This document shows positions 1-64,000 of a DNA stretch of 64,000 nucleotides, piece by piece. Within the stretch, counting starts at the first letter, position 1. Every line of letters starts with the position of its first letter. The stretch comes from Mesorhizobium sp. WSM3862 (GTDB taxonomy: Bacteria > Pseudomonadota > Alphaproteobacteria > Rhizobiales > Rhizobiaceae): assembly GCF_002294985.1 (NCBI RefSeq), contig NZ_NSGE01000001.1, positions 434,001 to 498,000 on the forward strand, read 5' to 3'. Position numbers and translations under genes: made by a program. Below the pieces are notes generated by a model, which worked only from the letters and a program-made list of their open reading frames with translations, was not told the origin of the DNA and did no database searches.

Positions 1-217
1 TATCGCCGACCACCGAAACCGGCAGGCCGAGATGGAAGAGCCGCATAGCGAAGCCCTTGACCTGCAGCGCTTCGCGGCCGCAGCCATAGACGACGATCTT
101 GCCAGCGCCGGCGAGCATTGCGCAGGCGGCGTCAACCCGACCGTCATCGATGCGCCCCAACACGGCGCCGAGCTCGCCCAGCGCTGTCGCAAACAACTCC
201 GATCCGGCTTGCGTCAT
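1..217 (-). CDS. SIS-domain sugar-phosphate isomerase, C-terminus cut off by window edge
   Basis: Reading leftward from an ATG at 217, 72 codons stay open to the window edge, so only the N-terminus is present. The fragment begins MTQAGSELFATALGEL and contains AGKIVVYGCGREALQVKG, the typical opening of a SIS (sugar isomerase) fold, in which the strand and following loop bind a phosphosugar. The helical N-terminus followed by this Rossmann-like strand resembles the 6-phospho-3-hexuloisomerase (HxlB/PHI) branch. The gene is divergent from the aldo/keto reductase gene at 405, with 187 bp between them, suggesting both belong to one sugar-catabolic locus that continues outside the window. The substrate cannot be judged from this piece. 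Confidence 0.75.
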   Translation of the reverse strand, partial: MTQAGSELFATALGELGAVLGRIDDGRVDAACAMLAGAGKIVVYGCGREALQVKGFAMRLFHLGLPVSVVGD

Positions 218-278
218 GGCTGCTCATCCTGTCTGCCGATGCCTTGATAGGCATGCGGCTTTGCGATCGCGTTCGGCG

Positions 279-320
279 CGAAACACTTGTTTTCGTTCAT
301 GCTATCACCGCGAAAATTCG
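279..320. promoter_or_regulatory. Candidate operator in divergent promoter region (CGAAA inverted repeat)
   Basis: Between the divergent SIS and aldo/keto reductase genes there is an inverted repeat CGAAA (279-283) and TTTCG (291-295) with a 7-bp spacer. A second short near-palindrome, CGAAAATTCG, lies at 311-320. GAAA/TTTC half-sites are common targets of DeoR-type sugar regulators, so a shared repressor site is plausible. No regulator gene is visible in the window; the assignment rests only on position and symmetry. Confidence 0.3.
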
Positions 321-404
321 TGTCCAACGAGCCTCGGCGCTTTTGCTGTGCCACCGGCGTGCTAGTGTCATGTCAGACAAATCAATCCAGGACATCTTGC
401 GGAT

Positions 405-1427
405 ATGAAGACACGGCATTTCGACCGCATCGGCAATGGCGGCATCACCTTCACCGAGCTTGGTTTCGGCACCGCGCCGCTCGGCAATCTCTACCGCGCT
501 GTCTCGGACGAGGATGCCAATGCCACGCTGGAGGCGGCCTGGAAGACCGGCTGCCGCTATTTCGATACCGCTCCGCTCTATGGCCTCGGCCTTTCCGAAA
601 CCCGGCTCAACCCCTTCCTGCGCGGCAAGAAACGCGACGACTATGTGCTGTCGAGCAAGGTCGGCCGCCTCATGCGCGTCTCTGCGCCCGACCAGCGAAC
701 CGGCATCGGCAAGTTCTTCGACACGCCCTCGCGCCGGGAAGTCTACGACTACAGTTACGACGGCGTGATGCGTTCCTTCGAGGCCTCGCTGGAGCGGCTC
801 GGCGTCGACCGCATCGACATCCTTTATGTGCACGATGTCGACATCTTCACCCATGGCAGCAAGGAGGCTTCCGACCGGCGCATCGAGGAGTTCATATCTT
901 CGGGCTATTACGCGCTGCTCGCGCTGCGTGACCAGGGCGTGATCAAGGCCTTCGGAGGCGGTATCAACGAGTGGCAGGTTTGCCAGACGCTCGCCGAGCG
1001 CGGCGATTTCGACCTCTTTCTGCTCGCCGGCCGCTACACGCTGCTCGAGCAGGATGCGCTTGCGAGCTTCCTGCCGCTCTGCGAGCAGCGCGGCATCGGC
1101 ATCGTTCTTGGCGGGCCCTACAATTCCGGCATCCTGGCGACAGGGCCGAAGCCCGGCGCCTTCTACAACTACACAGAGGCGCCAAAAGACGTGCTCGATC
1201 GCGTGGCACGCATCGAGGCGGTCTGCAAGCGCCATGGCGTGCGGCTGATCGAGGCCGCGTTGCAGTTCCCGCTGCGGCACCCTTCCGTCATGTCGGTAAT
1301 ACCCGGCGGCCAACGCCCGGCCGAGGTCGAAAGCAACCGTGCACTGCTCGACGTGAAGATCCCGGCAGCCTTGTGGGCGGATCTCAAGCAAGAAGGCCTG
1401 ATGCGCGCCGACGCGCCTACCGGCTGA
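405..1427 (+). CDS. Aldo/keto reductase, sugar (L-fucose / D-threo-aldose) dehydrogenase type
   Basis: This 340-residue single-domain (beta/alpha)8 oxidoreductase carries the full AKR catalytic tetrad: Asp54 and Tyr59 in FDTAPLYG, Lys85 in SSKVGR and His143 in LYVHDVD. Overall sequence and length resemble the bacterial D-threo-aldose 1-dehydrogenase / L-fucose dehydrogenase group, which oxidises a sugar to the lactone using NAD(P)+. It is soluble, with no signal peptide. The divergent SIS-domain isomerase gene fits a sugar degradation locus. The start at 405 has only a weak ribosome site (GCGGAT), but residues from Met1 match the usual N-terminus of the group. The exact sugar is an inference. 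Confidence 0.82.
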   Translation: MKTRHFDRIGNGGITFTELGFGTAPLGNLYRAVSDEDANATLEAAWKTGCRYFDTAPLYGLGLSETRLNPFLRGKKRDDYVLSSKVGRLMRVSAPDQRTGIGKFFDTPSRREVYDYSYDGVMRSFEASLERLGVDRIDILYVHDVDIFTHGSKEASDRRIEEFISSGYYALLALRDQGVIKAFGGGINEWQVCQTLAERGDFDLFLLAGRYTLLEQDALASFLPLCEQRGIGIVLGGPYNSGILATGPKPGAFYNYTEAPKDVLDRVARIEAVCKRHGVRLIEAALQFPLRHPSVMSVIPGGQRPAEVESNRALLDVKIPAALWADLKQEGLMRADAPTG

Positions 1428-1454
1428 TACCACACATGTGGCCCTGGCGCGGGT

Positions 1455-1486
1455 CACAAAAAGGAAGAGCCGGGCAAGCCCGGCTC
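1455..1486 (-). terminator. Rho-independent terminator of hup
   Basis: GAGCCGGGC (1467-1475) and GCCCGGCTC (1478-1486) form a perfect 9-bp stem with a 2-nt gap. On the minus strand the stem is followed by TTCCTTTTTG, so it terminates the HU gene that ends at 1511. The converging aldo/keto reductase transcript could also use the hairpin, but it lacks a T-run on that side. Confidence 0.8.
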
Positions 1487-1510
1487 ATCTGATCTTAAAA
1501 ACAAAAGGTC

Positions 1511-1783
1511 TTAGTTGACCGCGTCCTTGAGGCCCTTGCCGGCCGAGAACTTCGGCACGGTGCGCGCCGGAATCTTCACTTCCGCGCCGGTCTGCGGGTT
1601 GCGGCCGGTCGAAGCAGCACGTTTTGACACGGTGAAATTTCCGAAGCCGACAAGCCGGACATCGCCGCCCTTCTTCAGTTCGCCAGTGATCACAGAGAAC
1701 ACCGCATCGACGGCGGACTGCGCATCAGCCTTCGAAATGCTTGCGGAGTCGGCGACGGCGGACACCAGTTCGTTCTTGTTCAT
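1511..1783 (-). CDS. hupB: HU family DNA-binding protein
   Basis: The 90-residue protein has the length and sequence of bacterial HU: an N-terminal helix-turn-helix body (MNKNELVSAVAD), the VRLVGFGNF beta segment, and the DNA-minor-groove arm with the signature GRNPQTGAEVKIPA followed by FSAGKGLKDAVN. HU bends and constrains nucleoid DNA as a dimer. A good ribosome site (GGAAGGGA) precedes the ATG. The gene lies downstream of lon in the same direction, separated by 195 bp that contain a terminator for lon, so it has its own promoter. The lon-hup neighbourhood is common in alphaproteobacteria. Confidence 0.96.
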   Translation of the reverse strand: MNKNELVSAVADSASISKADAQSAVDAVFSVITGELKKGGDVRLVGFGNFTVSKRAASTGRNPQTGAEVKIPARTVPKFSAGKGLKDAVN

Positions 1784-1915
1784 AAAAATTCCCTTCCATG
1801 AGAAAACCGGAACTACGACTCATCCGGCAGGAAACGGACTTTAGAAAGAAGCGTTCCGGAACCCAAGCCGAAAACCGCAGAATTCCGGGCTTTTTTCCAC
1901 TTTTTCGGAGATTTT

Positions 1916-1947
1916 TCACATGAAAAAGCCGGGCTGAAAGCCCGGCT
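1916..1947 (-). terminator. Rho-independent terminator of lon
   Basis: AGCCGGGCT (1927-1935), a GAA loop and AGCCCGGCT (1939-1947) form a 9-bp stem. On the minus strand it is followed by TTTTTCATG. It lies 31 bp past the lon stop codon and separates lon from hup. Confidence 0.82.
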
Positions 1948-1978
1948 CTCTCTTTGTGCATTGCAACCTTAGAAGAAA

Positions 1979-4390
<2,412 letters not shown>

Positions 4391-4664
4391 TGTCCAACCT
4401 TTCATGTCGCGGCCGCTAATTGAGCCAACCGCGAATCTTATATTAACGACCGAGCGTCGTTCCGCCTACCACCGTTTGTGACGGGAATTTTACAGCACAG
4501 AATTCGGGCCCTCGGCCTTCCGCTGTTAGGTGGATGCGGGCGGTGCAAAGATCAAGGGTTAGCATGCTTTGATCAGCCACTCCATCACCTACAGGTAAGC
4601 CCCTCACAGCAAAACGGCGCCACACGGGCGCCGTTCCATGAAAATTTGCCGGATCAGTGCCATT
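4391..4664 (-). promoter_or_regulatory. lon upstream region
   Basis: The 274 bp between clpX and lon hold the clpX terminator (4611-4635) and must contain the lon promoter. On the minus strand a -10-like TAATAT lies near 4437-4442, but I see no clear -35 match at a standard distance. No convincing heat-shock sigma-32 promoter could be recognised by eye. Confidence 0.35.
4605..4635 (-). terminator. Rho-independent terminator of clpX
   Basis: AACGGCGCC (4613-4621), loop ACACG and GGCGCCGTT (4627-4635) form a 9-bp stem; on the minus strand it runs into TTTTGC. It lies 30 bp beyond the clpX stop codon. Confidence 0.75.
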
Positions 4665-5939
4665 TCAGGCGCTGACATTGCCCTTCTTTTCCTTCTGCTC
4701 GGAATAGATGTAAAGCGGCCGGGCGTTACCCGAGACCACCTCTTCCGAGATCACCACCTCGCGCACGCCTTCCAGCGCCGGAAGCTCGAACATCGTGTCG
4801 AGCAGGATCGCTTCCATGATGGAACGCAGGCCGCGCGCGCCGGTCTTGCGCTCGATGGCGCGCTTGGCGATCGCCGACAGCGCGTTCTCGTGGAAGGTGA
4901 GATCCACATTCTCCATCTCGAACAGCCGCTGATACTGCTTGACCAGCGCATTTTTCGGTTCCGTCAGGATCTGGATCAGCGCCGGCTCGTCGAGGTCCTC
5001 GAGCGTCGCCAGAACCGGCAGACGGCCGACGAATTCCGGGATCAGGCCGAATTTCAAAAGATCCTCGGGCTCGACCTGGCGGAACAGGTCGCCGGTGCGG
5101 CGATCCTCGGGCGACGCCACGGTTGCGCCGAAGCCGATCGAGGTCTTGCGGCCGCGATCCGAGATGATCTTGTCCAGTCCGGCAAAGGCGCCGCCGCAGA
5201 TGAACAGGATGTTGGCGGTGTCGACCTGCAGGAATTCCTGCTGCGGGTGCTTGCGGCCGCCCTGCGGCGGCACGGAAGCAACCGTGCCTTCCATGATCTT
5301 CAACAGCGCCTGCTGCACGCCCTCGCCCGAGACGTCGCGGGTGATCGACGGGTTGTCCGACTTGCGCGAGATCTTGTCGATCTCATCGATATAGACGATG
5401 CCGCGCTGGGCACGTTCGACATTGTAGTCGGCCGACTGCAAGAGCTTCAGGATGATGTTTTCGACGTCCTCGCCGACGTAACCGGCTTCGGTCAGCGTCG
5501 TGGCGTCGGCCATGGTGAACGGCACGTCGATGATGCGGGCGAGCGTCTGGGCGAGCAGCGTCTTGCCGCAGCCGGTCGGCCCGATCAGCAGGATGTTCGA
5601 CTTTGCCAATTCGACGTCGTTGTTCTTGCCGGCATGCGCGAGGCGCTTGTAGTGGTTGTGGACGGCCACCGACAGCACCCGCTTGGCGTAGGGCTGGCCG
5701 ATAACATAGTCGTCGAGAACCTTGAGGATCTCTTGCGGGGTCGGCACGCCCTCGCGCGACTTCACCATCGAGGTCTTGTTCTCCTCGCGGATGATGTCCA
5801 TGCAGAGTTCGACGCACTCGTCGCAGATGAAGACGGTCGGACCGGCGATCAGCTTGCGCACTTCGTGCTGGCTTTTGCCGCAAAACGAGCAATAGAGCGT
5901 GTTCTTTGAATCGCCGCCGTTGTTGCTAACTTTGCTCAT
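4665..5939 (-). CDS. clpX: ATP-dependent Clp protease ATP-binding subunit ClpX
   Basis: The 424-residue unfoldase recognises tagged substrates and feeds them to ClpP. It has an N-terminal zinc-binding domain with CSFC at about 17-20 and CDEC at about 39-42, then the AAA+ module with Walker A GPTGCGKT near residue 121, Walker [10 protein letters not shown], the arginine-rich [10 protein letters not shown] sensor-2 region, and an EGVQQALLK segment. Length matches the family. A strong ribosome site (AAAGGAC) precedes the ATG. It lies 295 bp downstream of clpP on the same strand, in the usual clpP-clpX-lon order. Confidence 0.97.
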
Positions 5940-6234
5940 TTTTCTGTCCTTTCACCGCCTGCCAGCCGATGGTCTGGCCGCATTGGCGTCTCACCAATCT
6001 ATCGCAGGAATCCGCCGGCGCCAGTGCCCCGGCTCACACAGCGCATTCCGTCCGAAACACAATCAGAAAACGCGACAATGATTCGCAGCAACCCCATGCA
6101 AAGCTAAGCCGTCGAAAATCAACATAGCCTTAACGTAGGCAATCCCGAACCTTGAGGGAACAGGCAATTGTGGCCGAAATGCCGCAAGCCGCGCCAAAAG
6201 CGCGTTATCCCGCCATTCAGCCCCCAATCAGAGC

Positions 6235-6864
6235 CTATGCGGCCGGGGTTTCGCCAAGTTCGCGCGTCGTGATGACCTTGTCGATCAGACCAAACTCCTT
6301 GGCCTCGTCGGCGGTCATGAAATGGTCGCGGTCGAGCGTCCGCTCGATCTCGTCATAGCTCTTGCCGGTGTGCTTGACATAGACCTCGTTCAAGCGGCGC
6401 TTCAGCTTGATGATGTCCTGCGCATGACGTTCGATGTCCGACGCCTGGCCCTGGAAGCCACCGGACGGCTGATGGACCATGACACGGGCGTTCGGCGTGG
6501 CAAACCGCATATCCTTGTGGCCGGCGCAAAGCAGCAACGAGCCCATCGAGGCTGCCTGGCCGATGCAGAGCGTCGATACCGCCGGCTTGATGAACTGCAT
6601 GGTGTCGTAGATCGCCATGCCCGATGTCACCACACCGCCCGGCGAGTTGATGTACAGGTTGATTTCCTTCTTGGGGTTCTCCGCCTCGAGGAACAAAAGC
6701 TGTGCACAAACCAGCGTCGCCATCCCGTCCTCGACCGGGCCGGTGATGAAGATGATGCGTTCCTTCAACAGGCGGGAGAAGATGTCGTAGGCACGCTCGC
6801 CGCGATTGGTCTGCTCGACCACCATCGGAACGAGGTTCATGTAGGTTTCGACGGGGTTCTTCAT
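6235..6864 (-). CDS. clpP: ATP-dependent Clp protease proteolytic subunit ClpP
   Basis: The 209-residue serine peptidase forms the tetradecameric chamber of ClpXP and ClpAP. The nucleophile Ser lies in [11 protein letters not shown] (about residue 106) and the catalytic His in VMVHQPSGG (about residue 131); the Asp follows in the [12 protein letters not shown] region. The N-terminus [18 protein letters not shown] contains the processed pro-segment and axial loop sequence. The ribosome site AAGGG precedes the ATG at 6864. Alphaproteobacteria often have more than one clpP; its place next to clpX marks this as the main copy. No terminator is obvious before clpX, so the two may be partly co-transcribed. 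Confidence 0.97.
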
Positions 6865-7206
6865 GGACTACCCTTGTTGGATGGATTCCGGCGCCGTAGA
6901 CCTGAGCAATCGGGCGGAATCGGTTCTGGAACGTTGAATCCTAAATAGGATGCCGGCTCACCCTAGCGCAAGGCCGCCCCTCCTAGCCATCTGGTTAAGT
7001 CGAAGCAAGCGGCTCGGCCCAAGGAAATGCTGCAGGTTGCGCCGGAGATGGCCCTTTGCCCGAAATGCCAGGGCGCTACCCGGCCGCCACGGTAGCAGTT
7101 TCTTAACCGCGCTGCTTAACGACAAGCCGTGAAATCCCCGTCCATGGCGGACCTTCCGATACGCTCCCGCGTTGAAGCGGCGTCCTTTTTTCAACGGGTG
7201 AACGTC
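6865..7206. other. Divergent intergenic region, clpP / exported repeat protein
   Basis: These 342 bp must hold the divergent promoters of clpP and the 7207 gene. I see no tRNA, repeat or strong hairpin. Two TTAA motifs at 7103 and 7116 are spaced 9 bp apart, not the 7 bp of a CtrA site. An in-frame ATG at 7129 could extend the downstream gene by 26 residues. Confidence 0.4.
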
Positions 7207-7845
7207 ATGTTTAGCCAGAGTTCCTTTTGCACGAGTTCCTTTTGCAAGAGCTCCCTTCGCAAGGGTGCCGCATCGCTCGCCTCGACCAGCCTCGCAATGC
7301 TTACCGCCGTGTCGCAGGCCGCGGCCGGCGGCCGCACGCTCGAATGCTACGAGCCGGTGCATCGGCCGGCGATCTACGACACGGTCTATGAAGACGTGAT
7401 GGTGAGCCCCGGCGGCCAGCTCGTCCACTATGACCCGCCGATCTACGGCACGACCGAGAGCATCGAACAGATCGCCACGCCTCGCATCGGCTATGAAGTC
7501 GTACCGGCCGTGACGCGCACCGTCTATCACACGGTCAAGGTGGATGACGGCGGCTATGCCTGGGAATGGCGGGTCATCCACGGCCGCAAGGTGCTGTGCA
7601 AGGTGTGGCGTAAGGCGCGCTACGCGCGGGTTGCCACAACGGTCATCGTCGAGCCGGAGCGCGTCCGGCGCGTCGTCCTTCCGGCCGAATACGAAGGCGT
7701 CGCCCGCGAGGTGCTGGTGCGGCCAGGAGAGCGGCGCATCACCGAAATCGCGCCCTCATACCGGAGGGTAGCGCGGCGAATGGTGGTGCGGGAAGGCTCG
7801 ACCGACTGGCGGCGGGTGCATATCCCGCGGCACTGCGTGGACTAG
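7207..7845 (+). CDS. Exported protein of unknown function built from degenerate repeats
   Basis: About 212 residues if translated from the ATG at 7207, which gives a plausible signal peptide (basic KSSLRKG, hydrophobic stretch, cleavage near SQAAAGG). An ATG at 7129 would add 26 residues with no signal-peptide logic. The mature part is made of loosely repeated units of about 22-25 residues with the pattern P-A-x-Y-x-x-V-x-x-x-V-x-V-x-x-G, for instance PAIYDTVYEDVMVSPGG, PAVTRTVYHTVKVDDGG, PAEYEGVAREVLVRPGE and APSYRRVARRMVVREGS. Similar 'YETV...VLVRP' repeats occur in envelope proteins of several phyla. Two Cys (CYEPV and the C-terminal HCVD) could form a disulfide. Function unknown. Confidence 0.7.
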   Translation: MFSQSSFCTSSFCKSSLRKGAASLASTSLAMLTAVSQAAAGGRTLECYEPVHRPAIYDTVYEDVMVSPGGQLVHYDPPIYGTTESIEQIATPRIGYEVVPAVTRTVYHTVKVDDGGYAWEWRVIHGRKVLCKVWRKARYARVATTVIVEPERVRRVVLPAEYEGVAREVLVRPGERRITEIAPSYRRVARRMVVREGSTDWRRVHIPRHCVD

Positions 7846-7909
7846 CCGGAAAATCACGCAGGGGTGTTTCCGACCGAGGCGGCATGGCGAGCCCGGCCGG
7901 AAAGCCGGC

Positions 7910-8113
7910 TTAGGCCAGGTCGACGTCGAGGATCGCCATCGAGAAATTATAGTCGCCGTCGTCCTCGTCCTTGAAGACGATGCCGAGGAATTCGTCACCG
8001 ACATAGACCTCGGCAGAGTCTTCCTTGCGCGGGCGCGCCTTCACCTGCAGCTTGGGATTCTGGAAGACGCGCTTGAAGTAGGCGTCCAGCTTTCTGATTT
8101 CGTCTGGCTTCAA
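7910..8113 (-). CDS. DUF3126 family protein
   Basis: A 67-residue acidic protein beginning MKPDEIRKLDAYFKRVF with the central ARPRKEDSAEVYVGDEF and a C-terminal FKDEDDGDYNFSMAILD. Sequence and length match the DUF3126 family, which I know mainly from alphaproteobacteria and which has no assigned role. No signal peptide or membrane segment. It lies downstream of cysE on the same strand with 137 bp between them. The short length and strong family likeness support a real gene. Confidence 0.82.
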   Translation of the reverse strand: MKPDEIRKLDAYFKRVFQNPKLQVKARPRKEDSAEVYVGDEFLGIVFKDEDDGDYNFSMAILDVDLA

Positions 8114-8250
8114 AAGTCTTCTCCGAATGCGGCTGTTCGTTGGAACGCGCTTCTGACACGCCGACGATGGCGATGTAAAGGCAAGCCGGCAGCATTACAA
8201 CCGAGCCTTGAGTGGCGACCGGACTCCGGCCACTGGCGATGACCGCAGAA

Positions 8251-9099
8251 TCAGATGTCGAAGCTGACGACGTGGTCCATCGTCTGCGAGGGCAGGAGCT
8301 GGTCCATCTGTCGCGAGGGCTGGTCGCAGCCGGTCTCTCCGACGACCCGCGCCGGCACGCCGGCGACCGTCTTGTTATGCGGCACGGGCGACAGCACCAC
8401 CGAACCGGCCGCGATCTTCGAGCAATGGCCGATCTCTATGTTGCCGAGTATCTTGGCGCCGGCGCCGATCAGCACGCCGCGGCGGATCTTCGGATGGCGG
8501 TCGCCGCTGGCCTTGCCGGTGCCGCCCAGCGTCACGCCGTGCAGGATCGAGACATCGTCCTCGATGACGGCGGTCTGGCCGACCACCAGGCCTGTGGCGT
8601 GATCGAGAAAAATGCCCTTGCCGATACGGGCGGCCGGGTTGATATCGGTCTGGAACACCGAGGACGAGCGGCTCTGCAGGTAGAGCGCGAAGTCCCTGCG
8701 GCCCTGGTTCCACAGCCAATGCGCCAAACGGTGCGTCTGGATGGCATGAAAGCCCTTGAAATAAAGCACGGGCATGACGAAGCGGTCGCAGGCAGGGTCG
8801 CGATCGTAATAGGCTTGGATGTCGACGCGGACCGTCGTGCTCCACTCCGGATCGTCGGCAAGCATGGCCTTGAAGGTCTGCCGGATGAGGTCGGAGCCGA
8901 TATCCTGATGCGCCAGGCGCTCGGCCAGGCGGTGAATGACCGCTTCTTCCAGGCTCTCCTGGTTGAGGATGGTGGAATAGAGGAAAGCAGCCAGCAACGG
9001 ATCGCGGTTTACCGCTTCCATCGCCTCATCCCTGATCGCGCGCCAGATCGGGTCGACCGGCTGCACCATGCTGGGGCGGGCTATCGTAACGCTGTTCAT
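8251..9099 (-). CDS. cysE: Serine O-acetyltransferase CysE
   Basis: The 282-residue enzyme acetylates L-serine with acetyl-CoA to O-acetylserine, the precursor for cysteine. The N-terminal half is the helical domain (DPIWRAIRDEA... ), followed by the left-handed beta-helix of hexapeptide repeats with the signature GIFLDHATGLVVGQTAVI and LHGVTLGGTGK. It ends in ...VVSFDI: a C-terminal Ile is the residue that in known CysE proteins inserts into the CysK active site to form the cysteine synthase complex. The ribosome site GGAG precedes the ATG. The region after the hexapeptide helix is longer than in E. coli CysE, as in other rhizobia. Confidence 0.95.
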   Translation of the reverse strand: MNSVTIARPSMVQPVDPIWRAIRDEAMEAVNRDPLLAAFLYSTILNQESLEEAVIHRLAERLAHQDIGSDLIRQTFKAMLADDPEWSTTVRVDIQAYYDRDPACDRFVMPVLYFKGFHAIQTHRLAHWLWNQGRRDFALYLQSRSSSVFQTDINPAARIGKGIFLDHATGLVVGQTAVIEDDVSILHGVTLGGTGKASGDRHPKIRRGVLIGAGAKILGNIEIGHCSKIAAGSVVLSPVPHNKTVAGVPARVVGETGCDQPSRQMDQLLPSQTMDHVVSFDI

Positions 9100-9220
9100 C
9101 GGCGGTCTCCGGCCTGCTCATTCATCCGGCGGCACATATAGGCCAGATCATAACACGGTTGAACTCAATTTTCCTTAGTGCTTTGTCAAATGAACTTGGT
9201 TCACCAAGATTCAAGCGGCG

Positions 9221-9835
9221 ATGGAAAACGAACCCTTGATCGACGATGCGCTGAAAAACGAGCTTGCCGCGCTCTATCAGAGCGCGGATCGCCACTACCA
9301 CGGCTTGCATCACATCGAAGCGATGCTGGCGTTGGCGGCAGAACACCGGCACCTTCTTGATGATCCAGAAGCAGTCGAAGCGGCGATCTGGTTCCATGAC
9401 GCGGTCTATGACAGCCGCGCCAAGGACAACGAGGCAAAGAGCGCCGTGCTGGCAGAAAGGAAACTCTCCGGCCGCACCGACCCGGCCCGGCTTGCCCGGA
9501 TTCTGGCCATGATCAGCGCCACCGCCACGCACCAGTTGCCGCCGCTCGAAGATGAGGGTGCCGCGAGTGATGCCGCCCTTTTCCTCGACATGGACCTCGC
9601 GATCCTCGGTGCCGACCCGAACCGCTTCGACGCCTACGAGAAGGCGGTCCGGCGCGAATATGGCTGGGTCGAGGAACCGATCTGGCGCGCCGGCCGCGCG
9701 GCTGTCCTGACGAGCTTCCTGGCCCGTCCGCATATTTTCAACACACAATGGTTTCGCGATCGGTTCGAGGCTCGGGCCAGGGAAAATCTGGTCCGATCGC
9801 TGCAGGTCCTGCAAGACCAGTCTCAACAGACCTGA
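9221..9835 (+). CDS. HD-domain family predicted metal-dependent phosphohydrolase
   Basis: The 204-residue cytosolic protein has the arrangement HYHGLHHIEAML near the N-terminus, then IWFHDAVYD with the adjacent His-Asp pair, then a downstream Asp in FLDMDLAILG. This is the pattern of a family of HD-like predicted hydrolases often named as such in proteobacterial genomes. The metal and substrate are unknown. Its stop codon lies 29 bp before the start of the agmatinase-type gene on the same strand, so the two are probably co-transcribed. Confidence 0.78.
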   Translation: MENEPLIDDALKNELAALYQSADRHYHGLHHIEAMLALAAEHRHLLDDPEAVEAAIWFHDAVYDSRAKDNEAKSAVLAERKLSGRTDPARLARILAMISATATHQLPPLEDEGAASDAALFLDMDLAILGADPNRFDAYEKAVRREYGWVEEPIWRAGRAAVLTSFLARPHIFNTQWFRDRFEARARENLVRSLQVLQDQSQQT

Positions 9836-9864
9836 TCGCCACGCGGAACGTGAACGCCTCTGGG

Positions 9865-10842
9865 ATGACCGAAACCATGGAAAACAACTTCTTCCAACCC
9901 GTCGACGCCGCCCAGGTGCCGCGATTTGCCGGGCTTTCCACCTTCATGCGGCTGCCGGCGGTGCCGAACGCGAAGGGGCTCGATATTGCCCTTGTCGGGA
10001 TTCCTTGGGATGGCGGCACGACCAATCGGGCCGGCGCCCGCCACGGTCCACGCGAAATCAGGAACCAGTCGAGCCTGATGCGCCGCGTCCACCACGTGTC
10101 GGGAACCGAGCCGTTCAGCATTGCCAATGTCGCCGATGTGGGAGATCTCTCGGTCAATCCGATCAACTTGCTCGACGGATTGAAGCGCATCGAGGACGGC
10201 ATTGCCGCCATCGTTGCTGACGGCGCTCTTCCTTTGGCCGCCGGCGGCGATCATCTGACGACCTTGCCGGTGCTGCGCGCCATCGCCCGCAAGGAACCCG
10301 TCGGCATGATCCACTTCGACGCGCATTCCGACACGAACGACCGCTACTTCGGCGAGAATCCCTATACACACGGGACGCCCTTTCGCCGCGCGATCGAGGA
10401 AGGGCTGCTCGACCCGAAGCGGGTTATTCAGATCGGAATTCGAGGCTCGATCTATGAGCCGGGCGAACACGACTGGGCGACCGCTCAGGGCGTGCGCATC
10501 GTATATATGGAAGAGTTCGTCAAACGCGGCACCGCTTCCGTCATGCAGGAAGCACGCGATCTTGTCGGCGACAGCCTCACTTACGTGACCTTCGACATCG
10601 ATTGCATCGATCCGTCGATGGCCCCTGGCACCGGCACGCCGGAGCTCGGCGGCTTCACCACCCGCGAGGTGCAGGAGCTGGTTCGATTGCTCGACGGATT
10701 GAATTTCGCCGGAGCCGATGTCGTCGAGGTCGCGCCTCCTTTTGATATTGGCGGCATGACGGCGCTTGCGGGAGCGACCATGATGTTCGAGCTGCTTTGC
10801 GTCATGGCGAAATCCATCGCCGACAGGAGAACGCGCGGCTAA
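9865..10842 (+). CDS. speB: Agmatinase / guanidino-acid ureohydrolase
   Basis: About 325 residues from the ATG at 9865 (a second ATG follows at 9877; the frame is open further upstream into the previous gene, but that part does not look like the family). The ureohydrolase motifs are complete: GGDH with His130, HFDAHSDTND with Asp152, His154 and Asp156, and FDIDCIDPSMAPGTGTPE with two Asp. These bind the two-manganese centre that hydrolyses a guanidino group to urea. The family includes agmatinase, guanidinobutyrase and related enzymes; which substrate is used cannot be read here, so the symbol is provisional. It follows the HD-domain gene closely. Confidence 0.88.
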   Translation: MTETMENNFFQPVDAAQVPRFAGLSTFMRLPAVPNAKGLDIALVGIPWDGGTTNRAGARHGPREIRNQSSLMRRVHHVSGTEPFSIANVADVGDLSVNPINLLDGLKRIEDGIAAIVADGALPLAAGGDHLTTLPVLRAIARKEPVGMIHFDAHSDTNDRYFGENPYTHGTPFRRAIEEGLLDPKRVIQIGIRGSIYEPGEHDWATAQGVRIVYMEEFVKRGTASVMQEARDLVGDSLTYVTFDIDCIDPSMAPGTGTPELGGFTTREVQELVRLLDGLNFAGADVVEVAPPFDIGGMTALAGATMMFELLCVMAKSIADRRTRG

Positions 10843-10890
10843 AGCATTCTCCCCGACGTGCTTTCAGTTTCGGGACGAGGACATCGCGTA
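10843..10890. repeat. Intergenic dispersed repeat, possible degenerate copy
   Basis: Directly after the ureohydrolase stop codon the sequence AGCATTCTCCCCGACGTG... TTTCGGGACGAGGACATCG follows the layout of the stretch at 28115-28163 (CTTTCTCC..GAAGTG.. GGGTTCGGGGGACAAGGACATG). I recognise this as a common intergenic repeat layout of Mesorhizobium-like genomes. The copy is degenerate. Confidence 0.4.
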
Positions 10891-10959
10891 GGTCAAAAGC
10901 AGGTCGCGTTTTGCGCAACCCGCTTTAGACGCGTCGTCGCCCGTAGCGGACGGTATGGG

Positions 10960-11727
10960 TCAGAGCGGATTTTCGGCGTAGAACTCCAGCACGCGCTGCT
11001 TGAAGCTCTTGTCGCCGACGGCGAGCATGTGGTCGCGGCCCTCGATGCGAAAAGCCTCTGCGTGGGGCATCAGCGCGGCAAGCTCGTCAGGCGAGCCGGC
11101 GATGTCGTCCTTGGTCCCGACGGCAATCAGGGTCGGCTGGGCGATCCGCGCGACATCGTCCTCGCTCATTGACGCGCGTGAGCCGACGATGCAGACGGCC
11201 AGCGCCCGGCGGTCGCTGCGCGTCTGGTCGGCGAAGGCGCGAAACGAGCGGCCGCGCGCATGGCTGATCGTACCGGCATCCTCGGCCAGAAGCGCATCGG
11301 CGATTGGATCCCAGTCGCCGACGCCGTCGACAAGACCGATGCCGAGGCCGCCGAACACCAGCGTCGCCACCTTGTCCGGATTGGACAACGCCATGAAGGC
11401 GGATACCCGCGCGCCCATCGAATAGCCCATGACATGGGCGTGCTCGATGCCGAGGTGATCGAGCAGCGCGGCCGCGTCCGCGGCCATCTTAACCGGCGTG
11501 TAGTCGGCCTCCTGGTAGCTCTTCGTCGAAGAACCGTGGCCGCGATTGTCGAGGGCGATGGCGCGGTACCCCGCGTCGTTCAGCGTCTTGAACCAGCCCG
11601 GCGAGACCCAATTGACGTAGTGGCTGGAGGCGAAGCCGTGGATCATCAGCACCGGATCGCCCTGCCCGGACGCCGGCGGGCGGTCGAGGTAAGCGAGTTC
11701 GAAGCCGTCGTGGGAAAAATATTGCAT
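10960..11727 (-). CDS. Alpha/beta-fold hydrolase
   Basis: The 255-residue cytosolic protein has the core alpha/beta hydrolase elements: oxyanion-hole segment VLMIHGFASS, the ALDNRGHGSS strand-turn, nucleophile elbow GYSMGARV with Ser, and a late EGRDHML that supplies the catalytic His. It resembles the esterase/haloperoxidase-like group; no substrate can be assigned. It starts 15 bp after the DUF192 gene on the same strand, forming a run with DUF192 and the cold-shock-domain gene upstream. Confidence 0.85.
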   Translation of the reverse strand: MQYFSHDGFELAYLDRPPASGQGDPVLMIHGFASSHYVNWVSPGWFKTLNDAGYRAIALDNRGHGSSTKSYQEADYTPVKMAADAAALLDHLGIEHAHVMGYSMGARVSAFMALSNPDKVATLVFGGLGIGLVDGVGDWDPIADALLAEDAGTISHARGRSFRAFADQTRSDRRALAVCIVGSRASMSEDDVARIAQPTLIAVGTKDDIAGSPDELAALMPHAEAFRIEGRDHMLAVGDKSFKQRVLEFYAENPL

Positions 11728-11742
11728 CTGGCGCAGCCGCGG

Positions 11743-12255
11743 TCAGTTGGAGCCGGCGCCCGAGGTCTTATCGATCGCTGGGTGACGCAGGAGATCGCCG
11801 TCCTTCAGACCGTCCTTGGCGGCCGTTCCCGCCTTCAGCTCAAGCACAAAGCTTACCGGCTGTCCGGGCGAGATGATCGCCTCCGATTCCGGTTCGCCAC
11901 GCTTGACGGCCTTGATCCTGCCGTCCTGGCCGATAAAGACCAGGTCGAGCGGCATCGGTGTATTCTTCATCCAGAAATTCACCTCAGCGGGCCGCTCGAA
12001 CACGAACAGCATGCCGTGATCGTCGGCCATGTCCTTGCGGTACATCAGCCCGGCCTCGCGTTCTTCCGAGCTGTCGGCGATCTCGATTGAGAAGGAATAC
12101 TTGCCGGAGCCGGTGATCGCGACAAGCCGCGTCGGATCGGCAGGCAGCATCATCGCCTGACCGTCCGCCGAACTCGGTCTCAAGGCGCTGAAAATGGCGG
12201 CCAGAGCGATGGCGGCGCAAAGCGCGCCTGCGGTCAGCCAGTTGCGATGAGCCAT
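11743..12255 (-). CDS. DUF192 family exported protein
   Basis: A 170-residue protein with an N-terminal signal peptide or anchor (WLTAGALCAAIALAAIFSAL) followed by the DUF192 fold. Recognisable landmarks are REAGLMYRKDMADDHGMLFVF, NFWMKNTPMPLDLVFI and the C-terminal LELKAGTAAKDGLKDGD. The family is widespread in bacteria and archaea and mostly uncharacterised. It probably sits in the periplasm. It lies upstream of the alpha/beta hydrolase with 15 bp between them and downstream of the double cold-shock gene with 191 bp between. Confidence 0.87.
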   Translation of the reverse strand: MAHRNWLTAGALCAAIALAAIFSALRPSSADGQAMMLPADPTRLVAITGSGKYSFSIEIADSSEEREAGLMYRKDMADDHGMLFVFERPAEVNFWMKNTPMPLDLVFIGQDGRIKAVKRGEPESEAIISPGQPVSFVLELKAGTAAKDGLKDGDLLRHPAIDKTSGAGSN

Positions 12256-12281
12256 GTGATACCTCGTCCAGGCCCTGTCCT

Positions 12282-12345
12282 AGACCATGATCCGAGCGAG
12301 TGGAACTGGTTTTTGGACAGGAACGGCCTTGCACCGGGCAGGGCA
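12282..12345. repeat. Intergenic repeat-like segment downstream of cold-shock gene
   Basis: ATGATCCGAGCGAGTGGAAC... GGTTTTTGGACAGGAACGG resembles the CTCC..AAGTGGGAA..GGTTTTGGGA layout of the repeat family seen at 10843 and 28115. Assignment rests on visual likeness only. Confidence 0.35.
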
Positions 12346-12368
12346 TCCCGATCGCATCGAGAGAGCCC

Positions 12369-12415
12369 GATGCATGTCGCCCAAAACTGCCAAGCGGTTT
12401 TGGCGAACCTGCATC
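12369..12415. repeat. Long imperfect palindrome, rhizobial intergenic type
   Basis: GATGCA (12369-12374) pairs with TGCATC (12410-12415); inside, GTCGCCCAAAACTGC faces GCGGTTTTGGCGAAC. The 47-bp element can fold into a near-complete hairpin. The sequence resembles 'ATGTCG.CCAAAA..GC..GGTTTTGG.' palindromes common between genes in Mesorhizobium. It lies 31 bp past the cold-shock gene and may also help end that transcript. Confidence 0.55.
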
Positions 12416-12446
12416 AAGCAAAAAATAAAGTGCGTCGGGCCGCGCT

Positions 12447-13040
12447 TTAATGCGAGACCGGCAAGGTGCCCATATCGGGGTGTATTTCGGCGGCCATAAG
12501 GCCTTTGTCGCCGCGTCCGAAACGGACCAGAACGACCTGGCCGGGCCTCAGCTCGGTAATGCCGTAGCGGCGCAGCGTCTCCATATGGACGAAGATGTCC
12601 TCGGTGCCCTCGCCCCGGGTCAGGAAGCCGAAGCCTTTGGTGCGGTTGAACCACTTCACCAGCGCCCGCTCGAGCCCGCTCTCGGCAGTCACGGTGACAT
12701 GCGTGCGCTGCTCCTGCTCGGCCGGATGCACCGCTGTCGAGGCGTCCATGGAAAGAACCCGGAACGCCTGCAGGCCACGCTCGCCCTGCTTGACGAGACA
12801 GACGACGCGCGCGCCTTCCAGCGCGGTCTGAAAGCCATCTCTTCGAAGACATGTCACATGGAGGAGAATATCACCCGAGACGCCGTCGTCCGGAAGAATG
12901 AAGCCGTAGCCCTTGGCCACGTCGAACCATTTGATAGCGCCGGCGATTTCGACAAGCCCGGCGGAGTCGCCGCCACTGTCTCGCGTCAAGGCGTCGTCAA
13001 GGCTTCCGTCCCGCCTCGTAAAAGAGGCTTTTTCCCCCAT
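12447..13040 (-). CDS. Double cold-shock-domain protein
   Basis: The 197-residue protein holds two cold-shock (OB-fold nucleic-acid-binding) domains. The first (about 32-97) has [17 protein letters not shown] and DILLHV; the second (about 125-190) has [18 protein letters not shown] and DIFVHM, the RNP1- and RNP2-like motifs. Single-domain Csp proteins are about 70 residues; two-domain forms of about 190 residues are typical of alphaproteobacteria. The acidic N-terminal 30 residues carry no motif. Expected role: binding of single-stranded RNA or DNA. The second domain keeps the canonical KGFGF more exactly than the first. Confidence 0.92.
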
Positions 13041-13299
13041 AAGAACGCCCCCTTTTCCAACTGCAACCGCTAGTGATTCTTGCCATCAGATTAACACTGC
13101 GGCTTCCGGGGTGTGCAAGACCTGACGTGCCTTTTTTCACCGTTGAGCACCGGAAAGCCTCAATTGTTGTTTACCGGCGCGGCCTGAAGCGCAAAGGGGC
13201 GGCTGAAATCGATCCCTCCATCGGTTTTGTCGGACGATTGCCCTTTGGCGGAGCGGCTCCTATGGTGCGCCGCAAACGTAACGCCGCGAGGAATCCGAT

Positions 13300-13740
13300 A
13301 TGCGCTATCTTCACACAATGGTCCGCGTCGCCGACATTGATCAATCGCTCGATTTCTACTGCAACAAGCTCGGCCTCAAGGAAGTGCGTCGCTACGAGAA
13401 CGAGCAGGGACGCTACACGCTGATCTTCCTCGCCGCACCCGATGACGAGCAAAGCGGCATTGCCGAGAAGGCGCCGCTGGTCGAACTGACCTACAATTGG
13501 GATCCGGAGGAGTACAAAGGCGGCCGCAACTTCGGCCACCTTGCCTATGAGGTCGACGACATCTACGCCACCTGCCAGAAGCTGATGGACAATGGCGTGA
13601 CCATCAACCGGCCGCCGCGCGACGGCAACATGGCCTTCATTCGCTCGCCGGACGGCATCTCCATCGAGCTCCTGCAGAAAGGCCCGGCCAAGGCAAAGGC
13701 GGAGCCATGGGCCTCAATGTCGAATACGGGAAGCTGGTAG
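13300..13740 (+). CDS. gloA: Lactoylglutathione lyase (glyoxalase I)
   Basis: The 146-residue VOC-fold enzyme isomerises the methylglyoxal-glutathione hemithioacetal to S-lactoylglutathione. All four metal ligands are present: His5 (LHTMVRV), Glu62 (VELTYNW), His80 ([10 protein letters not shown]) and Glu123 (SIELLQ). The TYNW and RPPRDG segments match bacterial GloA. The ribosome site GAGGA lies 8 bp before the ATG. A terminator-like hairpin follows at 13816. Confidence 0.95.
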
Positions 13741-13815
13741 GCGCCTGCCCTTCCCGGGGATTTGACCGGCCGGTCTATGGCGTTTTGCCGGATCGCGCCT
13801 ATCTAAGCGCTTGTG

Positions 13816-13846
13816 GCGCCAGCCAGATCAGGCTGGCGCTTTTCTT
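13816..13846 (+). terminator. Rho-independent terminator of gloA
   Basis: GCGCCAGCC (13816-13824), a 6-nt loop and GGCTGGCGC (13831-13839) form a perfect 9-bp stem followed by TTTTCTT on the plus strand. It ends 20 bp before the DUF2218 start, so some read-through or a promoter within this interval must serve that gene. Confidence 0.85.
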
Positions 13847-13865
13847 GATCCGCCGGGAGAATTTC

Positions 13866-14153
13866 ATGCCGACCAGCCGCGCCGACGTCGCCACTGAAAA
13901 CGCCAGCCGCTATCTGCAGCAGCTCTGCAAGCACTGGGCGCACAAGTTCCCGGTCGAATTCGACCCGCATCACGGCGCCATCCAGCTCTCGCTCGGCCGC
14001 ACCGTGATGGATGCAGACGACAAGGCTCTCCACATCGCGGTCGCCGCTGACGACGCCGCCTCGCTCGAGCGGCTGGAAACCGTGGTCGCCGACCACATCA
14101 AGCGCTTCGCCTTCCGCGAGGAGCTGACCTTCGACTGGCAGAAGGCTGCCTGA
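13866..14153 (+). CDS. DUF2218 family protein
   Basis: A 95-residue protein starting MPTSRADVATENASRYLQQL with ribosome site GGGAGA. The patterns LCKHWAHKFPVEFDPHHG, GAIQLSLG and LETVVADHIKRFAFREEL match the DUF2218 family, small cytosolic proteins with conserved His residues sometimes found near siderophore or iron genes. No iron gene is nearby here. The reading frame is open upstream to 13707 inside gloA, but the ribosome site and family length favour 13866. Confidence 0.82.
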   Translation: MPTSRADVATENASRYLQQLCKHWAHKFPVEFDPHHGAIQLSLGRTVMDADDKALHIAVAADDAASLERLETVVADHIKRFAFREELTFDWQKAA

Positions 14154-14165
14154 AAGAATTGAGCG

Positions 14166-14738
14166 TCAGCCGGCGGCCTTGCTAGCCATTTCGAGCAGCG
14201 CAAGCACGCTGCGCCAGTTCCGCGCCGTGCCCGGCACCTTGAGCGTTCGCCCAATAAGGTTGGCAAACACCGATTTGCCAAGCCCTTCCGGCGCATGCAG
14301 GTAAAGCACGTCGCCTTTGATCTCGAAGCGCTCCGGGCCGGCAGACTTTTCCGCCAGCCGCTTCGCCTCTTCCGCGGTCGGCTCTCGCTCCAGCGCATAG
14401 GCATGCAGCTTGGTAGGCTCGCCCGCAACCTCCGGATAGGGATTGTCCTTCACCAGGCGCTCGAACCAGCCGGCATTGCGCACCATGATGCGGGAATTGA
14501 ACCCCCATTTCTTCTCGAAGGCCGCTTCGAGTGCTTTGGTCAGCGCCGCAGCGTCGCTGTTGTTGGCACGAAACACGACGTTGCCGCTTTGCACGTAGGT
14601 CGATACGTCTGTGAAGCCGAGGTCTTCGAAGAACGACCTCAGCTCCGCCATCTTGACGATGCGGTTGCCAGCGACATTGATGCCGGAAAACAGGGCTACG
14701 AACACCGTTCCTTTGTCGCCCGTTTTTGGCCCGCTCAT
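14166..14738 (-). CDS. DUF1697 family protein
   Basis: The 190-residue protein has the family opening VFVALFSGINVAGNRIVKM, then STYVQSGNVVF and the C-terminal LHAPEGLGKSVFA and GTARNWRSVLALLEM. DUF1697 proteins are widespread cytosolic proteins of unknown function. Its ATG (14736-14738) overlaps the ilvA stop codon (14735-14737) as ATGA, so translation is coupled to ilvA. The frame is open further upstream across ilvA; that part is not related to the family. Confidence 0.88.
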   Translation of the reverse strand: MSGPKTGDKGTVFVALFSGINVAGNRIVKMAELRSFFEDLGFTDVSTYVQSGNVVFRANNSDAAALTKALEAAFEKKWGFNSRIMVRNAGWFERLVKDNPYPEVAGEPTKLHAYALEREPTAEEAKRLAEKSAGPERFEIKGDVLYLHAPEGLGKSVFANLIGRTLKVPGTARNWRSVLALLEMASKAAG

Positions 14739-15991
14739 ATGATGAACCCCGCGAGCGTCTCGTTGTCGGTGATGTCCTGATACTGCACGCCCTCGGCGTC
14801 GAAATTGGCCTTCAGCAGATCGAAATTGCGCCGGTCCTTGGTCTCGATGCCGATCAGCACAGAGCCGAAATTGCGCGCCGACTTCTTGAGATACTCGAAG
14901 CGCGTGATGTCGTCGTCCGGGCCGAGCATTTCGAGGAAATCGCGCAATGCGCCCGGCCGCTGCGGGAAGCGGATGATGAAGTACTTCTTCAGCCCTTCGA
15001 AACGCAGCGCCCGTTCCTTGACGTCCGGCAGGCGCTCGAAATCGAAATTGCCGCCCGAGACGATCGCGACGATGGTCTTGCCCCTCATCTCCTTGCGGGA
15101 AAAGTCCTTGAGCGCGTCGATCGCCAATGCGCCGGCTGGCTCCAGCACCACGCCCTCGACATTGAGCATCTCGATCATCGTCGCGCAAAGTCGGTTTTCC
15201 GGGACAAGGCGCACCGCGTCAGCGGTGAATTCCTTGAGATGGCGCAGCGGCTCGCGGCCGATTTCAGCCACCGCCGCGCCATCGACGAAGTTGTCGACCT
15301 TGGCGAGCCTGACCCGCTTGCCACCGGCGAGACTCTCGCTAAGGCTAGGCGCCCCCGCCGGCTCGCAGAACACGAAGCGCAATTCAGGTTGCCGGTCGGC
15401 GAAATAGTGGGTGACGCCGGCAGCCAGGCCGCCTCCGCCCACCGGCAGCATGACGATGTCGGGCATGCGCCCGCCCGGCATCTGGGTTGCGATCTCGTAG
15501 GCGACGGTCGCCTGCCCCTCGATGATGTCCTTGTGGTCGAAGGGCGGCACCATATGCGCGCCGGCGGCTTCGGTGAATTCGGAGGCGGCGCGATAGCAAT
15601 CGTCGAAGAAGTCGCCGACCAGCCTGATCTCGACGAAATCGCCGCCGAAAAGCCGCGTCTTGTCGATCTTCTGCTGCGGCGTCGTCACGGGCATGAACAC
15701 CACGCCCTTTTTGCCGAAATGGCGGCAGACGAAGGCAAAGCCCTGCGCGTGGTTGCCCGCCGAGGCGCAGACGAACAGCTCGGCATTGTTGCCGGCGGCG
15801 AGCGCCTTGCGGAAGAAGTTGAAGGCGCCCCTGATCTTGTAGGAGCGGACCGGCGTCAGGTCCTCGCGCTTCAGGAGGACGCGGGCGCCGGTCTTTTTCG
15901 ACAGATAGTCGTTCTCCTGCAGCGGCGTTTCCGGAAAGATCCCGCGGATCGCCTCCGCGGCGCCTGCGACGCGGGAAGAAAAACTGTTCAT
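14735..15991 (-). CDS. ilvA: Threonine ammonia-lyase (biosynthetic threonine dehydratase)
   Basis: About 418 residues from the ATG at 15991 (an upstream in-frame codon at 16030 would add 13 residues without family likeness). The PLP-binding Lys52 lies in RSYKIRGAFNFF, the glycine-rich phosphate loop in PVGGGGLAAG, and the substrate loop in SAGNHAQGFA. The last 80 residues form one ACT-like regulatory domain (YFIIRFPQRPGALRDFLEML), giving the short-form enzyme rather than the about 510-residue E. coli IlvA with two such domains. The reaction deaminates threonine to 2-oxobutanoate, the first step to isoleucine. Translationally coupled to the DUF1697 gene. Confidence 0.93.
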   Translation of the reverse strand: MNSFSSRVAGAAEAIRGIFPETPLQENDYLSKKTGARVLLKREDLTPVRSYKIRGAFNFFRKALAAGNNAELFVCASAGNHAQGFAFVCRHFGKKGVVFMPVTTPQQKIDKTRLFGGDFVEIRLVGDFFDDCYRAASEFTEAAGAHMVPPFDHKDIIEGQATVAYEIATQMPGGRMPDIVMLPVGGGGLAAGVTHYFADRQPELRFVFCEPAGAPSLSESLAGGKRVRLAKVDNFVDGAAVAEIGREPLRHLKEFTADAVRLVPENRLCATMIEMLNVEGVVLEPAGALAIDALKDFSRKEMRGKTIVAIVSGGNFDFERLPDVKERALRFEGLKKYFIIRFPQRPGALRDFLEMLGPDDDITRFEYLKKSARNFGSVLIGIETKDRRNFDLLKANFDAEGVQYQDITDNETLAGFII

Positions 15992-16239
15992 GAGGCAACC
16001 GGCTCCGAGACCATGTGGTTCGCAGCCCAAGCCTATTGCATAGTTTGGTTTTCGCGGCCACCGATGCAGCCGCTCGCCGGCCTGCTGCGGCCACTTTGGT
16101 TTTCGCGCAACAGTGCCAAGGCGGTTGGCACCCGCCGATCAAATTTCCGCTGGACACGACTTACTTCCGCCGCACTTCCCCTGTCCGGGAGATTTCGCGG
16201 AGGCAGATGGCCAATTGCGGCCGGAATGGAAGTTTCGAC

Positions 16240-17316
16240 GTGCATTTGAAGACGATTTGCATCATTGCCCTGGCCTTGCTGGTTGTAGGCTGCGCGGGAC
16301 GACCGTCACAGGAAATCCTGGGCAGCGTCGTGGTGCCGACGACGGCGACCGAGATCGCCGGCAACCATTCGATCTTCATCGCCACCACCCGCAAGCGCTC
16401 AGACGACCCGAACAAGGTTTTCGACGGCGAGCGCTCGGCGACGCTCAATTACGCCCGCGTCAACGTCACCGTCCCGCCGGTTCATGAGACTGGTCAGATC
16501 GAGCGCCGCTCGCGCGGGACGTCGAACGATCCGACCAAATATTTCATGGCTTCCGAGGTCGTCGGCTACGACACGCAGCCGAAATTCTCCAGCGCGCTCA
16601 ATGCCGACATCGACGCCCGCGGCGGCCGCGTCATGGTCTTCGTCCACGGCTACAACACCGGCTTCGACGATGCCGTCTACCGTCTGACCCAGATCGTTCA
16701 CGATTCCGGATATCCCGGCACGCCGGTGCTTTTTTCATGGGCTTCGGGCGCCAAGACCACCGACTATGTCTATGACAAGGAAAGTGCCGCCGCCGCCCGC
16801 GACCAGTTGGAAGTGACGCTGAGAATGCTGGCGCAGACCGGTGCGCGCCGCATCGACATCGTCGCCCATTCGATGGGGACGTGGGTGACGATGGAAACAC
16901 TGCGACAGCTCGCCATCACCGGTGACCGCGACCTCGGCGGCAAGCTCGGCGATGTTCTCCTGGCCTCGCCCGACATCGACGTCGATGTCTTCAAGAGCCA
17001 GATGCGCCGCTACGGCAAGCCCGACAAGCCGTTCATCCTGCTCCTGTCGGACGACGACCGCGCTCTCCGGCTCTCCGGCCTGATTGCCGGTGCACGGCCG
17101 CGCGTCGGCGACTACAGGGACGCGGCCGACCTCGCCTCCTACGGCGTCACGGTGGTCGACCTCTCCAAGGTGAAGGGCAACGACAGCTTCAACCACACCA
17201 AATTCGCCGACAACCCGATGCTGGTGAAGATGATCGGCCAGCGGCTGCGCCAGGACGACGGCTTTGCCAGCGACCGCGACGTCACCGACCGGATCAGCCA
17301 GCTCGCCACTCAATAA
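16240..17316 (+). CDS. Lipoprotein alpha/beta hydrolase (DUF900 family), first tandem copy
   Basis: About 358 residues from the GTG at 16240, which gives a lipoprotein signal (LKTICIIALALLVVGCAG) with Cys as the lipidated residue. An ATG at 16207 has a GGAGG just upstream and would only lengthen the n-region. The hydrolase part carries VMVFVHGYNTGFDDAVYR (oxyanion region), VLFSWASGAK, the nucleophile elbow IVAHSMGTW and a late His in FNHTKFADNP. This is the DUF900 esterase-like family. The next gene is a close paralogue with the same order of motifs, 106 bp downstream. Probably anchored on the periplasmic side of the membrane; substrate unknown. Confidence 0.85.
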   Translation: MHLKTICIIALALLVVGCAGRPSQEILGSVVVPTTATEIAGNHSIFIATTRKRSDDPNKVFDGERSATLNYARVNVTVPPVHETGQIERRSRGTSNDPTKYFMASEVVGYDTQPKFSSALNADIDARGGRVMVFVHGYNTGFDDAVYRLTQIVHDSGYPGTPVLFSWASGAKTTDYVYDKESAAAARDQLEVTLRMLAQTGARRIDIVAHSMGTWVTMETLRQLAITGDRDLGGKLGDVLLASPDIDVDVFKSQMRRYGKPDKPFILLLSDDDRALRLSGLIAGARPRVGDYRDAADLASYGVTVVDLSKVKGNDSFNHTKFADNPMLVKMIGQRLRQDDGFASDRDVTDRISQLATQ

Positions 17317-17422
17317 CCGTGTTCACGCGGTTGCCGCCCTGCACGGACTTTGAACTGGACCAGACCGCTCGCTGGCTTTATCGAAGGAGCCCGAGAGGTT
17401 TGCCGCCCTTGGGGGATCCCGG

Positions 17423-18586
17423 GTGATCGTGCGTTGGAAGATCGTCCTTGGCCTTGCCTTCACGCTCGCCCTGACGGGCTGCGCCGGGCAGAACGCGCAT
17501 GACCTGCTCAATCGGAAGGCCGTTACCGCGCCTGCATCCGAAATTGCGGCCAAGCACGAGATCTTCGTCGCCACGACCCGGCAGCAGGCGACCAAGGACC
17601 CGCGGCAGGTTTTCGACGGCGACCGTTCGCTGACCACCAGCTACGCGCGCGTCGATGTCACGGTTCCAAAGACCCACCAGGTTGGCGCGATCGAGCGCGC
17701 CAAGGGTTCGGCCGACAGCATTCCGGCCAGGCAGTTCACCGCAACCGATGTCGTCCACTATGGGAACGCTTCGCAATTCGCGAAGGCGGTCGGCACCGAT
17801 ATTGCCATACGCGGCGACCGCGCCCTGGTCTTCGTGCACGGCTTCAACAACGGCTTCGACGATGGCGTTTACCGCCTGACGCAGATCGCGCACGACACGA
17901 ATTATCCGGGCACACCGGTGCTGTTCTCGTGGGCGTCGAGCGGCAAGACGACCGGCTACATTTATGACAAGGACAGCTCCACCGCCGCGCGCGACGACCT
18001 GGAAGCGACACTGAGGATGCTTGCCAAGTCACGCGCCAAAAGCATTGACATCATTGCCCATTCGATGGGGACCTGGCTGACGATGGAAGCTTTGCGCCAG
18101 CTCGCCATCACCGGCGACCGGGATCTCAACGGCAAGCTCGGCTACGTCATCCTCGCCTCGCCTGACATCGACGTGGATGTCTTCAAGAAGCAGATGATCC
18201 GCTACGGCAAGCCCGACAAGCCTTTCGCCATCCTTCTCTCGGGCGACGACCGGGCGCTCAAGCTGTCCAGCTTCATTTCCGGCGAAAAGCCGCGCGTCGG
18301 CGATTACGACAACGCGGCAGATCTCGCCAACTACGGCGTGACGGTTGTCGATCTGACCCAAACCAAGGGCGGAGACCGGTTGAACCATGCCAAATTCGCC
18401 GACAATCCGATCCTGGTGCAGTTGCTGGGCAATCGACTGCGCACGCCTGCCGGTCTTGCCTCCGACGAGCCGGATCCAACGCAGCTCAACAATATCGGTC
18501 AGGGTCTCGGCAAGGCGGTCGGCTCGGTCGCCGAGGTGGTCATCACCACGCCGTTCAGGGTGCTGACGATCGCCACCGGCGGCTGA
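17423..18586 (+). CDS. Lipoprotein alpha/beta hydrolase (DUF900 family), second tandem copy
   Basis: The 387-residue paralogue starts with GTG (MIVRWKIVLGLAFTLALTGC), giving a lipobox LTGC. It shares long identical stretches with its upstream neighbour: HEIFVATTR, FVHGFNNGFDDGVYRLTQ, IIAHSMGTWLTMEALRQL and LASPDIDVDVF, including the nucleophile Ser and the C-terminal NHAKFADNP with the likely catalytic His. It has about 30 extra C-terminal residues (NIGQGLGKAVGSVAEVV... ) absent from the first copy. The pair clearly arose by tandem duplication. Function unknown; periplasmic esterase-like activity is inferred. Confidence 0.86.
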   Translation: MIVRWKIVLGLAFTLALTGCAGQNAHDLLNRKAVTAPASEIAAKHEIFVATTRQQATKDPRQVFDGDRSLTTSYARVDVTVPKTHQVGAIERAKGSADSIPARQFTATDVVHYGNASQFAKAVGTDIAIRGDRALVFVHGFNNGFDDGVYRLTQIAHDTNYPGTPVLFSWASSGKTTGYIYDKDSSTAARDDLEATLRMLAKSRAKSIDIIAHSMGTWLTMEALRQLAITGDRDLNGKLGYVILASPDIDVDVFKKQMIRYGKPDKPFAILLSGDDRALKLSSFISGEKPRVGDYDNAADLANYGVTVVDLTQTKGGDRLNHAKFADNPILVQLLGNRLRTPAGLASDEPDPTQLNNIGQGLGKAVGSVAEVVITTPFRVLTIATGG

Positions 18587-18608
18587 GCACCGGTTAGGGC
18601 GTGTCGAG

Positions 18609-18635
18609 GTTCGGTCAGGCTGACCTCACCCGAAC
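18609..18635. terminator. Inverted repeat between convergent genes
   Basis: GTTCGG (18609-18614) and CCGAAC (18630-18635) enclose a second palindrome TCAG-GC-TGA. The hairpin lies in the 60-bp gap between the converging hydrolase and adenine deaminase genes and could act as a bidirectional terminator. It lacks a T-run, so the call is tentative. Confidence 0.4.
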
Positions 18636-18646
18636 ATCGGCACATG

Positions 18647-20458
18647 CTAGACGAACAGATCGACCTTCTGGAACGACGTCACGTCGACAAGGCCGACATC
18701 GGAAATCCTGAGTTCCGGGATGACGACCAGCGCCAGCAGCGAATGCTGCATGTAGGCGTTGTTGAGCGAACAGCCGACCTTGCGCATCGCTTCCGTCAAC
18801 TGCTCGGCCTTGGCCGCGACGATCTCCGCGCGCTCGTCCGACATCAGCCCTGCGATCGGCATTTCCACGAGCGCTAGTTCCTTGCCCTTGGAGTAAAGCA
18901 CGACGCCGCCGCCGACCTCGCTCAGCCGGTTGACGGCTAAAGCCATGTCCTCCTTGTTGGTCCCGACGGCGATGATGTGGTGCGCATCATGCGCCACGCT
19001 CGAGGCCATCGCGCAGTCTTCCACATAGCCGAAGCCCGACACGAAGGCGTTGGTGACGCCGCCCGTGCCCCTGTGGCGTTCAACCAGGGCGATCTGGCAA
19101 ATGTCGTTGCGGCGATCCATGGCGACCAGCCCGTCCTCGACGGGCAGGTCGGCCTCGAGCGCTCTGGTCGGCGCCTGGTTTTCGATAACGCCGATCACCC
19201 GCGCCCGCACCTCGTTGGCACCCTGGGGCGCGGCGATGTCAAAGTCAGAGGCCTTGAGCCTTTTGCCGAGCTTGACCGTGTTTTTCGCCGTCCCGGGATA
19301 ATCATAGGCCGGAATGTCGATCTCGAGCTTGCCGGCTTTCGCCAGCCTGACGCCGCGGCCATAGACCTCGTCTATCGTCATCTGGGCAAGATCGGACACG
19401 ATCAAAAGATCCGCCAGCCGCCCCGGCGCGATCGAACCGACCTCGCGCTCCAGCCTGAAATGCTGGGCGGTGTTGAGCGTCGCCATCTGGATCGCCGTCA
19501 CCGGCTTCAGGCCCTGGCTGATGGCGTGCCGCACCACCCGATCCATATGACCCTCATGCACCAGCGTGCCGGAATGGCTGTCGTCGGTGCACAGGATGAA
19601 GTTGCGCGGGTCGATGCCGCCTTCGGTGACCGCCTTGATCTGCGCAGCGACGTCGTACCAGGCGGACCCCAGCCTAAGCATCGCCTTCATGCCCTGACGC
19701 ACGCGGGCGATCGCATCCTCGGCGCGCGTGCCCTCATGGTCATCCTCGGCGCCGCCGGCGACATAGCCGTGGAACGGCAACCCGAGATCGCGCGAGGCAT
19801 AGTGGCCGCCGACGGTTTTCCCGGCCTTCACCGTCTCGGCGATCTCGCCCGACATCACCGGATCGTTGGCGGCGACTCCCGGGAAATTCATCACTTCGCC
19901 AAGGCCGATGATATTCTCCCAGGTCATCGCCTCGGCGACGTCTGCAACCGTAAGCTCCGCGCCGGCATGCTCCAGGCCGGGCGCCGAAGGCACGCAGGAC
20001 GGCATTTGCACATGGACGTTGATCGGCATCGCGACCGCCTCGTCATGCATCAGCCGAACGCCCGGCAGGCCCAGAACATTGGCGATCTCGTGCGGATCGA
20101 TGAACATCGAGGTGGTGCCGTGCGGGATCACGGCGCGGCAGAATTCCGTCACCGTGACCATGCCGCTTTCGACGTGCATGTGCGCATCGCAGAGGCCGGG
20201 CACCAGATAGCGGCCGCCCGCATCGACCACCTTGGTCCCCTGCCCGATCGTATGACCGGCATTCGGGCCGCAATAGGCGAAGCGTCCGGCGGCGACGGCG
20301 ATGTCGGTGCCCGGAATGATCTCGCCCGAATGGACATTCACCCAGCGTCCGTTGCGGATCACGAGATCGGCAGGCCGGCGCCCCATCGCGACGTCGACCA
20401 GTTGCGTCGCCACTTCGGTCCAGGGCTTGGGTTTCGTCGGATTGGTGCCGGTCGCCAT
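18647..20458 (-). CDS. ade: Adenine deaminase (amidohydrolase type)
   Basis: About 603 residues from the ATG at 20458, preceded by the ribosome site AGGAG. An alternative start 19 codons upstream lacks one. Amidohydrolase metal-binding His93 and His95 lie in CDAHMHVESGM, preceded by GRYLVPGL; further family landmarks are IPHGTTSMFIDPHE, FILCTDDSHSGTL and the C-terminal MGRRPADL-type entry. Length and sequence match AdeC-type adenine deaminases, which convert adenine to hypoxanthine for purine salvage and use a dinuclear metal centre. The gene is monocistronic, with convergent and divergent neighbours. Confidence 0.92.
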   Translation of the reverse strand: MATGTNPTKPKPWTEVATQLVDVAMGRRPADLVIRNGRWVNVHSGEIIPGTDIAVAAGRFAYCGPNAGHTIGQGTKVVDAGGRYLVPGLCDAHMHVESGMVTVTEFCRAVIPHGTTSMFIDPHEIANVLGLPGVRLMHDEAVAMPINVHVQMPSCVPSAPGLEHAGAELTVADVAEAMTWENIIGLGEVMNFPGVAANDPVMSGEIAETVKAGKTVGGHYASRDLGLPFHGYVAGGAEDDHEGTRAEDAIARVRQGMKAMLRLGSAWYDVAAQIKAVTEGGIDPRNFILCTDDSHSGTLVHEGHMDRVVRHAISQGLKPVTAIQMATLNTAQHFRLEREVGSIAPGRLADLLIVSDLAQMTIDEVYGRGVRLAKAGKLEIDIPAYDYPGTAKNTVKLGKRLKASDFDIAAPQGANEVRARVIGVIENQAPTRALEADLPVEDGLVAMDRRNDICQIALVERHRGTGGVTNAFVSGFGYVEDCAMASSVAHDAHHIIAVGTNKEDMALAVNRLSEVGGGVVLYSKGKELALVEMPIAGLMSDERAEIVAAKAEQLTEAMRKVGCSLNNAYMQHSLLALVVIPELRISDVGLVDVTSFQKVDLFV

Positions 20459-20622
20459 GAAGAACTCCTGTTTGCCCGACTGTGCCAAGCTGGCGCGGTT
20501 TTGACCAGTTGGCAAAACTGCTTTGTTTTTAAGGCAGGACCGGCTCCCGACAGATCTCCCCTGCGGCAGCAGGGCGAAATCTCGCCTAGACTGGATCTCC
20601 GGCTATTCGGGTTGCAGAAGAG

Positions 20623-20835
20623 ATGGCAAAAACGATCCGGTTCGCAATCTTCATGCTGTCGGCATGTTGCGCCGGCCTGGCCTTCTTCACCTTGCATTCA
20701 TTCTGGGCATGGGCCGCGCCGATCGCCATCTTCATCGCCGGCTCCTCACTAGGCGAATATGCTTTCACACGGCTGGCCAAGTCCGACGAGAAACAGCGTG
20801 ACCTGGAAGATCGCGTGCGCAACCCGCCGAAGTAA
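20623..20835 (+). CDS. Small two-helix membrane protein, unknown
   Basis: A 70-residue protein with two hydrophobic segments (FAIFMLSACCAGLAFFTL and WAWAAPIAIFIAGSSL) and a charged C-terminal tail KSDEKQRDLEDRV. The sequence is compatible with an inner-membrane hairpin. A weak ribosome site (AGAAGAG) precedes the ATG. I do not recognise a family. It is divergent from ade and lies 90 bp before the outer membrane protein gene. Confidence 0.6.
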   Translation: MAKTIRFAIFMLSACCAGLAFFTLHSFWAWAAPIAIFIAGSSLGEYAFTRLAKSDEKQRDLEDRVRNPPK

Positions 20836-20925
20836 ACCACTGTTGCAGGAATACAATTCCGTTTTCGGGCGAATAACGCTAGGTTGCACCGAGAAGTTTT
20901 CGAAACCGCCATTTCGGAGCGCTCG

Positions 20926-21594
20926 ATGGGTCGCCTGACACTTGCCAGTGCCGGCTTTTTCGCCCTGCTGTCCGGGCCGGCCTTGGCCGCGGACGCGATC
21001 GCCGACCTGCCCATGACTGCGCCGGGCTTCGATTGGACAGGCTATTATGCCGGCCTGCAGGCCGGCTATGGCTGGGGCTCATCTGACATCTCCGGCACCG
21101 AAGGCGAGCCGTTCGCCGCTTCTCCCGATGTCGACGGCGGCTTCGTCGGCGGCCATGTCGCCGGCCTCTGGCAGTTCAATCAGGCGGTGATCGGCGCGCG
21201 CGCTGAGCTCAACTATGCCTCGATCGACGGTTCGGCCTTGCTCGACCCTGGCAATGCCGTCGGCACCGAGGTCAAATGGCTGGGATCGATCAATGCCGAA
21301 GCCGGCTTGGCGGTCGATCGCTGGCTGATCTATGGCGTCGGGGGCGTCGCCTTCGCCGGTATCGAGACCTCGCAAGATGTCGGCGGCAGCGGCTTCGCCA
21401 GGACACGCACCGGCACCGGCTGGACGATCGGCGCCGGGGTCGACTATGCGCTGAGCAGCAACATCGTCGTCGGCGCCCAATACCGTTACTACGATTTCGG
21501 CAAGGAGCATTTCGACGTCCCGGACGACTTCTCCGATCGTGATCAGGACCTGAAGCTCCATACCCTGGGCGTAAACTTCAGCTACAAATTCTGA
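20926..21594 (+). CDS. Outer membrane beta-barrel protein (Omp25/Omp31-like)
   Basis: About 222 residues from the ATG at 20926 with ribosome site GGAG. The signal peptide (MGRLTLASAGFFALLSG... ALA) is followed by FDWTGYYAGLQAGYGW, the entry strand typical of the alphaproteobacterial Omp25/Omp31 barrel family. Alternating glycine- and aromatic-rich strands follow, for example NIVVGAQYRYYDFG, ending in HTLGVNFSYKF with the C-terminal Phe used by the BAM assembly machinery. Expected in the outer membrane as an eight-stranded barrel; specific role unknown. Confidence 0.87.
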   Translation: MGRLTLASAGFFALLSGPALAADAIADLPMTAPGFDWTGYYAGLQAGYGWGSSDISGTEGEPFAASPDVDGGFVGGHVAGLWQFNQAVIGARAELNYASIDGSALLDPGNAVGTEVKWLGSINAEAGLAVDRWLIYGVGGVAFAGIETSQDVGGSGFARTRTGTGWTIGAGVDYALSSNIVVGAQYRYYDFGKEHFDVPDDFSDRDQDLKLHTLGVNFSYKF

Positions 21595-21789
21595 TTTGCG
21601 GAGCAGCTACGCGGAAAATCCAACCGCATCCTTCAAGGAAAATCCCGATTGGCGGAACTTCATGCCAAAGGGATTTGTCGAGCATGTCAGCGCGCGTGCT
21701 AACCCAGCCGCTCCACAATGGTCCTTGCACAAGGTACGCCTCAACAAACGCCCACGTGGCTGCGCCTCTAAGCGCTGAGGAATCCCATA

Positions 21790-22014
21790 ATGATAATGAT
21801 GGTAGCGGTGGTTGTCTCACTCGGTTTGGCGATCTTCCTAGTGGAACGCTACGACCTGTTCGACGGGAAGAAGTGGCGGCGCGCATCGGAACCGAAGATC
21901 GCTCGAGCCTATATGCTGCTATTTGTGACCGTCGCCCTTGCCGGCGCGGCGGTGTTCTTTCACGAGGCCGTGGTTGCTAAAGTGATAACACCGACCGAAC
22001 GGCTCCCAGGGTAA
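21790..22014 (+). CDS. Possible small two-helix membrane protein
   Basis: A 74-residue open frame with two hydrophobic stretches (MVAVVVSLGLAIFLV and YMLLFVTVALAGAAVFF) separated by a basic loop KKWRRASEPK. GAGGA lies upstream of the ATG cluster at 21790, 21796 and 21799. I recognise no family. Base composition in this stretch is less GC-rich than the neighbours. It may be a real small gene; support is modest. Confidence 0.42.
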   Translation: MIMMVAVVVSLGLAIFLVERYDLFDGKKWRRASEPKIARAYMLLFVTVALAGAAVFFHEAVVAKVITPTERLPG

Positions 22015-22131
22015 GTAGCTAGCGCTTCACTTACCCTAGTGCTAATCGGTGCGCCGCGAGCCACACATGAACTCTGGCAATCGTGTGGGATTTTTCGTGG
22101 GAGATCGGTGGTAAAACCCCACCATGTGGGA

Positions 22132-22220
22132 GTGGGCGTGGCGGAACTGGTATACGCAGCAGACTTAAAATCTGCCGGTGTTTCAAGCACTTACGGGTTC
22201 AAATCCCGTCGCCCACACCA
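22132..22220 (+). tRNA. tRNA-Leu (anticodon UAA)
   Basis: An 89-nt tRNA with encoded CCA. The acceptor stem GTGGGCG (22132-22138) pairs fully with CGCCCAC (22210-22216), followed by A and CCA. The D-arm is GCG..CGC, and the anticodon stem GCAGA/TCTGC holds the loop CTTAAAA with TAA at 22166-22168. A long class II variable arm (GTG TTTCAA GCAC) and the T-arm ACGGG-TTCAAAT-CCCGT complete it. The long variable arm and UAA anticodon identify leucine. Confidence 0.95.
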
Positions 22221-22227
22221 ACTCGTC

Positions 22228-22288
22228 AAAGGGACTTAAAATCCCTCGATCTCTGATCGTACGGGTTCGATTCCCGTCGTCCGCACCA
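22228..22288 (+). pseudogene. 3' fragment of a second tRNA-Leu(UAA)
   Basis: Eight bases after the intact tRNA-Leu, a second tRNA-like segment starts at the anticodon stem: AGGGA-CTTAAAA-TCCCT, again with anticodon TAA, then a variable arm CGATC-TCT-GATCG, T-arm ACGGG-TTCGATT-CCCGT, acceptor strand CGTCCGC, A and CCA. The 5' acceptor strand (expected GCGGACG) and D-arm are absent. It differs from the intact neighbour in every stem except the T stem, so it is not a simple partial duplication of it. It looks like the 3' remnant left at a recombination or attachment site. Confidence 0.85.
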
Positions 22289-22320
22289 CCCTTCGCTCCT
22301 CGCTTCGGGTGGCAGGCCAC

Positions 22321-22899
22321 TCAACCCTTGATCGGATTGAGCTTCAGGTGCTGGATCAAAATGATGGTCTTGGCGTCGACGATGCGGCCGTCGGCGATGC
22401 CGGCCAGCGCCTCGTCGAGCGGCATTTCCAGCACCTCGATGTCTTCGCCCTCTTCCGGAGCTCCGCCGCCGTCGGAGATACGGTCGGCCGGCGAATAGCG
22501 CGCGGTAAAGAGCCAGAGCCGTTCGGTCACGCTGCCGGGGCTCATATAGGGCGCGAACAGCCGCTCAACGTTCTTCAAATAATAGCCGAGTTCCTCTTCC
22601 GCTTCCTTGCGGATGCAGGTTTCCGGATCGTTTTCGTCGAGCAGACCGGCACAGGCCTCGATCAGCGGCTCGCGATGGCCAGTGACATAGGCCGGATAGC
22701 GGAACTGCCGCACCAGCAGCACCGTCGAGCGCTGCGGATCGAAAGGCAGGATCACCGCGCCGTCGCCGCGATCGTAGGTCTGGCGGATCTGCGTCTCCCA
22801 GCGCCCATCGCGGCGGCGATAGTCGAGCACCGTCTTCTTGAGCACCGCCCAATCGTCGGACAGGATTTCTTCAGACTGGATGCGGACGCGATCTTCCAT
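22321..22899 (-). CDS. Nudix hydrolase, NudK / ADP-ribose pyrophosphatase-like
   Basis: About 192 residues from the ATG at 22899, with GGAG 6 bp upstream; an ATG four codons earlier is less well placed. The Nudix box reads GLLDENDPETCIRKEAEEELGY, keeping the metal-binding REAxEE core as RKEAEEELG. The N-terminal WAVLKKTVLDYRRRDG and VLLVRQFRYPAY, and a following family loop APYMSPGSVTERLWLF, match the GDP-mannose pyrophosphatase NudK / ADP-sugar pyrophosphatase branch. It likely acts on a nucleoside diphosphate sugar. It converges on the tRNA region. Confidence 0.86.
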   Translation of the reverse strand: MEDRVRIQSEEILSDDWAVLKKTVLDYRRRDGRWETQIRQTYDRGDGAVILPFDPQRSTVLLVRQFRYPAYVTGHREPLIEACAGLLDENDPETCIRKEAEEELGYYLKNVERLFAPYMSPGSVTERLWLFTARYSPADRISDGGGAPEEGEDIEVLEMPLDEALAGIADGRIVDAKTIILIQHLKLNPIKG

Positions 22900-23052
22900 G
22901 ATGGGCTCCATGCTGTCGGCAAGCGTTATCGGCGAACAGGCGCGGGCGCAATCCTGGAAACCGACTGGTCCAGCGTGACTTTCACCGGCTGTTGTCTGGC
23001 GCGAAGTGCCGCGGCTGCCTAGATAGCAATATCTCTCCCAGGAGCCGTTTCC

Positions 23053-24156
23053 ATGACATCATCGCTTTTCCAGCCGATCACCCTCGGCGGCCTGACCTTT
23101 CCAAACCGTATTGCGGTGGCGCCGATGTGCCAGTATTCGGCCGAGGACGGTTCCGCCAGCGACTGGCATCTGCACCACTGGATGAACCTGGCCATGTCCG
23201 GCGCCGGCATGGTGACCGTCGAGATGACCGACGTCGAGCGGCGCGGCCGCATCTCGCATGGCTGCCTTGGCCTCTACTCCGATGACAACGAGGCGGCGGC
23301 CAAGCGCACGCTCGATGCGGCCAGGCGCGTCGCCGCGCCCGGCACCAAATTCGGCGTCCAACTCGCCCATGCCGGCCGCAAGGCATCCAACAGGCGGCCT
23401 TGGGAAGGCGGCGGCCCCCTGCAAGCGGGCGAGGATCCCTGGCAGACCGTTTCGGCTTCGGCCATCGCCTATGACACAGGGTGGAATATACCGCACGCAT
23501 TGGACGAGGAAGAGATCCGGCAAGTCATCCAACATTTCGCCGACGCGGCCAAGCGGGCCGAGCGCGCCGGCTTCGACTTCATCGAGCTGCACGCCGCTCA
23601 CGGCTATCTGATCTTCCAGTTCCTGTCGCCGCTTTCCAACCAGCGCACCGACCGCTGGGGTGGCTCGCTGGAAAACCGCATGCGCTTCGCCGTGGAGATC
23701 GCCAGGGCGGTGAAGAAGGCAGCGCCGGGCCTGATGCTGGGGGCCCGCCTTTCGGTGAAGGAATGGGTCGACGGCGGCTTCGAGATCGAGGAGGCAATCG
23801 AAGTGGCCAATGCGCTGAAGGCGGAAGGCGTCGCCTATCTGTGCTGTTCCAGCGGCGGCAATTCGCCGTTGCAGAAGCTGCCCAGCGGCCCCGGCTACCA
23901 GGTGCATCTGGCCGAGGCTGTGCGCAAGGGCGCCGGCATTCCGACGCGCGCCGTCGGCCTGATCGACGATCCAGAGCAGGCCGAGGCGATCGTGGCCGAC
24001 GGCCGCGCCGACATGGTGGCTCTGGCTCGCGCCTTCCTTGCCGATCCGCGCTGGGGCTGGCGCGCGGCGGCGACGTTCGGCGAGGAAATCCGTCCGGCGC
24101 CGCAGCTGGCGCGCTCGGTCACGACGATGCAGCACTGGATGAAAGCGGCGGGCTGA
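23053..24156 (+). CDS. NADH:flavin oxidoreductase, old yellow enzyme (YqjM type)
   Basis: The 367-residue FMN enzyme has a TIM-barrel. Cys26 and Tyr28 in PMCQYSA are the residues that tune the flavin in YqjM-type old yellow enzymes, and His180/His183 in ELHAAHGYL are the substrate-anchoring pair. VQLAHAGRKAS and LSNQRTDRWGGSLENR are further family signatures. Such enzymes reduce activated C=C bonds using NADPH; the physiological substrate is unknown. It is monocistronic, with 90 bp between its stop and the DUF982 start. Confidence 0.93.
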   Translation: MTSSLFQPITLGGLTFPNRIAVAPMCQYSAEDGSASDWHLHHWMNLAMSGAGMVTVEMTDVERRGRISHGCLGLYSDDNEAAAKRTLDAARRVAAPGTKFGVQLAHAGRKASNRRPWEGGGPLQAGEDPWQTVSASAIAYDTGWNIPHALDEEEIRQVIQHFADAAKRAERAGFDFIELHAAHGYLIFQFLSPLSNQRTDRWGGSLENRMRFAVEIARAVKKAAPGLMLGARLSVKEWVDGGFEIEEAIEVANALKAEGVAYLCCSSGGNSPLQKLPSGPGYQVHLAEAVRKGAGIPTRAVGLIDDPEQAEAIVADGRADMVALARAFLADPRWGWRAAATFGEEIRPAPQLARSVTTMQHWMKAAG

Positions 24157-24246
24157 ACGGCTTGCACAGGTGACGATGGGCTGAGACCTTTGGGCGCAGC
24201 CTTCCGCCACCATTGCAACCAAATTGGCCGTTTTACGTTGGCGGCC

Positions 24247-24525
24247 ATGACAGACAGCAAGCCATTTGAGAAGCCGGTGGTGGTCGAACTCGGCCATGTC
24301 GGCAAATATCGCCAAATAAGCAGCACCCGCGAAGCGGCCGAGTGCCTGATGACCGTGTGGCCGCTCAATCGCGGCCAGCGGCATCGTGATGCTCTCGATA
24401 CTTGCCTGAAAGCGCTGGAGGGGTATCGTTCGACGGCGGACGCGCGCCGCGCGCTGATCGAGGCAGCCGAGGAATCTGAAGTGCTGGTTCCCGAAGAAAG
24501 GCTGTCCGACGGAAAGCTGCATTGA
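24247..24525 (+). CDS. DUF982 family protein
   Basis: A 92-residue protein starting MTDSKPFEKPVVVELG. The centre ISSTREAAECLMTVWP and ALDTCLKALEGYRSTADAR match DUF982, a small family abundant in rhizobia, often in several copies per genome and of unknown role. The frame is open 19 codons further upstream, but this ATG matches the family start. No export signal. It lies 32 bp before the DUF2188 gene and is probably co-transcribed with it. Confidence 0.82.
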   Translation: MTDSKPFEKPVVVELGHVGKYRQISSTREAAECLMTVWPLNRGQRHRDALDTCLKALEGYRSTADARRALIEAAEESEVLVPEERLSDGKLH

Positions 24526-24557
24526 GCAGGCAAAGGGCTTCTCGACCGGAGGATTCC

Positions 24558-24797
24558 ATGGCGAAACTGACCTACAAGATCGTCGAGCATGACGGCGGCT
24601 GGGCCTACATGGTCGGCTCGACTTTTTCAGAAACATTTCCCACCCGCCAGGACGCGCTGCGCGCGGCTGAAATTGCTTCGGCCGAGCAGCAGGTCGCCGG
24701 CACCACGGATGGCATCCAGTATGAGGATTCCGAGGGTGTCTGGCATGACGAACTGGCCGATGGCCGCGACCGGCCGCAGACCGAAGTCTCAGAATAG
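24558..24797 (+). CDS. DUF2188 family protein
   Basis: A 79-residue protein starting MAKLTYKIVEHDGGWAYMV with a strong GGAGG ribosome site. The TYKIVEHDGGWAY entry, ETFPTRQDALRAAEIA helix and the C-terminal acidic tail match the DUF2188 family, short proteins of one beta-hairpin and one helix with no known function. It follows DUF982 in the same direction. Confidence 0.8.
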   Translation: MAKLTYKIVEHDGGWAYMVGSTFSETFPTRQDALRAAEIASAEQQVAGTTDGIQYEDSEGVWHDELADGRDRPQTEVSE

Positions 24798-24818
24798 TTT
24801 CCGTCGCCCGACCTTGCT

Positions 24819-24852
24819 GCGACCGACGCTGTAAAAGCTTCACGTCGGTCGC
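24819..24852. terminator. Perfect inverted repeat between convergent genes
   Basis: GCGACCGACG (24819-24828) and CGTCGGTCGC (24843-24852) form a perfect 10-bp stem with a 14-nt loop containing TAAAAGCTT. It sits between the converging DUF2188 gene and the small exported-protein gene. Placement suggests a shared terminator, though neither side has a T-run. Confidence 0.45.
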
Positions 24853-24867
24853 TCGCTGGCGAACGGA

Positions 24868-25149
24868 CTACTTGCCGCAATACTGGTCGTTGACGTTCGC
24901 GCCGGCATTCGCGTCGGGGCCGGCCGTATCCGAGGCGCATGGGCCGACGGCACCGTTGCCGAAGCTGTTTAGCGCGCCGGCGTCGCGATCGGAATAAATG
25001 CTGCCCGTGGTGTAGGGATCAACCGGCACTTGCTCGCTATGGACCGGGCGATCACGATGCCACCACCACCAAGCGTCCGACGATTGTGCCATAGCCGAGG
25101 TGCCCATGGCCAGGACAAGCGCCGAGGCTGCAAAAATCTTCGTAGGCAT
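24868..25149 (-). CDS. Small exported protein, unknown
   Basis: About 93 residues from the ATG at 25149 with a GGAG ribosome site. A clear signal peptide (MPTKIFAASALVLAMGTSAMA) precedes a short mature part with the run DAWWWWHRD, then DPYTTGSIYSDRDAGALNSFGNG and two Cys (GPCASD and the C-terminal DQYCGK). The two Cys could form a disulfide in the periplasm. I do not recognise a characterised family; similar small 'GSIYSDRD' proteins seem familiar from rhizobial genomes. Confidence 0.66.
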   Translation of the reverse strand: MPTKIFAASALVLAMGTSAMAQSSDAWWWWHRDRPVHSEQVPVDPYTTGSIYSDRDAGALNSFGNGAVGPCASDTAGPDANAGANVNDQYCGK

Positions 25150-25340
25150 AATTGGTACTCCATCTGGTGATTTGCCGCATTCTTGCTGGCCGGAAAATTC
25201 GCCAGCCCGACACGGATTAAAACCGAGGGTTGGAGCCGAAGTTCCCGTTGAAAGTGTAGGTGAGGCGGAATGTCCGACACTTTTGCGTGACGGTTCGTGA
25301 ATGGACGCGATCCCCCTCGGCCTTTGACCGAACGGGATCC

Positions 25341-26309
25341 TCACGCTGGGAATGCGCGCGCGGCGATGCGCTCGATGAAGGCCACGACGCGTTCCGGTTC
25401 CACGAATTGCGGCATGTGCCCGAGCCCTTGGACGCGTTCGAAATCGAGCTCTCTGATCCTGCCCGGCATCGGTTCGCCATGAGCCGCGATGCCGATCACC
25501 CGGTCATCCGCGCCGAACAGAATGCCGGCCGGCATCAGGATCTCGCCATAGCGCTGTTCGAGGCGGCCGAGATCCTCTTCCACCGCCACGATATCGGTGG
25601 AGGTCGCCTGGAAATGGGCGGGCCGCAACCCGAGCCAACCACCTCCGGCGATCATGTAGTCCCCCGGCACGGCTTGCGGCGCAAAGATGAACTTCATCGT
25701 CGGCTCCGCATATTTCAGGCTGTACGGTATCGCTAAAGTATGGGCCAAGATCCAGCGCTTCAGGCGCGAGGGAACATAGAGCAGGTCGAATTTCTGGCGC
25801 ACCCTCGCCTCCAGATGCGTCAGCGGCGCGATGAGCGCGATGCCGGAAATCGCCGTCGGATGCTCGATCGCAAGTGCAAGCGCGATGGCGCCGCCCAGCG
25901 AATGACCGACGATCAAAGGCCGTTCGAGCCCAAGCTCCTCGATGAAGCGCCGCACCACTTCCGCCTGTTCGGGCAGACGGCCGCTCGCCCCGCCCGCCCG
26001 CACCGAGTATCCCGAGCCCGGCCGGTCGAGAGCGATTAGCCGGTAGCCGGCGCCGAAGCGGCCGAACAGCGTGTGCCGGAAATGGTGGAGTTGCGCGCCG
26101 AGCCCGTGCAGGAACACGATCGGCCTGCCCTCGCCTGCTTCGACATAGTGGATGCGGCTGCCGCCGATCTCGATGAACTTGCCGCACGCCGGTACCAGCC
26201 TCTCGGCCTTGGTCGCGATCCACCATGTTGCGAGCATGAAGCCGAGCACGACGGCGGCGGCCGCAACGAACAGGCCACCGATCAGCCACGGCAAAATCGA
26301 TATCAGCAT
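25341..26309 (-). CDS. Membrane-anchored alpha/beta hydrolase
   Basis: The 322-residue protein has an N-terminal membrane anchor (two-thirds of residues 1-32 are hydrophobic, ending MLATWWIATKAERL) followed by an alpha/beta hydrolase: IVFLHGLGAQLHHF, IALDRPGSGYS, the nucleophile elbow GHSLGGAIAL, and a late GLGHMPQFVEP with the catalytic His. It resembles the esterase/lipase-like group with a lid. Substrate unknown. It is divergent from the CinA-like gene with 127 bp between. Confidence 0.85.
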   Translation of the reverse strand: MLISILPWLIGGLFVAAAAVVLGFMLATWWIATKAERLVPACGKFIEIGGSRIHYVEAGEGRPIVFLHGLGAQLHHFRHTLFGRFGAGYRLIALDRPGSGYSVRAGGASGRLPEQAEVVRRFIEELGLERPLIVGHSLGGAIALALAIEHPTAISGIALIAPLTHLEARVRQKFDLLYVPSRLKRWILAHTLAIPYSLKYAEPTMKFIFAPQAVPGDYMIAGGGWLGLRPAHFQATSTDIVAVEEDLGRLEQRYGEILMPAGILFGADDRVIGIAAHGEPMPGRIRELDFERVQGLGHMPQFVEPERVVAFIERIAARAFPA

Positions 26310-26436
26310 CTTGCACCCGAGCCCTATCGCCGCACCTTACTCGCAACCGTGTCTGCCACAAGAGCCCCGCCTCGCGTGCGCATTGCGGCCGGCTGTCCGC
26401 CGCGTTATTTCAGGCCACCTGCAGCCGGAGTGAGCC

Positions 26437-27177
26437 ATGCCCGAAATCGTCACCGCCGCCATGCTCGTCATCGGCGACGAGATCCTCTCCGGCAGGACCA
26501 AGGACAAGAATATCGGCCATCTCGCCGATATCATGACCGCGATCGGCATCGACCTGAAGGAAGTGCGCATCGTTCCCGACGAGGAGGACGAGATTGTCGC
26601 CGCCGCCAACGCGCTGCGCGCCCGCTACACTTATGTCTTCACCACCGGCGGCATCGGCCCCACGCATGACGACATCACCGCCGATTCGATAGCCAAGGCC
26701 TTCGGCGTGCCTTGCGAATACGATGCCAGGGCTTACGCCATGTTGGAGGCAAGCTATGCCGAGCGCGGTATCGAATTCACCGAGGCGCGCAAGCGCATGG
26801 CGCGCATGCCGCGCGGCGCCGACCACATCGACAATCCGGTGTCGATCGCGCCAGGCTTCCGTATCGGCAACGTTCACGTGATGGCCGGTGTGCCGTCGAT
26901 CTTCCAGGCGATGCTCGACAATGTCGTGCCGACGCTGAAGACCGGCATCAAGATGCTGTCGGCAACCGTGCACTGCCCGTTCGGCGAAGGCCTGATCGGC
27001 GGACCGCTGGCCGACATCCAAAAAGCGCATCCCGACACCATTATCGGCTCCTACCCGAAATATGGCGAGGGCAAATTCTGGACCGAGCTCGTGGTACGTG
27101 CCCGCGACGAAGCGGCTCTCGAGGCCGCGCGCCAAGACGTTGCGGCCATGGTGGCGGGCCTGTCGGCCGCGAGCTGA
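26437..27177 (+). CDS. Molybdopterin-binding / CinA N-terminal domain protein
   Basis: The 246-residue protein consists of the MoCF-binding fold found in MoaB, MogA and the N-terminal half of CinA. Signatures are MLVIGDEILSGRTKDKN at the start, FTTGGIGPTHDDIT, and NVHVMAGVPSIFQAM. The C-terminal nicotinamide-nucleotide amidase domain of full CinA (PncC) is absent. In characterised CinA proteins this domain hydrolyses ADP-ribose-type substrates; here the function is only inferred. The ribosome site GGAG precedes the ATG. Confidence 0.85.
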   Translation: MPEIVTAAMLVIGDEILSGRTKDKNIGHLADIMTAIGIDLKEVRIVPDEEDEIVAAANALRARYTYVFTTGGIGPTHDDITADSIAKAFGVPCEYDARAYAMLEASYAERGIEFTEARKRMARMPRGADHIDNPVSIAPGFRIGNVHVMAGVPSIFQAMLDNVVPTLKTGIKMLSATVHCPFGEGLIGGPLADIQKAHPDTIIGSYPKYGEGKFWTELVVRARDEAALEAARQDVAAMVAGLSAAS

Positions 27178-27280
27178 CCCCGGAACCAGAAGGCGCGCGC
27201 CGACGTTTCTGGCACGGCACTTTCGTTGCGGCCATTGATGCCGGTGGCGATCTTGCGCCGATAAATTTGAGGGATCTGCC

Positions 27281-28114
27281 ATGCGCTTCAAGACGATCGT
27301 CGCCATTCTGCAGAACGAACAGGACGCCGAGCGCGTGCTCGATTGCGCCATCCCGCTTGCCGAGCGGTTCGAAAGCCACCTCGTCGGCATCCACGCCGAA
27401 GCGCTTCCCGTCCCCTATACGTCGGCAACCGGTTTCCCCGACACCGAATTCCTGCAGGTCTCGGCCGAGATGAACAAGGAGCGCGCCGAGAAGCTGCAGG
27501 CGGTCTTTCTCAGGCGCGTCGAGGATTCCGACCTGTCCTTCGAGTGGCGGAGCCTCGAAAGCTTCTCCGGCGACAGCGCGCTGACCGGCATTTCGAGCGT
27601 GCGGGCGGCTGACCTGATTATCGCCGCGCAGCGCGACACCGGGGGCGATCCGGGCGCCGATGTCGATACCCTGGTCTACGATGCCGGCCGGCCGGTGCTT
27701 GTCGTTCCGCATGCCGGGCCGCTCGTCACCACCTTCAGGCGTGTGCTGCTGGCCTGGAACGGCAGTAAGGAGGCGGCTCGTGCAGCATTCGATGCCCTGC
27801 CCTTCATCAGCGAGGCGGACAAGACTGACATTCTCGTCATCGATCCGCCGGAAACGCTCGACGAGGCTCCCGAGGCGGCGGGCGCCGAGATCGCGGCTGC
27901 CTTGTCACGCCACGGCGCCAATGTCAGCGTTTCCGTGCAGAAATCGGGGGCAAGCTCGGTCGACGACATCATCCAGGAGAGGATCGCCGAATCCGGCGCC
28001 GATCTGCTGGTGCTCGGCGCCTACAGCCACTCCTGGCTGCGACAGCTCCTGTTCGGCGGCGTCACCCGCACCGTGCTGCGCACGGCAAACGTGGCAGCCT
28101 TCCTGTCGAGATAA
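27281..28114 (+). CDS. Universal stress protein with two Usp domains
   Basis: A 277-residue tandem Usp protein. The first half (MRFKTIVAILQ... ) is degenerate in the nucleotide-binding loop; the second half begins RRVLLAWNGSKEAARA and ends with LVLGAYSHSWLRQLLFGGVTRTVL, close to the G-2x-G-9x-G-(S/T) ATP-binding pattern. Such proteins respond to stress or starvation and bind ATP in some cases. The ribosome site GAGGG lies upstream of the ATG. It stands alone, with a repeat element directly after its stop codon. Confidence 0.88.
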   Translation: MRFKTIVAILQNEQDAERVLDCAIPLAERFESHLVGIHAEALPVPYTSATGFPDTEFLQVSAEMNKERAEKLQAVFLRRVEDSDLSFEWRSLESFSGDSALTGISSVRAADLIIAAQRDTGGDPGADVDTLVYDAGRPVLVVPHAGPLVTTFRRVLLAWNGSKEAARAAFDALPFISEADKTDILVIDPPETLDEAPEAAGAEIAAALSRHGANVSVSVQKSGASSVDDIIQERIAESGADLLVLGAYSHSWLRQLLFGGVTRTVLRTANVAAFLSR

Positions 28115-28163
28115 GCCTTTCTCCGCGAAGTGGGAATCGGGTTCGGGGGACAAGGACATGTAT
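28115..28163. repeat. Intergenic dispersed repeat (Mesorhizobium-like type)
   Basis: Directly after the Usp stop codon, CTTTCTCCGCGAAGTGGGAA followed by TCGGGTTCGGGGGACAAGG and ACATG matches, from memory, a repeat frequent between genes of Mesorhizobium-like genomes. A degenerate copy is at 10843-10890. It has no coding content. Confidence 0.5.
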
Positions 28164-28320
28164 CAAACAGGGAACTTGCACCGCGTCGCCTGAACAGCGC
28201 GATAGAAGTACACAGCCATCCTTGGCTACCACCTTGCCAAGGCTGGCGCTTTCCGGCTAATTCCGGCTGCATTCCATCGTATCTGCGCGCTGCGGCGCGC
28301 GCTTGCGGAGTGCACGAACC

Positions 28321-28821
28321 ATGTCCCTTCCCGAAAAAGCCTTTCCGGTCTCCTGGGACCAGTTCCACCGCGATGCCCGCGCGCTCGCCTGGCGGCTTTC
28401 CGGCACCAACAAAGGCCAGTGGAAGGCGATCGTCTGCATCACCCGAGGAGGCCTGGTGCCCGCCGCGATCATTTCGCGCGAGCTTGGCATCCGCGTCATC
28501 GAAACGGTCTGCGTCGCCTCCTATCACGACTACACCAGCCAGGGTCAGTTGCAGGTGCTGAAGGAGATCTCGCCTTCGCTTCTTGCCGATGACGGCGCGG
28601 GGGTGCTCATCATCGACGACCTCACCGATACCGGCAAGACGGCCGGCATCGTGCGCGCCATGATGCCGAAGGCGCATTTCGCCACCGTCTATGCCAAGCC
28701 GAAGGGCAGGCCTCTGGTCGATACATTCGTCACCGAGGTCAGCCAGGACACCTGGATCTACTTCCCGTGGGACATGGGCTTCACCTATCAGAAGCCGATT
28801 GCCGACGATCACGCCGGCTGA
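28321..28821 (+). CDS. gpt: Xanthine(-guanine) phosphoribosyltransferase
   Basis: The 166-residue enzyme converts xanthine or guanine to the nucleotide using PRPP. The PRPP-binding loop is [13 protein letters not shown] (about 95-107), TRGG at 41-44 is the dipeptide loop region, and FPWDMGF near the C-terminus is typical of Gpt. The start at 28321 ([12 protein letters not shown]) matches E. coli Gpt; an in-frame upstream codon at 28303 adds six unrelated residues. With adenine deaminase at 18.6 kb it is a second purine-salvage gene in the window, but they are not linked. Confidence 0.93.
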
Positions 28822-29041
28822 TCGTTGGAAGCCGCTATTTCCGTCCAGCGCCCGCGCAAATCACTGTTTGCTGCATGGAGAAGGCTCTCGGGGAGAAGGC
28901 CTCGGGGGCGATGATTTCGCAATTGCCTGGCCCTGTCCGGGTTAACCAACCCGAGTGAAGTTTTTTACTTTTATCGTCCACAATACGTCGTAAGATTCGT
29001 TTGATGGCAAATGATTCTAGAGGCTCGGGGCAGCTTCTACG

Positions 29042-29530
29042 ATGTTGACGAGGCCAACGACGCACAACCAGATGGCCGAAAGAGTCCGACGACTCTTCGG
29101 CTCAGTGCCTTGCCGCCTGCAGGTTGCAGCCCTGCCTTGGCGTGAGAACGAAAACGGCGTCGAGATCATGCTGATCACCAGCCGCGATACCGGGCGCTGG
29201 GTGCTGCCGAAAGGCTGGCCGGAAGCCAGGGAGCCGCTTTGCGTAGCTGCCGCCCGCGAAGCGGGCGAGGAAGCGGGGTTGCACGGCACGGTCTCGCATC
29301 TCGAAGCCGGCCGCTATTTCTACGGCAAGGTCCTGGCATCCGGCGAGGAGGTGCCTTGCGAGGTCCTGGTGTTCCCGCTCAAGGTCGACCGCGTCGCGGA
29401 CCGCTGGAAGGAAAAGCGCGCCCGCACCCGCAGATGGGTCGGCTCCGCCGAGGCCGCCCGCATGGTCAACGAGCCCGATCTTTGCCAGATCATTGCCTAT
29501 TTCTGCGCCGATCCGCATAGATTCGCCTGA
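29042..29530 (+). CDS. Nudix hydrolase, diadenosine / diphosphoinositol phosphate-like
   Basis: A 162-residue protein (or 152 from the ATG at 29072). The Nudix box GWPEAREPLCVAAAREAGEEAGL is canonical, with Glu residues of REAGEEAG for metal binding. The flanking WVLPKGWPE and KEKRARTRRWV resemble the DIPP/Ap4A-hydrolase-like Nudix group that acts on polyphosphorylated substrates. No signal peptide. The ribosome site is weak for both starts. It is followed 115 bp later by the PilZ gene. Confidence 0.85.
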   Translation: MLTRPTTHNQMAERVRRLFGSVPCRLQVAALPWRENENGVEIMLITSRDTGRWVLPKGWPEAREPLCVAAAREAGEEAGLHGTVSHLEAGRYFYGKVLASGEEVPCEVLVFPLKVDRVADRWKEKRARTRRWVGSAEAARMVNEPDLCQIIAYFCADPHRFA

Positions 29531-29645
29531 GGCATCGCTCACATAACGCATATGTGACCCGACGAGCATGCCGCGCGTTGCGGTGCGCGAACATCGGTGC
29601 TTTGTGTTATTAATGCAGTGCCGATTCGGCTAATGGCGTCGATCG

Positions 29646-29957
29646 ATGACGAACTCCGCGCAACCACTTGAAGAGAACTCCGGCGAACACCGGCGCGAGC
29701 ATCGCCAGCGCGTGCTCAAGGGCGGGACGATCATCACCGGTATCCAGAATTCCGAGGTCAGTTGCACGTTGCGCAATCAGAATGCCGGTGGCGCCGAGCT
29801 GAAAGTCGCACCGGAATCACGCGTTCCCGATCGTTTCCTGCTCTACGTCCCGCTCGATGGCGTGGCTTATCGCGCGGAAGTCCGCTGGCGCCGCAACGAC
29901 CGCGTGGGCGTCAAGTTCACCGGTACAGAGGCCAAGCCCAAGTTGCACTACGGCTGA
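29646..29957 (+). CDS. PilZ-domain protein, putative c-di-GMP receptor
   Basis: A 103-residue single-domain protein. The N-terminal EHRREHRQRVLKGG supplies the RxxxR arginines, and the second motif (consensus D/N-x-S-x-x-G) appears as NQNAGGAELKV, with Ala in place of Ser. The rest (LYVPLDGVAYRAEVRWRRNDRVGVKF) follows the PilZ barrel. The changed second motif could weaken c-di-GMP binding, but such variants are common in rhizobia. A strong hairpin follows the gene. Confidence 0.82.
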   Translation: MTNSAQPLEENSGEHRREHRQRVLKGGTIITGIQNSEVSCTLRNQNAGGAELKVAPESRVPDRFLLYVPLDGVAYRAEVRWRRNDRVGVKFTGTEAKPKLHYG

Positions 29958-29977
29958 CGGTCGGCCCGTAAGGCGGG

Positions 29978-30006
29978 AAGGCACCCGGCCGAAGCCGGAT
30001 GCCTTT
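29978..30006. terminator. Bidirectional terminator between PilZ and ABC exporter genes
   Basis: AAGGCA-C-CCGGC (29978-29989), loop CGAA and GCCGG-A-TGCCTT (29994-30005) form a strong stem. It lies between the converging PilZ and ABC transporter genes, 20 bp after one and 3 bp after the other, and can serve both. Confidence 0.75.
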
Positions 30007-30008
30007 CC

Positions 30009-31814
30009 TCAGGCGACCAGGCCTTTGGTGAGTTCGAGCGCCTGGCGCTCGAACAGCCGGCGGTAGATACCGCCGTTCAGCCGGATAAGCTCGTCGTGCG
30101 AGCCTTCCTCGATGATGCGGCCGCGGTCGAAAACCAGCAGCCGGTCGAGTGCCCGCACGGTCGAAAGCCGGTGTGCGATGACCAATGTCGTGCGCCCGAC
30201 CATCAGCCGCTCCATCGCCTTCTGGATGAGCACCTCCGATTCGGAATCCAGGCTCGATGTCGCCTCGTCCAGGATCAGGATGCGCGCATCGGCCAGGAAG
30301 GCGCGCGCGATCGCCACGCGCTGGCGCTCGCCGCCCGACAGTTTCACGCCGCGCTCGCCGACCAGGGTTCCGTAACCCTTGGGCAGATCGGCGATGAAGT
30401 CGTGCGCGCTGGCGAGCTTCGCGGCATGCTCGATCTCGGCCTGCGTTGCGCCCAGCCTGGCATAGGCGATGTTCTCGGCCAGCGACCGGTGAAACAGGAT
30501 CGGCTCCTGCTGCACGATGGCGATCTGGCTGCGCAACGATGATTGCGCAACCTTCGAGATGTCCTGGCCGTCGATCAGGATCCGGCCCCCGTTCACGTCA
30601 TAGAGGCGCTGGATCAGCTTGACGAAAGTCGTCTTGCCCGATCCCGAATGCCCGACCAGCCCGACGCGTTCACCCGCGGCGATCTCGACCTCGAAGTCGC
30701 GATAGAGCGGCAGCCGGTGATTGCCGTAATGGAACGTCACCTTCTCGAACGCAATGCGGCCGTCGGTGATCCGGATCGGAGCGGCACCGGGCCGGTCCTC
30801 GATGCCGAGCGGTTCAGACTGGAAGTCGACCAATTCCTCCATGTCGTTGATCGAGCGCTGCAGGTTGCGGATATGCGTGCCGATATCGCGCAGATAGCCC
30901 TGCAGGACAAAGAACGACGTCAGAACGAAGGCGATGTCGCCGGCACTCGCCTCGCCCCACGCCCAAAGCATGAGCGCAAGGCCGATCACGGCCGCCCTCA
31001 TCAAGAGCAGCATCGTGCCTTGCGCGGTGCCGTTGAACGTGCCGCGCACCCAGGTACGGCCCGTTCGCAGACGCCATTTGGCGACCACGCGGGCAAGCCG
31101 CGCTTCCTCGCGCGCCTCGGCGCCAAAACCCTTGACCACGGCATTGCAGCTCACCGCGTCGGCCAGCGCGCCGCCGAGGCGTGTATCCCAGCTGTTGGCG
31201 AGGCGTGCCGCCGGCGCGACGTAGCCAAGCGACAGCATGGCGGTGACGGCGATGAACATCACCGAGCCGATCGCGACCACCAACCCCATCATTGGCCAGA
31301 ACCAGCCGAGCAGCAGCGTCGAGCCCACCAGCATGACGAACGACGGCAGCAGCGCGATCAGGATCGTGTCGTTGAGCAGGTCGAGCGCCCACATGCCACG
31401 CGTTATCTTGCGCACCGTCGAGCCGGCGAAGCTGTTGGCGTGCCAGTCCGTCGAGAAGCGCTGGACGCGGTGGAACGCGTCGGCGGCGATGTCCGACATC
31501 ATCTTCAACGTCAGTTCGACAATCCCCATGAAGGCGGCGTTGCGCAGCACCACAGCCGCCAACGCCAGCGCCATCAGGATGGCGAACGCCGTCATTGCGG
31601 CGTGCCACGCAACCTCGTCGGCGCCGGCGCTGCTGGCGACCGCGTCGACCAGCCTGCCGGAATAGAGCGGCGTCAGCACGTCGGCCAGCGTCGAGAGCAG
31701 GAATGCGCCCATGATGAGCGACAGGCGCCACGGCTGGCGGCGCCAGTGGCCGAGCGTGAAGCCGAGCACGCTGCGAAAGGCGCTGGCGCGCAGATCTATT
31801 CTGAAACGAGCCAT
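30009..31814 (-). CDS. ABC exporter, fused membrane and ATPase domains
   Basis: About 601 residues from the ATG at 31814 (MARFRIDLRAS); a start six codons earlier at 31832 is also possible and neither has a strong ribosome site. The N-terminal half holds six membrane helices of the type-1 exporter fold; the C-terminal ATPase has Walker A GHSGSGKTT (near residue 390), Q-loop QQEPILF, signature LSGGERQRVA, Walker B ILILDEATS and H-loop IAHRLSTV. As a half-transporter it should act as a homodimer. The substrate is unknown. The upstream region is unusual (short leader-like ORF and hairpins). Confidence 0.9.
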   Translation of the reverse strand: MARFRIDLRASAFRSVLGFTLGHWRRQPWRLSLIMGAFLLSTLADVLTPLYSGRLVDAVASSAGADEVAWHAAMTAFAILMALALAAVVLRNAAFMGIVELTLKMMSDIAADAFHRVQRFSTDWHANSFAGSTVRKITRGMWALDLLNDTILIALLPSFVMLVGSTLLLGWFWPMMGLVVAIGSVMFIAVTAMLSLGYVAPAARLANSWDTRLGGALADAVSCNAVVKGFGAEAREEARLARVVAKWRLRTGRTWVRGTFNGTAQGTMLLLMRAAVIGLALMLWAWGEASAGDIAFVLTSFFVLQGYLRDIGTHIRNLQRSINDMEELVDFQSEPLGIEDRPGAAPIRITDGRIAFEKVTFHYGNHRLPLYRDFEVEIAAGERVGLVGHSGSGKTTFVKLIQRLYDVNGGRILIDGQDISKVAQSSLRSQIAIVQQEPILFHRSLAENIAYARLGATQAEIEHAAKLASAHDFIADLPKGYGTLVGERGVKLSGGERQRVAIARAFLADARILILDEATSSLDSESEVLIQKAMERLMVGRTTLVIAHRLSTVRALDRLLVFDRGRIIEEGSHDELIRLNGGIYRRLFERQALELTKGLVA

Positions 31815-31863
31815 GATGTCATCCGGGCGCACAGAGGCCCGGTCCCGCTAAAATCAAATTGGA

Positions 31864-31890
31864 AAACCCGCGCCGGCGCCCTATGGCGCC
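31864..31890 (-). terminator. Terminator-like hairpin ahead of the ABC exporter gene
   Basis: On the minus strand GGCGCC-ATAG-GGCGCC forms a short GC-rich hairpin followed a few bases later by TTTT (complement of 31864-31867). It lies about 50 bp before the exporter start, so it could end a leader transcript early. The T-run is short and offset, so this is tentative. Confidence 0.35.
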
Positions 31891-31968
31891 CTTGAAACGG
31901 GGAGGTTCAGTATGGCTGGTCGCGCGCCCTCGGTGGCGACCGGCAGAGCCAGATGCCTGCCTGCGGCT

Positions 31969-31995
31969 GGCCTTCCGAACGGAGTTCGGACGGCC
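31969..31995 (-). promoter_or_regulatory. Leader hairpin after the 13-codon ORF
   Basis: TCCGAAC (31974-31980), loop GGA and GTTCGGA (31984-31990) form a perfect 7-bp stem, flanked by a second pairing GGCC (31969-31972) with GGCC (31992-31995). It starts 10 bp past the stop codon of the 13-codon ORF on the minus strand. The layout of short ORF, hairpin, then terminator-like hairpin resembles a transcription attenuator. Confidence 0.4.
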
Positions 31996-32004
31996 GGTGC
32001 AGAT

Positions 32005-32046
32005 CTAGGCTTCGCGGCCTCGCATAACGATGTCAAATCCTGCCAT
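32005..32046 (-). CDS. Possible 13-residue leader peptide upstream of the ABC exporter
   Basis: A 13-codon ORF encoding MAGFDIVMRGREA is preceded by a near-perfect Shine-Dalgarno GGGAGG with 5 nt to the ATG. This is one of the strongest ribosome sites in the window. The ORF points toward the ABC exporter gene, whose start is about 190 bp downstream, and two hairpins lie between. The peptide has no run of a single amino acid that would suggest classical amino-acid attenuation. It may be a translated regulatory leader; no family is known to me. Confidence 0.4.
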   Translation of the reverse strand: MAGFDIVMRGREA

Positions 32047-32221
32047 ACGGTCCTCCCGAAAGGGAATCGCGGAAGCGCTCTTATAGAGGCGGCTCACCAT
32101 CTCGCCAAGGCAGGGCGGCGCCAGGAGGGCGTCTTGTCCGGCCACTGAGACGATTTTGCAACAATGGTGGGTTGCGCTGCGAACAGCGCCGGTTCAGCGA
32201 ACAGCTTTGCGTTTCGGCGGA

Positions 32222-33901
32222 CTAGCTGCGATCCCGGAACCGATTGGTGATCGGGTAGCGGCGGTCGCGGCCGAAATTCTTCTTCGTGATCTTCACGCCT
32301 GGGGCCGCCTGCCGGCGCTTGTACTCAGCAATGTAGAGCAGATGCTCGACGCGCGTCACCGTCGCCCGGTCGTGGCCGCGCGCGACGATGTCGTCGACGC
32401 CCATCTCGTTCTCGACCAGGCATTCGAGAATGTCGTCCAGCACCGGGTAAGGCGGCAGCGAATCCTGGTCGGTCTGGTTTTCGCGCAGCTCCGCCGACGG
32501 CGCCTTATCGATGATGTTCTTCGGAATGACCTCGCCCGATGGGCCGAGCGCCCCCGGCGGCACATGCGCGTTGCGCCAGCGCGCCAGCGCATAGACCTGC
32601 ATCTTGTAGAGGTCCTTGATCGGGTTGAAGCCGCCATTCATGTCGCCATAGAGGGTGGCGTAGCCGACCGACATCTCACTCTTGTTGCCGGTGGTGACGA
32701 CCATCGAACCGAACTTGTTCGAGATCGCCATCAGGATCGTGCCGCGCGCACGGCTCTGCAGGTTTTCCTCGGTGATACCTTCCTGAGTGCCCTCGAAGAG
32801 CTGGGTCAGCGCATGCCGGAAACCTTCGACCGGCTCGGAGATCGGCACGATGTCGTAACGGCAGCCGAGCGCGCGGGCGCAATCCTCGGCGTCCTTCAGC
32901 GAGTCCTTCGAGGTATAGCGATAGGGCATCATGACGGTGCGCAGCCGCTCCTCGCCAAGCGCGTCGACCGCCAGTGCAGCGCAGATCGCGGAGTCGATGC
33001 CGCCGGAGAGGCCGAGCACCACGTTCTTGAAGCCGTTCTTGTTCACGTAGTCGCGCAGGCCCAGCATGCAGGCCCGGTAGTCGGCCTCCTCCCGCTCCGG
33101 AATCTTCGACATTGGGCCTTCGGAACAGACCCAGATGCCATCCCTTCGCTTCCAGGTGGTGACGTCGACCGCTTCCTCGAACTGGCTCATCTGGAAGGCA
33201 AGCGTCTCGTCCGCGCCGATGGCGAAGGAGGCGCCGTCGAAGATGAGTTCGTCTTGGCCACCAAGCTGATTGGCGTAGATCATCGGCAATCCGCATTCGA
33301 TGACCTGACGGATCACCACCTGGTGGCGGACGTCGATCTTGGCGCGGTAGTAGGGCGAGCCGTTCGGCACAAGCAGGATCTCGGCGCCGCTCTCGGCCAG
33401 CGTCTCGCAGACGGCGATGTCGCCCCAGATGTCCTCGCAGATCGGGACACCGATGCGCACCCCGCGGAAATTCACCGGCCCTTGCAGCTCCGGCCCGGCC
33501 TGGAAAACGCGCTTCTCGTCGAACTCGCCATAGTTCGGCAGGTCGAGCTTGTAGCGCTCGGCGATGATCTTGCCGCGATCGGCGAAGACGATGGAGTTAT
33601 GCGTGCCGGTCCGGCGCTTCAGCGGCGTGCCGATGATGACGCCAGGACCGCCATCGGCGGTGTCGGCGGCGAAATCCTGCGCCGCCTTTTCGCAAGCCTT
33701 CAGGAAGGCCGGCTTCAGCACCAGGTCTTCCGGCGGATAGCCGGCGAGGAAGAGCTCCGTGTAGAGCACTAGATCGGCGCCCTGGCGGGCCGCATCCGCC
33801 CTTGCCTCGCGCGCCTTGGCGAGATTGCCGGCGACATCGCCGACGGTCGGGTTGAGCTGGGCGACGGCAATGCGCAGTAGGTCGGGAGCGGTCTGGGTCA
33901 T
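32222..33901 (-). CDS. nadE: NAD+ synthase, glutamine-hydrolysing
   Basis: The 559-residue enzyme joins a nitrilase-fold glutaminase to an NAD synthetase. The glutaminase triad is Glu49 (YTELFLAGYP), Lys118 (ERYKLDLPNYG) and Cys155 (VPICEDIWGD). The synthetase ATP-binding PP-loop is LGLSGGIDSA with SGGIDS at about 299-304. VVTTGNKSEMSVGYATLYGD follows as a further NadE signature. It amidates deamido-NAD to NAD with ammonia channelled from glutamine. Monocistronic; the gene starts 103 bp before the glycosylase stop on the same strand. Confidence 0.95.
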   Translation of the reverse strand: MTQTAPDLLRIAVAQLNPTVGDVAGNLAKAREARADAARQGADLVLYTELFLAGYPPEDLVLKPAFLKACEKAAQDFAADTADGGPGVIIGTPLKRRTGTHNSIVFADRGKIIAERYKLDLPNYGEFDEKRVFQAGPELQGPVNFRGVRIGVPICEDIWGDIAVCETLAESGAEILLVPNGSPYYRAKIDVRHQVVIRQVIECGLPMIYANQLGGQDELIFDGASFAIGADETLAFQMSQFEEAVDVTTWKRRDGIWVCSEGPMSKIPEREEADYRACMLGLRDYVNKNGFKNVVLGLSGGIDSAICAALAVDALGEERLRTVMMPYRYTSKDSLKDAEDCARALGCRYDIVPISEPVEGFRHALTQLFEGTQEGITEENLQSRARGTILMAISNKFGSMVVTTGNKSEMSVGYATLYGDMNGGFNPIKDLYKMQVYALARWRNAHVPPGALGPSGEVIPKNIIDKAPSAELRENQTDQDSLPPYPVLDDILECLVENEMGVDDIVARGHDRATVTRVEHLLYIAEYKRRQAAPGVKITKKNFGRDRRYPITNRFRDRS

Positions 33902-34004
33902 GAATTGGATTTAGCGTGGCGGCAATCGCCGGGCAATGGCGATTGCTTGTGCCACCCAGGACTGGCCGGCGAATGCCGGTCAAGTCCCGCTGCAGCCGCA
34001 GCGA

Positions 34005-34724
34005 TCAGGCCTGCTCGCCCATATATTCGTGCAGCGTCTCCGGCGAATGGTTCTCGCCGATCGACATCGCCAGAATGCGCGAGATGTGCCGGCGCGGCAG
34101 CCCGGTCTCGGCGGACCATCGGTTGATCTGCGCCTGGATCTTGTCGAGATCCCGCTTCGAAGTCGGGCTTTCGGCGATGTCGAGACCGGCGTCGCGCAGC
34201 GCCGCCGCCATGTCGGCGGAAACAATGAAGGTGTCCCACTCCAGCCAGCGCAGAAAATACTGGCCGGTGTTGCCGCCGAGCCGGCTGCCATGCTTGCCGA
34301 GATAGGCGGTCAGCCCGACCTGGTCGTCGGCCGGCCAGTCGGCCAGGAACTTGCCGAAGCCGCCATGTTCCTTCGAGACGCGGTCGACGAAAGCCGCGTT
34401 GTCGCGCACGGATTTGATCTTTTGCGGGTTGCGCACGATGCGCTTGTCGGACGCCAGCTCGTGCCAGAAGTCGTCCGGCTGGAACAGGAGCCGCTTCGGC
34501 TCGAAGCCAAGGAACGCCTCCTCGAAACCAGGCCATTTCTGCTCGATCACCCGCCAGACGAAACCGGCGGCAAAGATGCGCTCGGCCATGGTGGAGAGGA
34601 TGCGGTCGTCATGAACTTTCGCCACGGCCGCGTTGTCGGGCATGGGTCCGAGCAGCGACGCCAGCGCCTCTTCACCGCCCTTGCGTTTTGCCGCCCGGGC
34701 ACGAATTTGCTGGAAGTCGGCCAT
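34005..34724 (-). CDS. DNA-3-methyladenine glycosylase I family protein
   Basis: About 239 residues from the ATG at 34724 (MADFQQIRARAAKRKGG). The HhH-type fold of the Tag family is indicated by IFAAGFVWRVIEQKWPGFEEAF, DDFWHELASDKRIVRNPQKIKSV and a GGNTGQYFLRWLEWDTFI segment. It is longer than E. coli Tag (187 residues) and lacks the obvious zinc-ligand Cys at the start, so it belongs to the DUF-like branch of the family. It would remove alkylated adenine from DNA. Two palindromic repeats lie upstream. Confidence 0.78.
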   Translation of the reverse strand: MADFQQIRARAAKRKGGEEALASLLGPMPDNAAVAKVHDDRILSTMAERIFAAGFVWRVIEQKWPGFEEAFLGFEPKRLLFQPDDFWHELASDKRIVRNPQKIKSVRDNAAFVDRVSKEHGGFGKFLADWPADDQVGLTAYLGKHGSRLGGNTGQYFLRWLEWDTFIVSADMAAALRDAGLDIAESPTSKRDLDKIQAQINRWSAETGLPRRHISRILAMSIGENHSPETLHEYMGEQA

Positions 34725-34790
34725 TTCCGCCCTCGCCTGCTCCGACCAATCTATCACTTCCCGTCAGGCTCGGTAGCCTCTACCTCTATA

Positions 34791-34838
34791 AGCAATTCCA
34801 GGAAAAGTGCGCAGCGGTTTTCCGTCCGGAATTGCGTG
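34791..34838. repeat. Palindromic intergenic repeat, GCAATTCC family, copy 1
   Basis: GCAATTCC (34792-34799) and GGAATTGC (34828-34835) are perfect inverted termini. Inside, GGAAAA faces TTTTCC around GTGCGCAGCGG. The same 44-bp layout occurs at 41832-41873 and, degenerate and reversed, at 59112-59160. It is typical of short palindromic repeats in Mesorhizobium-like genomes. Confidence 0.75.
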
Positions 34839-34847
34839 AGATAAGTG

Positions 34848-34890
34848 AGCAATCTCAGGAAAAACGCGCAGCGGTTACCATCCGGATTCT
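34848..34890. repeat. Palindromic intergenic repeat, GCAATTCC family, copy 2 (degenerate)
   Basis: AGCAATCTCAGGAAAAACGC and GCAGCGGTTACCATCCGGATT follow the order of copy 1 (about 75% alike by eye), starting 13 bp after it ends. Termini are no longer perfect inverted repeats. The pair looks like a tandem duplication of the element followed by decay. Confidence 0.65.
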
Positions 34891-34921
34891 TGGAAACGCG
34901 GGCCTGACGACGGAGAGGACG

Positions 34922-35482
34922 ATGAACAAGACGGTCGAGGATCTGTCGAACCGCTGGCTGAAACGACAGCCGGACGGTCTCTCTCCTCTAGAGAGCCGCG
35001 TGCTCAAGTCGACGCTGGAACGCACCACCATCACTAGGGACACCAACAAGGCAGTCGCCTTTCATCAGAGCTATGGCGATCGCGTTGCCGACACGATCGC
35101 CCGTATCGGCGGCTCATGGTCCTTCATTCTGGGCTTCATCGCCTTTCTGGTGCTGTGGACCTTTGGCAATGTCTGGCTCTTGTCGCGGAACGCCTTCGAT
35201 CCCTATCCCTTCATCTTCCTCAACCTCGTGCTCTCGATGGTCGCCGCCTTGCAAGCACCGGTGATCATGATGTCGCAGAACCGCCAGACCGAGCGTGACC
35301 GCATCGACGCCGCCCATGACTATGAGGTCAACCTGAAGGCCGAGATCGAGATCATGGCGCTGCATGAGAAGCTCGACGAACTGCGCCACAGTGAGCTCAT
35401 CGGCATGCGCGACGAGATCCTGCGCATGGCCGAGCAGATCAGGCGGATCGACGAAAAGCTGTCGGCGCGGTCGGCGGGCTGA
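34922..35482 (+). CDS. DUF1003 family membrane protein
   Basis: A 186-residue protein starting MNKTVEDLSNRWL with ribosome site GGAGAGGA. The DUF1003 core is ADTIARIGGSWSFILGFIAFLVLW, then a short loop and the second membrane helix around PYPFIFLNLVLSMVAALQAPVIMM, ending NRQTERDRIDAAHDYEVNLKAE. A C-terminal soluble helix follows. The role is unknown. Its stop codon overlaps the ATG of the DedA-type gene by one base (TGATG), so translation of the two is coupled. Confidence 0.88.
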   Translation: MNKTVEDLSNRWLKRQPDGLSPLESRVLKSTLERTTITRDTNKAVAFHQSYGDRVADTIARIGGSWSFILGFIAFLVLWTFGNVWLLSRNAFDPYPFIFLNLVLSMVAALQAPVIMMSQNRQTERDRIDAAHDYEVNLKAEIEIMALHEKLDELRHSELIGMRDEILRMAEQIRRIDEKLSARSAG

Positions 35483-36091
35483 TGACCGAGGCCATCCATC
35501 GTCTCCATCGAGCAATACGGGCTGATCGCGGTCTTCCTCGGTTGCGTCGCCGAGGGCGAAAGCGCTGCCATCCTCGGCGGCTTCTTCGCCCATCAGCACA
35601 TATTCGTGCTCTGGCAGGCTTTCCTGGCCGCCTTTCTCGGCGCCTTCGCCGGCGACACGGCTTTCTTCACCCTCGGCCGCAGCTTTGCCGATCATCCCTA
35701 TGTCGTCAGGCTGCGCAGGCGGCCGGGTTTTCGCCGCGCCTACCGGCTGCTCAACACCCACCCCAACATCTTCGTGCTGACGAACCGCTACATCTACGGA
35801 ATGCGCCTTGTCGGCGGCATCGCCGCAGGGCTGTCGACCGTGTCGGTGCCGCGCTTCGTCATCCTGAACGCCATCTCGTCGGCCGTCTGGGCAACCCTCT
35901 TCGGCACCCTCGGCTATGTCTTCGGGCTTGGGGCGGAGCGCATGGTCGGCCAGGCATTTGCCCGCCATGAACGCGTGCTCGTCGCCCTCGCCGTCGGCAT
36001 CGCTGTGGCCGTCCTCGCCGGGCTGGTTGCCCGCCACTTTGCCGGAAGGGAGCGCGCAATGGACGCAAAAGAGGATCAGGCCGAATCCTAA
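35482..36091 (+). pseudogene. DedA family membrane protein gene, apparent one-base frameshift
   Basis: The start ATG at 35482 encodes MTEAIHRL, then the frame leads into an unrelated Arg-rich sequence. If the single C at 35506 is skipped, the protein continues IEQYGLIAVFLGCVAEGESAAILGG, a classic DedA N-terminus, and the frame stays open to 36091 with FAGDTAFFTLGR, NRYIYGMRLVGGIAAGL and further membrane helices (about 202 residues in all). The extra base lies in the short run CTCC. The product would be a DedA/SNARE-associated-domain inner-membrane protein. Either the gene is broken here or the base is a sequencing error; an internal GTG at 35606 would give only a truncated protein. Confidence 0.8.
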
Positions 36092-36114
36092 GCTGTCGGA
36101 CCGATGCCTCCCGG

Positions 36115-36474
36115 TCAGATCGGCGCGCCGATGATGCGCTCGATGATGGCAATGCCCCACACGGCGCCCGCGATCACGATCGAAATCAGCACCGCCAGCG
36201 AGCCGCAGTCCTTGGCGAGTTGGATGTCGATGTGGAACTCGCGGGAGATCGCGTCGCACGCCGCCTCGATGCCTGTGTTCAGCACCTCGACCAGGATCAT
36301 CAGCAGAACCGCGCCGATCAGCAAGGCGTAGCCGCGCCAGGATACCGAGATGAACCAGCCGGCCGGCAGAGCGAGCGCAAGCAGCATCAACTCCTGCTGG
36401 AACGCCTTTTCGTGAGCAGCCAGCTTGCGGAAAGCCCGCGCCGAATTGATGAAAGCGTCGATCAGCCGCTGCAT
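36115..36474 (-). CDS. dgkA: Diacylglycerol kinase, integral membrane type
   Basis: A 119-residue protein with three membrane helices and the DgkA signature LVEVLNTGIEAACDAI, which contains the Asn and Glu used for catalysis, followed by FHIDIQLAKDCGSLAVLI with the conserved AKDxGSAAVL-type motif. It phosphorylates diacylglycerol to phosphatidic acid in the inner membrane, recycling lipid from the synthesis of osmoregulated periplasmic glucans or other phosphoglycerol transfer. It lies 24 bp past the converging DedA-type gene. Confidence 0.92.
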   Translation of the reverse strand: MQRLIDAFINSARAFRKLAAHEKAFQQELMLLALALPAGWFISVSWRGYALLIGAVLLMILVEVLNTGIEAACDAISREFHIDIQLAKDCGSLAVLISIVIAGAVWGIAIIERIIGAPI

Positions 36475-36551
36475 GCCCAGCCCCGTTTCGAATCACCGTG
36501 AGGGGATATCGCAACAGCCGGGTCAAGGGAATAAGGCAGGCGGCCCAAAAG

Positions 36552-36971
36552 TCACTCGACCGCGACCTTTATCGACGGCGTCGACTTGTCGAACTGCGGC
36601 AGGCCGTCGTCGATTGCATAATAGTCGCCCTTGTCGCCGACGAAGATGTGGCTTTCGGCCGAAAGCCCGGTCGGCTTGTCGAACGAGCCGGCCATGATGG
36701 AGATCGTGTCGAGCTCGTTGTGCTTCCAGAACAGCACCGAGCCGCAGCTGCTGCAAAAACCGCGTTTCGCTATGTCGGACGCGCCGTACCAAGCAAGCGC
36801 GTCGGCCCCCTCGATGTCGATGTCGGCGTCCCTCGAAGAAGTCGCTGCAACGAAATGGCCGGTTTGCTTGCGGCACTGCGAGCAGTGGCAATAGACCACT
36901 CCGCGCAGCGCTCCTCTCGTCGTGAAGCGCACCGCTCCGCACAGGCACGATCCAGTGTGATTTTCCCCCAT
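36552..36971 (-). CDS. GFA (glutathione-dependent formaldehyde-activating / CENP-V) family protein
   Basis: About 139 residues from the ATG at 36971 (ribosome site GGAGG 5 bp upstream); another in-frame ATG seven codons upstream is less well placed. Zinc-binding Cys clusters are SCLCGAVRF, CHCSQCRK and GFCSSCGSVLF, as expected for the GFA fold. Despite the family name, most members have no proven formaldehyde activity. It probably binds zinc and perhaps a thiol adduct. Monocistronic. Confidence 0.87.
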   Translation of the reverse strand: MGENHTGSCLCGAVRFTTRGALRGVVYCHCSQCRKQTGHFVAATSSRDADIDIEGADALAWYGASDIAKRGFCSSCGSVLFWKHNELDTISIMAGSFDKPTGLSAESHIFVGDKGDYYAIDDGLPQFDKSTPSIKVAVE

Positions 36972-37293
36972 CCCGGCCTCCTTCAACGCCATTCACCTCG
37001 AGCGCGCCGGACAAGATTCCAGTTTTGCGCTCGTCCGGCGCAGGCAAATGCGACACCGAAGCGGCGCGTTTCAAAAGCTGCGCCTGCACCGCAGTGCAAC
37101 CTGAAGCAGCAAAAACGGTCTGGAAACGCCCGCCATTAAGGAAACTTTAGCGCAGCTGCATTTATGGTTCCTGCAGGCGATGGTCGTGTTGGGGACGCGG
37201 CCTAGCATCGCAATTCTGATTCGATCCCCATATTGGCGGCTCCCGGCGGTGGCAGGTCTCCGGTCGCGCACTGAAGGGGGTAGTGAACAGACT
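36972..37293. other. Intergenic region between GFA and GGDEF genes
   Basis: These 322 bp hold the divergent promoters of the two genes. An AAGGGGG tract lies 12 bp before the GGDEF ATG. I see no repeat, tRNA or strong hairpin. An in-frame extension of the GGDEF ORF to 37180 is open but has no family likeness. Confidence 0.4.
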
Positions 37294-38365
37294 ATGCAGC
37301 CGGCAGCCGTCCCGAGCGACAGAAATGGCGACATCGCCAGCACCGTTGTGGCGACCATGCGCCAGCTCGGCCTGCTCGGCCTGCCGCGCAACTACGAAAT
37401 CTTTTATGAAGCGCTGAGCGGCAGCAATCACGAGCTCAGCCTCGCTGTCGTCTCGTTGAGCAATCGGCCGACGCAAGAGGATCTCGATCGCATCGGACGC
37501 ACCTTCTTCCCGCAGCACCACGGGCCTGCGATCGTCGAACACGCCCGCGAGGTGGTCGCCAAGGAGCTTGAGGACGTCGCCGCGCTGCTGCGCAGCGAGC
37601 GCAGCCATATCGAAAAGTACGGCCGCATCCTCGACGAGACGTCGAGCGGCCTGAGCAATCGCAGCCTGCTTTCCCAGGATCTGCTGCAAAAGATCGCCGG
37701 CGCGATGTCTGCCGCCACCAGTTCGACGCTGGATCACAACCGCCAGATCGCGAGCACGCTCAGCGAAAAGACGGCCGAGCTCGAAAGCGTCAAATCGAAG
37801 TTGGAGGAATACAAGCGGCTCGCCAATACCGATCCGCTGACGCAGATCTGGAATCGCCGCGCCTTCGACAAGGAAATCACGCGCATCTACAACAGCAACC
37901 GCGGTATCCTCTTCAACGCGCTCATCCTTGCCGACATCGATCGCTTCAAGGACATCAACGACCGTTACGGCCATCCGGTCGGCGACAAGATCATCCAGAT
38001 CATCGCCGACATCTTCCAGTCCAGCATCCGCGCCGACATGTTCGTGGCGCGCACCGGCGGCGAGGAGTTCGCGCTGATCGTCGAAGGCGCCAGCGAGGAT
38101 ACCACCTATGAAATCGCCGAGCGCATCCGCGTGCTGATCGAACAGACGCCGTTCACCAGCAGCCAAGACCGGGATGAACTATGGCACGGTGACTGTCTCG
38201 ATGGGCATTTGCATGGCTTCCGAGGCCGACACCCCCGAAGACCTTTACACCAAGGCCGACCGCGCGCTCTATCGCTCCAAGATCGGCGGCCGCAACCGCG
38301 TCACCAGGCATTCCACAATGGCCGGCCGTGCCGGCAAGGGCTGGCTGCTCTACAAGAAGGACTGA
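37294..38365 (+). pseudogene. GGDEF diguanylate cyclase gene, apparent one-base frameshift
   Basis: From 37294 (MQPAAVPSDRNGD) the frame encodes an N-terminal helical region, a coiled linker (LSEKTAELESVKSKLEEYK) and most of a GGDEF domain: NTDPLTQIWNRRAFD, ADIDRFKDINDRYGHPVGD and the active-site ARTGGEEFALIVEG (about residue 255). At about 38169-38173 (CCGGG) the frame breaks; shifting by one base restores MNYGTVTVSMGICMASEAD, ADRALYRSKIGGRNRV and a stop at 38365. Without the shift the end is Arg/Pro-rich junk. The RxxD inhibitory site upstream of GGEEF reads RADM, not canonical. The lesion may be real or a sequence error. Confidence 0.82.
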
Positions 38366-38382
38366 GTGCACTTTGAAAGCCC

Positions 38383-38422
38383 TTTCCAAATGAATTTCTG
38401 TGGACTATATTTTCCACGGAAA
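38383..38422 (+). promoter_or_regulatory. Promoter and autoregulatory operator of the Xre/RES operon
   Basis: An inverted repeat TTTCTGTGGA (38395-38404) and TCCACGGAAA (38413-38422), with one mismatch and an 8-bp spacer, lies directly upstream of the antitoxin start. The spacer contains TATATT (38406-38411), a good -10, and TTTCCA (38383-38388) sits 17 bp upstream as a weak -35. A palindrome over the -10 fits autorepression by the antitoxin. Confidence 0.6.
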
Positions 38423-38436
38423 TGAAAGGTGCGCTC

Positions 38437-38814
38437 ATGCAACGTCCAGTCGCTGCCGCGACGGCGGCAGAAAATGCCGTCATCACCAAGGCCACGCTGC
38501 GCGCGGCCGACCTGCTCGAGATCACGGCGCGAACGCTTGCTCTGGTCATCGGCGTCTCCGAGGCGACGGTCTCGCGGATGCGCAAGCAGGAATTCCTGCT
38601 CGAGCGCGGCACCAAGCCGTTCGAGCTTGCGGTGCTGTTCGTGCGGCTGTTCCGCTCGCTCGACGCCATCGTCGGCGGCGACGAGACGGTCGCCCGGGCA
38701 TGGCTGAAGAACCCGAACACGGCGCTCGACGGCACGCCGCTCGAAAAAATCCTGACCATTGCCGGACTTGTCGATGTCATTGCCTACCTGGATTCCCGAC
38801 GCGCTCTCGTCTGA
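38437..38814 (+). CDS. Antitoxin Xre/MbcA/ParS-like, toxin-binding DUF2384 domain
   Basis: About 125 residues from the ATG at 38437 (ribosome site AAAGGTG; an in-frame ATG at 38422 lies inside the operator). The N-terminal part has an Xre-type helix-turn-helix (ARTLALVIGVSEATVSRMRK). The C-terminal DUF2384 domain reads GGDETVARAWLKNPNTALDG, TPLEKILTIAGLVDVIAYL, which in characterised systems binds and blocks a RES toxin. It overlaps the RES gene by 41 bp, the classical antitoxin-first order. Confidence 0.92.
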   Translation: MQRPVAAATAAENAVITKATLRAADLLEITARTLALVIGVSEATVSRMRKQEFLLERGTKPFELAVLFVRLFRSLDAIVGGDETVARAWLKNPNTALDGTPLEKILTIAGLVDVIAYLDSRRALV

Positions 38815-39541
38815 GGCCGTCAGGCTCGAAGGCAAATGTTGGCGGATGGTCGAGGCGCAGCATCGCGTCTCGACCCTGAAGCTCGTCGACAGGCTCGACG
38901 AGCAGGGCCTGCTCGAAGACCTCATCGAGGAAAGCAAGCCGCGGATCCCGCTGGAATGCCGCCATCTTCACTATCTTCTGGCGACGCCCTTCCGCTACGG
39001 CTCGATTTATCCGTACGGCTCGCGCTTCCGCCGCGCCGGCAAGACCAAGGGCGTCTACTACGCCGCCGAGACGGTGCTGACGGCAGTGGCGGAAATGGCC
39101 TTCTACCGCTTGCTGTTCTTTGCGGAATCACCGCAGACGCAATGGCCGAACGACGCGGCCGAATATACCGCCTTTGCCGCGGCGATCAGATGCGAGAAGG
39201 CCGTCGACCTCACGCGGCCGCCGCTCGACCGCGACGAGAAGGCTTGGACGGATCCGACTGACTATGCCGCCTGCCAGGCCATCGCCGACGTGGCGCGCGA
39301 GGCGGGGATGCAGGCTATCCGCTACCGCTCGGCGCGCGATCCGAAGGGCGCCAACATCGCGCTCTTGACGTGCAGCGGTTTTGCCAAGGCCAAGCCGCTG
39401 GAGCCTCATACCTGGCGCATCCGCATCGGCTCGTTCGGGGTCCAGGCAATCTGCGAATTTCCAGACAGGCGGCTGGAATTCGCAAGGACGAGCTTTGTCG
39501 ATCTGAGGCTGGCGAATATGCGCTGGGAGCGCGGGCGCTAG
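38774..39541 (+). CDS. RES-domain toxin
   Basis: About 255 residues from the ATG at 38774 (MSLPTWIPDALSS), inside the end of the antitoxin gene; upstream TTG starts are possible. The RES domain is marked by RYGSIYPYGSRFRRAG, GVYYAAETVLTAVAEMAFYR (the conserved Tyr and Glu region) and a later RYRSARDPKGANIALL segment with the RES-type Arg-Ser. Characterised RES toxins deplete cellular NAD+ by phosphorolysis or hydrolysis. This protein is longer than the about 150-residue minimal RES domain; it has an extra N-terminal helical part. Its stop codon touches the stop of the converging membrane-protein gene. Confidence 0.9.
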   Translation: MSLPTWIPDALSSEAVRLEGKCWRMVEAQHRVSTLKLVDRLDEQGLLEDLIEESKPRIPLECRHLHYLLATPFRYGSIYPYGSRFRRAGKTKGVYYAAETVLTAVAEMAFYRLLFFAESPQTQWPNDAAEYTAFAAAIRCEKAVDLTRPPLDRDEKAWTDPTDYAACQAIADVAREAGMQAIRYRSARDPKGANIALLTCSGFAKAKPLEPHTWRIRIGSFGVQAICEFPDRRLEFARTSFVDLRLANMRWERGR

Positions 39542-40246
39542 TTAAGCCAGAATGTTGACCGCACGCGCGGCAACTAGCGCGATCGTCAGCAGCGAGATCA
39601 TTGCCTCGGCCATCATCAGGAGCTTGGCGCGCTGAGTGAGCGGCAATGTGTCGGTCGGCGAGAACGCCGTCGCATTGGTGAAGGCCAGGAACACGTAATC
39701 GACAAAGCCGGGCAGCCAGTCGCGGATCTCGCGATCGGACAGCGTCATCTGCGGGAACAGGAAATCGGCATGCGCGCGCTTGACCAGGCCGCAGGTCGGC
39801 GGGCCGCCGCGGTCGGTGCTCCAGAACCACAACGCGAAGACGATGACGTTGGTGACCCAGATGTTGAGCGCGTCGACAAGCAGCGTCGTGCCGGCGCCGG
39901 CATGGCCTGCAAGCAACTTCTGGACGAGGAAGACCAGCGAGCCGCAATTCATGATGCTGATGACGCCGGTCATGACCAAGGCGGTACGGCGGATGAAGAC
40001 GCGAAACCGGCTGATCGCATACCAATGCTCGTGATCGACGGCCTTCTGAGTCGCCATTTGCGTCCAGGCCGTTGCGATCGACAAAGGCACGAGCAGCGCC
40101 GCCTCGATCGCGGGCGCGAGCCAGCGCGGACCGAAGGACAGGTCGTTGATGACCAGAAGCTGCAGGCAGATGACGACAAGCACCGCCGCCCGCGCCGACC
40201 AGAAGTCGATCGCGCGGTGATGAACGATGGCATGCTCGTGGCGCAT
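39542..40246 (-). CDS. Multi-pass membrane protein, possibly DUF1345 / ion-channel-like
   Basis: About 234 residues from the ATG at 40246; a GTG start at 40297 would add 17. It has about six hydrophobic segments (AAVLVVICLQLLVI, ALLVPLSIATAW, LVMTGVISIMNCGSLVFLV, NVIVFALWFW, DYVFLAFTNATAFSP, MISLLTIALVAARAV). The DYVFLAFTNATAFSPTD region sits where potassium-channel-like proteins have a pore and the selectivity filter TxGYGD, but the filter is absent. Function unknown. The stop codon abuts that of the RES gene with no gap. Confidence 0.7.
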   Translation of the reverse strand: MRHEHAIVHHRAIDFWSARAAVLVVICLQLLVINDLSFGPRWLAPAIEAALLVPLSIATAWTQMATQKAVDHEHWYAISRFRVFIRRTALVMTGVISIMNCGSLVFLVQKLLAGHAGAGTTLLVDALNIWVTNVIVFALWFWSTDRGGPPTCGLVKRAHADFLFPQMTLSDREIRDWLPGFVDYVFLAFTNATAFSPTDTLPLTQRAKLLMMAEAMISLLTIALVAARAVNILA

Positions 40247-40379
40247 GGGGGGACCTGTGTCGTGTGCGCGGTTTTCGACCGCGGGCGACACCTCCACCTC
40301 AATCTTGGTCTTGCGATGGTCGCGTAACTATAAATTTTCGTAAGGTTTCGGCGGCCGGCGCCTCGCAGGATCGGCCCAA

Positions 40380-40411
40380 ACGAAAAGGGCGTCGGACTTT
40401 GTCCGACGCCC
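40380..40411 (-). terminator. Rho-independent terminator of the DAHP synthase gene
   Basis: GGGCGTCGGAC (40387-40397), TTT loop and GTCCGACGCCC (40401-40411) form a perfect 11-bp stem. On the minus strand it runs into TTTTCG. It lies 24 bp beyond the aroG stop codon. Confidence 0.88.
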
Positions 40412-40434
40412 CGGTTCGATCGCTGGCAAGCGGC

Positions 40435-41808
40435 TTAGGCGTTGGCGGCTTGCTTGTGCTGGATCGTATGGCTTTTCTTGAGCAGATCCGAGACCAGGAA
40501 GGCCAGTTCGATCGCCTGGTCGGCATTGAGGCGCGGATCGCAATGGGTGTGATAGCGGTCCTGCAGGTCTTCCGCCGTGATGGCCCGGGCGCCGCCGGTG
40601 CACTCGGTGACGTTCTTGCCGGTCATCTCGACATGGATGCCGCCCGGATGCGTGCCTTCGGCGCGGTGCACCTCGAAGAAGGTCTGCACTTCCTTCAGGA
40701 TACGGTCGAACGGCCGCGTCTTGTAGCCGGCCGCCTCGATCGTGTTGCCATGCATCGGGTCGGAAGACCACACCACGTTGCGGCCCTCCTTCTTCACCGC
40801 CCGCACCAGCTTCGGCAGATGCTCGGCGACCTTGTCGGAGCCGAACCGCGCGATCAGCGTCAGCCGTCCGGGCTCATTCTCGGGGTTGAGCAGGTCGATA
40901 AGCTCCAGCAGGCCGTCCGGCGTCAGCGACGGACCGCATTTCAGGCCGAGCGGATTCTCGATGCCGCGGCAATATTCGACATGCGCATGGTCGGGCTGGC
41001 GGGTGCGGTCGCCGATCCAGATCATATGGCCCGAAGTCGCGTACCAATCGCCGGAAGTCGAATCGACGCGGGTCAGCGCCTCCTCGTAGCCGAGCAGCAG
41101 CGCCTCGTGGCTGGTGTAGAAATCGGTCTCGCGCAGCGCGAAATTGGTTTCCGACGTGATGCCCACCGCGCGCATGAAATCCATCGTCTCGGTGATGCGG
41201 TTGGCGAGCGATTCGTATTTCTCGCCCTGCGGGCTGTCGGCAACGAAGCCCAGCATCCAGCGATGCACGTTCTCCAGGCTGGCATAGCCCCCTTGCGCGA
41301 AGGCGCGCAGGAGATTGAGGGTCGCCGCCGACTGGCGATACGCCATCTCCTGCCTTGCGGGATCCGGGATGCGCGACGCGGCGTCGAACTCGATGCCGTT
41401 GATGATGTCGCCGCGATAGCTCGGCAGCGTCACGCCGGCCTTGGTCTCGCTGTCGGAGGAGCGCGGCTTGGCGAACTGGCCGGCGACGCGGCCGACCTTC
41501 ACCACCGGCTGCGCGCCGGCGAAGGTGAGCACCACCGACATCTGCAGGAAGACGCGGAAGAAGTCGCGGATGTTGTCGGCGCCGTGCTCGGCGAAGCTCT
41601 CGGCGCAGTCGCCGCCCTGGAGCAGGAAGGCCTCGCCGGCGGCGACCGCCGCCAGTTGCTTCTTCAGCTTGCGCGCTTCACCGGCAAACACCAGCGGCGG
41701 ATAGGTGGTGAGCCGGGCTTCCGTGGCCTCCAGCGCCGCAAGGTCCGGATAGGCCGGAACCTGCTTGATCGGCTTTGCTCTCCACGAATTCGGCGACCAT
41801 TTTGTCAT
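40435..41808 (-). CDS. aroG: Class II 3-deoxy-7-phosphoheptulonate synthase (DAHP synthase)
   Basis: The enzyme of about 457 residues condenses phosphoenolpyruvate and erythrose 4-phosphate, the first step of the shikimate pathway. It is the class II (plant/AroF-II) type: [57 protein letters not shown] and ECTGGARAI are signatures and contain the metal-binding Cys and His. The ATG at 41808 ([17 protein letters not shown]) was chosen; the TTG four codons upstream is unlikely. It ends in a strong terminator and is preceded by a palindromic repeat. Confidence 0.94.
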
Positions 41809-41830
41809 CGCTGCACCCAAAACTCTTCAG

Positions 41831-41880
41831 AGCAATTCCAGGAAAACTGTGAACGGTTTACGTCCGGAATTGCGTCAAAA
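41831..41880. repeat. Palindromic intergenic repeat, GCAATTCC family, copy 3
   Basis: GCAATTCC (41832-41839) and GGAATTGC (41866-41873) are perfect inverted termini around AGGAAAACTGTGAACGG and TTTACGTCC. It is in the same orientation as copy 1 at 34791 and shares most of the interior. It lies directly upstream of aroG and may include part of its promoter region. Confidence 0.75.
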
Positions 41881-42021
41881 CAAACTGGCGAGCGGTCTCG
41901 CCCGCCATTCCCGCCCCAAATCAGAGGTCGCGGCTCCTTACACGAAGCCGATTTTCTATTCTAGCCGGGAATTTCAGCAGTGGCGAATGCCTTGAACTGC
42001 TCGGATGCCGGTGTGAAGCCG

Positions 42022-45000
42022 TCAGGCAGCTTTGTCGACCAGCCGCGCCAATTGAGTCATGACAACAGCCGAGCCGGCCAGGCGCTTTTCGGCATTCGGC
42101 CAGTCACGCATGAAGACGACGCTGTGGTCAGCCCTGATCTTGGCCAGCGAGCCCTGTTCGCCGATGAATTTAACCAGTCCGACCGGATTGGGGAATTCGC
42201 GCTTGCGGAAGTGGATGACGACGCCCTTGGGGCCGGCATCGAGCTTCTCGACATTGGCCTTGCGGCAAAGCGCCTTGATAAAGACGATCTTTAACAGATG
42301 CGTCACTTCTTCCGGCAGCGGCCCGAAACGGTCGATCAGCTCGGCGCCGAAGCCGTCGATCTCCTCGGTGGTCTCCAAGTCGCCAAGGCGGCGGTAGAGC
42401 GCCATCCTGAGCTGCAGGTCCGGCACATAGCTCTCCGGGATCATCACGGCGGTGCCGACCGCGATCTGCGGCGACCAGCCGCCATCCAGCACTTCGCCGG
42501 AATCCTTCACTTCGGCCACCGCTTCCTCCAGCATCTGCTGGTAGAGCTCGAAACCGACCTCCTTGATGTGGCCTGACTGCTCCTCGCCGAGGAGATTGCC
42601 CGCGCCGCGGATATCGAGGTCATGGCTGGCAAGTTGGAACCCAGCGCCGAGCGTATCGAGCGACTGCAGCACCTTCAGCCGGCGCTCGGCCGTATCGGTG
42701 AGCTTGCGGTTGGCCGGCAGCGTGAACAGCGCATAGGCGCGCACCTTCGAGCGGCCGACGCGGCCGCGCAACTGATAGAGCTGGGCCAGACCGAACATAT
42801 CGGCTCGGTGGATGATCAGCGTGTTGGCGGTCGGAATGTCGAGGCCGGATTCGACGATGGTCGTCGACAGAAGCACGTCGTACTGGCCGTCATAGAAGGC
42901 GTTCATGATGTCGTCGAGTTCACCGGCCGGCATCTGGCCGTGGGCGACCGCTACTTTCAGCTCCGGCACGGATTCTCTCAGGAAATCATGGATTTCGGCA
43001 AGATCGCTGATACGCGGCACGACATAGAAGGAATGGCCGCCGCGGTAGCGCTCGCGCAGCAGCGTCTCGCGGATGACCAGCGGATCGAAGGGCGAGATGA
43101 AGGTGCGCACCGCCATGCGGTCGACCGGAGGGGTGGCGATCAGCGACAGCTCGCGAACACCGGTCAGCGCCAACTGGAGCGTGCGCGGAATCGGCGTCGC
43201 CGAAAGTGTCAGCACATGCACGTCGTTCTTGAGCTCCTTCAGCCGCTCCTTGTGCTTGACGCCGAAATGCTGCTCCTCGTCGATGATCAGCAGGCCGAGA
43301 TTTTTGAAGGAGATCGAGCTACCGAGCAGCGCGTGCGTGCCGACGACAATGTCGACCGTGCCGTCGGCGACGCCCTTCTTGGTCTCGGCCAGTTCCTTGG
43401 AGCCGACCAGGCGCGATGCCTGCGCGACGCGGATCGGCAGGCCGGAAAAGCGTTGCGAGAAGGTCTTGAAATGCTGCCGCGACAGCAGCGTCGTCGGCAC
43501 CACGACGGCGACCTGGAACCCTTCCATCGCCGCGATGAAGGCGGCGCGCAGCGCCACTTCCGTCTTGCCGAAGCCGACGTCGCCGCAAACCAGCCGATCC
43601 ATCGGCTTGCCGGCACCGAGATCGTCCATGACGGAATCGATTGCCGTCTGCTGGTCGTCGGTTTCTTCATAGGGAAAGCGCGCCGCGAACTCGCCATAAA
43701 GGCCGTCGGCCGGAATCATGGCGGGTGCTGCGCGCATCTGCCGCTCGGCGGCGATGCGGATCAATTGCCCGGCCATGTCGAGCAGCCGCTTCTTCAGCCG
43801 CGCCTTACGCGCCTGCCAGGCGCCGCCGCCGAGCTTGTCGAGTGGCGCTTCCGCCGAATCCGAACCGTAGCGCGACAGGAGCTCGATGTTTTCGACCGGC
43901 AGGAACAGCCGGTCGTCGCCGGCATAGTGGATTTCGAGGCAGTCATGCGGTGCGCCGACCGCTTCGATGGTGCGCAGACCGACGAAACGGCCGATGCCGT
44001 GGTCCGCGTGAACGACGATGTCGCCGGATGACAGCGACGATGCTTCGGCAATGAAGTCGGAGGCACGCTTTTTGCGCTTGGAGCGGCGGATCAGCCTGTC
44101 GCCTAGAATGTCCTGTTCGGCGACGACGACCATCCCGTCGGTCTCGAAGCCGGATTCGAGCGGCAGCACGGCAAGACCGGCCTGCCCCGGCTCGAGCTTT
44201 TCGACCTCGGAAAGAGTCGCCACCGGTTTCAGGTTGCCGAGATGATGCTCGGCGAGGATCTGGCCGAGGCGGTCGAGCGAGCCCTCGGTCCAGCCGGCGA
44301 CGATGACGCGGCGGCGCGCGGCGCGCTCGTCGGCAATATGCTTCACCACCACGTCGAAGACATTGCTGTTCGGGTCGGCGCGCTCCTCGGCGAAGCTGCG
44401 GCCTTGCCGCGAGCCCGCATGGAAGACCTTCTTGCCGCCGACATCGGGTGCGTCGAAGACGGTGAAATCAATGTCCTCGCGCGGTCCGAGCGAGGCTTTG
44501 AGATTTTCCGGCGAGAGATAGAGCAGATCCGGCGCCACCGGCTTATAGGGCACGGCATCTTTCAGCGCGCCGTCAGCCTGCTTCCGCCGCGCCTCATAGT
44601 GATCGAGGATCAGCGTATGGCGCTCGGCCAGCGCCTCATGCGCGAGATGATCGAAGATGACAGGCGCGTCCGGCAGATAGTCGAACACCGTCTCCAGTTG
44701 CTCGTAGAAGAAAGGCAGCCAGTGCTCCATGCCGGCAAAGCGCCGTCCTTCGCTGACGGCTGCATAGAGCGCATCGTCGCGCGACGGCGCGCCGAAGGCT
44801 TCGATATAGGAGCGGCGGAAGCGGCTGATCGTTTCCGGCGTCAGCGCCACCTCGCTCATCGCCTGCAGCGCCATCGACTTGCGCTGGCCGGTCGTGCGCT
44901 GGGTCGCCACGTCGAAGACGCGGATCGATTCCAGCGTGTCGCCGAAGAAGTCGAGCCTCAGCGCCTCGCTCCAGCCGGGCGCGAAGAGGTCGAGAATGCC

Positions 45001-45519
45001 TCCGCGCACCGCGAACTCGCCGACGTTGCGCACGGTCGGCACGCGCTCGAAACCGGAATTCTCCAGCCGCGCGATCAGCACGTTCATGTCGATCTGGTTG
45101 CCGGGCTTGGCATGGAAGGTCTGCGCCTCGATCAGCTCGGCCGGCGGAATGCGCTGCAAGAGCGCATTGGCCGTCGTGAGGATCACCGCGCGGTGCGGCT
45201 TTTTCGCCAGCGCAATGATGGCGGAGAGCGCGTCGAGGCGCCGCGCGGCGGCATCCGCGCCCGGCGAGACACGATCGTAAGGCAGGCAGTCCCAGGCAGG
45301 CAGTTCCAGAACCGGCAGGCCGGGCGCGGCAAAGGCGAGCGCATCGATGATCGCCGGCAGCCGCTGGCCGTCGCGCGCGACGAACAGCACCGGCTTGTCG
45401 GGCGCGATCTCCTGCGCCGTCCGCGCCAGCGCGAAAGCTTCGTAACCGTCAGCGACGCCATCGACGATGAACTGGCCGGCGCGGCCCTTCGGCAGGCCAA
45501 TGGAGGGAATGAGACTCAT
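42022..45519 (-). CDS. mfd: Transcription-repair coupling factor Mfd
   Basis: The 1165-residue translocase removes RNA polymerase stalled at DNA lesions and recruits UvrA. Order: UvrB-like homology region (MSLIPSIGLPKG... VILTTANALLQ), RNA-polymerase-interacting domain (SLSSGDIVVHADHGIGRF), helicase core with Walker A VCGDVGFGKTEVALRAA near residue 645, DEEQHFG box, HGQMPAGELDDIM and the TRG motif, and the C-terminal UvrA-binding region. Length is normal for Mfd. It starts 8 bp after the sdhE stop and shares its transcript. Confidence 0.96.
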   Translation of the reverse strand: MSLIPSIGLPKGRAGQFIVDGVADGYEAFALARTAQEIAPDKPVLFVARDGQRLPAIIDALAFAAPGLPVLELPAWDCLPYDRVSPGADAAARRLDALSAIIALAKKPHRAVILTTANALLQRIPPAELIEAQTFHAKPGNQIDMNVLIARLENSGFERVPTVRNVGEFAVRGGILDLFAPGWSEALRLDFFGDTLESIRVFDVATQRTTGQRKSMALQAMSEVALTPETISRFRRSYIEAFGAPSRDDALYAAVSEGRRFAGMEHWLPFFYEQLETVFDYLPDAPVIFDHLAHEALAERHTLILDHYEARRKQADGALKDAVPYKPVAPDLLYLSPENLKASLGPREDIDFTVFDAPDVGGKKVFHAGSRQGRSFAEERADPNSNVFDVVVKHIADERAARRRVIVAGWTEGSLDRLGQILAEHHLGNLKPVATLSEVEKLEPGQAGLAVLPLESGFETDGMVVVAEQDILGDRLIRRSKRKKRASDFIAEASSLSSGDIVVHADHGIGRFVGLRTIEAVGAPHDCLEIHYAGDDRLFLPVENIELLSRYGSDSAEAPLDKLGGGAWQARKARLKKRLLDMAGQLIRIAAERQMRAAPAMIPADGLYGEFAARFPYEETDDQQTAIDSVMDDLGAGKPMDRLVCGDVGFGKTEVALRAAFIAAMEGFQVAVVVPTTLLSRQHFKTFSQRFSGLPIRVAQASRLVGSKELAETKKGVADGTVDIVVGTHALLGSSISFKNLGLLIIDEEQHFGVKHKERLKELKNDVHVLTLSATPIPRTLQLALTGVRELSLIATPPVDRMAVRTFISPFDPLVIRETLLRERYRGGHSFYVVPRISDLAEIHDFLRESVPELKVAVAHGQMPAGELDDIMNAFYDGQYDVLLSTTIVESGLDIPTANTLIIHRADMFGLAQLYQLRGRVGRSKVRAYALFTLPANRKLTDTAERRLKVLQSLDTLGAGFQLASHDLDIRGAGNLLGEEQSGHIKEVGFELYQQMLEEAVAEVKDSGEVLDGGWSPQIAVGTAVMIPESYVPDLQLRMALYRRLGDLETTEEIDGFGAELIDRFGPLPEEVTHLLKIVFIKALCRKANVEKLDAGPKGVVIHFRKREFPNPVGLVKFIGEQGSLAKIRADHSVVFMRDWPNAEKRLAGSAVVMTQLARLVDKAA

Positions 45520-45526
45520 GCTTCTT

Positions 45527-45814
45527 TCAAAATGTCATGGTCCGGCGCGACGCCAGGATCTTCTGCAGCACCGCGCAATCGATATCGGGCGGAACCGGGC
45601 ACTCGCCGGTGATCATCGGCAGGAATTCGGTGTCGGGGATTTCGAGGAGCTTTTCATATTGGTCGATTTCGTCGCCGGTCAAGGCGCCGATCTCGGCATC
45701 GGCGAAGCATCCCAGGATGAGATCCATCTCGCGCATGCCGCGATGCCAGGAGCGGAACAGCAGCTTGCGGCGGCGGACGTCCAGTCCCTCGCTTGATCGC
45801 TGTGTTCCGGTCAT
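45527..45814 (-). CDS. sdhE: FAD assembly factor SdhE
   Basis: A 95-residue protein starting MTGTQRSSEGLDVRRRKLLF. It contains the SdhE signature RSWHRGMREMDLILG (RGxxE) on the face that assists covalent FAD attachment to succinate dehydrogenase, followed by FADAEIGALTGDEIDQYEKLLEIPD. Length and motif are diagnostic for this small helical family. It is immediately upstream of mfd (7 bp), a conserved alphaproteobacterial pairing, and divergent from recG. Confidence 0.92.
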   Translation of the reverse strand: MTGTQRSSEGLDVRRRKLLFRSWHRGMREMDLILGCFADAEIGALTGDEIDQYEKLLEIPDTEFLPMITGECPVPPDIDCAVLQKILASRRTMTF

Positions 45815-45907
45815 CGCGCTGCATCCCTGTTCGAAGCGGCGCATATAGCGTGGATAGAGGACGGTGTCAGCCTTTGCGCTGCGGCCTCCGCGACATAAGC
45901 TGACGAG

Positions 45908-48016
45908 ATGCGTCCTTCCATCCTCGATCCCCTGTTCGTCCCGATCACCTCGCTCGCCGGCGTCGGCCAGAAGGTCGGGACCATGATCGAACGTGTCGTG
46001 CCGGCCGATCTCGGCGACCGCGCCGCGCGCGCCGCCGATCTTCTGTTCGTGCTCCCCAACGCGGTTATCGACCGCCGCAACCGGCCTGGCATCGCGCTAG
46101 CGGCCGAAGGCCAGATCGTAACACTCGAGGTGCGGGTCGACCGTCACCAGCCGCCGCCGCGCGGCAACAGGTCCGTGCCCTACCGGATCTACGCCCATGA
46201 CGACACCGGCGAGATCGCGTTGACCTTCTTCCATGCCCATGCCGCCTATCTGCAGAAGATGCTGCCTGAGGGCGAGCGCGTCGTAATCTCCGGCCGCATG
46301 GAATGGTTCAACGGCCGCCCGACCATGGTTCATCCCGACCATATCGCGCCGCTCGACGAGGCCGAGGGCCTGCCGCTGGTCGAGCCCGTCTATCCGCTAA
46401 CCGCCGGCCTGTCCGCAAAAGTGCTGCGCCGCGCCATCGGACAGGCGCTCGGCCGCTTGCCGGAACTGCCGGAATGGCAGGACGACGCCTTCATGCGCCG
46501 CCACACCTTTCCGTCCTTCGGCGCTGCGCTGACCCGCATCCACTATCCCAAGGACCCGATCGACGTTGCCGTCGAGGGTGCGGCCTGGCGGCGCCTGGCC
46601 TATGACGAGCTCCTAGCAGGACAGGTGTCGCTGGCGCTGGTGCGCGCCAGAATCCGCCGCCTTTCGGGCCGGCCGCTGGTCGGCGATGGAAGCGTTGTCG
46701 AGAAACTGCGCGCTGCCCTGCCCTACAGGCTCACCCCCAGCCAGGAATTCGCGCTCGGCGAAATCAACGCCGACCTGGCCGAACCCGAACGCATGCTGCG
46801 TCTGCTGCAGGGCGATGTCGGCTCCGGCAAGACGGTGGTCGCGCTGCTTGCCATGGGGCGCGCGGTCGAGGCAGGCGGCCAGGCTGCGCTGATGGCGCCG
46901 ACCGAAATCCTGGCGCGGCAGCATCTGGCGACCATCGCCCCGCTGGCGGAAAAAGCCGGCCTCAGCGTCGCCGTCCTTACCGGCCGCGAGAAGGGCCGCG
47001 AACGCGCCGAAACACTGGAAGGCCTCGCCAGCGGTGCGATCGACATCGTCGTCGGCACGCACGCGCTGTTCCAGGAGACGGTGACCTTCCACGACCTCGT
47101 GCTTGCCGTCGTCGACGAGCAGCACCGCTTCGGTGTCCACCAGCGTCTCGCCATCACCGCCAAAGGCGACGCGCCCGATATGCTGGTGATGACGGCGACG
47201 CCCATTCCGCGCACGCTGGTGCTGACCGCCTTCGGCGACATGGATGTCTCGAAGCTCACCGAAAAGCCGGCGGGCCGCCAGCCGATACGCACCGTCACTT
47301 TGCCAATGGAGAGGCTGGACGAGTTAGTCGGGCGCATGGTCGACGCCGTCGCCGAGGGTCAGAAGATCTACTGGATCTGTCCGCTGGTCGAGGAATCCGA
47401 AGAGATCAAGCTGATGTCGGCGGAAGACCGCTTCGCTTCGCTGAAGCCGCTCTTCGGCGACCAGATCGGCCTCGTCCATGGCCGCATGAAGGGCGCGGAG
47501 AAGGACGATGCGATGCGCGCCTTCAAGCAGGGCGAAACGCGCATATTGATCGCCACCACCGTCATCGAAGTCGGTGTCGACGTGCCGGACGCCACGATCA
47601 TCGTCATCGAGCATGCCGAGCGCTTCGGCCTTGCCCAGTTGCACCAGTTGCGTGGACGGGTCGGGCGCGGCGACAAGCCCTCATCCTGCGTGCTGCTCTA
47701 CAAGGATCCGCTCGGTGAGACGGCGAAGCGCCGGCTGTCGGTCATGCGCGAGACGGAGGACGGCTTTCGCATCGCCGAGGAGGATCTGAAGCTGCGCGGC
47801 GAAGGCGAGCTGCTGGGCACCCGCCAGTCCGGCACGCCAGGTTTCCAGGTCGCGCGCATCGAGTTCCATGCCGACCTGCTCGAAGCCGCTCGCGACGACG
47901 CACGGCTGATCCTGTCGCGCGACCCCGAATTGCAGTCTGGGCGCGGCGAGGCGCTTAGGCTGTTGCTCTACCTGTTCGGGCGCGACGAGGCGGTGCGGCT
48001 GCTGCGCGCCGGCTGA
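45908..48016 (+). CDS. recG: ATP-dependent DNA helicase RecG
   Basis: The 702-residue helicase remodels replication forks and branched recombination intermediates. The N-terminal wedge (OB-fold) domain lies at about 50-150. Helicase motifs: Q-motif RLTPSQEFALGEI, Walker A GDVGSGKTVVA (about 302), DEQHRFG box at about 402, TATPIPRTL, and the C-terminal TRG region VIEVGVDVPDAT, QLRGRVGRGD, LLGTRQSG. Length matches alphaproteobacterial RecG. It is divergent from sdhE (93 bp) and its last 49 bp overlap the converging DUF502 gene. Confidence 0.95.
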   Translation: MRPSILDPLFVPITSLAGVGQKVGTMIERVVPADLGDRAARAADLLFVLPNAVIDRRNRPGIALAAEGQIVTLEVRVDRHQPPPRGNRSVPYRIYAHDDTGEIALTFFHAHAAYLQKMLPEGERVVISGRMEWFNGRPTMVHPDHIAPLDEAEGLPLVEPVYPLTAGLSAKVLRRAIGQALGRLPELPEWQDDAFMRRHTFPSFGAALTRIHYPKDPIDVAVEGAAWRRLAYDELLAGQVSLALVRARIRRLSGRPLVGDGSVVEKLRAALPYRLTPSQEFALGEINADLAEPERMLRLLQGDVGSGKTVVALLAMGRAVEAGGQAALMAPTEILARQHLATIAPLAEKAGLSVAVLTGREKGRERAETLEGLASGAIDIVVGTHALFQETVTFHDLVLAVVDEQHRFGVHQRLAITAKGDAPDMLVMTATPIPRTLVLTAFGDMDVSKLTEKPAGRQPIRTVTLPMERLDELVGRMVDAVAEGQKIYWICPLVEESEEIKLMSAEDRFASLKPLFGDQIGLVHGRMKGAEKDDAMRAFKQGETRILIATTVIEVGVDVPDATIIVIEHAERFGLAQLHQLRGRVGRGDKPSSCVLLYKDPLGETAKRRLSVMRETEDGFRIAEEDLKLRGEGELLGTRQSGTPGFQVARIEFHADLLEAARDDARLILSRDPELQSGRGEALRLLLYLFGRDEAVRLLRAG

Positions 48017-48723
48017 GCCGCGCCCAGCGCCGGATTGGCAAGCGGCCCTTCGATCGGCTCGCCGTTCAGCGTCACCAGCTTGGCCTTGACCTCCGGCGCC
48101 ACCATGCCGGCCGAAACGATCAGCTTGGCGCCGTCCTCGATCGTCATGTCGAGCAGCACGATCTCGGATTTATAAACATACATCAGGAAGCCTGTGGTCG
48201 GGTTCGGCGTGCAGGGCATGAACACCGCGATCAACGGATCGCCTTCCTGGTCGAGCTTCTGGTTGATCTCCGTTTCCTTCTCGCTGGCGACGAAGACCAG
48301 CGACCAGACTCCCTTGCGCGGATATTCGACCAGCCCGACCTGGCGGAACATGTCGCCCTTGTTTGACAGCACCGTCTCGAAAATCTGCTTCAGGGAGCGG
48401 TAGATGCCGCGCACCAGCGGCATGCGGCCAAGCAGCCGCTCGCCGAAATTGACGATTGCGCGGCCGACGATGTTGGCCGTCATGAAACCGATGAACGTGA
48501 TCAGCACCAGCGCCACGATCAGCCCGAAGCCGGGGACCGGAAACGGCAGGTAGGTGTCGGGGTTGTAGCGGGCGGGAATGTAGGGCTTCACCCAAGAATC
48601 GACCCAGCCGATGAGCGACCAGGCGATGTAGGCGGTGATCGCCAGCGGCGCGCAGACGATGAAGCCTGTCAGGAAGTAATTCCTGAGCCGGGTCATGCCA
48701 GAGGTCTTCAGGGCGTCGGACAT
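47968..48723 (-). CDS. DUF502 family membrane protein
   Basis: A 251-residue protein with two membrane helices (YFLTGFIVCAPLAITAYIAW and PGFGLIVALVLITFIGFMTA), then a soluble domain with GERLLGRMPLVRGIYRSLKQIFETV, VEYPRKGVWSLVFV and MPCTPNPTTGFLMYV, the signatures of DUF502. Function unknown; a membrane role is inferred. The last 16 codons overlap the end of recG in antisense, so the C-terminal tail (ARSSRTASSRPNR) may be evolutionarily unconstrained. Confidence 0.88.
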   Translation of the reverse strand: MSDALKTSGMTRLRNYFLTGFIVCAPLAITAYIAWSLIGWVDSWVKPYIPARYNPDTYLPFPVPGFGLIVALVLITFIGFMTANIVGRAIVNFGERLLGRMPLVRGIYRSLKQIFETVLSNKGDMFRQVGLVEYPRKGVWSLVFVASEKETEINQKLDQEGDPLIAVFMPCTPNPTTGFLMYVYKSEIVLLDMTIEDGAKLIVSAGMVAPEVKAKLVTLNGEPIEGPLANPALGAAQPARSSRTASSRPNR

Positions 48724-48870
48724 AGGATCACCGCGGCGCAGATTGCGGTTGAACTTTAGTGAACCGCAATTCGGTTTGGAACTGCGAAGTTTTTAAAGAG
48801 CGCGCTCTATGAAGCGGCTTTCAGCGTTCCAAATGAAGCTCCTGCGTTCGCGACTGGCTGCAACACCCCT

Positions 48871-48953
48871 CCCTTCGTCATCCACGCGCGGAGCAAGGAG
48901 CGAAGCGACGCGGCGTAGACCCGAGGATCCATTCCGCGACGCCCGCCGAGGAG
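48871..48953. repeat. Intergenic dispersed repeat (CTTCGTCATCC... type)
   Basis: The segment CTTCGTCATCCACGCGCGG, GCAAGGAGCGAAGCGACGCG, GCGTAGACCCGAGGATCCA and TTCCGCGACG matches, from memory, a repeat very common between Mesorhizobium genes. Only one copy is in the window, so its dispersed nature is inferred rather than shown. Confidence 0.5.
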
Positions 48954-49014
48954 TGAAAGGGCCATCGGCAAGCCATACTTCGAACTACGGTGCCCAAAAG
49001 AAGCAGTGACAGTG

Positions 49015-50838
49015 CTATTCGACCGTGACCGATTTCGCCAGATTGCGCGGCTGGTCGACATCCGTGCCCATGAACACCGCGGTGAAATAGGCGAGCATCT
49101 GGATCGGCAGCGCGTAGATGATCGGCGCGATGATCTCAGGTACTTCGGGCAGGATGATCGTCTCCATCGACTTGATGCCGGCCTGGGCCGCGCCCTTGGC
49201 GTCGGTGATCAGGATGATCTTGCCGCCGCGCGCCGCGACTTCCTGCATGTTGGAAACCGTCTTTTCGAAGATGCGGTCATGCGGCGCGATCACGATAACC
49301 GGCATGTTTTCGTCGATCAGCGCAATCGGTCCGTGCTTCAGCTCGCCGCCGGCATAGCCTTCGGCGTGGATGTAGGAGATTTCCTTGAGCTTCAGCGCCC
49401 CTTCCATGGCTAGTGGAAAATTGGTGTCGCGGCCGAGATAGAGCACGTCCTTGTAGCGGGACAGCTCACGCGAGATGCGTTCGATCTGCTCGTCGAGCTT
49501 CAGCACCTGTGTGGCAAAGCGCGGCGCCTCGGAAAGCTCGCGCACCAGCCGCTTCTCCTCATCGCGCGAGATCGTCCCGCGCGCCACGCCGGCCCGCACT
49601 GCGAGCGAGGCCAGCACGGAGAGCTGGCAGGTGAAAGCCTTCGTCGAGGCGACTCCGATCTCCGGCCCGGCAAGCGTCGGCAGCACGACGTCGGATTCGC
49701 GCGCCATGGTCGATTCGCGCACATTGACGACCGCGCCGATCTTCATGCCGGCCTGGCGGCAGTAGCGCAGGGAAGCCAGCGTGTCGGCGGTCTCGCCCGA
49801 CTGCGATATGAAGAACGCCGCGTCGTTCCCGGACAACGGCATCTCGCGGTAACGGAATTCCGAGGCGACGTCGATGTCGACCGGCAGCCGCGCATAGCGC
49901 TCGAACCAGTATTTGCTGATCAGCCCGGCCAGATAGGCGGTGCCGCAGGCCGAGAGCGCCAACCGGCCGATCTTGGCAAAGTCGAAGGGCAGATCGAGCG
50001 GCCTCGACACGCCGGAGACGAAATCGACATAATGCGCCAGCGTGTGCGAGATCACCTCCGGCTGCTCATGGATTTCCTTTTCCATGAAATGGCGGCGGTT
50101 GCCCTTGTCGACCATGAAGCTGGTCGAGAGCGACTGCTGGCGCTTGCGGTCGACCTTGTTGCCGTCGGCGTCATAGATGGTGACGCTGTTGCGACGCACT
50201 TCCGCCCAGTCGCCATCTTCGAGATAGGTGACTGCGTTGGTGAAAGGCGCCAGCGCGATCGCGTCCGAGCCCAAAAACATCTCGCCGTCGCCATGGCCGA
50301 CGGCAAGCGGCGGACCGTTGCGGGCGCCGACGATCAGATCCTCGTCGCCCTTGAACATGATCGCCAGCGCAAACGCGCCCGAGAGCCGCTTCAATGCCTG
50401 GTGCGCTGCCTGGACCGGCTTCAGCCCCTTGGCGAGCTCCCGCGCCACCAGATGCGCGACGACCTCGGTGTCCGTCTGAGAGGCGCATTTGTAGCCATCG
50501 CGGGAGAGGTCGTCGCGCAGTTCGGCGAAGTTCTCGATGATGCCGTTGTGGACGATCGCGACGCCTTCGGAAAAATGCGGATGCGCATTGGTCTCGTTCG
50601 GCACGCCATGGGTCGCCCAGCGCGTGTGGCCGATGCCGATCGTGCCTTCCAGCGGATCCTCTTTCAGCCGGCGTTCAAGATTGATCAGCTTGCCTTCGGC
50701 GCGGCGGCGGCCGAGCGTGCCATTCTCGATGGTGGCGACGCCGGCCGAGTCATAGCCGCGATATTCGAGCCGCTTCAGCGCATCGACGATCAGCGGCGCG
50801 ACCTGTGAATGGCCGACAATTCCAACGATACCGCACAT
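49015..50838 (-). CDS. glmS: Glutamine--fructose-6-phosphate aminotransferase (isomerizing)
   Basis: The 607-residue enzyme makes glucosamine 6-phosphate for peptidoglycan and LPS. The N-terminal glutaminase starts MCGIVGIVG with the catalytic Cys2, and GIGHTRWATHG and LEDGDWAEV follow. The isomerase half has two SIS domains (about 285-425 and 457-598) with SACGTAYLAGL, FISQSGETADT, VASTKAFTCQ and the C-terminal NLAKSVTVE. Length is standard. It lies 233 bp downstream of glmU on the same strand, so both amino-sugar genes are adjacent. Confidence 0.96.
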   Translation of the reverse strand: MCGIVGIVGHSQVAPLIVDALKRLEYRGYDSAGVATIENGTLGRRRAEGKLINLERRLKEDPLEGTIGIGHTRWATHGVPNETNAHPHFSEGVAIVHNGIIENFAELRDDLSRDGYKCASQTDTEVVAHLVARELAKGLKPVQAAHQALKRLSGAFALAIMFKGDEDLIVGARNGPPLAVGHGDGEMFLGSDAIALAPFTNAVTYLEDGDWAEVRRNSVTIYDADGNKVDRKRQQSLSTSFMVDKGNRRHFMEKEIHEQPEVISHTLAHYVDFVSGVSRPLDLPFDFAKIGRLALSACGTAYLAGLISKYWFERYARLPVDIDVASEFRYREMPLSGNDAAFFISQSGETADTLASLRYCRQAGMKIGAVVNVRESTMARESDVVLPTLAGPEIGVASTKAFTCQLSVLASLAVRAGVARGTISRDEEKRLVRELSEAPRFATQVLKLDEQIERISRELSRYKDVLYLGRDTNFPLAMEGALKLKEISYIHAEGYAGGELKHGPIALIDENMPVIVIAPHDRIFEKTVSNMQEVAARGGKIILITDAKGAAQAGIKSMETIILPEVPEIIAPIIYALPIQMLAYFTAVFMGTDVDQPRNLAKSVTVE

Positions 50839-51071
50839 GCGCTGCCCCCGATTCCCTGCGAAAACCCAGCGCTATCTACGGATGGCCGGCCTGCCGCGAA
50901 AGTCACTTTGCGTTTCGTTCGGTGTCACCCGGAACGGTTTTGCGACTGATGCACCATGACACGCCGCGCTTGCAATCCGGTTACTGCAAATGGTTGGTTT
51001 TTCGCGACGCGGTGCTCGATCATTTATGGTTGCCGCCAGCAGCGCCGGCCCGGAAAAACGTCTTTTGACAA

Positions 51072-52439
51072 TCATTCCGCTGCTCTTTTCTTGGCCGCGG
51101 CCGCCGACGCGAAGCGCTCGCGCAGTTCCTTGCCCTTACCAGGCAGGGTCTTCTGGCGGGCGCGGCCGAAGGCCAGCGCATCGTCGGGCACGCTCTCGGT
51201 GATTACGCTGCCCGAGGCGACGTAGCCACCCTTGCCGATCGTGACCGGCGCCACCAGCGCAGAGTTGGAGCCGACGAAGGCGCCCTCGCCGATATCGGTG
51301 AAGAATTTAGAGAAGCCGTCATAGTTGCAGGTGATGGTGCCGGCGCCGATATTCGCCCCGGCACCGACCCGCGCGTCGCCGATATAGGTCAGGTGGTTGA
51401 CCTTAGCCCCTTCCTCGATCGTTGCCTGCTTGACCTCGCAGAAATTGCCGACCTTGGCCTTTTGCCGCAGATCGGCGCCCGGCCGCAGCCGCGCGAACGG
51501 CCCGACATCGCAATTGGAGGCGATCGTAGCGCCTTCGATATGGCTGAAGGCGTGGATTTTCGCCCCTGAAGCGATCTTGACGCCCGGGCCGAACCAGACA
51601 TGCGGCTCGACGATCGTATCGGCACCGATCTCGGTGTCGTGCGAGAAGTAGACGGTTTCAGGCGCGATCAGCGTCACGCCGGCAAGCATCGCGTCGCGCC
51701 GCCGGCGCGCCTGCCAGATAGCTTCCGCCTCGGCGAGCTCGGCCCGGTTGTTGATGCCGAGCGCGCTTTCGAAGCTCGCCTCCGTGGCCACCACATCGAG
51801 CCCGTCCGCGCCGGCGAGCTCGACGATGTCGGTGAGATAGAACTCGCCCTTGGCATTGTTGTTGCCGACCTTGTCGAGCAGCCGAAGCGCCTGGTTGCCG
51901 GCCACCGCCATCATCCCGGCATTGCAGAAGCCGATCTTTTTTTCCGCCTCGGAGCAGTCCTTCTCCTCCCTGATGGCGACGAGACGCCCGCCCTTCTCGA
52001 TCAGCCGACCATAGCCTGTCGGACTGGGCGGGCGGAAGCCGATCACCGCAACGGCAGCACCCTCCGCCAGCTTCTGCCGCGCGGCAGCCAGCGCTGCCGC
52101 ATCGATCAGCGGCGTGTCGCCGAACATGACGAGGATGTCGTCGTAGCCCTTCGCTATCGCTTCGCGCGCGGCAAGCACCGCATGGGCCGTGCCGAGCCGC
52201 TTCTCCTGCACGAAGGTCTCGGCTTTCGGCGCGAATTTCTGCACCGCCTTCCGCATCTCGTCGGCGCCGTGGCCGATCACCAGCGCCAGACCCGTTGCCC
52301 TGGCGGCCTCAGCGGCCTTCACCACATGAGCCACCATCGGCAGGCCGGCAATGGCGTGCAGCACCTTGGGCATCGCGCTCTTCATGCGCGTACCTTCGCC
52401 GGCGGCGAGGATGACGGACAGGCAGGATCTCTGGCTCAT
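51072..52439 (-). CDS. glmU: Bifunctional GlcNAc-1-phosphate uridyltransferase / acetyltransferase
   Basis: The 455-residue enzyme acetylates glucosamine 1-phosphate and then makes UDP-GlcNAc. The uridyltransferase half starts [17 protein letters not shown] (residues 9-25), with LGTAHAV and FGDTPLI; the C-terminal half is a left-handed beta-helix with [20 protein letters not shown] and [14 protein letters not shown], which carries the acetyltransferase site. Motifs of both activities are intact. Together with glmS it forms an amino-sugar pair. Confidence 0.96.
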
Positions 52440-52586
52440 AGGGCAACCGTATGAAAGGATTCAAATCATCGCATGCTAGCAGCGGCGTGATGCTGCACCA
52501 ATGCGGTTAAATTCCGGTGAGACAGCGGATCACCTGGACTCTTGATCGTCGGGTCCACAATTCGATCCTGTGCACGAAGTGGCAGA

Positions 52587-53333
52587 TCACCCGAGCCGCC
52601 CGAGCGCCGGGAAGTTTTCCAGCAGCCAGTAGGATGCGCTCTGCACGCCACCGGTGAGAAAAAACACGCCGGCGACGACGAGCAGCGCGCCGATCGCTTT
52701 TTCCACGCGACCGAGATGGACGCGGAATTTTCCCAGGAAGCGCATGAAGGCGCCGGAAAACAGCGCCGCGATCAGGAAGGGGATGCCGAGCCCGAGCGAA
52801 TAGGCGGCGAGCAGCAGCGCGCCCTCGCCCACCGTCTCGCGGCCGCCGGCTAAAGTCAGGATCGGCCCCAGCACCGGGCCGATGCAGGGCGTCCAGCCGA
52901 AAGCAAAGGCCAGCCCCATGACATAGGCGGCGATCATGCTGGCCGGCTTGCCCTGCGACTGGAAGCGCGCCTCGCGCGACAAGAGCGGGATGCGCACGAT
53001 GCCGAGGAAATTCAGGCCCATGATGATGATCAGCGCGCCGGCCACCATCGCCAGCGGTTCCTGCCAGACGCGCAGCAGCCGGCCGATCGTCGAGGCGCCG
53101 GCGCCAAGCGCGACGAAGACGGTCGAGAAGCCGAGCACGAAGGCAACAGAGGCATAGAGCAGCGCGCCACGTGCGCCTTCCCGCGCCGTCGCGCCGGCGT
53201 TGCCGCGGAAATCGTCGACCGAAACGCCGGCCATGTAGCAAAGATAAGGCGGCACCAGCGGCAGCACGCACGGCGACAGGAACGAGATCGCCCCTGCTCC
53301 GACCGCGCTGACATAGCCGATGTCCAATGCCAT
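52587..53333 (-). CDS. ccdA: Cytochrome c biogenesis protein CcdA
   Basis: A 248-residue membrane protein with about six helices. The two redox Cys lie in SFLSPCVLPLVPPYL (Cys22) and AFGWTPCIGPVLGP (Cys150), the CcdA hallmark for passing electrons from thioredoxin across the membrane to periplasmic thiol-disulfide proteins. The start at 53333 (MALDIGYVSAVGAG) matches the family; the same frame is open about 150 codons further upstream, but that stretch has no family likeness. Confidence 0.92.
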   Translation of the reverse strand: MALDIGYVSAVGAGAISFLSPCVLPLVPPYLCYMAGVSVDDFRGNAGATAREGARGALLYASVAFVLGFSTVFVALGAGASTIGRLLRVWQEPLAMVAGALIIIMGLNFLGIVRIPLLSREARFQSQGKPASMIAAYVMGLAFAFGWTPCIGPVLGPILTLAGGRETVGEGALLLAAYSLGLGIPFLIAALFSGAFMRFLGKFRVHLGRVEKAIGALLVVAGVFFLTGGVQSASYWLLENFPALGRLG

Positions 53334-53739
53334 TTCACGATGCCCCGGTTGTGCTGGCGCCGATATAGCGATGCCGGCGCCCTCGTGCCAATCACCATTG
53401 TGTGGCGCGTGGTCGCTAGCCGAGGAAGAAGCGGCGGCCGCTGCGCGTTCAATGGATGGCGCGCCAGTGCCGCGTGCCGTCCGCGTACCGCCGGGCCGAT
53501 GCTGGTTCTGTCGGCGACTCCCCTCGGTAAAAGACCGAGCCAAGACACGATCCGTCGGTGCGCCAAAAAATGTGTTCTCCGCCATACACTCTAAGAGTGT
53601 ATCGCTGTCGGCCAGTTCGCAAATTGGGCCTGTCCCCTTGACCGATTGCAAAAGCACGGCCATGTGAGCGACGAAAAGAGTGGGATTTCGTCGTGCGCCG
53701 CGGAGCTCTTCCGCCGCCTCACAGCTGATAAGAGACCTC
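53334..53739. other. Intergenic region between ccdA and topA
   Basis: This 406-bp region separates the divergent ccdA and topA genes. It contains the perfect palindrome at 53584-53602 and no recognisable gene. The minus-strand frame of ccdA remains open across it, but without family likeness or a good ribosome site. Confidence 0.5.
53584..53602. promoter_or_regulatory. Perfect 8-bp palindrome, operator-like
   Basis: ATACACTC (53584-53591), spacer TAA and GAGTGTAT (53595-53602) form a perfect inverted repeat in the divergent ccdA/topA interval. The AT-rich, short-spaced symmetry is like a repressor operator, for example of TetR- or MarR-type regulators, but no regulator gene is adjacent. It could also be a decayed remnant. 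Confidence 0.4.
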
Positions 53740-56307
53740 ATGGACGTCGTCGTCGTCGAATCGCCGGCCAAGGCGAAGACAATCAACAAATATCTGGGCA
53801 AGAACTATAAGGTCCTGGCCTCGTTCGGCCATGTCCGCGATCTGCCGGCCAAGGACGGCTCGGTGCGCCCGGACGAGGACTTCGCCATGTCCTGGTCGGT
53901 AGACACCGCCTCCGGCAAGCGCCTCGCCGACATCGCCAAGGCGGTCAAGGACGCCGACGGGCTGATCCTCGCCACCGACCCGGATCGCGAGGGCGAGGCG
54001 ATTTCCTGGCATGTGCTGGAAGTGCTGAGGCAGAAGCGCGCGCTGAAGGACAAGCCGGTCAGCCGCGTCGTCTTCAACGCCATAACAAAGACCTCGGTAA
54101 TGGAGGCCATGGCCAATCCGCGCCAGATCGATGCGCCGCTGGTGGACGCCTATCTCGCGCGCCGCGCGCTCGACTATCTCGTCGGCTTCACCCTCTCGCC
54201 GGTGCTGTGGCGCAAGCTGCCGGGCGCCCGTTCCGCCGGGCGCGTGCAGTCGGTGGCGCTGCGGCTGGTCTGCGACCGCGAATCCGAGATCGAGCGCTTC
54301 GTCCGCGAGGAATACTGGCAGATCGCCGCCATCCTCAACACGCCGCGCAACGACAGTTTCGAGGCGCGGCTGACCGCCTATGCCGGCAAGAAGCTGCAGA
54401 AGCTCGACATCGCCAACAAGGCCCGGGCCGACGACATCAAGGCGATGCTCGAAGGTGCGACCTTCAAGGCGCTGTCGGTCGAAGCCAAGCCCACCAAGCG
54501 CAATCCGGGCCCGCCCTTCACCACCTCGACGCTGCAGCAGGCCGCCTCCTCGCGGCTCGGCTTCTCGGCCAACCGCACCATGCAGGTGGCGCAGAAGCTT
54601 TACGAAGGCATGGATGTCGGCGGCGAGACCGCCGGCCTCATCACCTATATGCGAACCGACGGCGTGCAGATGGCGCCGGAGGCGATCACCGCGGCGCGCG
54701 ATGCCATCGCCAGCGAGTTCGGCGCGAAATACCTGCCCGAAAACCCACGCTATTATTCGGTCAAGGCCAAGAACGCCCAGGAAGCGCATGAGGCGATCCG
54801 CCCTACCGATTTCAAGCGCACGCCGGCATCGGTCAGGCAATATCTCGATGCCGATCAGGCGCGCCTCTATGAGCTGATCTGGAAGCGCGCGATCGCCAGC
54901 CAGATGCAGCCGGCCGAGATCGAGCGCACCACGGTCGAGATCGAGGCGGTCAACGGCGCCCGCACCGCCGAGCTTCGCGCGGTCGGCTCGGTCATCCGCT
55001 TCGACGGCTTCATCGCCGCCTACACCGACCAGAAGGACGAGGACGCGGAGGACGAGGAAAGCCGCCGCCTGCCCGAAATCCGCGCCGGCGAGCAGCTTGC
55101 CCGCGAGGCGATCAACGCCACCCAGCACACGACCGAGCCGCCGCCGCGCTATTCCGAGGCGTCGCTGATCAAGAAGCTGGAAGAGCTCGGCATTGGCCGG
55201 CCGTCGACCTACACGGCGATCCTGAAGACGCTCGAGGACCGCGACTACGTCGCCATCGACCGGCGCAAGCTGGTGCCGCAGGCCAAGGGCCGGCTGCTGT
55301 CGGCCTTCCTCGAAAGCTTCTTCGAGCGCTATGTCGAATATGACTTCACAGCCTCGCTCGAGGAAAAGCTCGACGAGATCTCCGACGGCAAGCTCGCCTG
55401 GAAGGACGTGCTGCGCGACTTCTGGAAGGATTTTTCGGGCGCCGTCGACGACATCAAGGAACTGCGCGTCTCAGACGTGCTCGATGCGCTCAACGACGAG
55501 CTGGCGCCGCTGGTGTTCCCCGCGCGGGAGGACGGCTCAAACCCGCGCGTCTGCCCGAAATGCGGCACCGGCAATCTGTCGCTGAAGCTCGGTAAATTCG
55601 GCGCCTTCGTCGGCTGCTCGAATTATCCGGAATGCTCCTATACCCGCCAGCTTGGCGACGCCGCCAATCCCAACGGCGAGAACGGCAACGGCGACGACGG
55701 CGTCAAGCTGCTCGGCAAGGATCCATACACCGCCGAGGAGATCACGCTCCGGAGCGGCCGCTTCGGCCCCTACATCCAGCGCGGCGAAGGCAAGGACGCC
55801 AAGCGCTCGAGCCTGCCCAAGGGCTGGACCGCCGAGTCGATCGACCATGAGAAGGCGCTGGCGCTGCTGGCATTGCCGCGCGATGTCGGTAAGCATCCGG
55901 AAACCGGCAAGATGATCTCGGCCGGTCTTGGGCGGTACGGACCCTTCGTGCTGCACGACGGCACCTACGCCAATCTCGAAAGCATCGAGGACGTGTTCTC
56001 GATCGGCCTGAACCGCGCCGTTTCGGTGATCGCCGAGAAGCATCAGAAGGGCAAGGGCGGCCGCAACGGGAGCACGCCGGCTGCGTTGAAGGAACTGGGC
56101 GAGCATCCCGACGGCGGCGGCAAGATCGTCGTGCGCGACGGCCGCTACGGACCCTACGTCAATTACGGCAAGGTCAATGCCACGCTGCCCAAGGGCAAGG
56201 ATCCGCAATCGGTGACGATGGACGAGGCAATCGCCCTGATTGCCGAGAAGGAAGCCAAGGGCGGAGGCGGCAAGAAGCCGTTCCGCCGGGCGGCAAAGAA
56301 AGGATAG
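53740..56307 (+). CDS. topA: DNA topoisomerase I
   Basis: The 855-residue type IA enzyme relaxes negative supercoils. Order: TOPRIM domain at the start (VVVESPAKAKTINKYLG, ATDPDREGEAISWH), the central gate with catalytic Tyr303 in ITYMRTDGVQM, EAHEAIRPTD, then a zinc-ribbon-like CPKCGTGNLSLK..CSNYPECSY and two or three C-terminal topo-C repeats (GRFGPYIQRGEG, LGRYGPFVLHDG, GRYGPYVNYGK). The ATG at 53740 begins MDVVVVESPAKAK. The lysine-rich tail ends FRRAAKKG. It is followed by rnr after 6 bp. Confidence 0.96.
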   Translation: MDVVVVESPAKAKTINKYLGKNYKVLASFGHVRDLPAKDGSVRPDEDFAMSWSVDTASGKRLADIAKAVKDADGLILATDPDREGEAISWHVLEVLRQKRALKDKPVSRVVFNAITKTSVMEAMANPRQIDAPLVDAYLARRALDYLVGFTLSPVLWRKLPGARSAGRVQSVALRLVCDRESEIERFVREEYWQIAAILNTPRNDSFEARLTAYAGKKLQKLDIANKARADDIKAMLEGATFKALSVEAKPTKRNPGPPFTTSTLQQAASSRLGFSANRTMQVAQKLYEGMDVGGETAGLITYMRTDGVQMAPEAITAARDAIASEFGAKYLPENPRYYSVKAKNAQEAHEAIRPTDFKRTPASVRQYLDADQARLYELIWKRAIASQMQPAEIERTTVEIEAVNGARTAELRAVGSVIRFDGFIAAYTDQKDEDAEDEESRRLPEIRAGEQLAREAINATQHTTEPPPRYSEASLIKKLEELGIGRPSTYTAILKTLEDRDYVAIDRRKLVPQAKGRLLSAFLESFFERYVEYDFTASLEEKLDEISDGKLAWKDVLRDFWKDFSGAVDDIKELRVSDVLDALNDELAPLVFPAREDGSNPRVCPKCGTGNLSLKLGKFGAFVGCSNYPECSYTRQLGDAANPNGENGNGDDGVKLLGKDPYTAEEITLRSGRFGPYIQRGEGKDAKRSSLPKGWTAESIDHEKALALLALPRDVGKHPETGKMISAGLGRYGPFVLHDGTYANLESIEDVFSIGLNRAVSVIAEKHQKGKGGRNGSTPAALKELGEHPDGGGKIVVRDGRYGPYVNYGKVNATLPKGKDPQSVTMDEAIALIAEKEAKGGGGKKPFRRAAKKG

Positions 56308-56313
56308 CACGAC

Positions 56314-58623
56314 GTGGCGCGCAGGATCTCCGGAAGAAGTCACGGCGATCCGCGCAGCGCCGACACCAGGGCGAAGGTGGTCAAGGATGACTACCGGCCC
56401 TCGCGCGACGAAATCCTGCGCTACATCGCCGAGAACCCCGACCGCTCCGGAAAACGCGACATAGCCAAGGCTTTCGCGCTGCGCGGCGAGGACCGCATCT
56501 GGCTCAAGGATCTGCTGCGCGACCTGCAGGATGAGGGCCTGCTGACCAGGAACCGCAAGCGGCTCACCCGCGCCGGCTCCCTGCCGCATGTCGCCGTGCT
56601 CGACATTTTCGGCCGCGATAACGACGGTGTGCTTCTGGCGCATCCGAGCGAATACACCGGCCCGGGCTCGCCGCCCGTGATCGCCATCCGCATTTCGCGC
56701 GGCGCCAGCGGCCCGGTTCCGGGCATCGGCGCCCGCGTCCTCGCCAAGACCTTCCCGACCGACGATCCCTCAGGCCCCGCCTATACCGGGCGGGTCATGA
56801 AGATTTTCGAGAAGCGCAGCGAAGCCGTTCTCGGCGTCTTCCGCGTGCTGAAGGACGGCACCTTTCGCATCGAGCCGGTGGAACGCCGCCAGCCCGAGTT
56901 GATCGTCGACAAGGAATTCCAGAACGGCGCCAAAAATGGCGATCTGGTCGAGGTCGAGCCGGCGCGCGCTTCGCGCTACGGCCTGCCGCGGGCCAAGGTG
57001 CTGGCGGTGCTGGGCTCGCTGACCAGCGAGAAGGCGGTCTCGATGATCGCAATCCACGCCCACGACATCCCCCACGTCTTTCCGGCCGATGTGATCGCCG
57101 AAGCCGACGCCGTGAGGCCTATGGCGCTTGCCGGGCGCGAGGATTGGCGCGATCTGCCGCTGGTTACCATCGATCCGGCCGACGCCAAGGACCATGACGA
57201 CGCGGTGTTCGCCACGCCCGATACGGATGAGAAGAATCACGGCGGGGTCATCGTCACTGTGGCAATCGCCGATGTCGCGGCCTATGTCCGCTACGACACG
57301 CCGCTCGACCGCGAGGCGCTGAAGCGCGGCAATTCGGTCTATTTCCCGGATCGCGTCGTGCCGATGCTGCCCGAGCGCATCTCCAACGACCTCTGCTCGC
57401 TGCGCGAAGGCGAGGACCGTCCCGCGATCGCCGTGCGCATGACCTTTTCGGCGGAAGGCCGCAAGCTCAGGCACTCCTTCCACCGCATCATGATGAAATC
57501 GGCGGCCAAGCTCGCCTATCCGCAGGCGCAGGCGGCGATCGATGGCGTGCCCGACGACAAGACGGGGCCGATCCTCGAAGGCGTTCTGAAGCCCCTCTGG
57601 GACGCCTATGCCGTGCTCAAGCGCGGCCGCGACAGCCGCCAGCCGCTCGAACTGGAGCTGCCGGAACGCAAGATCCTGCTCAAGCCCGACGGTACCGTCG
57701 ACCGGGTCGTCGTGCCGGAGCGCCTCGACGCCCACAAGCTGATCGAGGAGTTCATGATCCAGGCCAATGTCGCGGCCGCGGAGACGCTTGAAGGCAAGAA
57801 AGAGCCGCTCGTCTACCGCATCCACGACGCGCCGTCGCTGGCGAAACAGGAATCGCTGCGCGAGTTCCTGCACACGCTTGGCCTGTCGCTGGCGCGCGGC
57901 GCGCAGATGCGGCCCGGACAGTTCAACGGCATTCTGGAGCGGGTGCGCGGCGCCGACAACGAGGCGCTGGTCAATGAAGTGGTGCTGCGCTCACAGAGCC
58001 AGGCCGAATACTCGCCGAAGAACATCGGCCATTTCGGTCTCAACCTGAGACGCTACGCGCATTTCACCTCGCCGATCCGGCGCTATGCGGATCTCATCGT
58101 GCATCGCGGACTGATTGCCGCGCTCGGCCTCGGTCCCGGCGGCCTGACGCAGCAGGAAGCGGATCGCCTGGAAGAGGTCGGCGCGCTGATCTCGGCCACC
58201 GAACGCCGCGCCATGGCGGCCGAACGCGACACGGTCGACCGGCTGATCGCGGCCTATCTCGCCGAGCGCATCAACGACACCTTCGACGCTCGCATCTCCG
58301 GCGTCGCCAAGGCGGGACTCTTTGTCCAATTGCCGCAGTATGGCGCCGATGGTTTCATCCCGGTGTCAAGTTTGGACGGCGATTACTATATCTACGATGA
58401 AACCGCTCGATCGCTGTTCGGAGAGCGCACTGGCAAGGGCTACCAACTAGCCGACCGCGTCGAGGTGCGGCTGCTCGAGGTTGCGCCGATGGCGGGCGCG
58501 ATGCGTTTCGAAATGCTGAGCGACCCGAAGCCGCTGCCAGGCTCGCGACGGTCGTTCCACAAGACCAAGGGCCGCGCCCGCGCGTCGCAGTCGCGCATGG
58601 GTCCCCGCGGCAGGAGAAGATGA
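56314..58623 (+). CDS. rnr: Ribonuclease R
   Basis: The 769-residue processive 3'-5' exoribonuclease degrades structured RNA. An N-terminal helix-turn-helix and cold-shock region precede the RNB catalytic domain with VTIDPADAKDHDDAVFA (about 285-301), which supplies the metal-binding Asp cluster; HFTSPIRRYADLIVHRGL is a later RNB motif. The C-terminal S1 domain is FDARISGVAKAGLFVQLPQYG, and the protein ends in a basic tail. It starts 6 bp after topA and ends overlapping the DUF983 gene (TGATG), so topA-rnr-DUF983 is one transcription unit. Confidence 0.95.
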   Translation: MARRISGRSHGDPRSADTRAKVVKDDYRPSRDEILRYIAENPDRSGKRDIAKAFALRGEDRIWLKDLLRDLQDEGLLTRNRKRLTRAGSLPHVAVLDIFGRDNDGVLLAHPSEYTGPGSPPVIAIRISRGASGPVPGIGARVLAKTFPTDDPSGPAYTGRVMKIFEKRSEAVLGVFRVLKDGTFRIEPVERRQPELIVDKEFQNGAKNGDLVEVEPARASRYGLPRAKVLAVLGSLTSEKAVSMIAIHAHDIPHVFPADVIAEADAVRPMALAGREDWRDLPLVTIDPADAKDHDDAVFATPDTDEKNHGGVIVTVAIADVAAYVRYDTPLDREALKRGNSVYFPDRVVPMLPERISNDLCSLREGEDRPAIAVRMTFSAEGRKLRHSFHRIMMKSAAKLAYPQAQAAIDGVPDDKTGPILEGVLKPLWDAYAVLKRGRDSRQPLELELPERKILLKPDGTVDRVVVPERLDAHKLIEEFMIQANVAAAETLEGKKEPLVYRIHDAPSLAKQESLREFLHTLGLSLARGAQMRPGQFNGILERVRGADNEALVNEVVLRSQSQAEYSPKNIGHFGLNLRRYAHFTSPIRRYADLIVHRGLIAALGLGPGGLTQQEADRLEEVGALISATERRAMAAERDTVDRLIAAYLAERINDTFDARISGVAKAGLFVQLPQYGADGFIPVSSLDGDYYIYDETARSLFGERTGKGYQLADRVEVRLLEVAPMAGAMRFEMLSDPKPLPGSRRSFHKTKGRARASQSRMGPRGRRR

Positions 58624-59063
58624 TGTCGAAGGGCATGGAAGAACAGGTTTTCGGCGGCGAGCACCATTCGGGCCACGTCGCGCGTCCGCTGTGGACGGCA
58701 ATCAAGCGCGGCATGCTTGGCCGGTGCCCGCATTGCGGCGAAGGCAAGCTGTTCGGCGCCTTCACAAAGCCCGTCGACAAATGCGGCGTCTGCGGCGAGG
58801 AGCTTCATCACCATCGCGCCGACGACCTTCCCGCCTATCTGGTGATCGTCATCGTCGGCCACATTGTGGTTGGCGCCTTCATGACTGTGGAGGCCGCCAC
58901 CACGCTTTCGACCTGGCAGCACGCGCTGATCTGGGTGCCGCTGACCATTATTCTGGCCGTCGCGCTGTTGCAGCCGGTCAAAGGCGCCGTCATCGGCCTG
59001 CAATGGGCGCTCTATATGCACGGCTTCGGCGGCGAGAAGGACGAGTTCGAGCCGCATCTCTAA
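58623..59063 (+). CDS. DUF983 family membrane protein
   Basis: About 146 residues; ATG at 58623 with AGGAG 6 bp upstream, overlapping the rnr stop codon (an ATG at 58620 is also possible). The N-terminal zinc-ribbon-like CPHCGEGKLFGAF and CGVCGEELHHHRADDLPAY are the DUF983 signature, followed by two membrane helices (YLVIVIVGHIVVGAFM and ALIWVPLTIILAVALL). The family is often placed next to rnr or topA in alphaproteobacteria; function unknown. A membrane-bound zinc-ribbon protein is inferred. Confidence 0.88.
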   Translation: MSKGMEEQVFGGEHHSGHVARPLWTAIKRGMLGRCPHCGEGKLFGAFTKPVDKCGVCGEELHHHRADDLPAYLVIVIVGHIVVGAFMTVEAATTLSTWQHALIWVPLTIILAVALLQPVKGAVIGLQWALYMHGFGGEKDEFEPHL

Positions 59064-59111
59064 GCCTGGAGCGGTTCTGTCCTTGATACAAGCAACGACC
59101 ATCTCCGAGCA

Positions 59112-59160
59112 GTGGAATTCCAGATCGAGAACCGCTGCGCGTTTTTTCCTGGAATTGCTC
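59112..59160. repeat. Palindromic intergenic repeat, GCAATTCC family, reversed degenerate copy
   Basis: GTGGAATTCCAGATCGAGAA and GCTGCGCGTTTTTTCC followed by TGGAATTGC (ending 59158) is the reverse layout of the copies at 34791 and 41831: one terminus GGAATTGC (59151-59158) is intact, the other is changed. The T-rich interior may also help terminate the topA-rnr-DUF983 transcript. Confidence 0.6.
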
Positions 59161-59247
59161 CGGCAGCGACGTTTGGTCCGGGCTGGTGCAAAGGCCCGAA
59201 CACGTAAGCCACTTTCGCGTTCGAGAAGTTTCCGCTAGGTCGAGCGC

Positions 59248-59988
59248 ATGGAAGGAATGACCAAGGCGGATGTCGACAAGCTCGATAAAGGCTTGGCCGT
59301 GCACGGCGGTCGGCCGCTTCGCCCGCGCGATGCCGCAACCTTGATCCTGCTCGACAGGAGAGCCAGCGACGTTCTGGTGCTGATGGGCCGCCGCCACGCC
59401 GGCCACGCCTTCATGCCGGGAAAATTCGTCTTCCCCGGGGGCCGCACCGATCCCGCCGACAGCCGCGTTCCGGTGGCTGCCCCGCTGCATCCTGAGGAAG
59501 AGGCGAGGCTTGTGAGCGGCCCCGGCCGCGCGAGTGCCGCACGGGCGCGCGCCATCGCCATGTCGGCAATTCGTGAGACTTACGAGGAAGCCGGCCTGCT
59601 GATCGGTCGTAAAGGCCCGTTCGCCACCGCCAAGCGCGATTGGCAGGGTTTCGTCGAACACAGCGTCGCACCGTCGCTGGACGCCCTGCGCTTTATTGCG
59701 CGCGCCATCACGCCGCCCAACCGCGTGCGCCGCTTCGATACCCGGTTCTTCAGCGCCTGGCGTGAGGATGTTGCCGTCGAATTGCCCGACGGCGGTCCAA
59801 CCAACGAGTTGGAAGAGCTCGTCTGGTTACCGCTTGGCAACGCCCGCAAGGCCGATATTCCCGACATCACCCGCATGATCCTGGAAGAACTGGAAAGGCG
59901 CCTCGCCCGCGATCCGTTACTGCGTCCGGGCGGCGCAGTGCCGTTCTTCCGGCTCATCCGAAACCGCTTCGTTCGCGAAGTCCTTTAG
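59248..59988 (+). CDS. Nudix hydrolase, NUDT19/NUDT7-like
   Basis: A 246-residue protein with a Nudix box split by an insertion: GKFVFPGGRTDPADSR, then about 35 residues, then SAIRETYEEAGLLIG with the metal-binding Glu residues. This interrupted layout is characteristic of the NUDT19-like (RP2p) CoA/acyl-CoA diphosphatase group. No targeting signal. The physiological substrate is unknown. It is followed 19 bp later by the MFS transporter gene and is likely co-transcribed with it. Confidence 0.85.
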   Translation: MEGMTKADVDKLDKGLAVHGGRPLRPRDAATLILLDRRASDVLVLMGRRHAGHAFMPGKFVFPGGRTDPADSRVPVAAPLHPEEEARLVSGPGRASAARARAIAMSAIRETYEEAGLLIGRKGPFATAKRDWQGFVEHSVAPSLDALRFIARAITPPNRVRRFDTRFFSAWREDVAVELPDGGPTNELEELVWLPLGNARKADIPDITRMILEELERRLARDPLLRPGGAVPFFRLIRNRFVREVL

Positions 59989-60007
59989 AAGCAGAGCATC
60001 CACATCG

Positions 60008-61183
60008 ATGACGGTCGATACCCAGCAACAGGGCGACGAACGCGTACACTGGCTGCCGATGACTGCGGCGATCTCCTCGATCAGCGTGGTCGGCATCGCC
60101 ATCGGCCTCGGCATGCCGCTGCTCAGCGTCATCCTCGAATCGCGCGGCCACTCGGCCTCGATGATCGGCCTCAACACGGCGGTCGCCGGGCTCGCCTCGA
60201 TCGCCGGCGCGCCGCTCGCCACGCCGCTGGCCATGCGCCTCGGCGTCGCCCAGACCATGCTTTTGATGATCGCCGTTGGCGCGCTCGCTTTTGTCGGCTT
60301 TCATTTCGCGCCGGCCTTCTGGATGTGGTTTCCGCTCCGCGTCGCGCTGCACATTTCGCTGACAGTGCTCTTCATTCTGTCGGAATTCTGGATCAGCACC
60401 TCGGCGCCCCCGCATCGTCGCGGCCTTGTGCTTGGCATCTACGCTACGGTGCTTTCTCTGGGCTTCGCCGCCGGGCCGTGGCTGTTCGCCCATGTCGGCT
60501 CCGGTGGGTTCCTGCCGTTCGGCGTCACCATTGCGTTGGTAACGCTTGCTGCCATCCCGGTGCTGGCGGCTCGTAACGAGAGCCCGGCGATCGTCGCCGA
60601 CGGCGAAACCAGCCATTTCCTGCGCTATATCTGGATGGTGCCCACAGCAACCTTCGCCGTGCTCGTGTTCGGCGCCGTCGAGACCGGCGGCTTTTCGCTG
60701 TTCCCGGTCTATGGCAGCCGCATCGGCTATTCGGAGGCCGACGCTGCGCTGTTGCTGACCATGATCGGGCTCGGCAACGTGCTGCTGCAGATACCGATTG
60801 GCATGATCAGCGACCGAGTCTCGGACCGCCGCTACCTGCTTTTGGCCTGCGCCACGGTCGGCCTCATCGGAACCGTGTTCATGCCTTTCTTTGCCAAGGA
60901 CTGGCACCTGATGGCGGCGCTTCTGTTCGTCTGGGGCGGTGTGGTCGCGGCCATGTACACGATCGGCCTTGCGCATCTGGGTACCCAGCTTTCCGGCCAT
61001 GAGCTCGCCTCCGCCAACGCCGCCTTCGTGCTCTGCTACGGCGTCGGCATGGTGATCGGTCCGCAGGCGATCGGCATCGGCATGGACGCCTTCGGCCCTT
61101 CGGGCTTCGGCTGGTCGCTGGCGCTGTTCTTTGCCGCGTACATGCTCCTGGTCCTCGTCAGGCTGGTGCGAAAGATCCTCTAG
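60008..61183 (+). CDS. MFS transporter
   Basis: A 391-residue protein with 12 predicted membrane helices in two halves. SISVVGIAIGLGMPLLSVIL opens the first half, with a typical MFS loop LGVAQTM; IGMISDRVSDRRYLLL is the loop 8-9 motif. It resembles the YcaD-like branch of the major facilitator superfamily. Substrate unknown. It lies 19 bp downstream of the Nudix gene and 0 bp upstream of a small frame-disrupted ORF. Confidence 0.88.
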   Translation: MTVDTQQQGDERVHWLPMTAAISSISVVGIAIGLGMPLLSVILESRGHSASMIGLNTAVAGLASIAGAPLATPLAMRLGVAQTMLLMIAVGALAFVGFHFAPAFWMWFPLRVALHISLTVLFILSEFWISTSAPPHRRGLVLGIYATVLSLGFAAGPWLFAHVGSGGFLPFGVTIALVTLAAIPVLAARNESPAIVADGETSHFLRYIWMVPTATFAVLVFGAVETGGFSLFPVYGSRIGYSEADAALLLTMIGLGNVLLQIPIGMISDRVSDRRYLLLACATVGLIGTVFMPFFAKDWHLMAALLFVWGGVVAAMYTIGLAHLGTQLSGHELASANAAFVLCYGVGMVIGPQAIGIGMDAFGPSGFGWSLALFFAAYMLLVLVRLVRKIL

Positions 61184-61436
61184 TGAAAATGTCGCCCTGC
61201 GCAGGCGGCCGGGCACGGTCGAGGTATCGTTCGAACTGCCCGACGATCAGGCGCTCGCCGCCCGTGTCGCCGAAGCGATATTCCAGGCCCATTCCTACCA
61301 GGAGCCTGTGATCCGCATTCAGCCGCTGCTGACCAGCCGTTCCAAGGGACTCGACGACCGTACCAATCCGAACCGCTGGTGGAACACCAGCGGCGACTGG
61401 AAGAAGGCCGATCTGCAGGTCAGGGAGAACGCCTGA
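61183..61436 (+). CDS. Small conserved-looking ORF, possible one-base frame break near its start
   Basis: The MFS stop codon (TAG) overlaps a GTG at 61183 with an ATG at 61189. That frame gives VKMSPCAGGRARS..., while the next frame gives an uninterrupted, protein-like TVEVSFELPDDQALAARVAE, AIFQAHSYQEPVIRIQPLL, ending NPNRWWNTSGDWKKADLQVRENA at 61436. A missing C in the CCC run at 61194-61196 would join them as MSPLRRRPGTVEV. The body is about 75 residues with no recognised domain; HSYQEPVI recalls the CutA/NIF3-type 'HxYExP' motif. I cannot tell whether the break is real. Confidence 0.5.
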
Positions 61437-61483
61437 CGCGGCGAGTTCCGCCGCGTCAAAACGGGGCAAGAAGGGGCTTGGGC

Positions 61484-61511
61484 TTGACTTTCCGGGCGCG
61501 TTCTTTATGTG
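61484..61511 (+). promoter_or_regulatory. Candidate promoter of rpmG
   Basis: TTGACT (61484-61489) is followed after 16 bp by TATGTG (61506-61511), a plausible sigma-70 promoter about 80 bp upstream of the rpmG start. The -35 is close to consensus; the -10 is weak. Confidence 0.45.
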
Positions 61512-61591
61512 TCGCGCCAAGTTTCCCGCGTCCGGGTGTTTTCCCCGTGCTCCAGCGGCCAAAACTCCACGAACATTAACGGACGAACATC

Positions 61592-61759
61592 ATGGCCAAA
61601 GCCGCAAACATCAAGATCAAGCTTCTGTCGACCGCCGACACCGGTTTCTTCTACGTGACCAGCAAGAACAGCCGCACCAAGACGGACAAGCTGTCGTTCC
61701 GTAAGTACGACCCGATTGCCAAGAAGCACGTCGAGTTCAAGGAAACCAAGATCAAGTAA
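61592..61759 (+). CDS. rpmG: 50S ribosomal protein L33
   Basis: A 55-residue basic protein beginning [20 protein letters not shown] with [14 protein letters not shown] and the C-terminal [12 protein letters not shown], the length and sequence of bacterial L33. It lacks the CXXC pairs of zinc-binding L33 forms, as usual in alphaproteobacteria. The preceding sequence gives a modest GGACGA ribosome site. A strong terminator follows 23 bp downstream, so the gene is monocistronic. Confidence 0.96.
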
Positions 61760-61781
61760 TCCGGTTTATCCTGAAATGCCG

Positions 61782-61812
61782 AACGCCGCCCCTTGGGGCG
61801 GCGTTTTTGTTT
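61782..61812 (+). terminator. Rho-independent terminator of rpmG
   Basis: AACGCCGCCCC (61782-61792), TT loop and GGGGCGGCGTT (61795-61805) form an 11-bp stem followed by TTTGTTTT on the plus strand, ending the rpmG transcript. Confidence 0.9.
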
Positions 61813-61919
61813 TCAGCGGGCGGACGCTCGAGCAAGAAAGCCCGCGGCTGCCTGACGCTGAATCATGCATGAGAAAAAGGGGGCCGGTCGGCGGTTGGCA
61901 GCGGTACGAGGAGGCCACT

Positions 61920-62129
61920 ATGTGCCAGCGCCGGCCGGCCGACCCCACGGACCCAGGAGATGCGGCGGACCTGAGCATCATGGGGTATTTTCTGGATCGA
62001 GCCGGGCAGTCTACCCTCGTGCCGGCTTCGTCTTCGTTCTATGCCAAGCAGATTTGCTCAAGAACTTATGAAAATCAACCATTTCTTAACCACGGCTCCC
62101 GAATCGCTTGGATTAAGGTAAATTCCTAA
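61920..62129 (+). CDS. Possible small protein of unknown function
   Basis: A 69-codon frame with a good ribosome site (GAGGAGG, 5 nt before the ATG). It starts MCQRRPADPTDPGDAAD and ends KQICSRTYENQPFLNHG, SRIAWIKVNS. The second half is AT-richer than its surroundings. I recognise no domain or family, and the frame has no support beyond the ribosome site. Confidence 0.3.
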   Translation: MCQRRPADPTDPGDAADLSIMGYFLDRAGQSTLVPASSSFYAKQICSRTYENQPFLNHGSRIAWIKVNS

Positions 62130-62268
62130 CCCTATCGGGTTGACGCGGAATTGGGGCTTCCGTGGGTAACCGCATCGCGGCGCAACGATTCAGGCAACGC
62201 GCTTAAGTCTTCTGGTCTTGTCCATGTCGGTGCGCCAAAACTGCTGCGCACCAATTGGGTGGCATGGA

Positions 62269-63642
62269 TTAGGCGGCCTTGGCGACAACCCGGTTGCGGC
62301 CGCCGCTCTTGGCCTCGTAGAGCGCAAGGTCGGCTCGCTTCATCAACGCCGCGACCGTATCGGCTCCCCTCAGCACCGATGACACGCCGACGCTGACCGT
62401 CACCTCGATCGTCTTGCCACCGCTTCCGATTGCGAAGGGCGCCTGCGCGATCTCGGCGCGGATACGCTCGGCCACCTTCTCGGCGATGGGCCCGTCGGTA
62501 TCCGGCATAACCACGACGAACTCCTCGCCGCCGAAGCGGCAGGCGAGATCGATGCCGCGCACGTTCTTGCGCAGCCGCCTGGCGAATTCACGCAGAACGT
62601 CGTCGCCGCCGTCATGGCCATGGGCGTCATTGATGGATTTGAAACGGTCGAGGTCGGTGATCATCACCGAGAGCGGCCGCCGCCGCGCCACGGCGCGGTC
62701 GAACAGCGTCTCAAGATGGCTATCCAGGTAGCGGCGGTTGTGCAGGCCGGTCAGCGCGTCGGTCACCGCCATCTCGATGGTCTGGGTGACGCTGGCGCGC
62801 AGCTGATCGTTATAGCGCTTGCGCCGCACCTGCGTGCGCAGCCGGGCCGTCAGCTCGTGCTGATCGATCGGCCGCGTCAGATAGTCGTTGATGCCGAGTT
62901 CGAGGCCGCGGATGATGCGGCCCTCCTCGCCCTCATCGGCCAAGAGCATGATCGGCAGGAAGCGGGTGCGGTCGAGCGAGCGCAGTTGCGAGCAAAGCCG
63001 GAGCGCATCGAAATCGGCGAAGGCCGTCGAGATCAGCACGCATTCATAGGCGGTCTCGGCGGCCTGGAAGAATCCGGCATTCGGATCGGTGGCGACGTCG
63101 AGATCGGCGCTGCCGCGAAGCATCTTCTGGATACGCTCGATAGACGACTTGCGCTCGTCCACCAGAAGCACCTTGGGCTTGGTGTCTTCCGTCGCGAAGT
63201 TGCGGCTGAGCAGCTCTTCGATGCCGATGTTGCGCGTGGTCGAGGCGCGCAGCCGCAATTCGTCGGTCAGCGACTTCAGCCTGACCAGGCTCTTCACCCG
63301 CGTCATCAGTTGCAGATCATTGACCGGCTTGGTGAGGAAATCGTCGGCGCCCGCCTCAAGGCCGCGCACCCGGTCCGATACCTGGTCGAGCGCGGTGATC
63401 ATGACAACCGGAATATGCGAGGTCGCCGGGTCGCTCTTCAGCCGCTTGCAGACCTCGAAGCCGTCCATGCCCGGCATCATCACGTCGAGCAGCACGACAT
63501 CGACCTTGCCGTTTTCGCAGGTCTCGATCGCATCCGGGCCGTTGCCGGCCGTCAGCACTTCGAAATATTCGGCCAGCAGCCGAACCTCCAGCAGCCGCAC
63601 ATTGGCGGGGATGTCATCGACGACGAGGATCCGCGCGGTCAT
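62269..63642 (-). CDS. pleD: Response regulator / diguanylate cyclase PleD
   Basis: The 457-residue regulator has the REC-REC-GGDEF order of Caulobacter PleD. The first receiver has the phospho-acceptor Asp53 (VVLLDVMMPGMDG) and later KPVNDLQL; the second receiver is degenerate (VLLVDERKSSIERI, no acceptor in the usual place). The GGDEF domain has TDALTGLHNRRY, the active site CRFGGEEFVVV (about 369) and the inhibitory I-site RGID five residues before it. It makes c-di-GMP during cell-cycle progression. It lies 15 bp after divK, its usual neighbour. Confidence 0.95.
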   Translation of the reverse strand: MTARILVVDDIPANVRLLEVRLLAEYFEVLTAGNGPDAIETCENGKVDVVLLDVMMPGMDGFEVCKRLKSDPATSHIPVVMITALDQVSDRVRGLEAGADDFLTKPVNDLQLMTRVKSLVRLKSLTDELRLRASTTRNIGIEELLSRNFATEDTKPKVLLVDERKSSIERIQKMLRGSADLDVATDPNAGFFQAAETAYECVLISTAFADFDALRLCSQLRSLDRTRFLPIMLLADEGEEGRIIRGLELGINDYLTRPIDQHELTARLRTQVRRKRYNDQLRASVTQTIEMAVTDALTGLHNRRYLDSHLETLFDRAVARRRPLSVMITDLDRFKSINDAHGHDGGDDVLREFARRLRKNVRGIDLACRFGGEEFVVVMPDTDGPIAEKVAERIRAEIAQAPFAIGSGGKTIEVTVSVGVSSVLRGADTVAALMKRADLALYEAKSGGRNRVVAKAA

Positions 63643-63657
63643 CTCAAAGGCTCCGGC

Positions 63658-64000
63658 TCAGGCATCGCCCAGATAGGATTTGATCGTTTCGATGAAGCGC
63701 GGCACCGAGATTGGTTTGGAAATATAGGCCTCACAGCCACCCTGGCGGATGCGCTCCTCGTCGCCCTTCATCGCGAAGGCGGTGACGGCGATGACCGGGA
63801 TCGAGTGCAATTCGTCGTCTTCCTTCAGCCACTTGGTCACTTCCAGGCCAGAAACCTCGGGCAGTTGGATGTCCATCAGGATCAGGTCCGGCCGGTGCTG
63901 GCGCGCGAGATCCAGCGCCTCCAGGCCGTTGCGCGTGCGGACCGTTTCGTAACCGCTGGCTTCGATGAGGTCCCGAAAGAGCTTCATGTTGAGCTCATTG
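63658..64000 (-). CDS. divK: Cell-cycle response regulator DivK, N-terminus cut off by window edge
   Basis: The frame continues past an internal Met (63987) to the window end as [20 protein letters not shown], so the true start lies outside. The visible part is the single-domain receiver: [16 protein letters not shown] with the phospho-acceptor Asp, [16 protein letters not shown] with the Thr switch, and YISKPISV with the conserved Lys. It matches DivK closely. It is upstream of pleD with 15 bp between, the canonical divK-pleD operon. Confidence 0.94.

Follow-up and report, generated by a model that had tools for sequence, protein, structure and literature searches.

Introduction

Lysogeny that depends on a phage-borne tRNA has been described for actinobacteriophages by Guerrero-Bustamante and Hatfull (2024, PMC10865867), who considered it plausible in other phages as well. 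In Sinorhizobium meliloti two intact Lo5R7ANS-like prophages are reported in which a tRNA-Leu(UAG) replaces the inactivated host gene, and according to that article there is no evidence for a use of phage-borne tRNA genes as new integration sites (PMC11476347). Excerpts from three further articles state that phiLM21-like prophages at tRNA-Leu(UAA) rebuild the gene (PMC12429752), that T7-like cyanophages integrate into tRNA-Leu (PMC8776855) and that the tRNA of phage LUZ100 was perhaps picked up by imprecise excision (PMC10134795). We analyzed a tRNA-Leu(UAA) locus in a 64-kb stretch of rhizobial DNA (the window), in which an intact tRNA gene is directly followed by the 3' part of another one. 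Judged from sequence comparison, this locus is very probably the relic of a tRNA-dependent lysogeny by a T7-like temperate phage, of which the viral tRNA was retained. For relics that keep the viral tRNA alone, or for a nested use of such a tRNA, we found no account in the open-access literature, which does not prove that none exists.

Results

The only tRNA called by ARAGORN in the window is a tRNA-Leu(taa), and the Rfam tRNA model agrees (Table 1), so that the intact gene proposed in a first-pass annotation of this DNA is borne out. The adjoining segment starts 8 bp after this gene and consists of an anticodon arm, a variable arm, a T-arm, the 3' acceptor strand and CCA. It is identical to the 3' part of the intact 86-nt tRNA-Leu(UAA) of relatives, with a 60/60 match in 11 of 19 same-genus loci and lower or broken copies in the remaining ones. 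The fragment noticed in the annotation is therefore real, and the acceptor GCGGACG that had been predicted for its parent gene is indeed that of the native tRNA-Leu(UAA) in the relatives. A functional split gene was rejected, as the native 5' half has no match in the window with up to three mismatches allowed and ARAGORN calls no tRNA in the fragment by itself.

Table 1. Features of the tRNA-Leu(UAA) locus and its flanks (positions in the window)
Feature	Position	Strand	Evidence or remark
Outer-membrane beta-barrel gene, left native flank	20884..21594	+	Pfam OMP_b-brl; 17/19 same-genus loci
Open frame, 60 aa	21597..21779	+	no match outside the window's genome
ORF, 74 aa, in the foreign segment left of the tRNA	21790..22014	+	no credible family
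Three GTGGGA repeats directly upstream of the tRNA	22085..22131	+	candidate arm-type integrase sites
Complete tRNA-Leu(UAA), phage origin	22132..22220	+	ARAGORN; Rfam 59.5 bits; 97.8% to G534 tRNA
8-bp spacer between phage tRNA and native remnant	22221..22228	+	presumably element-derived; same length in G534
Native tRNA-Leu(UAA) remnant, nt 27-86 (3' part and CCA)	22229..22288	+	100% over 60 nt to relatives
Crossover core GACTTAAAA, anticodon loop, attR side	22233..22241	+	common to native halves, 11/13 relatives
Nudix-type hydrolase gene (putative, named from sequence), right native flank	22321..22911	-	18/19 loci

A comparison of the intact tRNA with both candidate sources establishes the origin and identity of the two parts. 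It is nearly identical to a tRNA in a prophage of a relative (G534), and its identity to the native gene, from which it differs throughout, is 71.9%; it was therefore not built from the native 5' half, and the fragment, which is entirely native, is no copy of its neighbour. The same comparison bears on conventional islands, which we observed at the same anticodon-loop site in four genomes (L073 in G105, L074 in G168, L075 in G097, L076 in G107; about 5-16 kb); they restore the native gene, and their 3' fragment lies beside an integrase of another sequence type. Such an island would leave a restored native gene at one junction and the displaced 3' end as the fragment, and these four genomes indeed hold an intact native gene with a native 3' fragment and an integrase 5-16 kb further on. 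As an account of the window this has next to no probability, since its intact tRNA is distant from the native gene and matches the G534 tRNA over its length. Two other elements look as if the gene had been rebuilt from its 5' side: besides the intact native-type gene there is another native 5' half, located about 1.4 kb upstream in L077 (G125) and 32 kb upstream in L080/L081 (G132). In G004 a further decayed 3' fragment of tRNA-Leu(UAA) is located about 2.4 kb downstream of the intact native gene (L045, 11488-11539).

A second full tRNA-Leu(UAA), which the annotation had suggested looking for, was not found in the window's genome. A search for a tRNA-Leu(UAA) pattern reaching from the D-arm to the anticodon (at most two mismatches) gave the gene of Table 1 as the sole exact match, and two further matches are a tRNA-Leu(CAA) and no tRNA, respectively; the search covered the 29 contigs, with unassembled sequence outside its reach. 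The cell therefore appears to be without any other tRNA-Leu(UAA), and the intact tRNA presumably serves as that of the host.

Synteny with relatives extends over both flanks of the locus, between which some 0.5 kb of foreign DNA is left (21595-22131, with two short open frames). A large island still present at 22221-22230 was therefore rejected. The similarity of the relatives at the left flank ends at 21594-21611, at or just past the stop codon of the outer-membrane protein gene. Among the 19 same-genus loci compared, this flank is unmatched in G009 and G016 and the right flank, from 22321, in the stretch of G030; in G003 and G035 the tRNA is inverted relative to both flanks. The 60-aa frame is probably a gene end cut off at the edge of a deletion. 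For the 74-aa frame we obtained one sub-threshold Pfam match and neither a PHROG nor a phage match, and the segment 21595-22084 gave nothing credible in the Pfam, PHROG and phage comparisons. Probes for integrase, RNA polymerase and the MarR regulator had no match between 15001 and 30000 of the window, and the RNA polymerase had none anywhere in its genome. The locus is a relic and not a lysogen.

Three of the 11 GTGGGA copies in the window fall within the 47 bp directly upstream of the tRNA, and in the window as a whole this motif is rarer than in shuffled sequence (11 versus a mean of 24.5). Similar repeats stand at the equivalent place in G534, and GTGGGA or GTGACA repeats occur in other elements, which is why we regard them as potential arm-type sites. 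No sigma-70-like promoter was found upstream of the tRNA on the plus strand. Elsewhere in the window, at 16015-18586, two neighbouring ORFs encode similar proteins and show cross matches of 71-76% to relatives at the DNA level; their products are presumably alpha/beta-hydrolase-like.

Contig G534 of a relative (47.8 kb) carries a T7-like prophage in the same tRNA gene. It encodes a single-subunit RNA polymerase, a family A DNA polymerase, a head-tail connector, a T7-type terminase and a nozzle protein as well as a MarR regulator and a tyrosine integrase. Its right end reads integrase, GTGGGA repeats, tRNA-Leu(UAA), 8 bp and the native 3' half, which includes the core; the nudix region lies about 1.8 kb beyond this half. 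The prophage thus shares its right end with the window, which matches it by 92% over 22096-22324. As the contig starts inside the prophage, the left junction is not visible.

A pattern search of viral contigs for a tRNA 3' end followed by the core returned 13 contigs. Two of them (L102, L103) lack the arrangement, being mere clusters of tRNAs, and the count of RNA polymerases excludes them. A T7-like RNA polymerase is encoded by 10 of the other 11 (control: 0 of 14 genomes), among which L106, L107 and L113 are near-identical in the stretch compared and L111 has its tRNA cut by the contig end; the one without is a 16-kb record. All seven viral records searched for a tyrosine integrase, G534 included, have one (Phage_integrase match). 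In L106 and L108 repeats flank the tRNA and the core on both sides, as expected of a free attP. The most frequent tRNA type of the relics described below (10/19, in reverse orientation) has no exact match in the viral contigs. A further 33-kb contig, L097 (G428, contig C1), also looks like a free attP, with an integrase, GTGACA repeats, a tRNA-Leu(UAA), the core and repeats again; it belongs to a small-genome assembly with 8% contamination.

The arrangement recurs within the genus, which is probably Mesorhizobium. It is not common to all relatives, which would have refuted the reading of the annotation: in 122 of 146 genomes the native gene is covered over its full length by the best match (84-100% identity; each genome was counted on a listed match of its own). 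In 19 genomes the native gene is broken, in all cases with a complete foreign tRNA-Leu(UAA) at the locus, and five fall into neither class (G014, G024, G070, G075, G150). The foreign tRNAs were grouped into seven types. Both native halves flank an insert in 15 of the 19 broken loci; G149 has lost the 3' half, and the 5' half was found neither in the window nor in the fetched stretches of G089 and G100. The native halves were rejoined for 13 of the 15 genomes, G022 and G025 being left out. In 11 of them the halves share a core of 9-17 bp containing GACTTAAAA, and joining restores the native gene (10 without mismatch, one with a single mismatch); the inserts of these loci measure 0.76-2.64 kb. 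In G065 and G094 no shared core was obtained because one core copy carries substitutions. ARAGORN called no tRNA at attL or attR in any of the 13 loci tested. These inserts also bear on the possibility of two old tandem tRNA-Leu(UAA) genes, the second of which was shortened by a deletion. The two segments adjoin and belong to the same isoacceptor, but no genus locus scanned with ARAGORN has two intact tRNA-Leu(UAA) genes and in relatives an insert separates the two native halves, so that we consider a tandem origin exceedingly improbable.

Gene trees of the two flanks need 13 and 10 gains or losses to account for the broken state, and well-supported branches force at least seven of these changes in each tree; the trees hold 33 and 29 of 42 genomes, namely those whose fetched stretch contained the marker, and this sample is not random. 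A single-subunit RNA polymerase is present in five of the 146 genomes, and there is no native tRNA-Leu(UAA) half within the 1.5-kb flanks of these five places. The five include G074, one of the 19 genomes with a broken native gene, in which the polymerase lies at a different place on the contig, and G014, which is one of those in neither class. The window's genome itself has one homologue of the Amorphus integrase introduced below (L094, G000:C23:123264-123974, 42% over residues 105-340), without a tRNA within the 3.7 kb fetched, and seven other same-genus genomes have a similar one.

Phage remains were detected in two of the 19 relics, with integrase and RNA polymerase in G103 and MarR in G124. 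In G103 the start of the RNA polymerase gene is located at the left end and the end of the integrase gene to the right, as expected of a prophage that was opened at attP and then gutted. The same probes found nothing in the other 17 relics (stretches of 3-19 kb). This lack of homologues, together with the small size of the relic elements (about 0.6-2.6 kb) and their mostly cargo-like ORFs without phage hallmarks, would fit a non-viral integrative element or island that carried the tRNA by chance. We nevertheless regard such an origin as unlikely, because a T7-like prophage whose right end agrees with the window has the same tRNA type, nearly all viral contigs with the arrangement encode a T7-like RNA polymerase, and G103 keeps both phage gene ends. 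A T7-like phage is most likely the element that integrated. A small mobile element without integrase was also considered as an agent of its own and dropped in view of the phage genes in G103 and G124 and the G534 prophage.

The cargo of the relics L065, L067, L033, L044 and L043 includes DUF4145, DUF2971, DUF7683, leucine-rich repeats and a CI-like helix-turn-helix protein, and four of the ten cargo proteins scanned are without a family.

One broken locus, in G022, is nested. On its outer left a decayed native 5' half is followed by an insert and the 5' half of a first foreign tRNA; in the middle lies another insert, which contains a second foreign tRNA in intact form, and on the right the 3' half of the first foreign tRNA precedes the native 3' half, likewise decayed. 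When the halves of the first foreign tRNA are rejoined, a tRNA-Leu(UAA) is called, which together with this order indicates that the target of the second element was the tRNA that the first had brought. By eye, the first insert is similar in its left part to that of the closely related G029, which has another tRNA type, and an exchange between elements is therefore likely. The integrase, RNA polymerase and MarR probes revealed no phage genes in the two elements; following the general pattern, both were presumably phages.

The G534 integrase is 27-34% identical, over at least 92% of its length, to integrases of temperate T7-like phages, among them Mesorhizobium phage Lo5R7ANS, the Rhizobium phages Pasto, RHEph01 and RHEph21, Roseobacter CRP phages, LUZ100 and pelagiphage HTVC200P. 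In six of 12 such phages fetched, ARAGORN called a tRNA-Leu around the integrase, which is tRNA-Leu(UAA) in Pasto, LUZ100 and HTVC200P and tRNA-Leu(UAG) in Lo5R7ANS, RHEph01 and RHEph21; the stretches fetched for BB8, CRP-118, CRP-403, CRP-804, HTVC109P and ProddE gave none. HTVC109P has in its place a stretch resembling a tRNA 5' half up to the core. In four of the six phages with a tRNA-Leu, the MarR, integrase and RNA polymerase genes are consecutive as annotated, and a core-like anticodon-loop sequence is found in LUZ100, HTVC200P, Pasto, Lo5R7ANS and RHEph21. Lo5R7ANS (L135, about 4950-5280) has a complete tRNA-Leu(UAG) followed by the anticodon-loop core GATTTAGGTT, flanked on either side by GTGACA repeats, which is the same design for the other leucine tRNA. 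A comparison of the window (22085-22300) with named phages gave partial matches to 72 records, none of which covers more than 80% of the query, and in the best 30 of the 72 at most 42% of it is matched; a close relative of this tRNA together with its fragment is thus absent from the collection of named phages.

Outside the genus, the chromosome of Amorphus coralli DSM 19760 (G053) contains an element with a tyrosine integrase, repeats, a complete tRNA-Leu(UAA), 11 bp, the core and a 3' half. Homologues of this integrase were found in 16 of 297 genomes of the order; the fetched stretch holds a tRNA-Leu at four of the 16 loci (UAA in G053, G278 and G428, UAG in G346), a tRNA-Lys at one and no tRNA at 11. 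A strict pattern of an intact tRNA and an adjoining fragment was found among 397 genomes of the order in the window's genome only, but this pattern was too strict, since G053 is among the 397 and was missed.

Discussion

The first-pass annotation had left open whether the locus is the scar of an old integration or whether the intact tRNA was imported. Both readings turn out to be right and to describe one event. If the locus goes back to tRNA-dependent lysogeny, the tyrosine integrase of the phage would have split the only tRNA-Leu(UAA) gene of the host by recombination between attP and the anticodon loop of this gene, at the core GACTTAAAA. The attP presumably contained no tRNA half able to rebuild the host gene, and for this reason the complete tRNA-Leu(UAA) of the phage, encoded between the integrase gene and attP, would have taken over decoding. 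Later deletions may then have eliminated the left junction and the native 5' half along with the prophage and its integrase; they would have spared the viral tRNA, because it was now needed by the cell, and the native 3' remnant beside it. This order of events and the essential role of the viral tRNA are suggested by what persists at the locus and what does not. As the left junction is gone in the window, the scar may also have arrived ready-made by homologous recombination.

We consider it likely that the process works as a ratchet, in which phages repeatedly and permanently exchange an essential tRNA gene of the genus: every integration breaks the resident tRNA-Leu(UAA) and puts a viral one in its place, selection protects the viral tRNA while the prophage rots, and this tRNA is the next target, as at the nested locus of G022. 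The aftermath of tRNA-dependent lysogeny would thus be a bacterium apparently bound to a tRNA of viral origin. This offers a concrete route for the exchange of a conserved and presumably essential tRNA gene against a foreign one and explains why a tRNA fragment stands beside an intact tRNA. Furthermore, the intact gene, the prophage, the relic and the nested relic form a natural series for measuring the cost and the stability of the swap. The presence of a tRNA-Leu in several temperate T7-like phages may likewise be explained in this way.

As far as the consulted passages on the actinophages describe it, the systems are alike in that a tyrosine integrase uses a short core within a tRNA gene of the host, neither junction restores a tRNA and a phage tRNA of the same isotype compensates (PMC10865867). 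There, however, the tRNAs are tRNA-Lys, tRNA-Leu(CAA) and tRNA-Ile2, the phages are live and the dependence was shown by mutation, according to the same passages, whereas our case concerns tRNA-Leu(UAA), a rhizobial genus and T7-like phages, mostly as relics with a surviving tRNA. The S. meliloti prophages, as presented in the portion of the article cited above, are likewise related to T7-like phages, and a host tRNA-Leu gene is broken and replaced by that of the phage (PMC11476347). In contrast to the statement on new integration sites in that article, G022 is a case in which a tRNA gene brought by an element, presumably a phage, was used as one. Lo5R7ANS, Pasto, RHEph01, RHEph21, LUZ100 and HTVC200P resemble the G534 prophage in having an integrase homologue with a tRNA-Leu of their own nearby. 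Unlike the view of the LUZ100 authors in the excerpt mentioned in the introduction (PMC10134795), our comparison suggests that this tRNA complements the target of integration. The mechanism as such is known; its permanent, recurrent and in one case nested outcome, the replacement of the host tRNA, is the new part.
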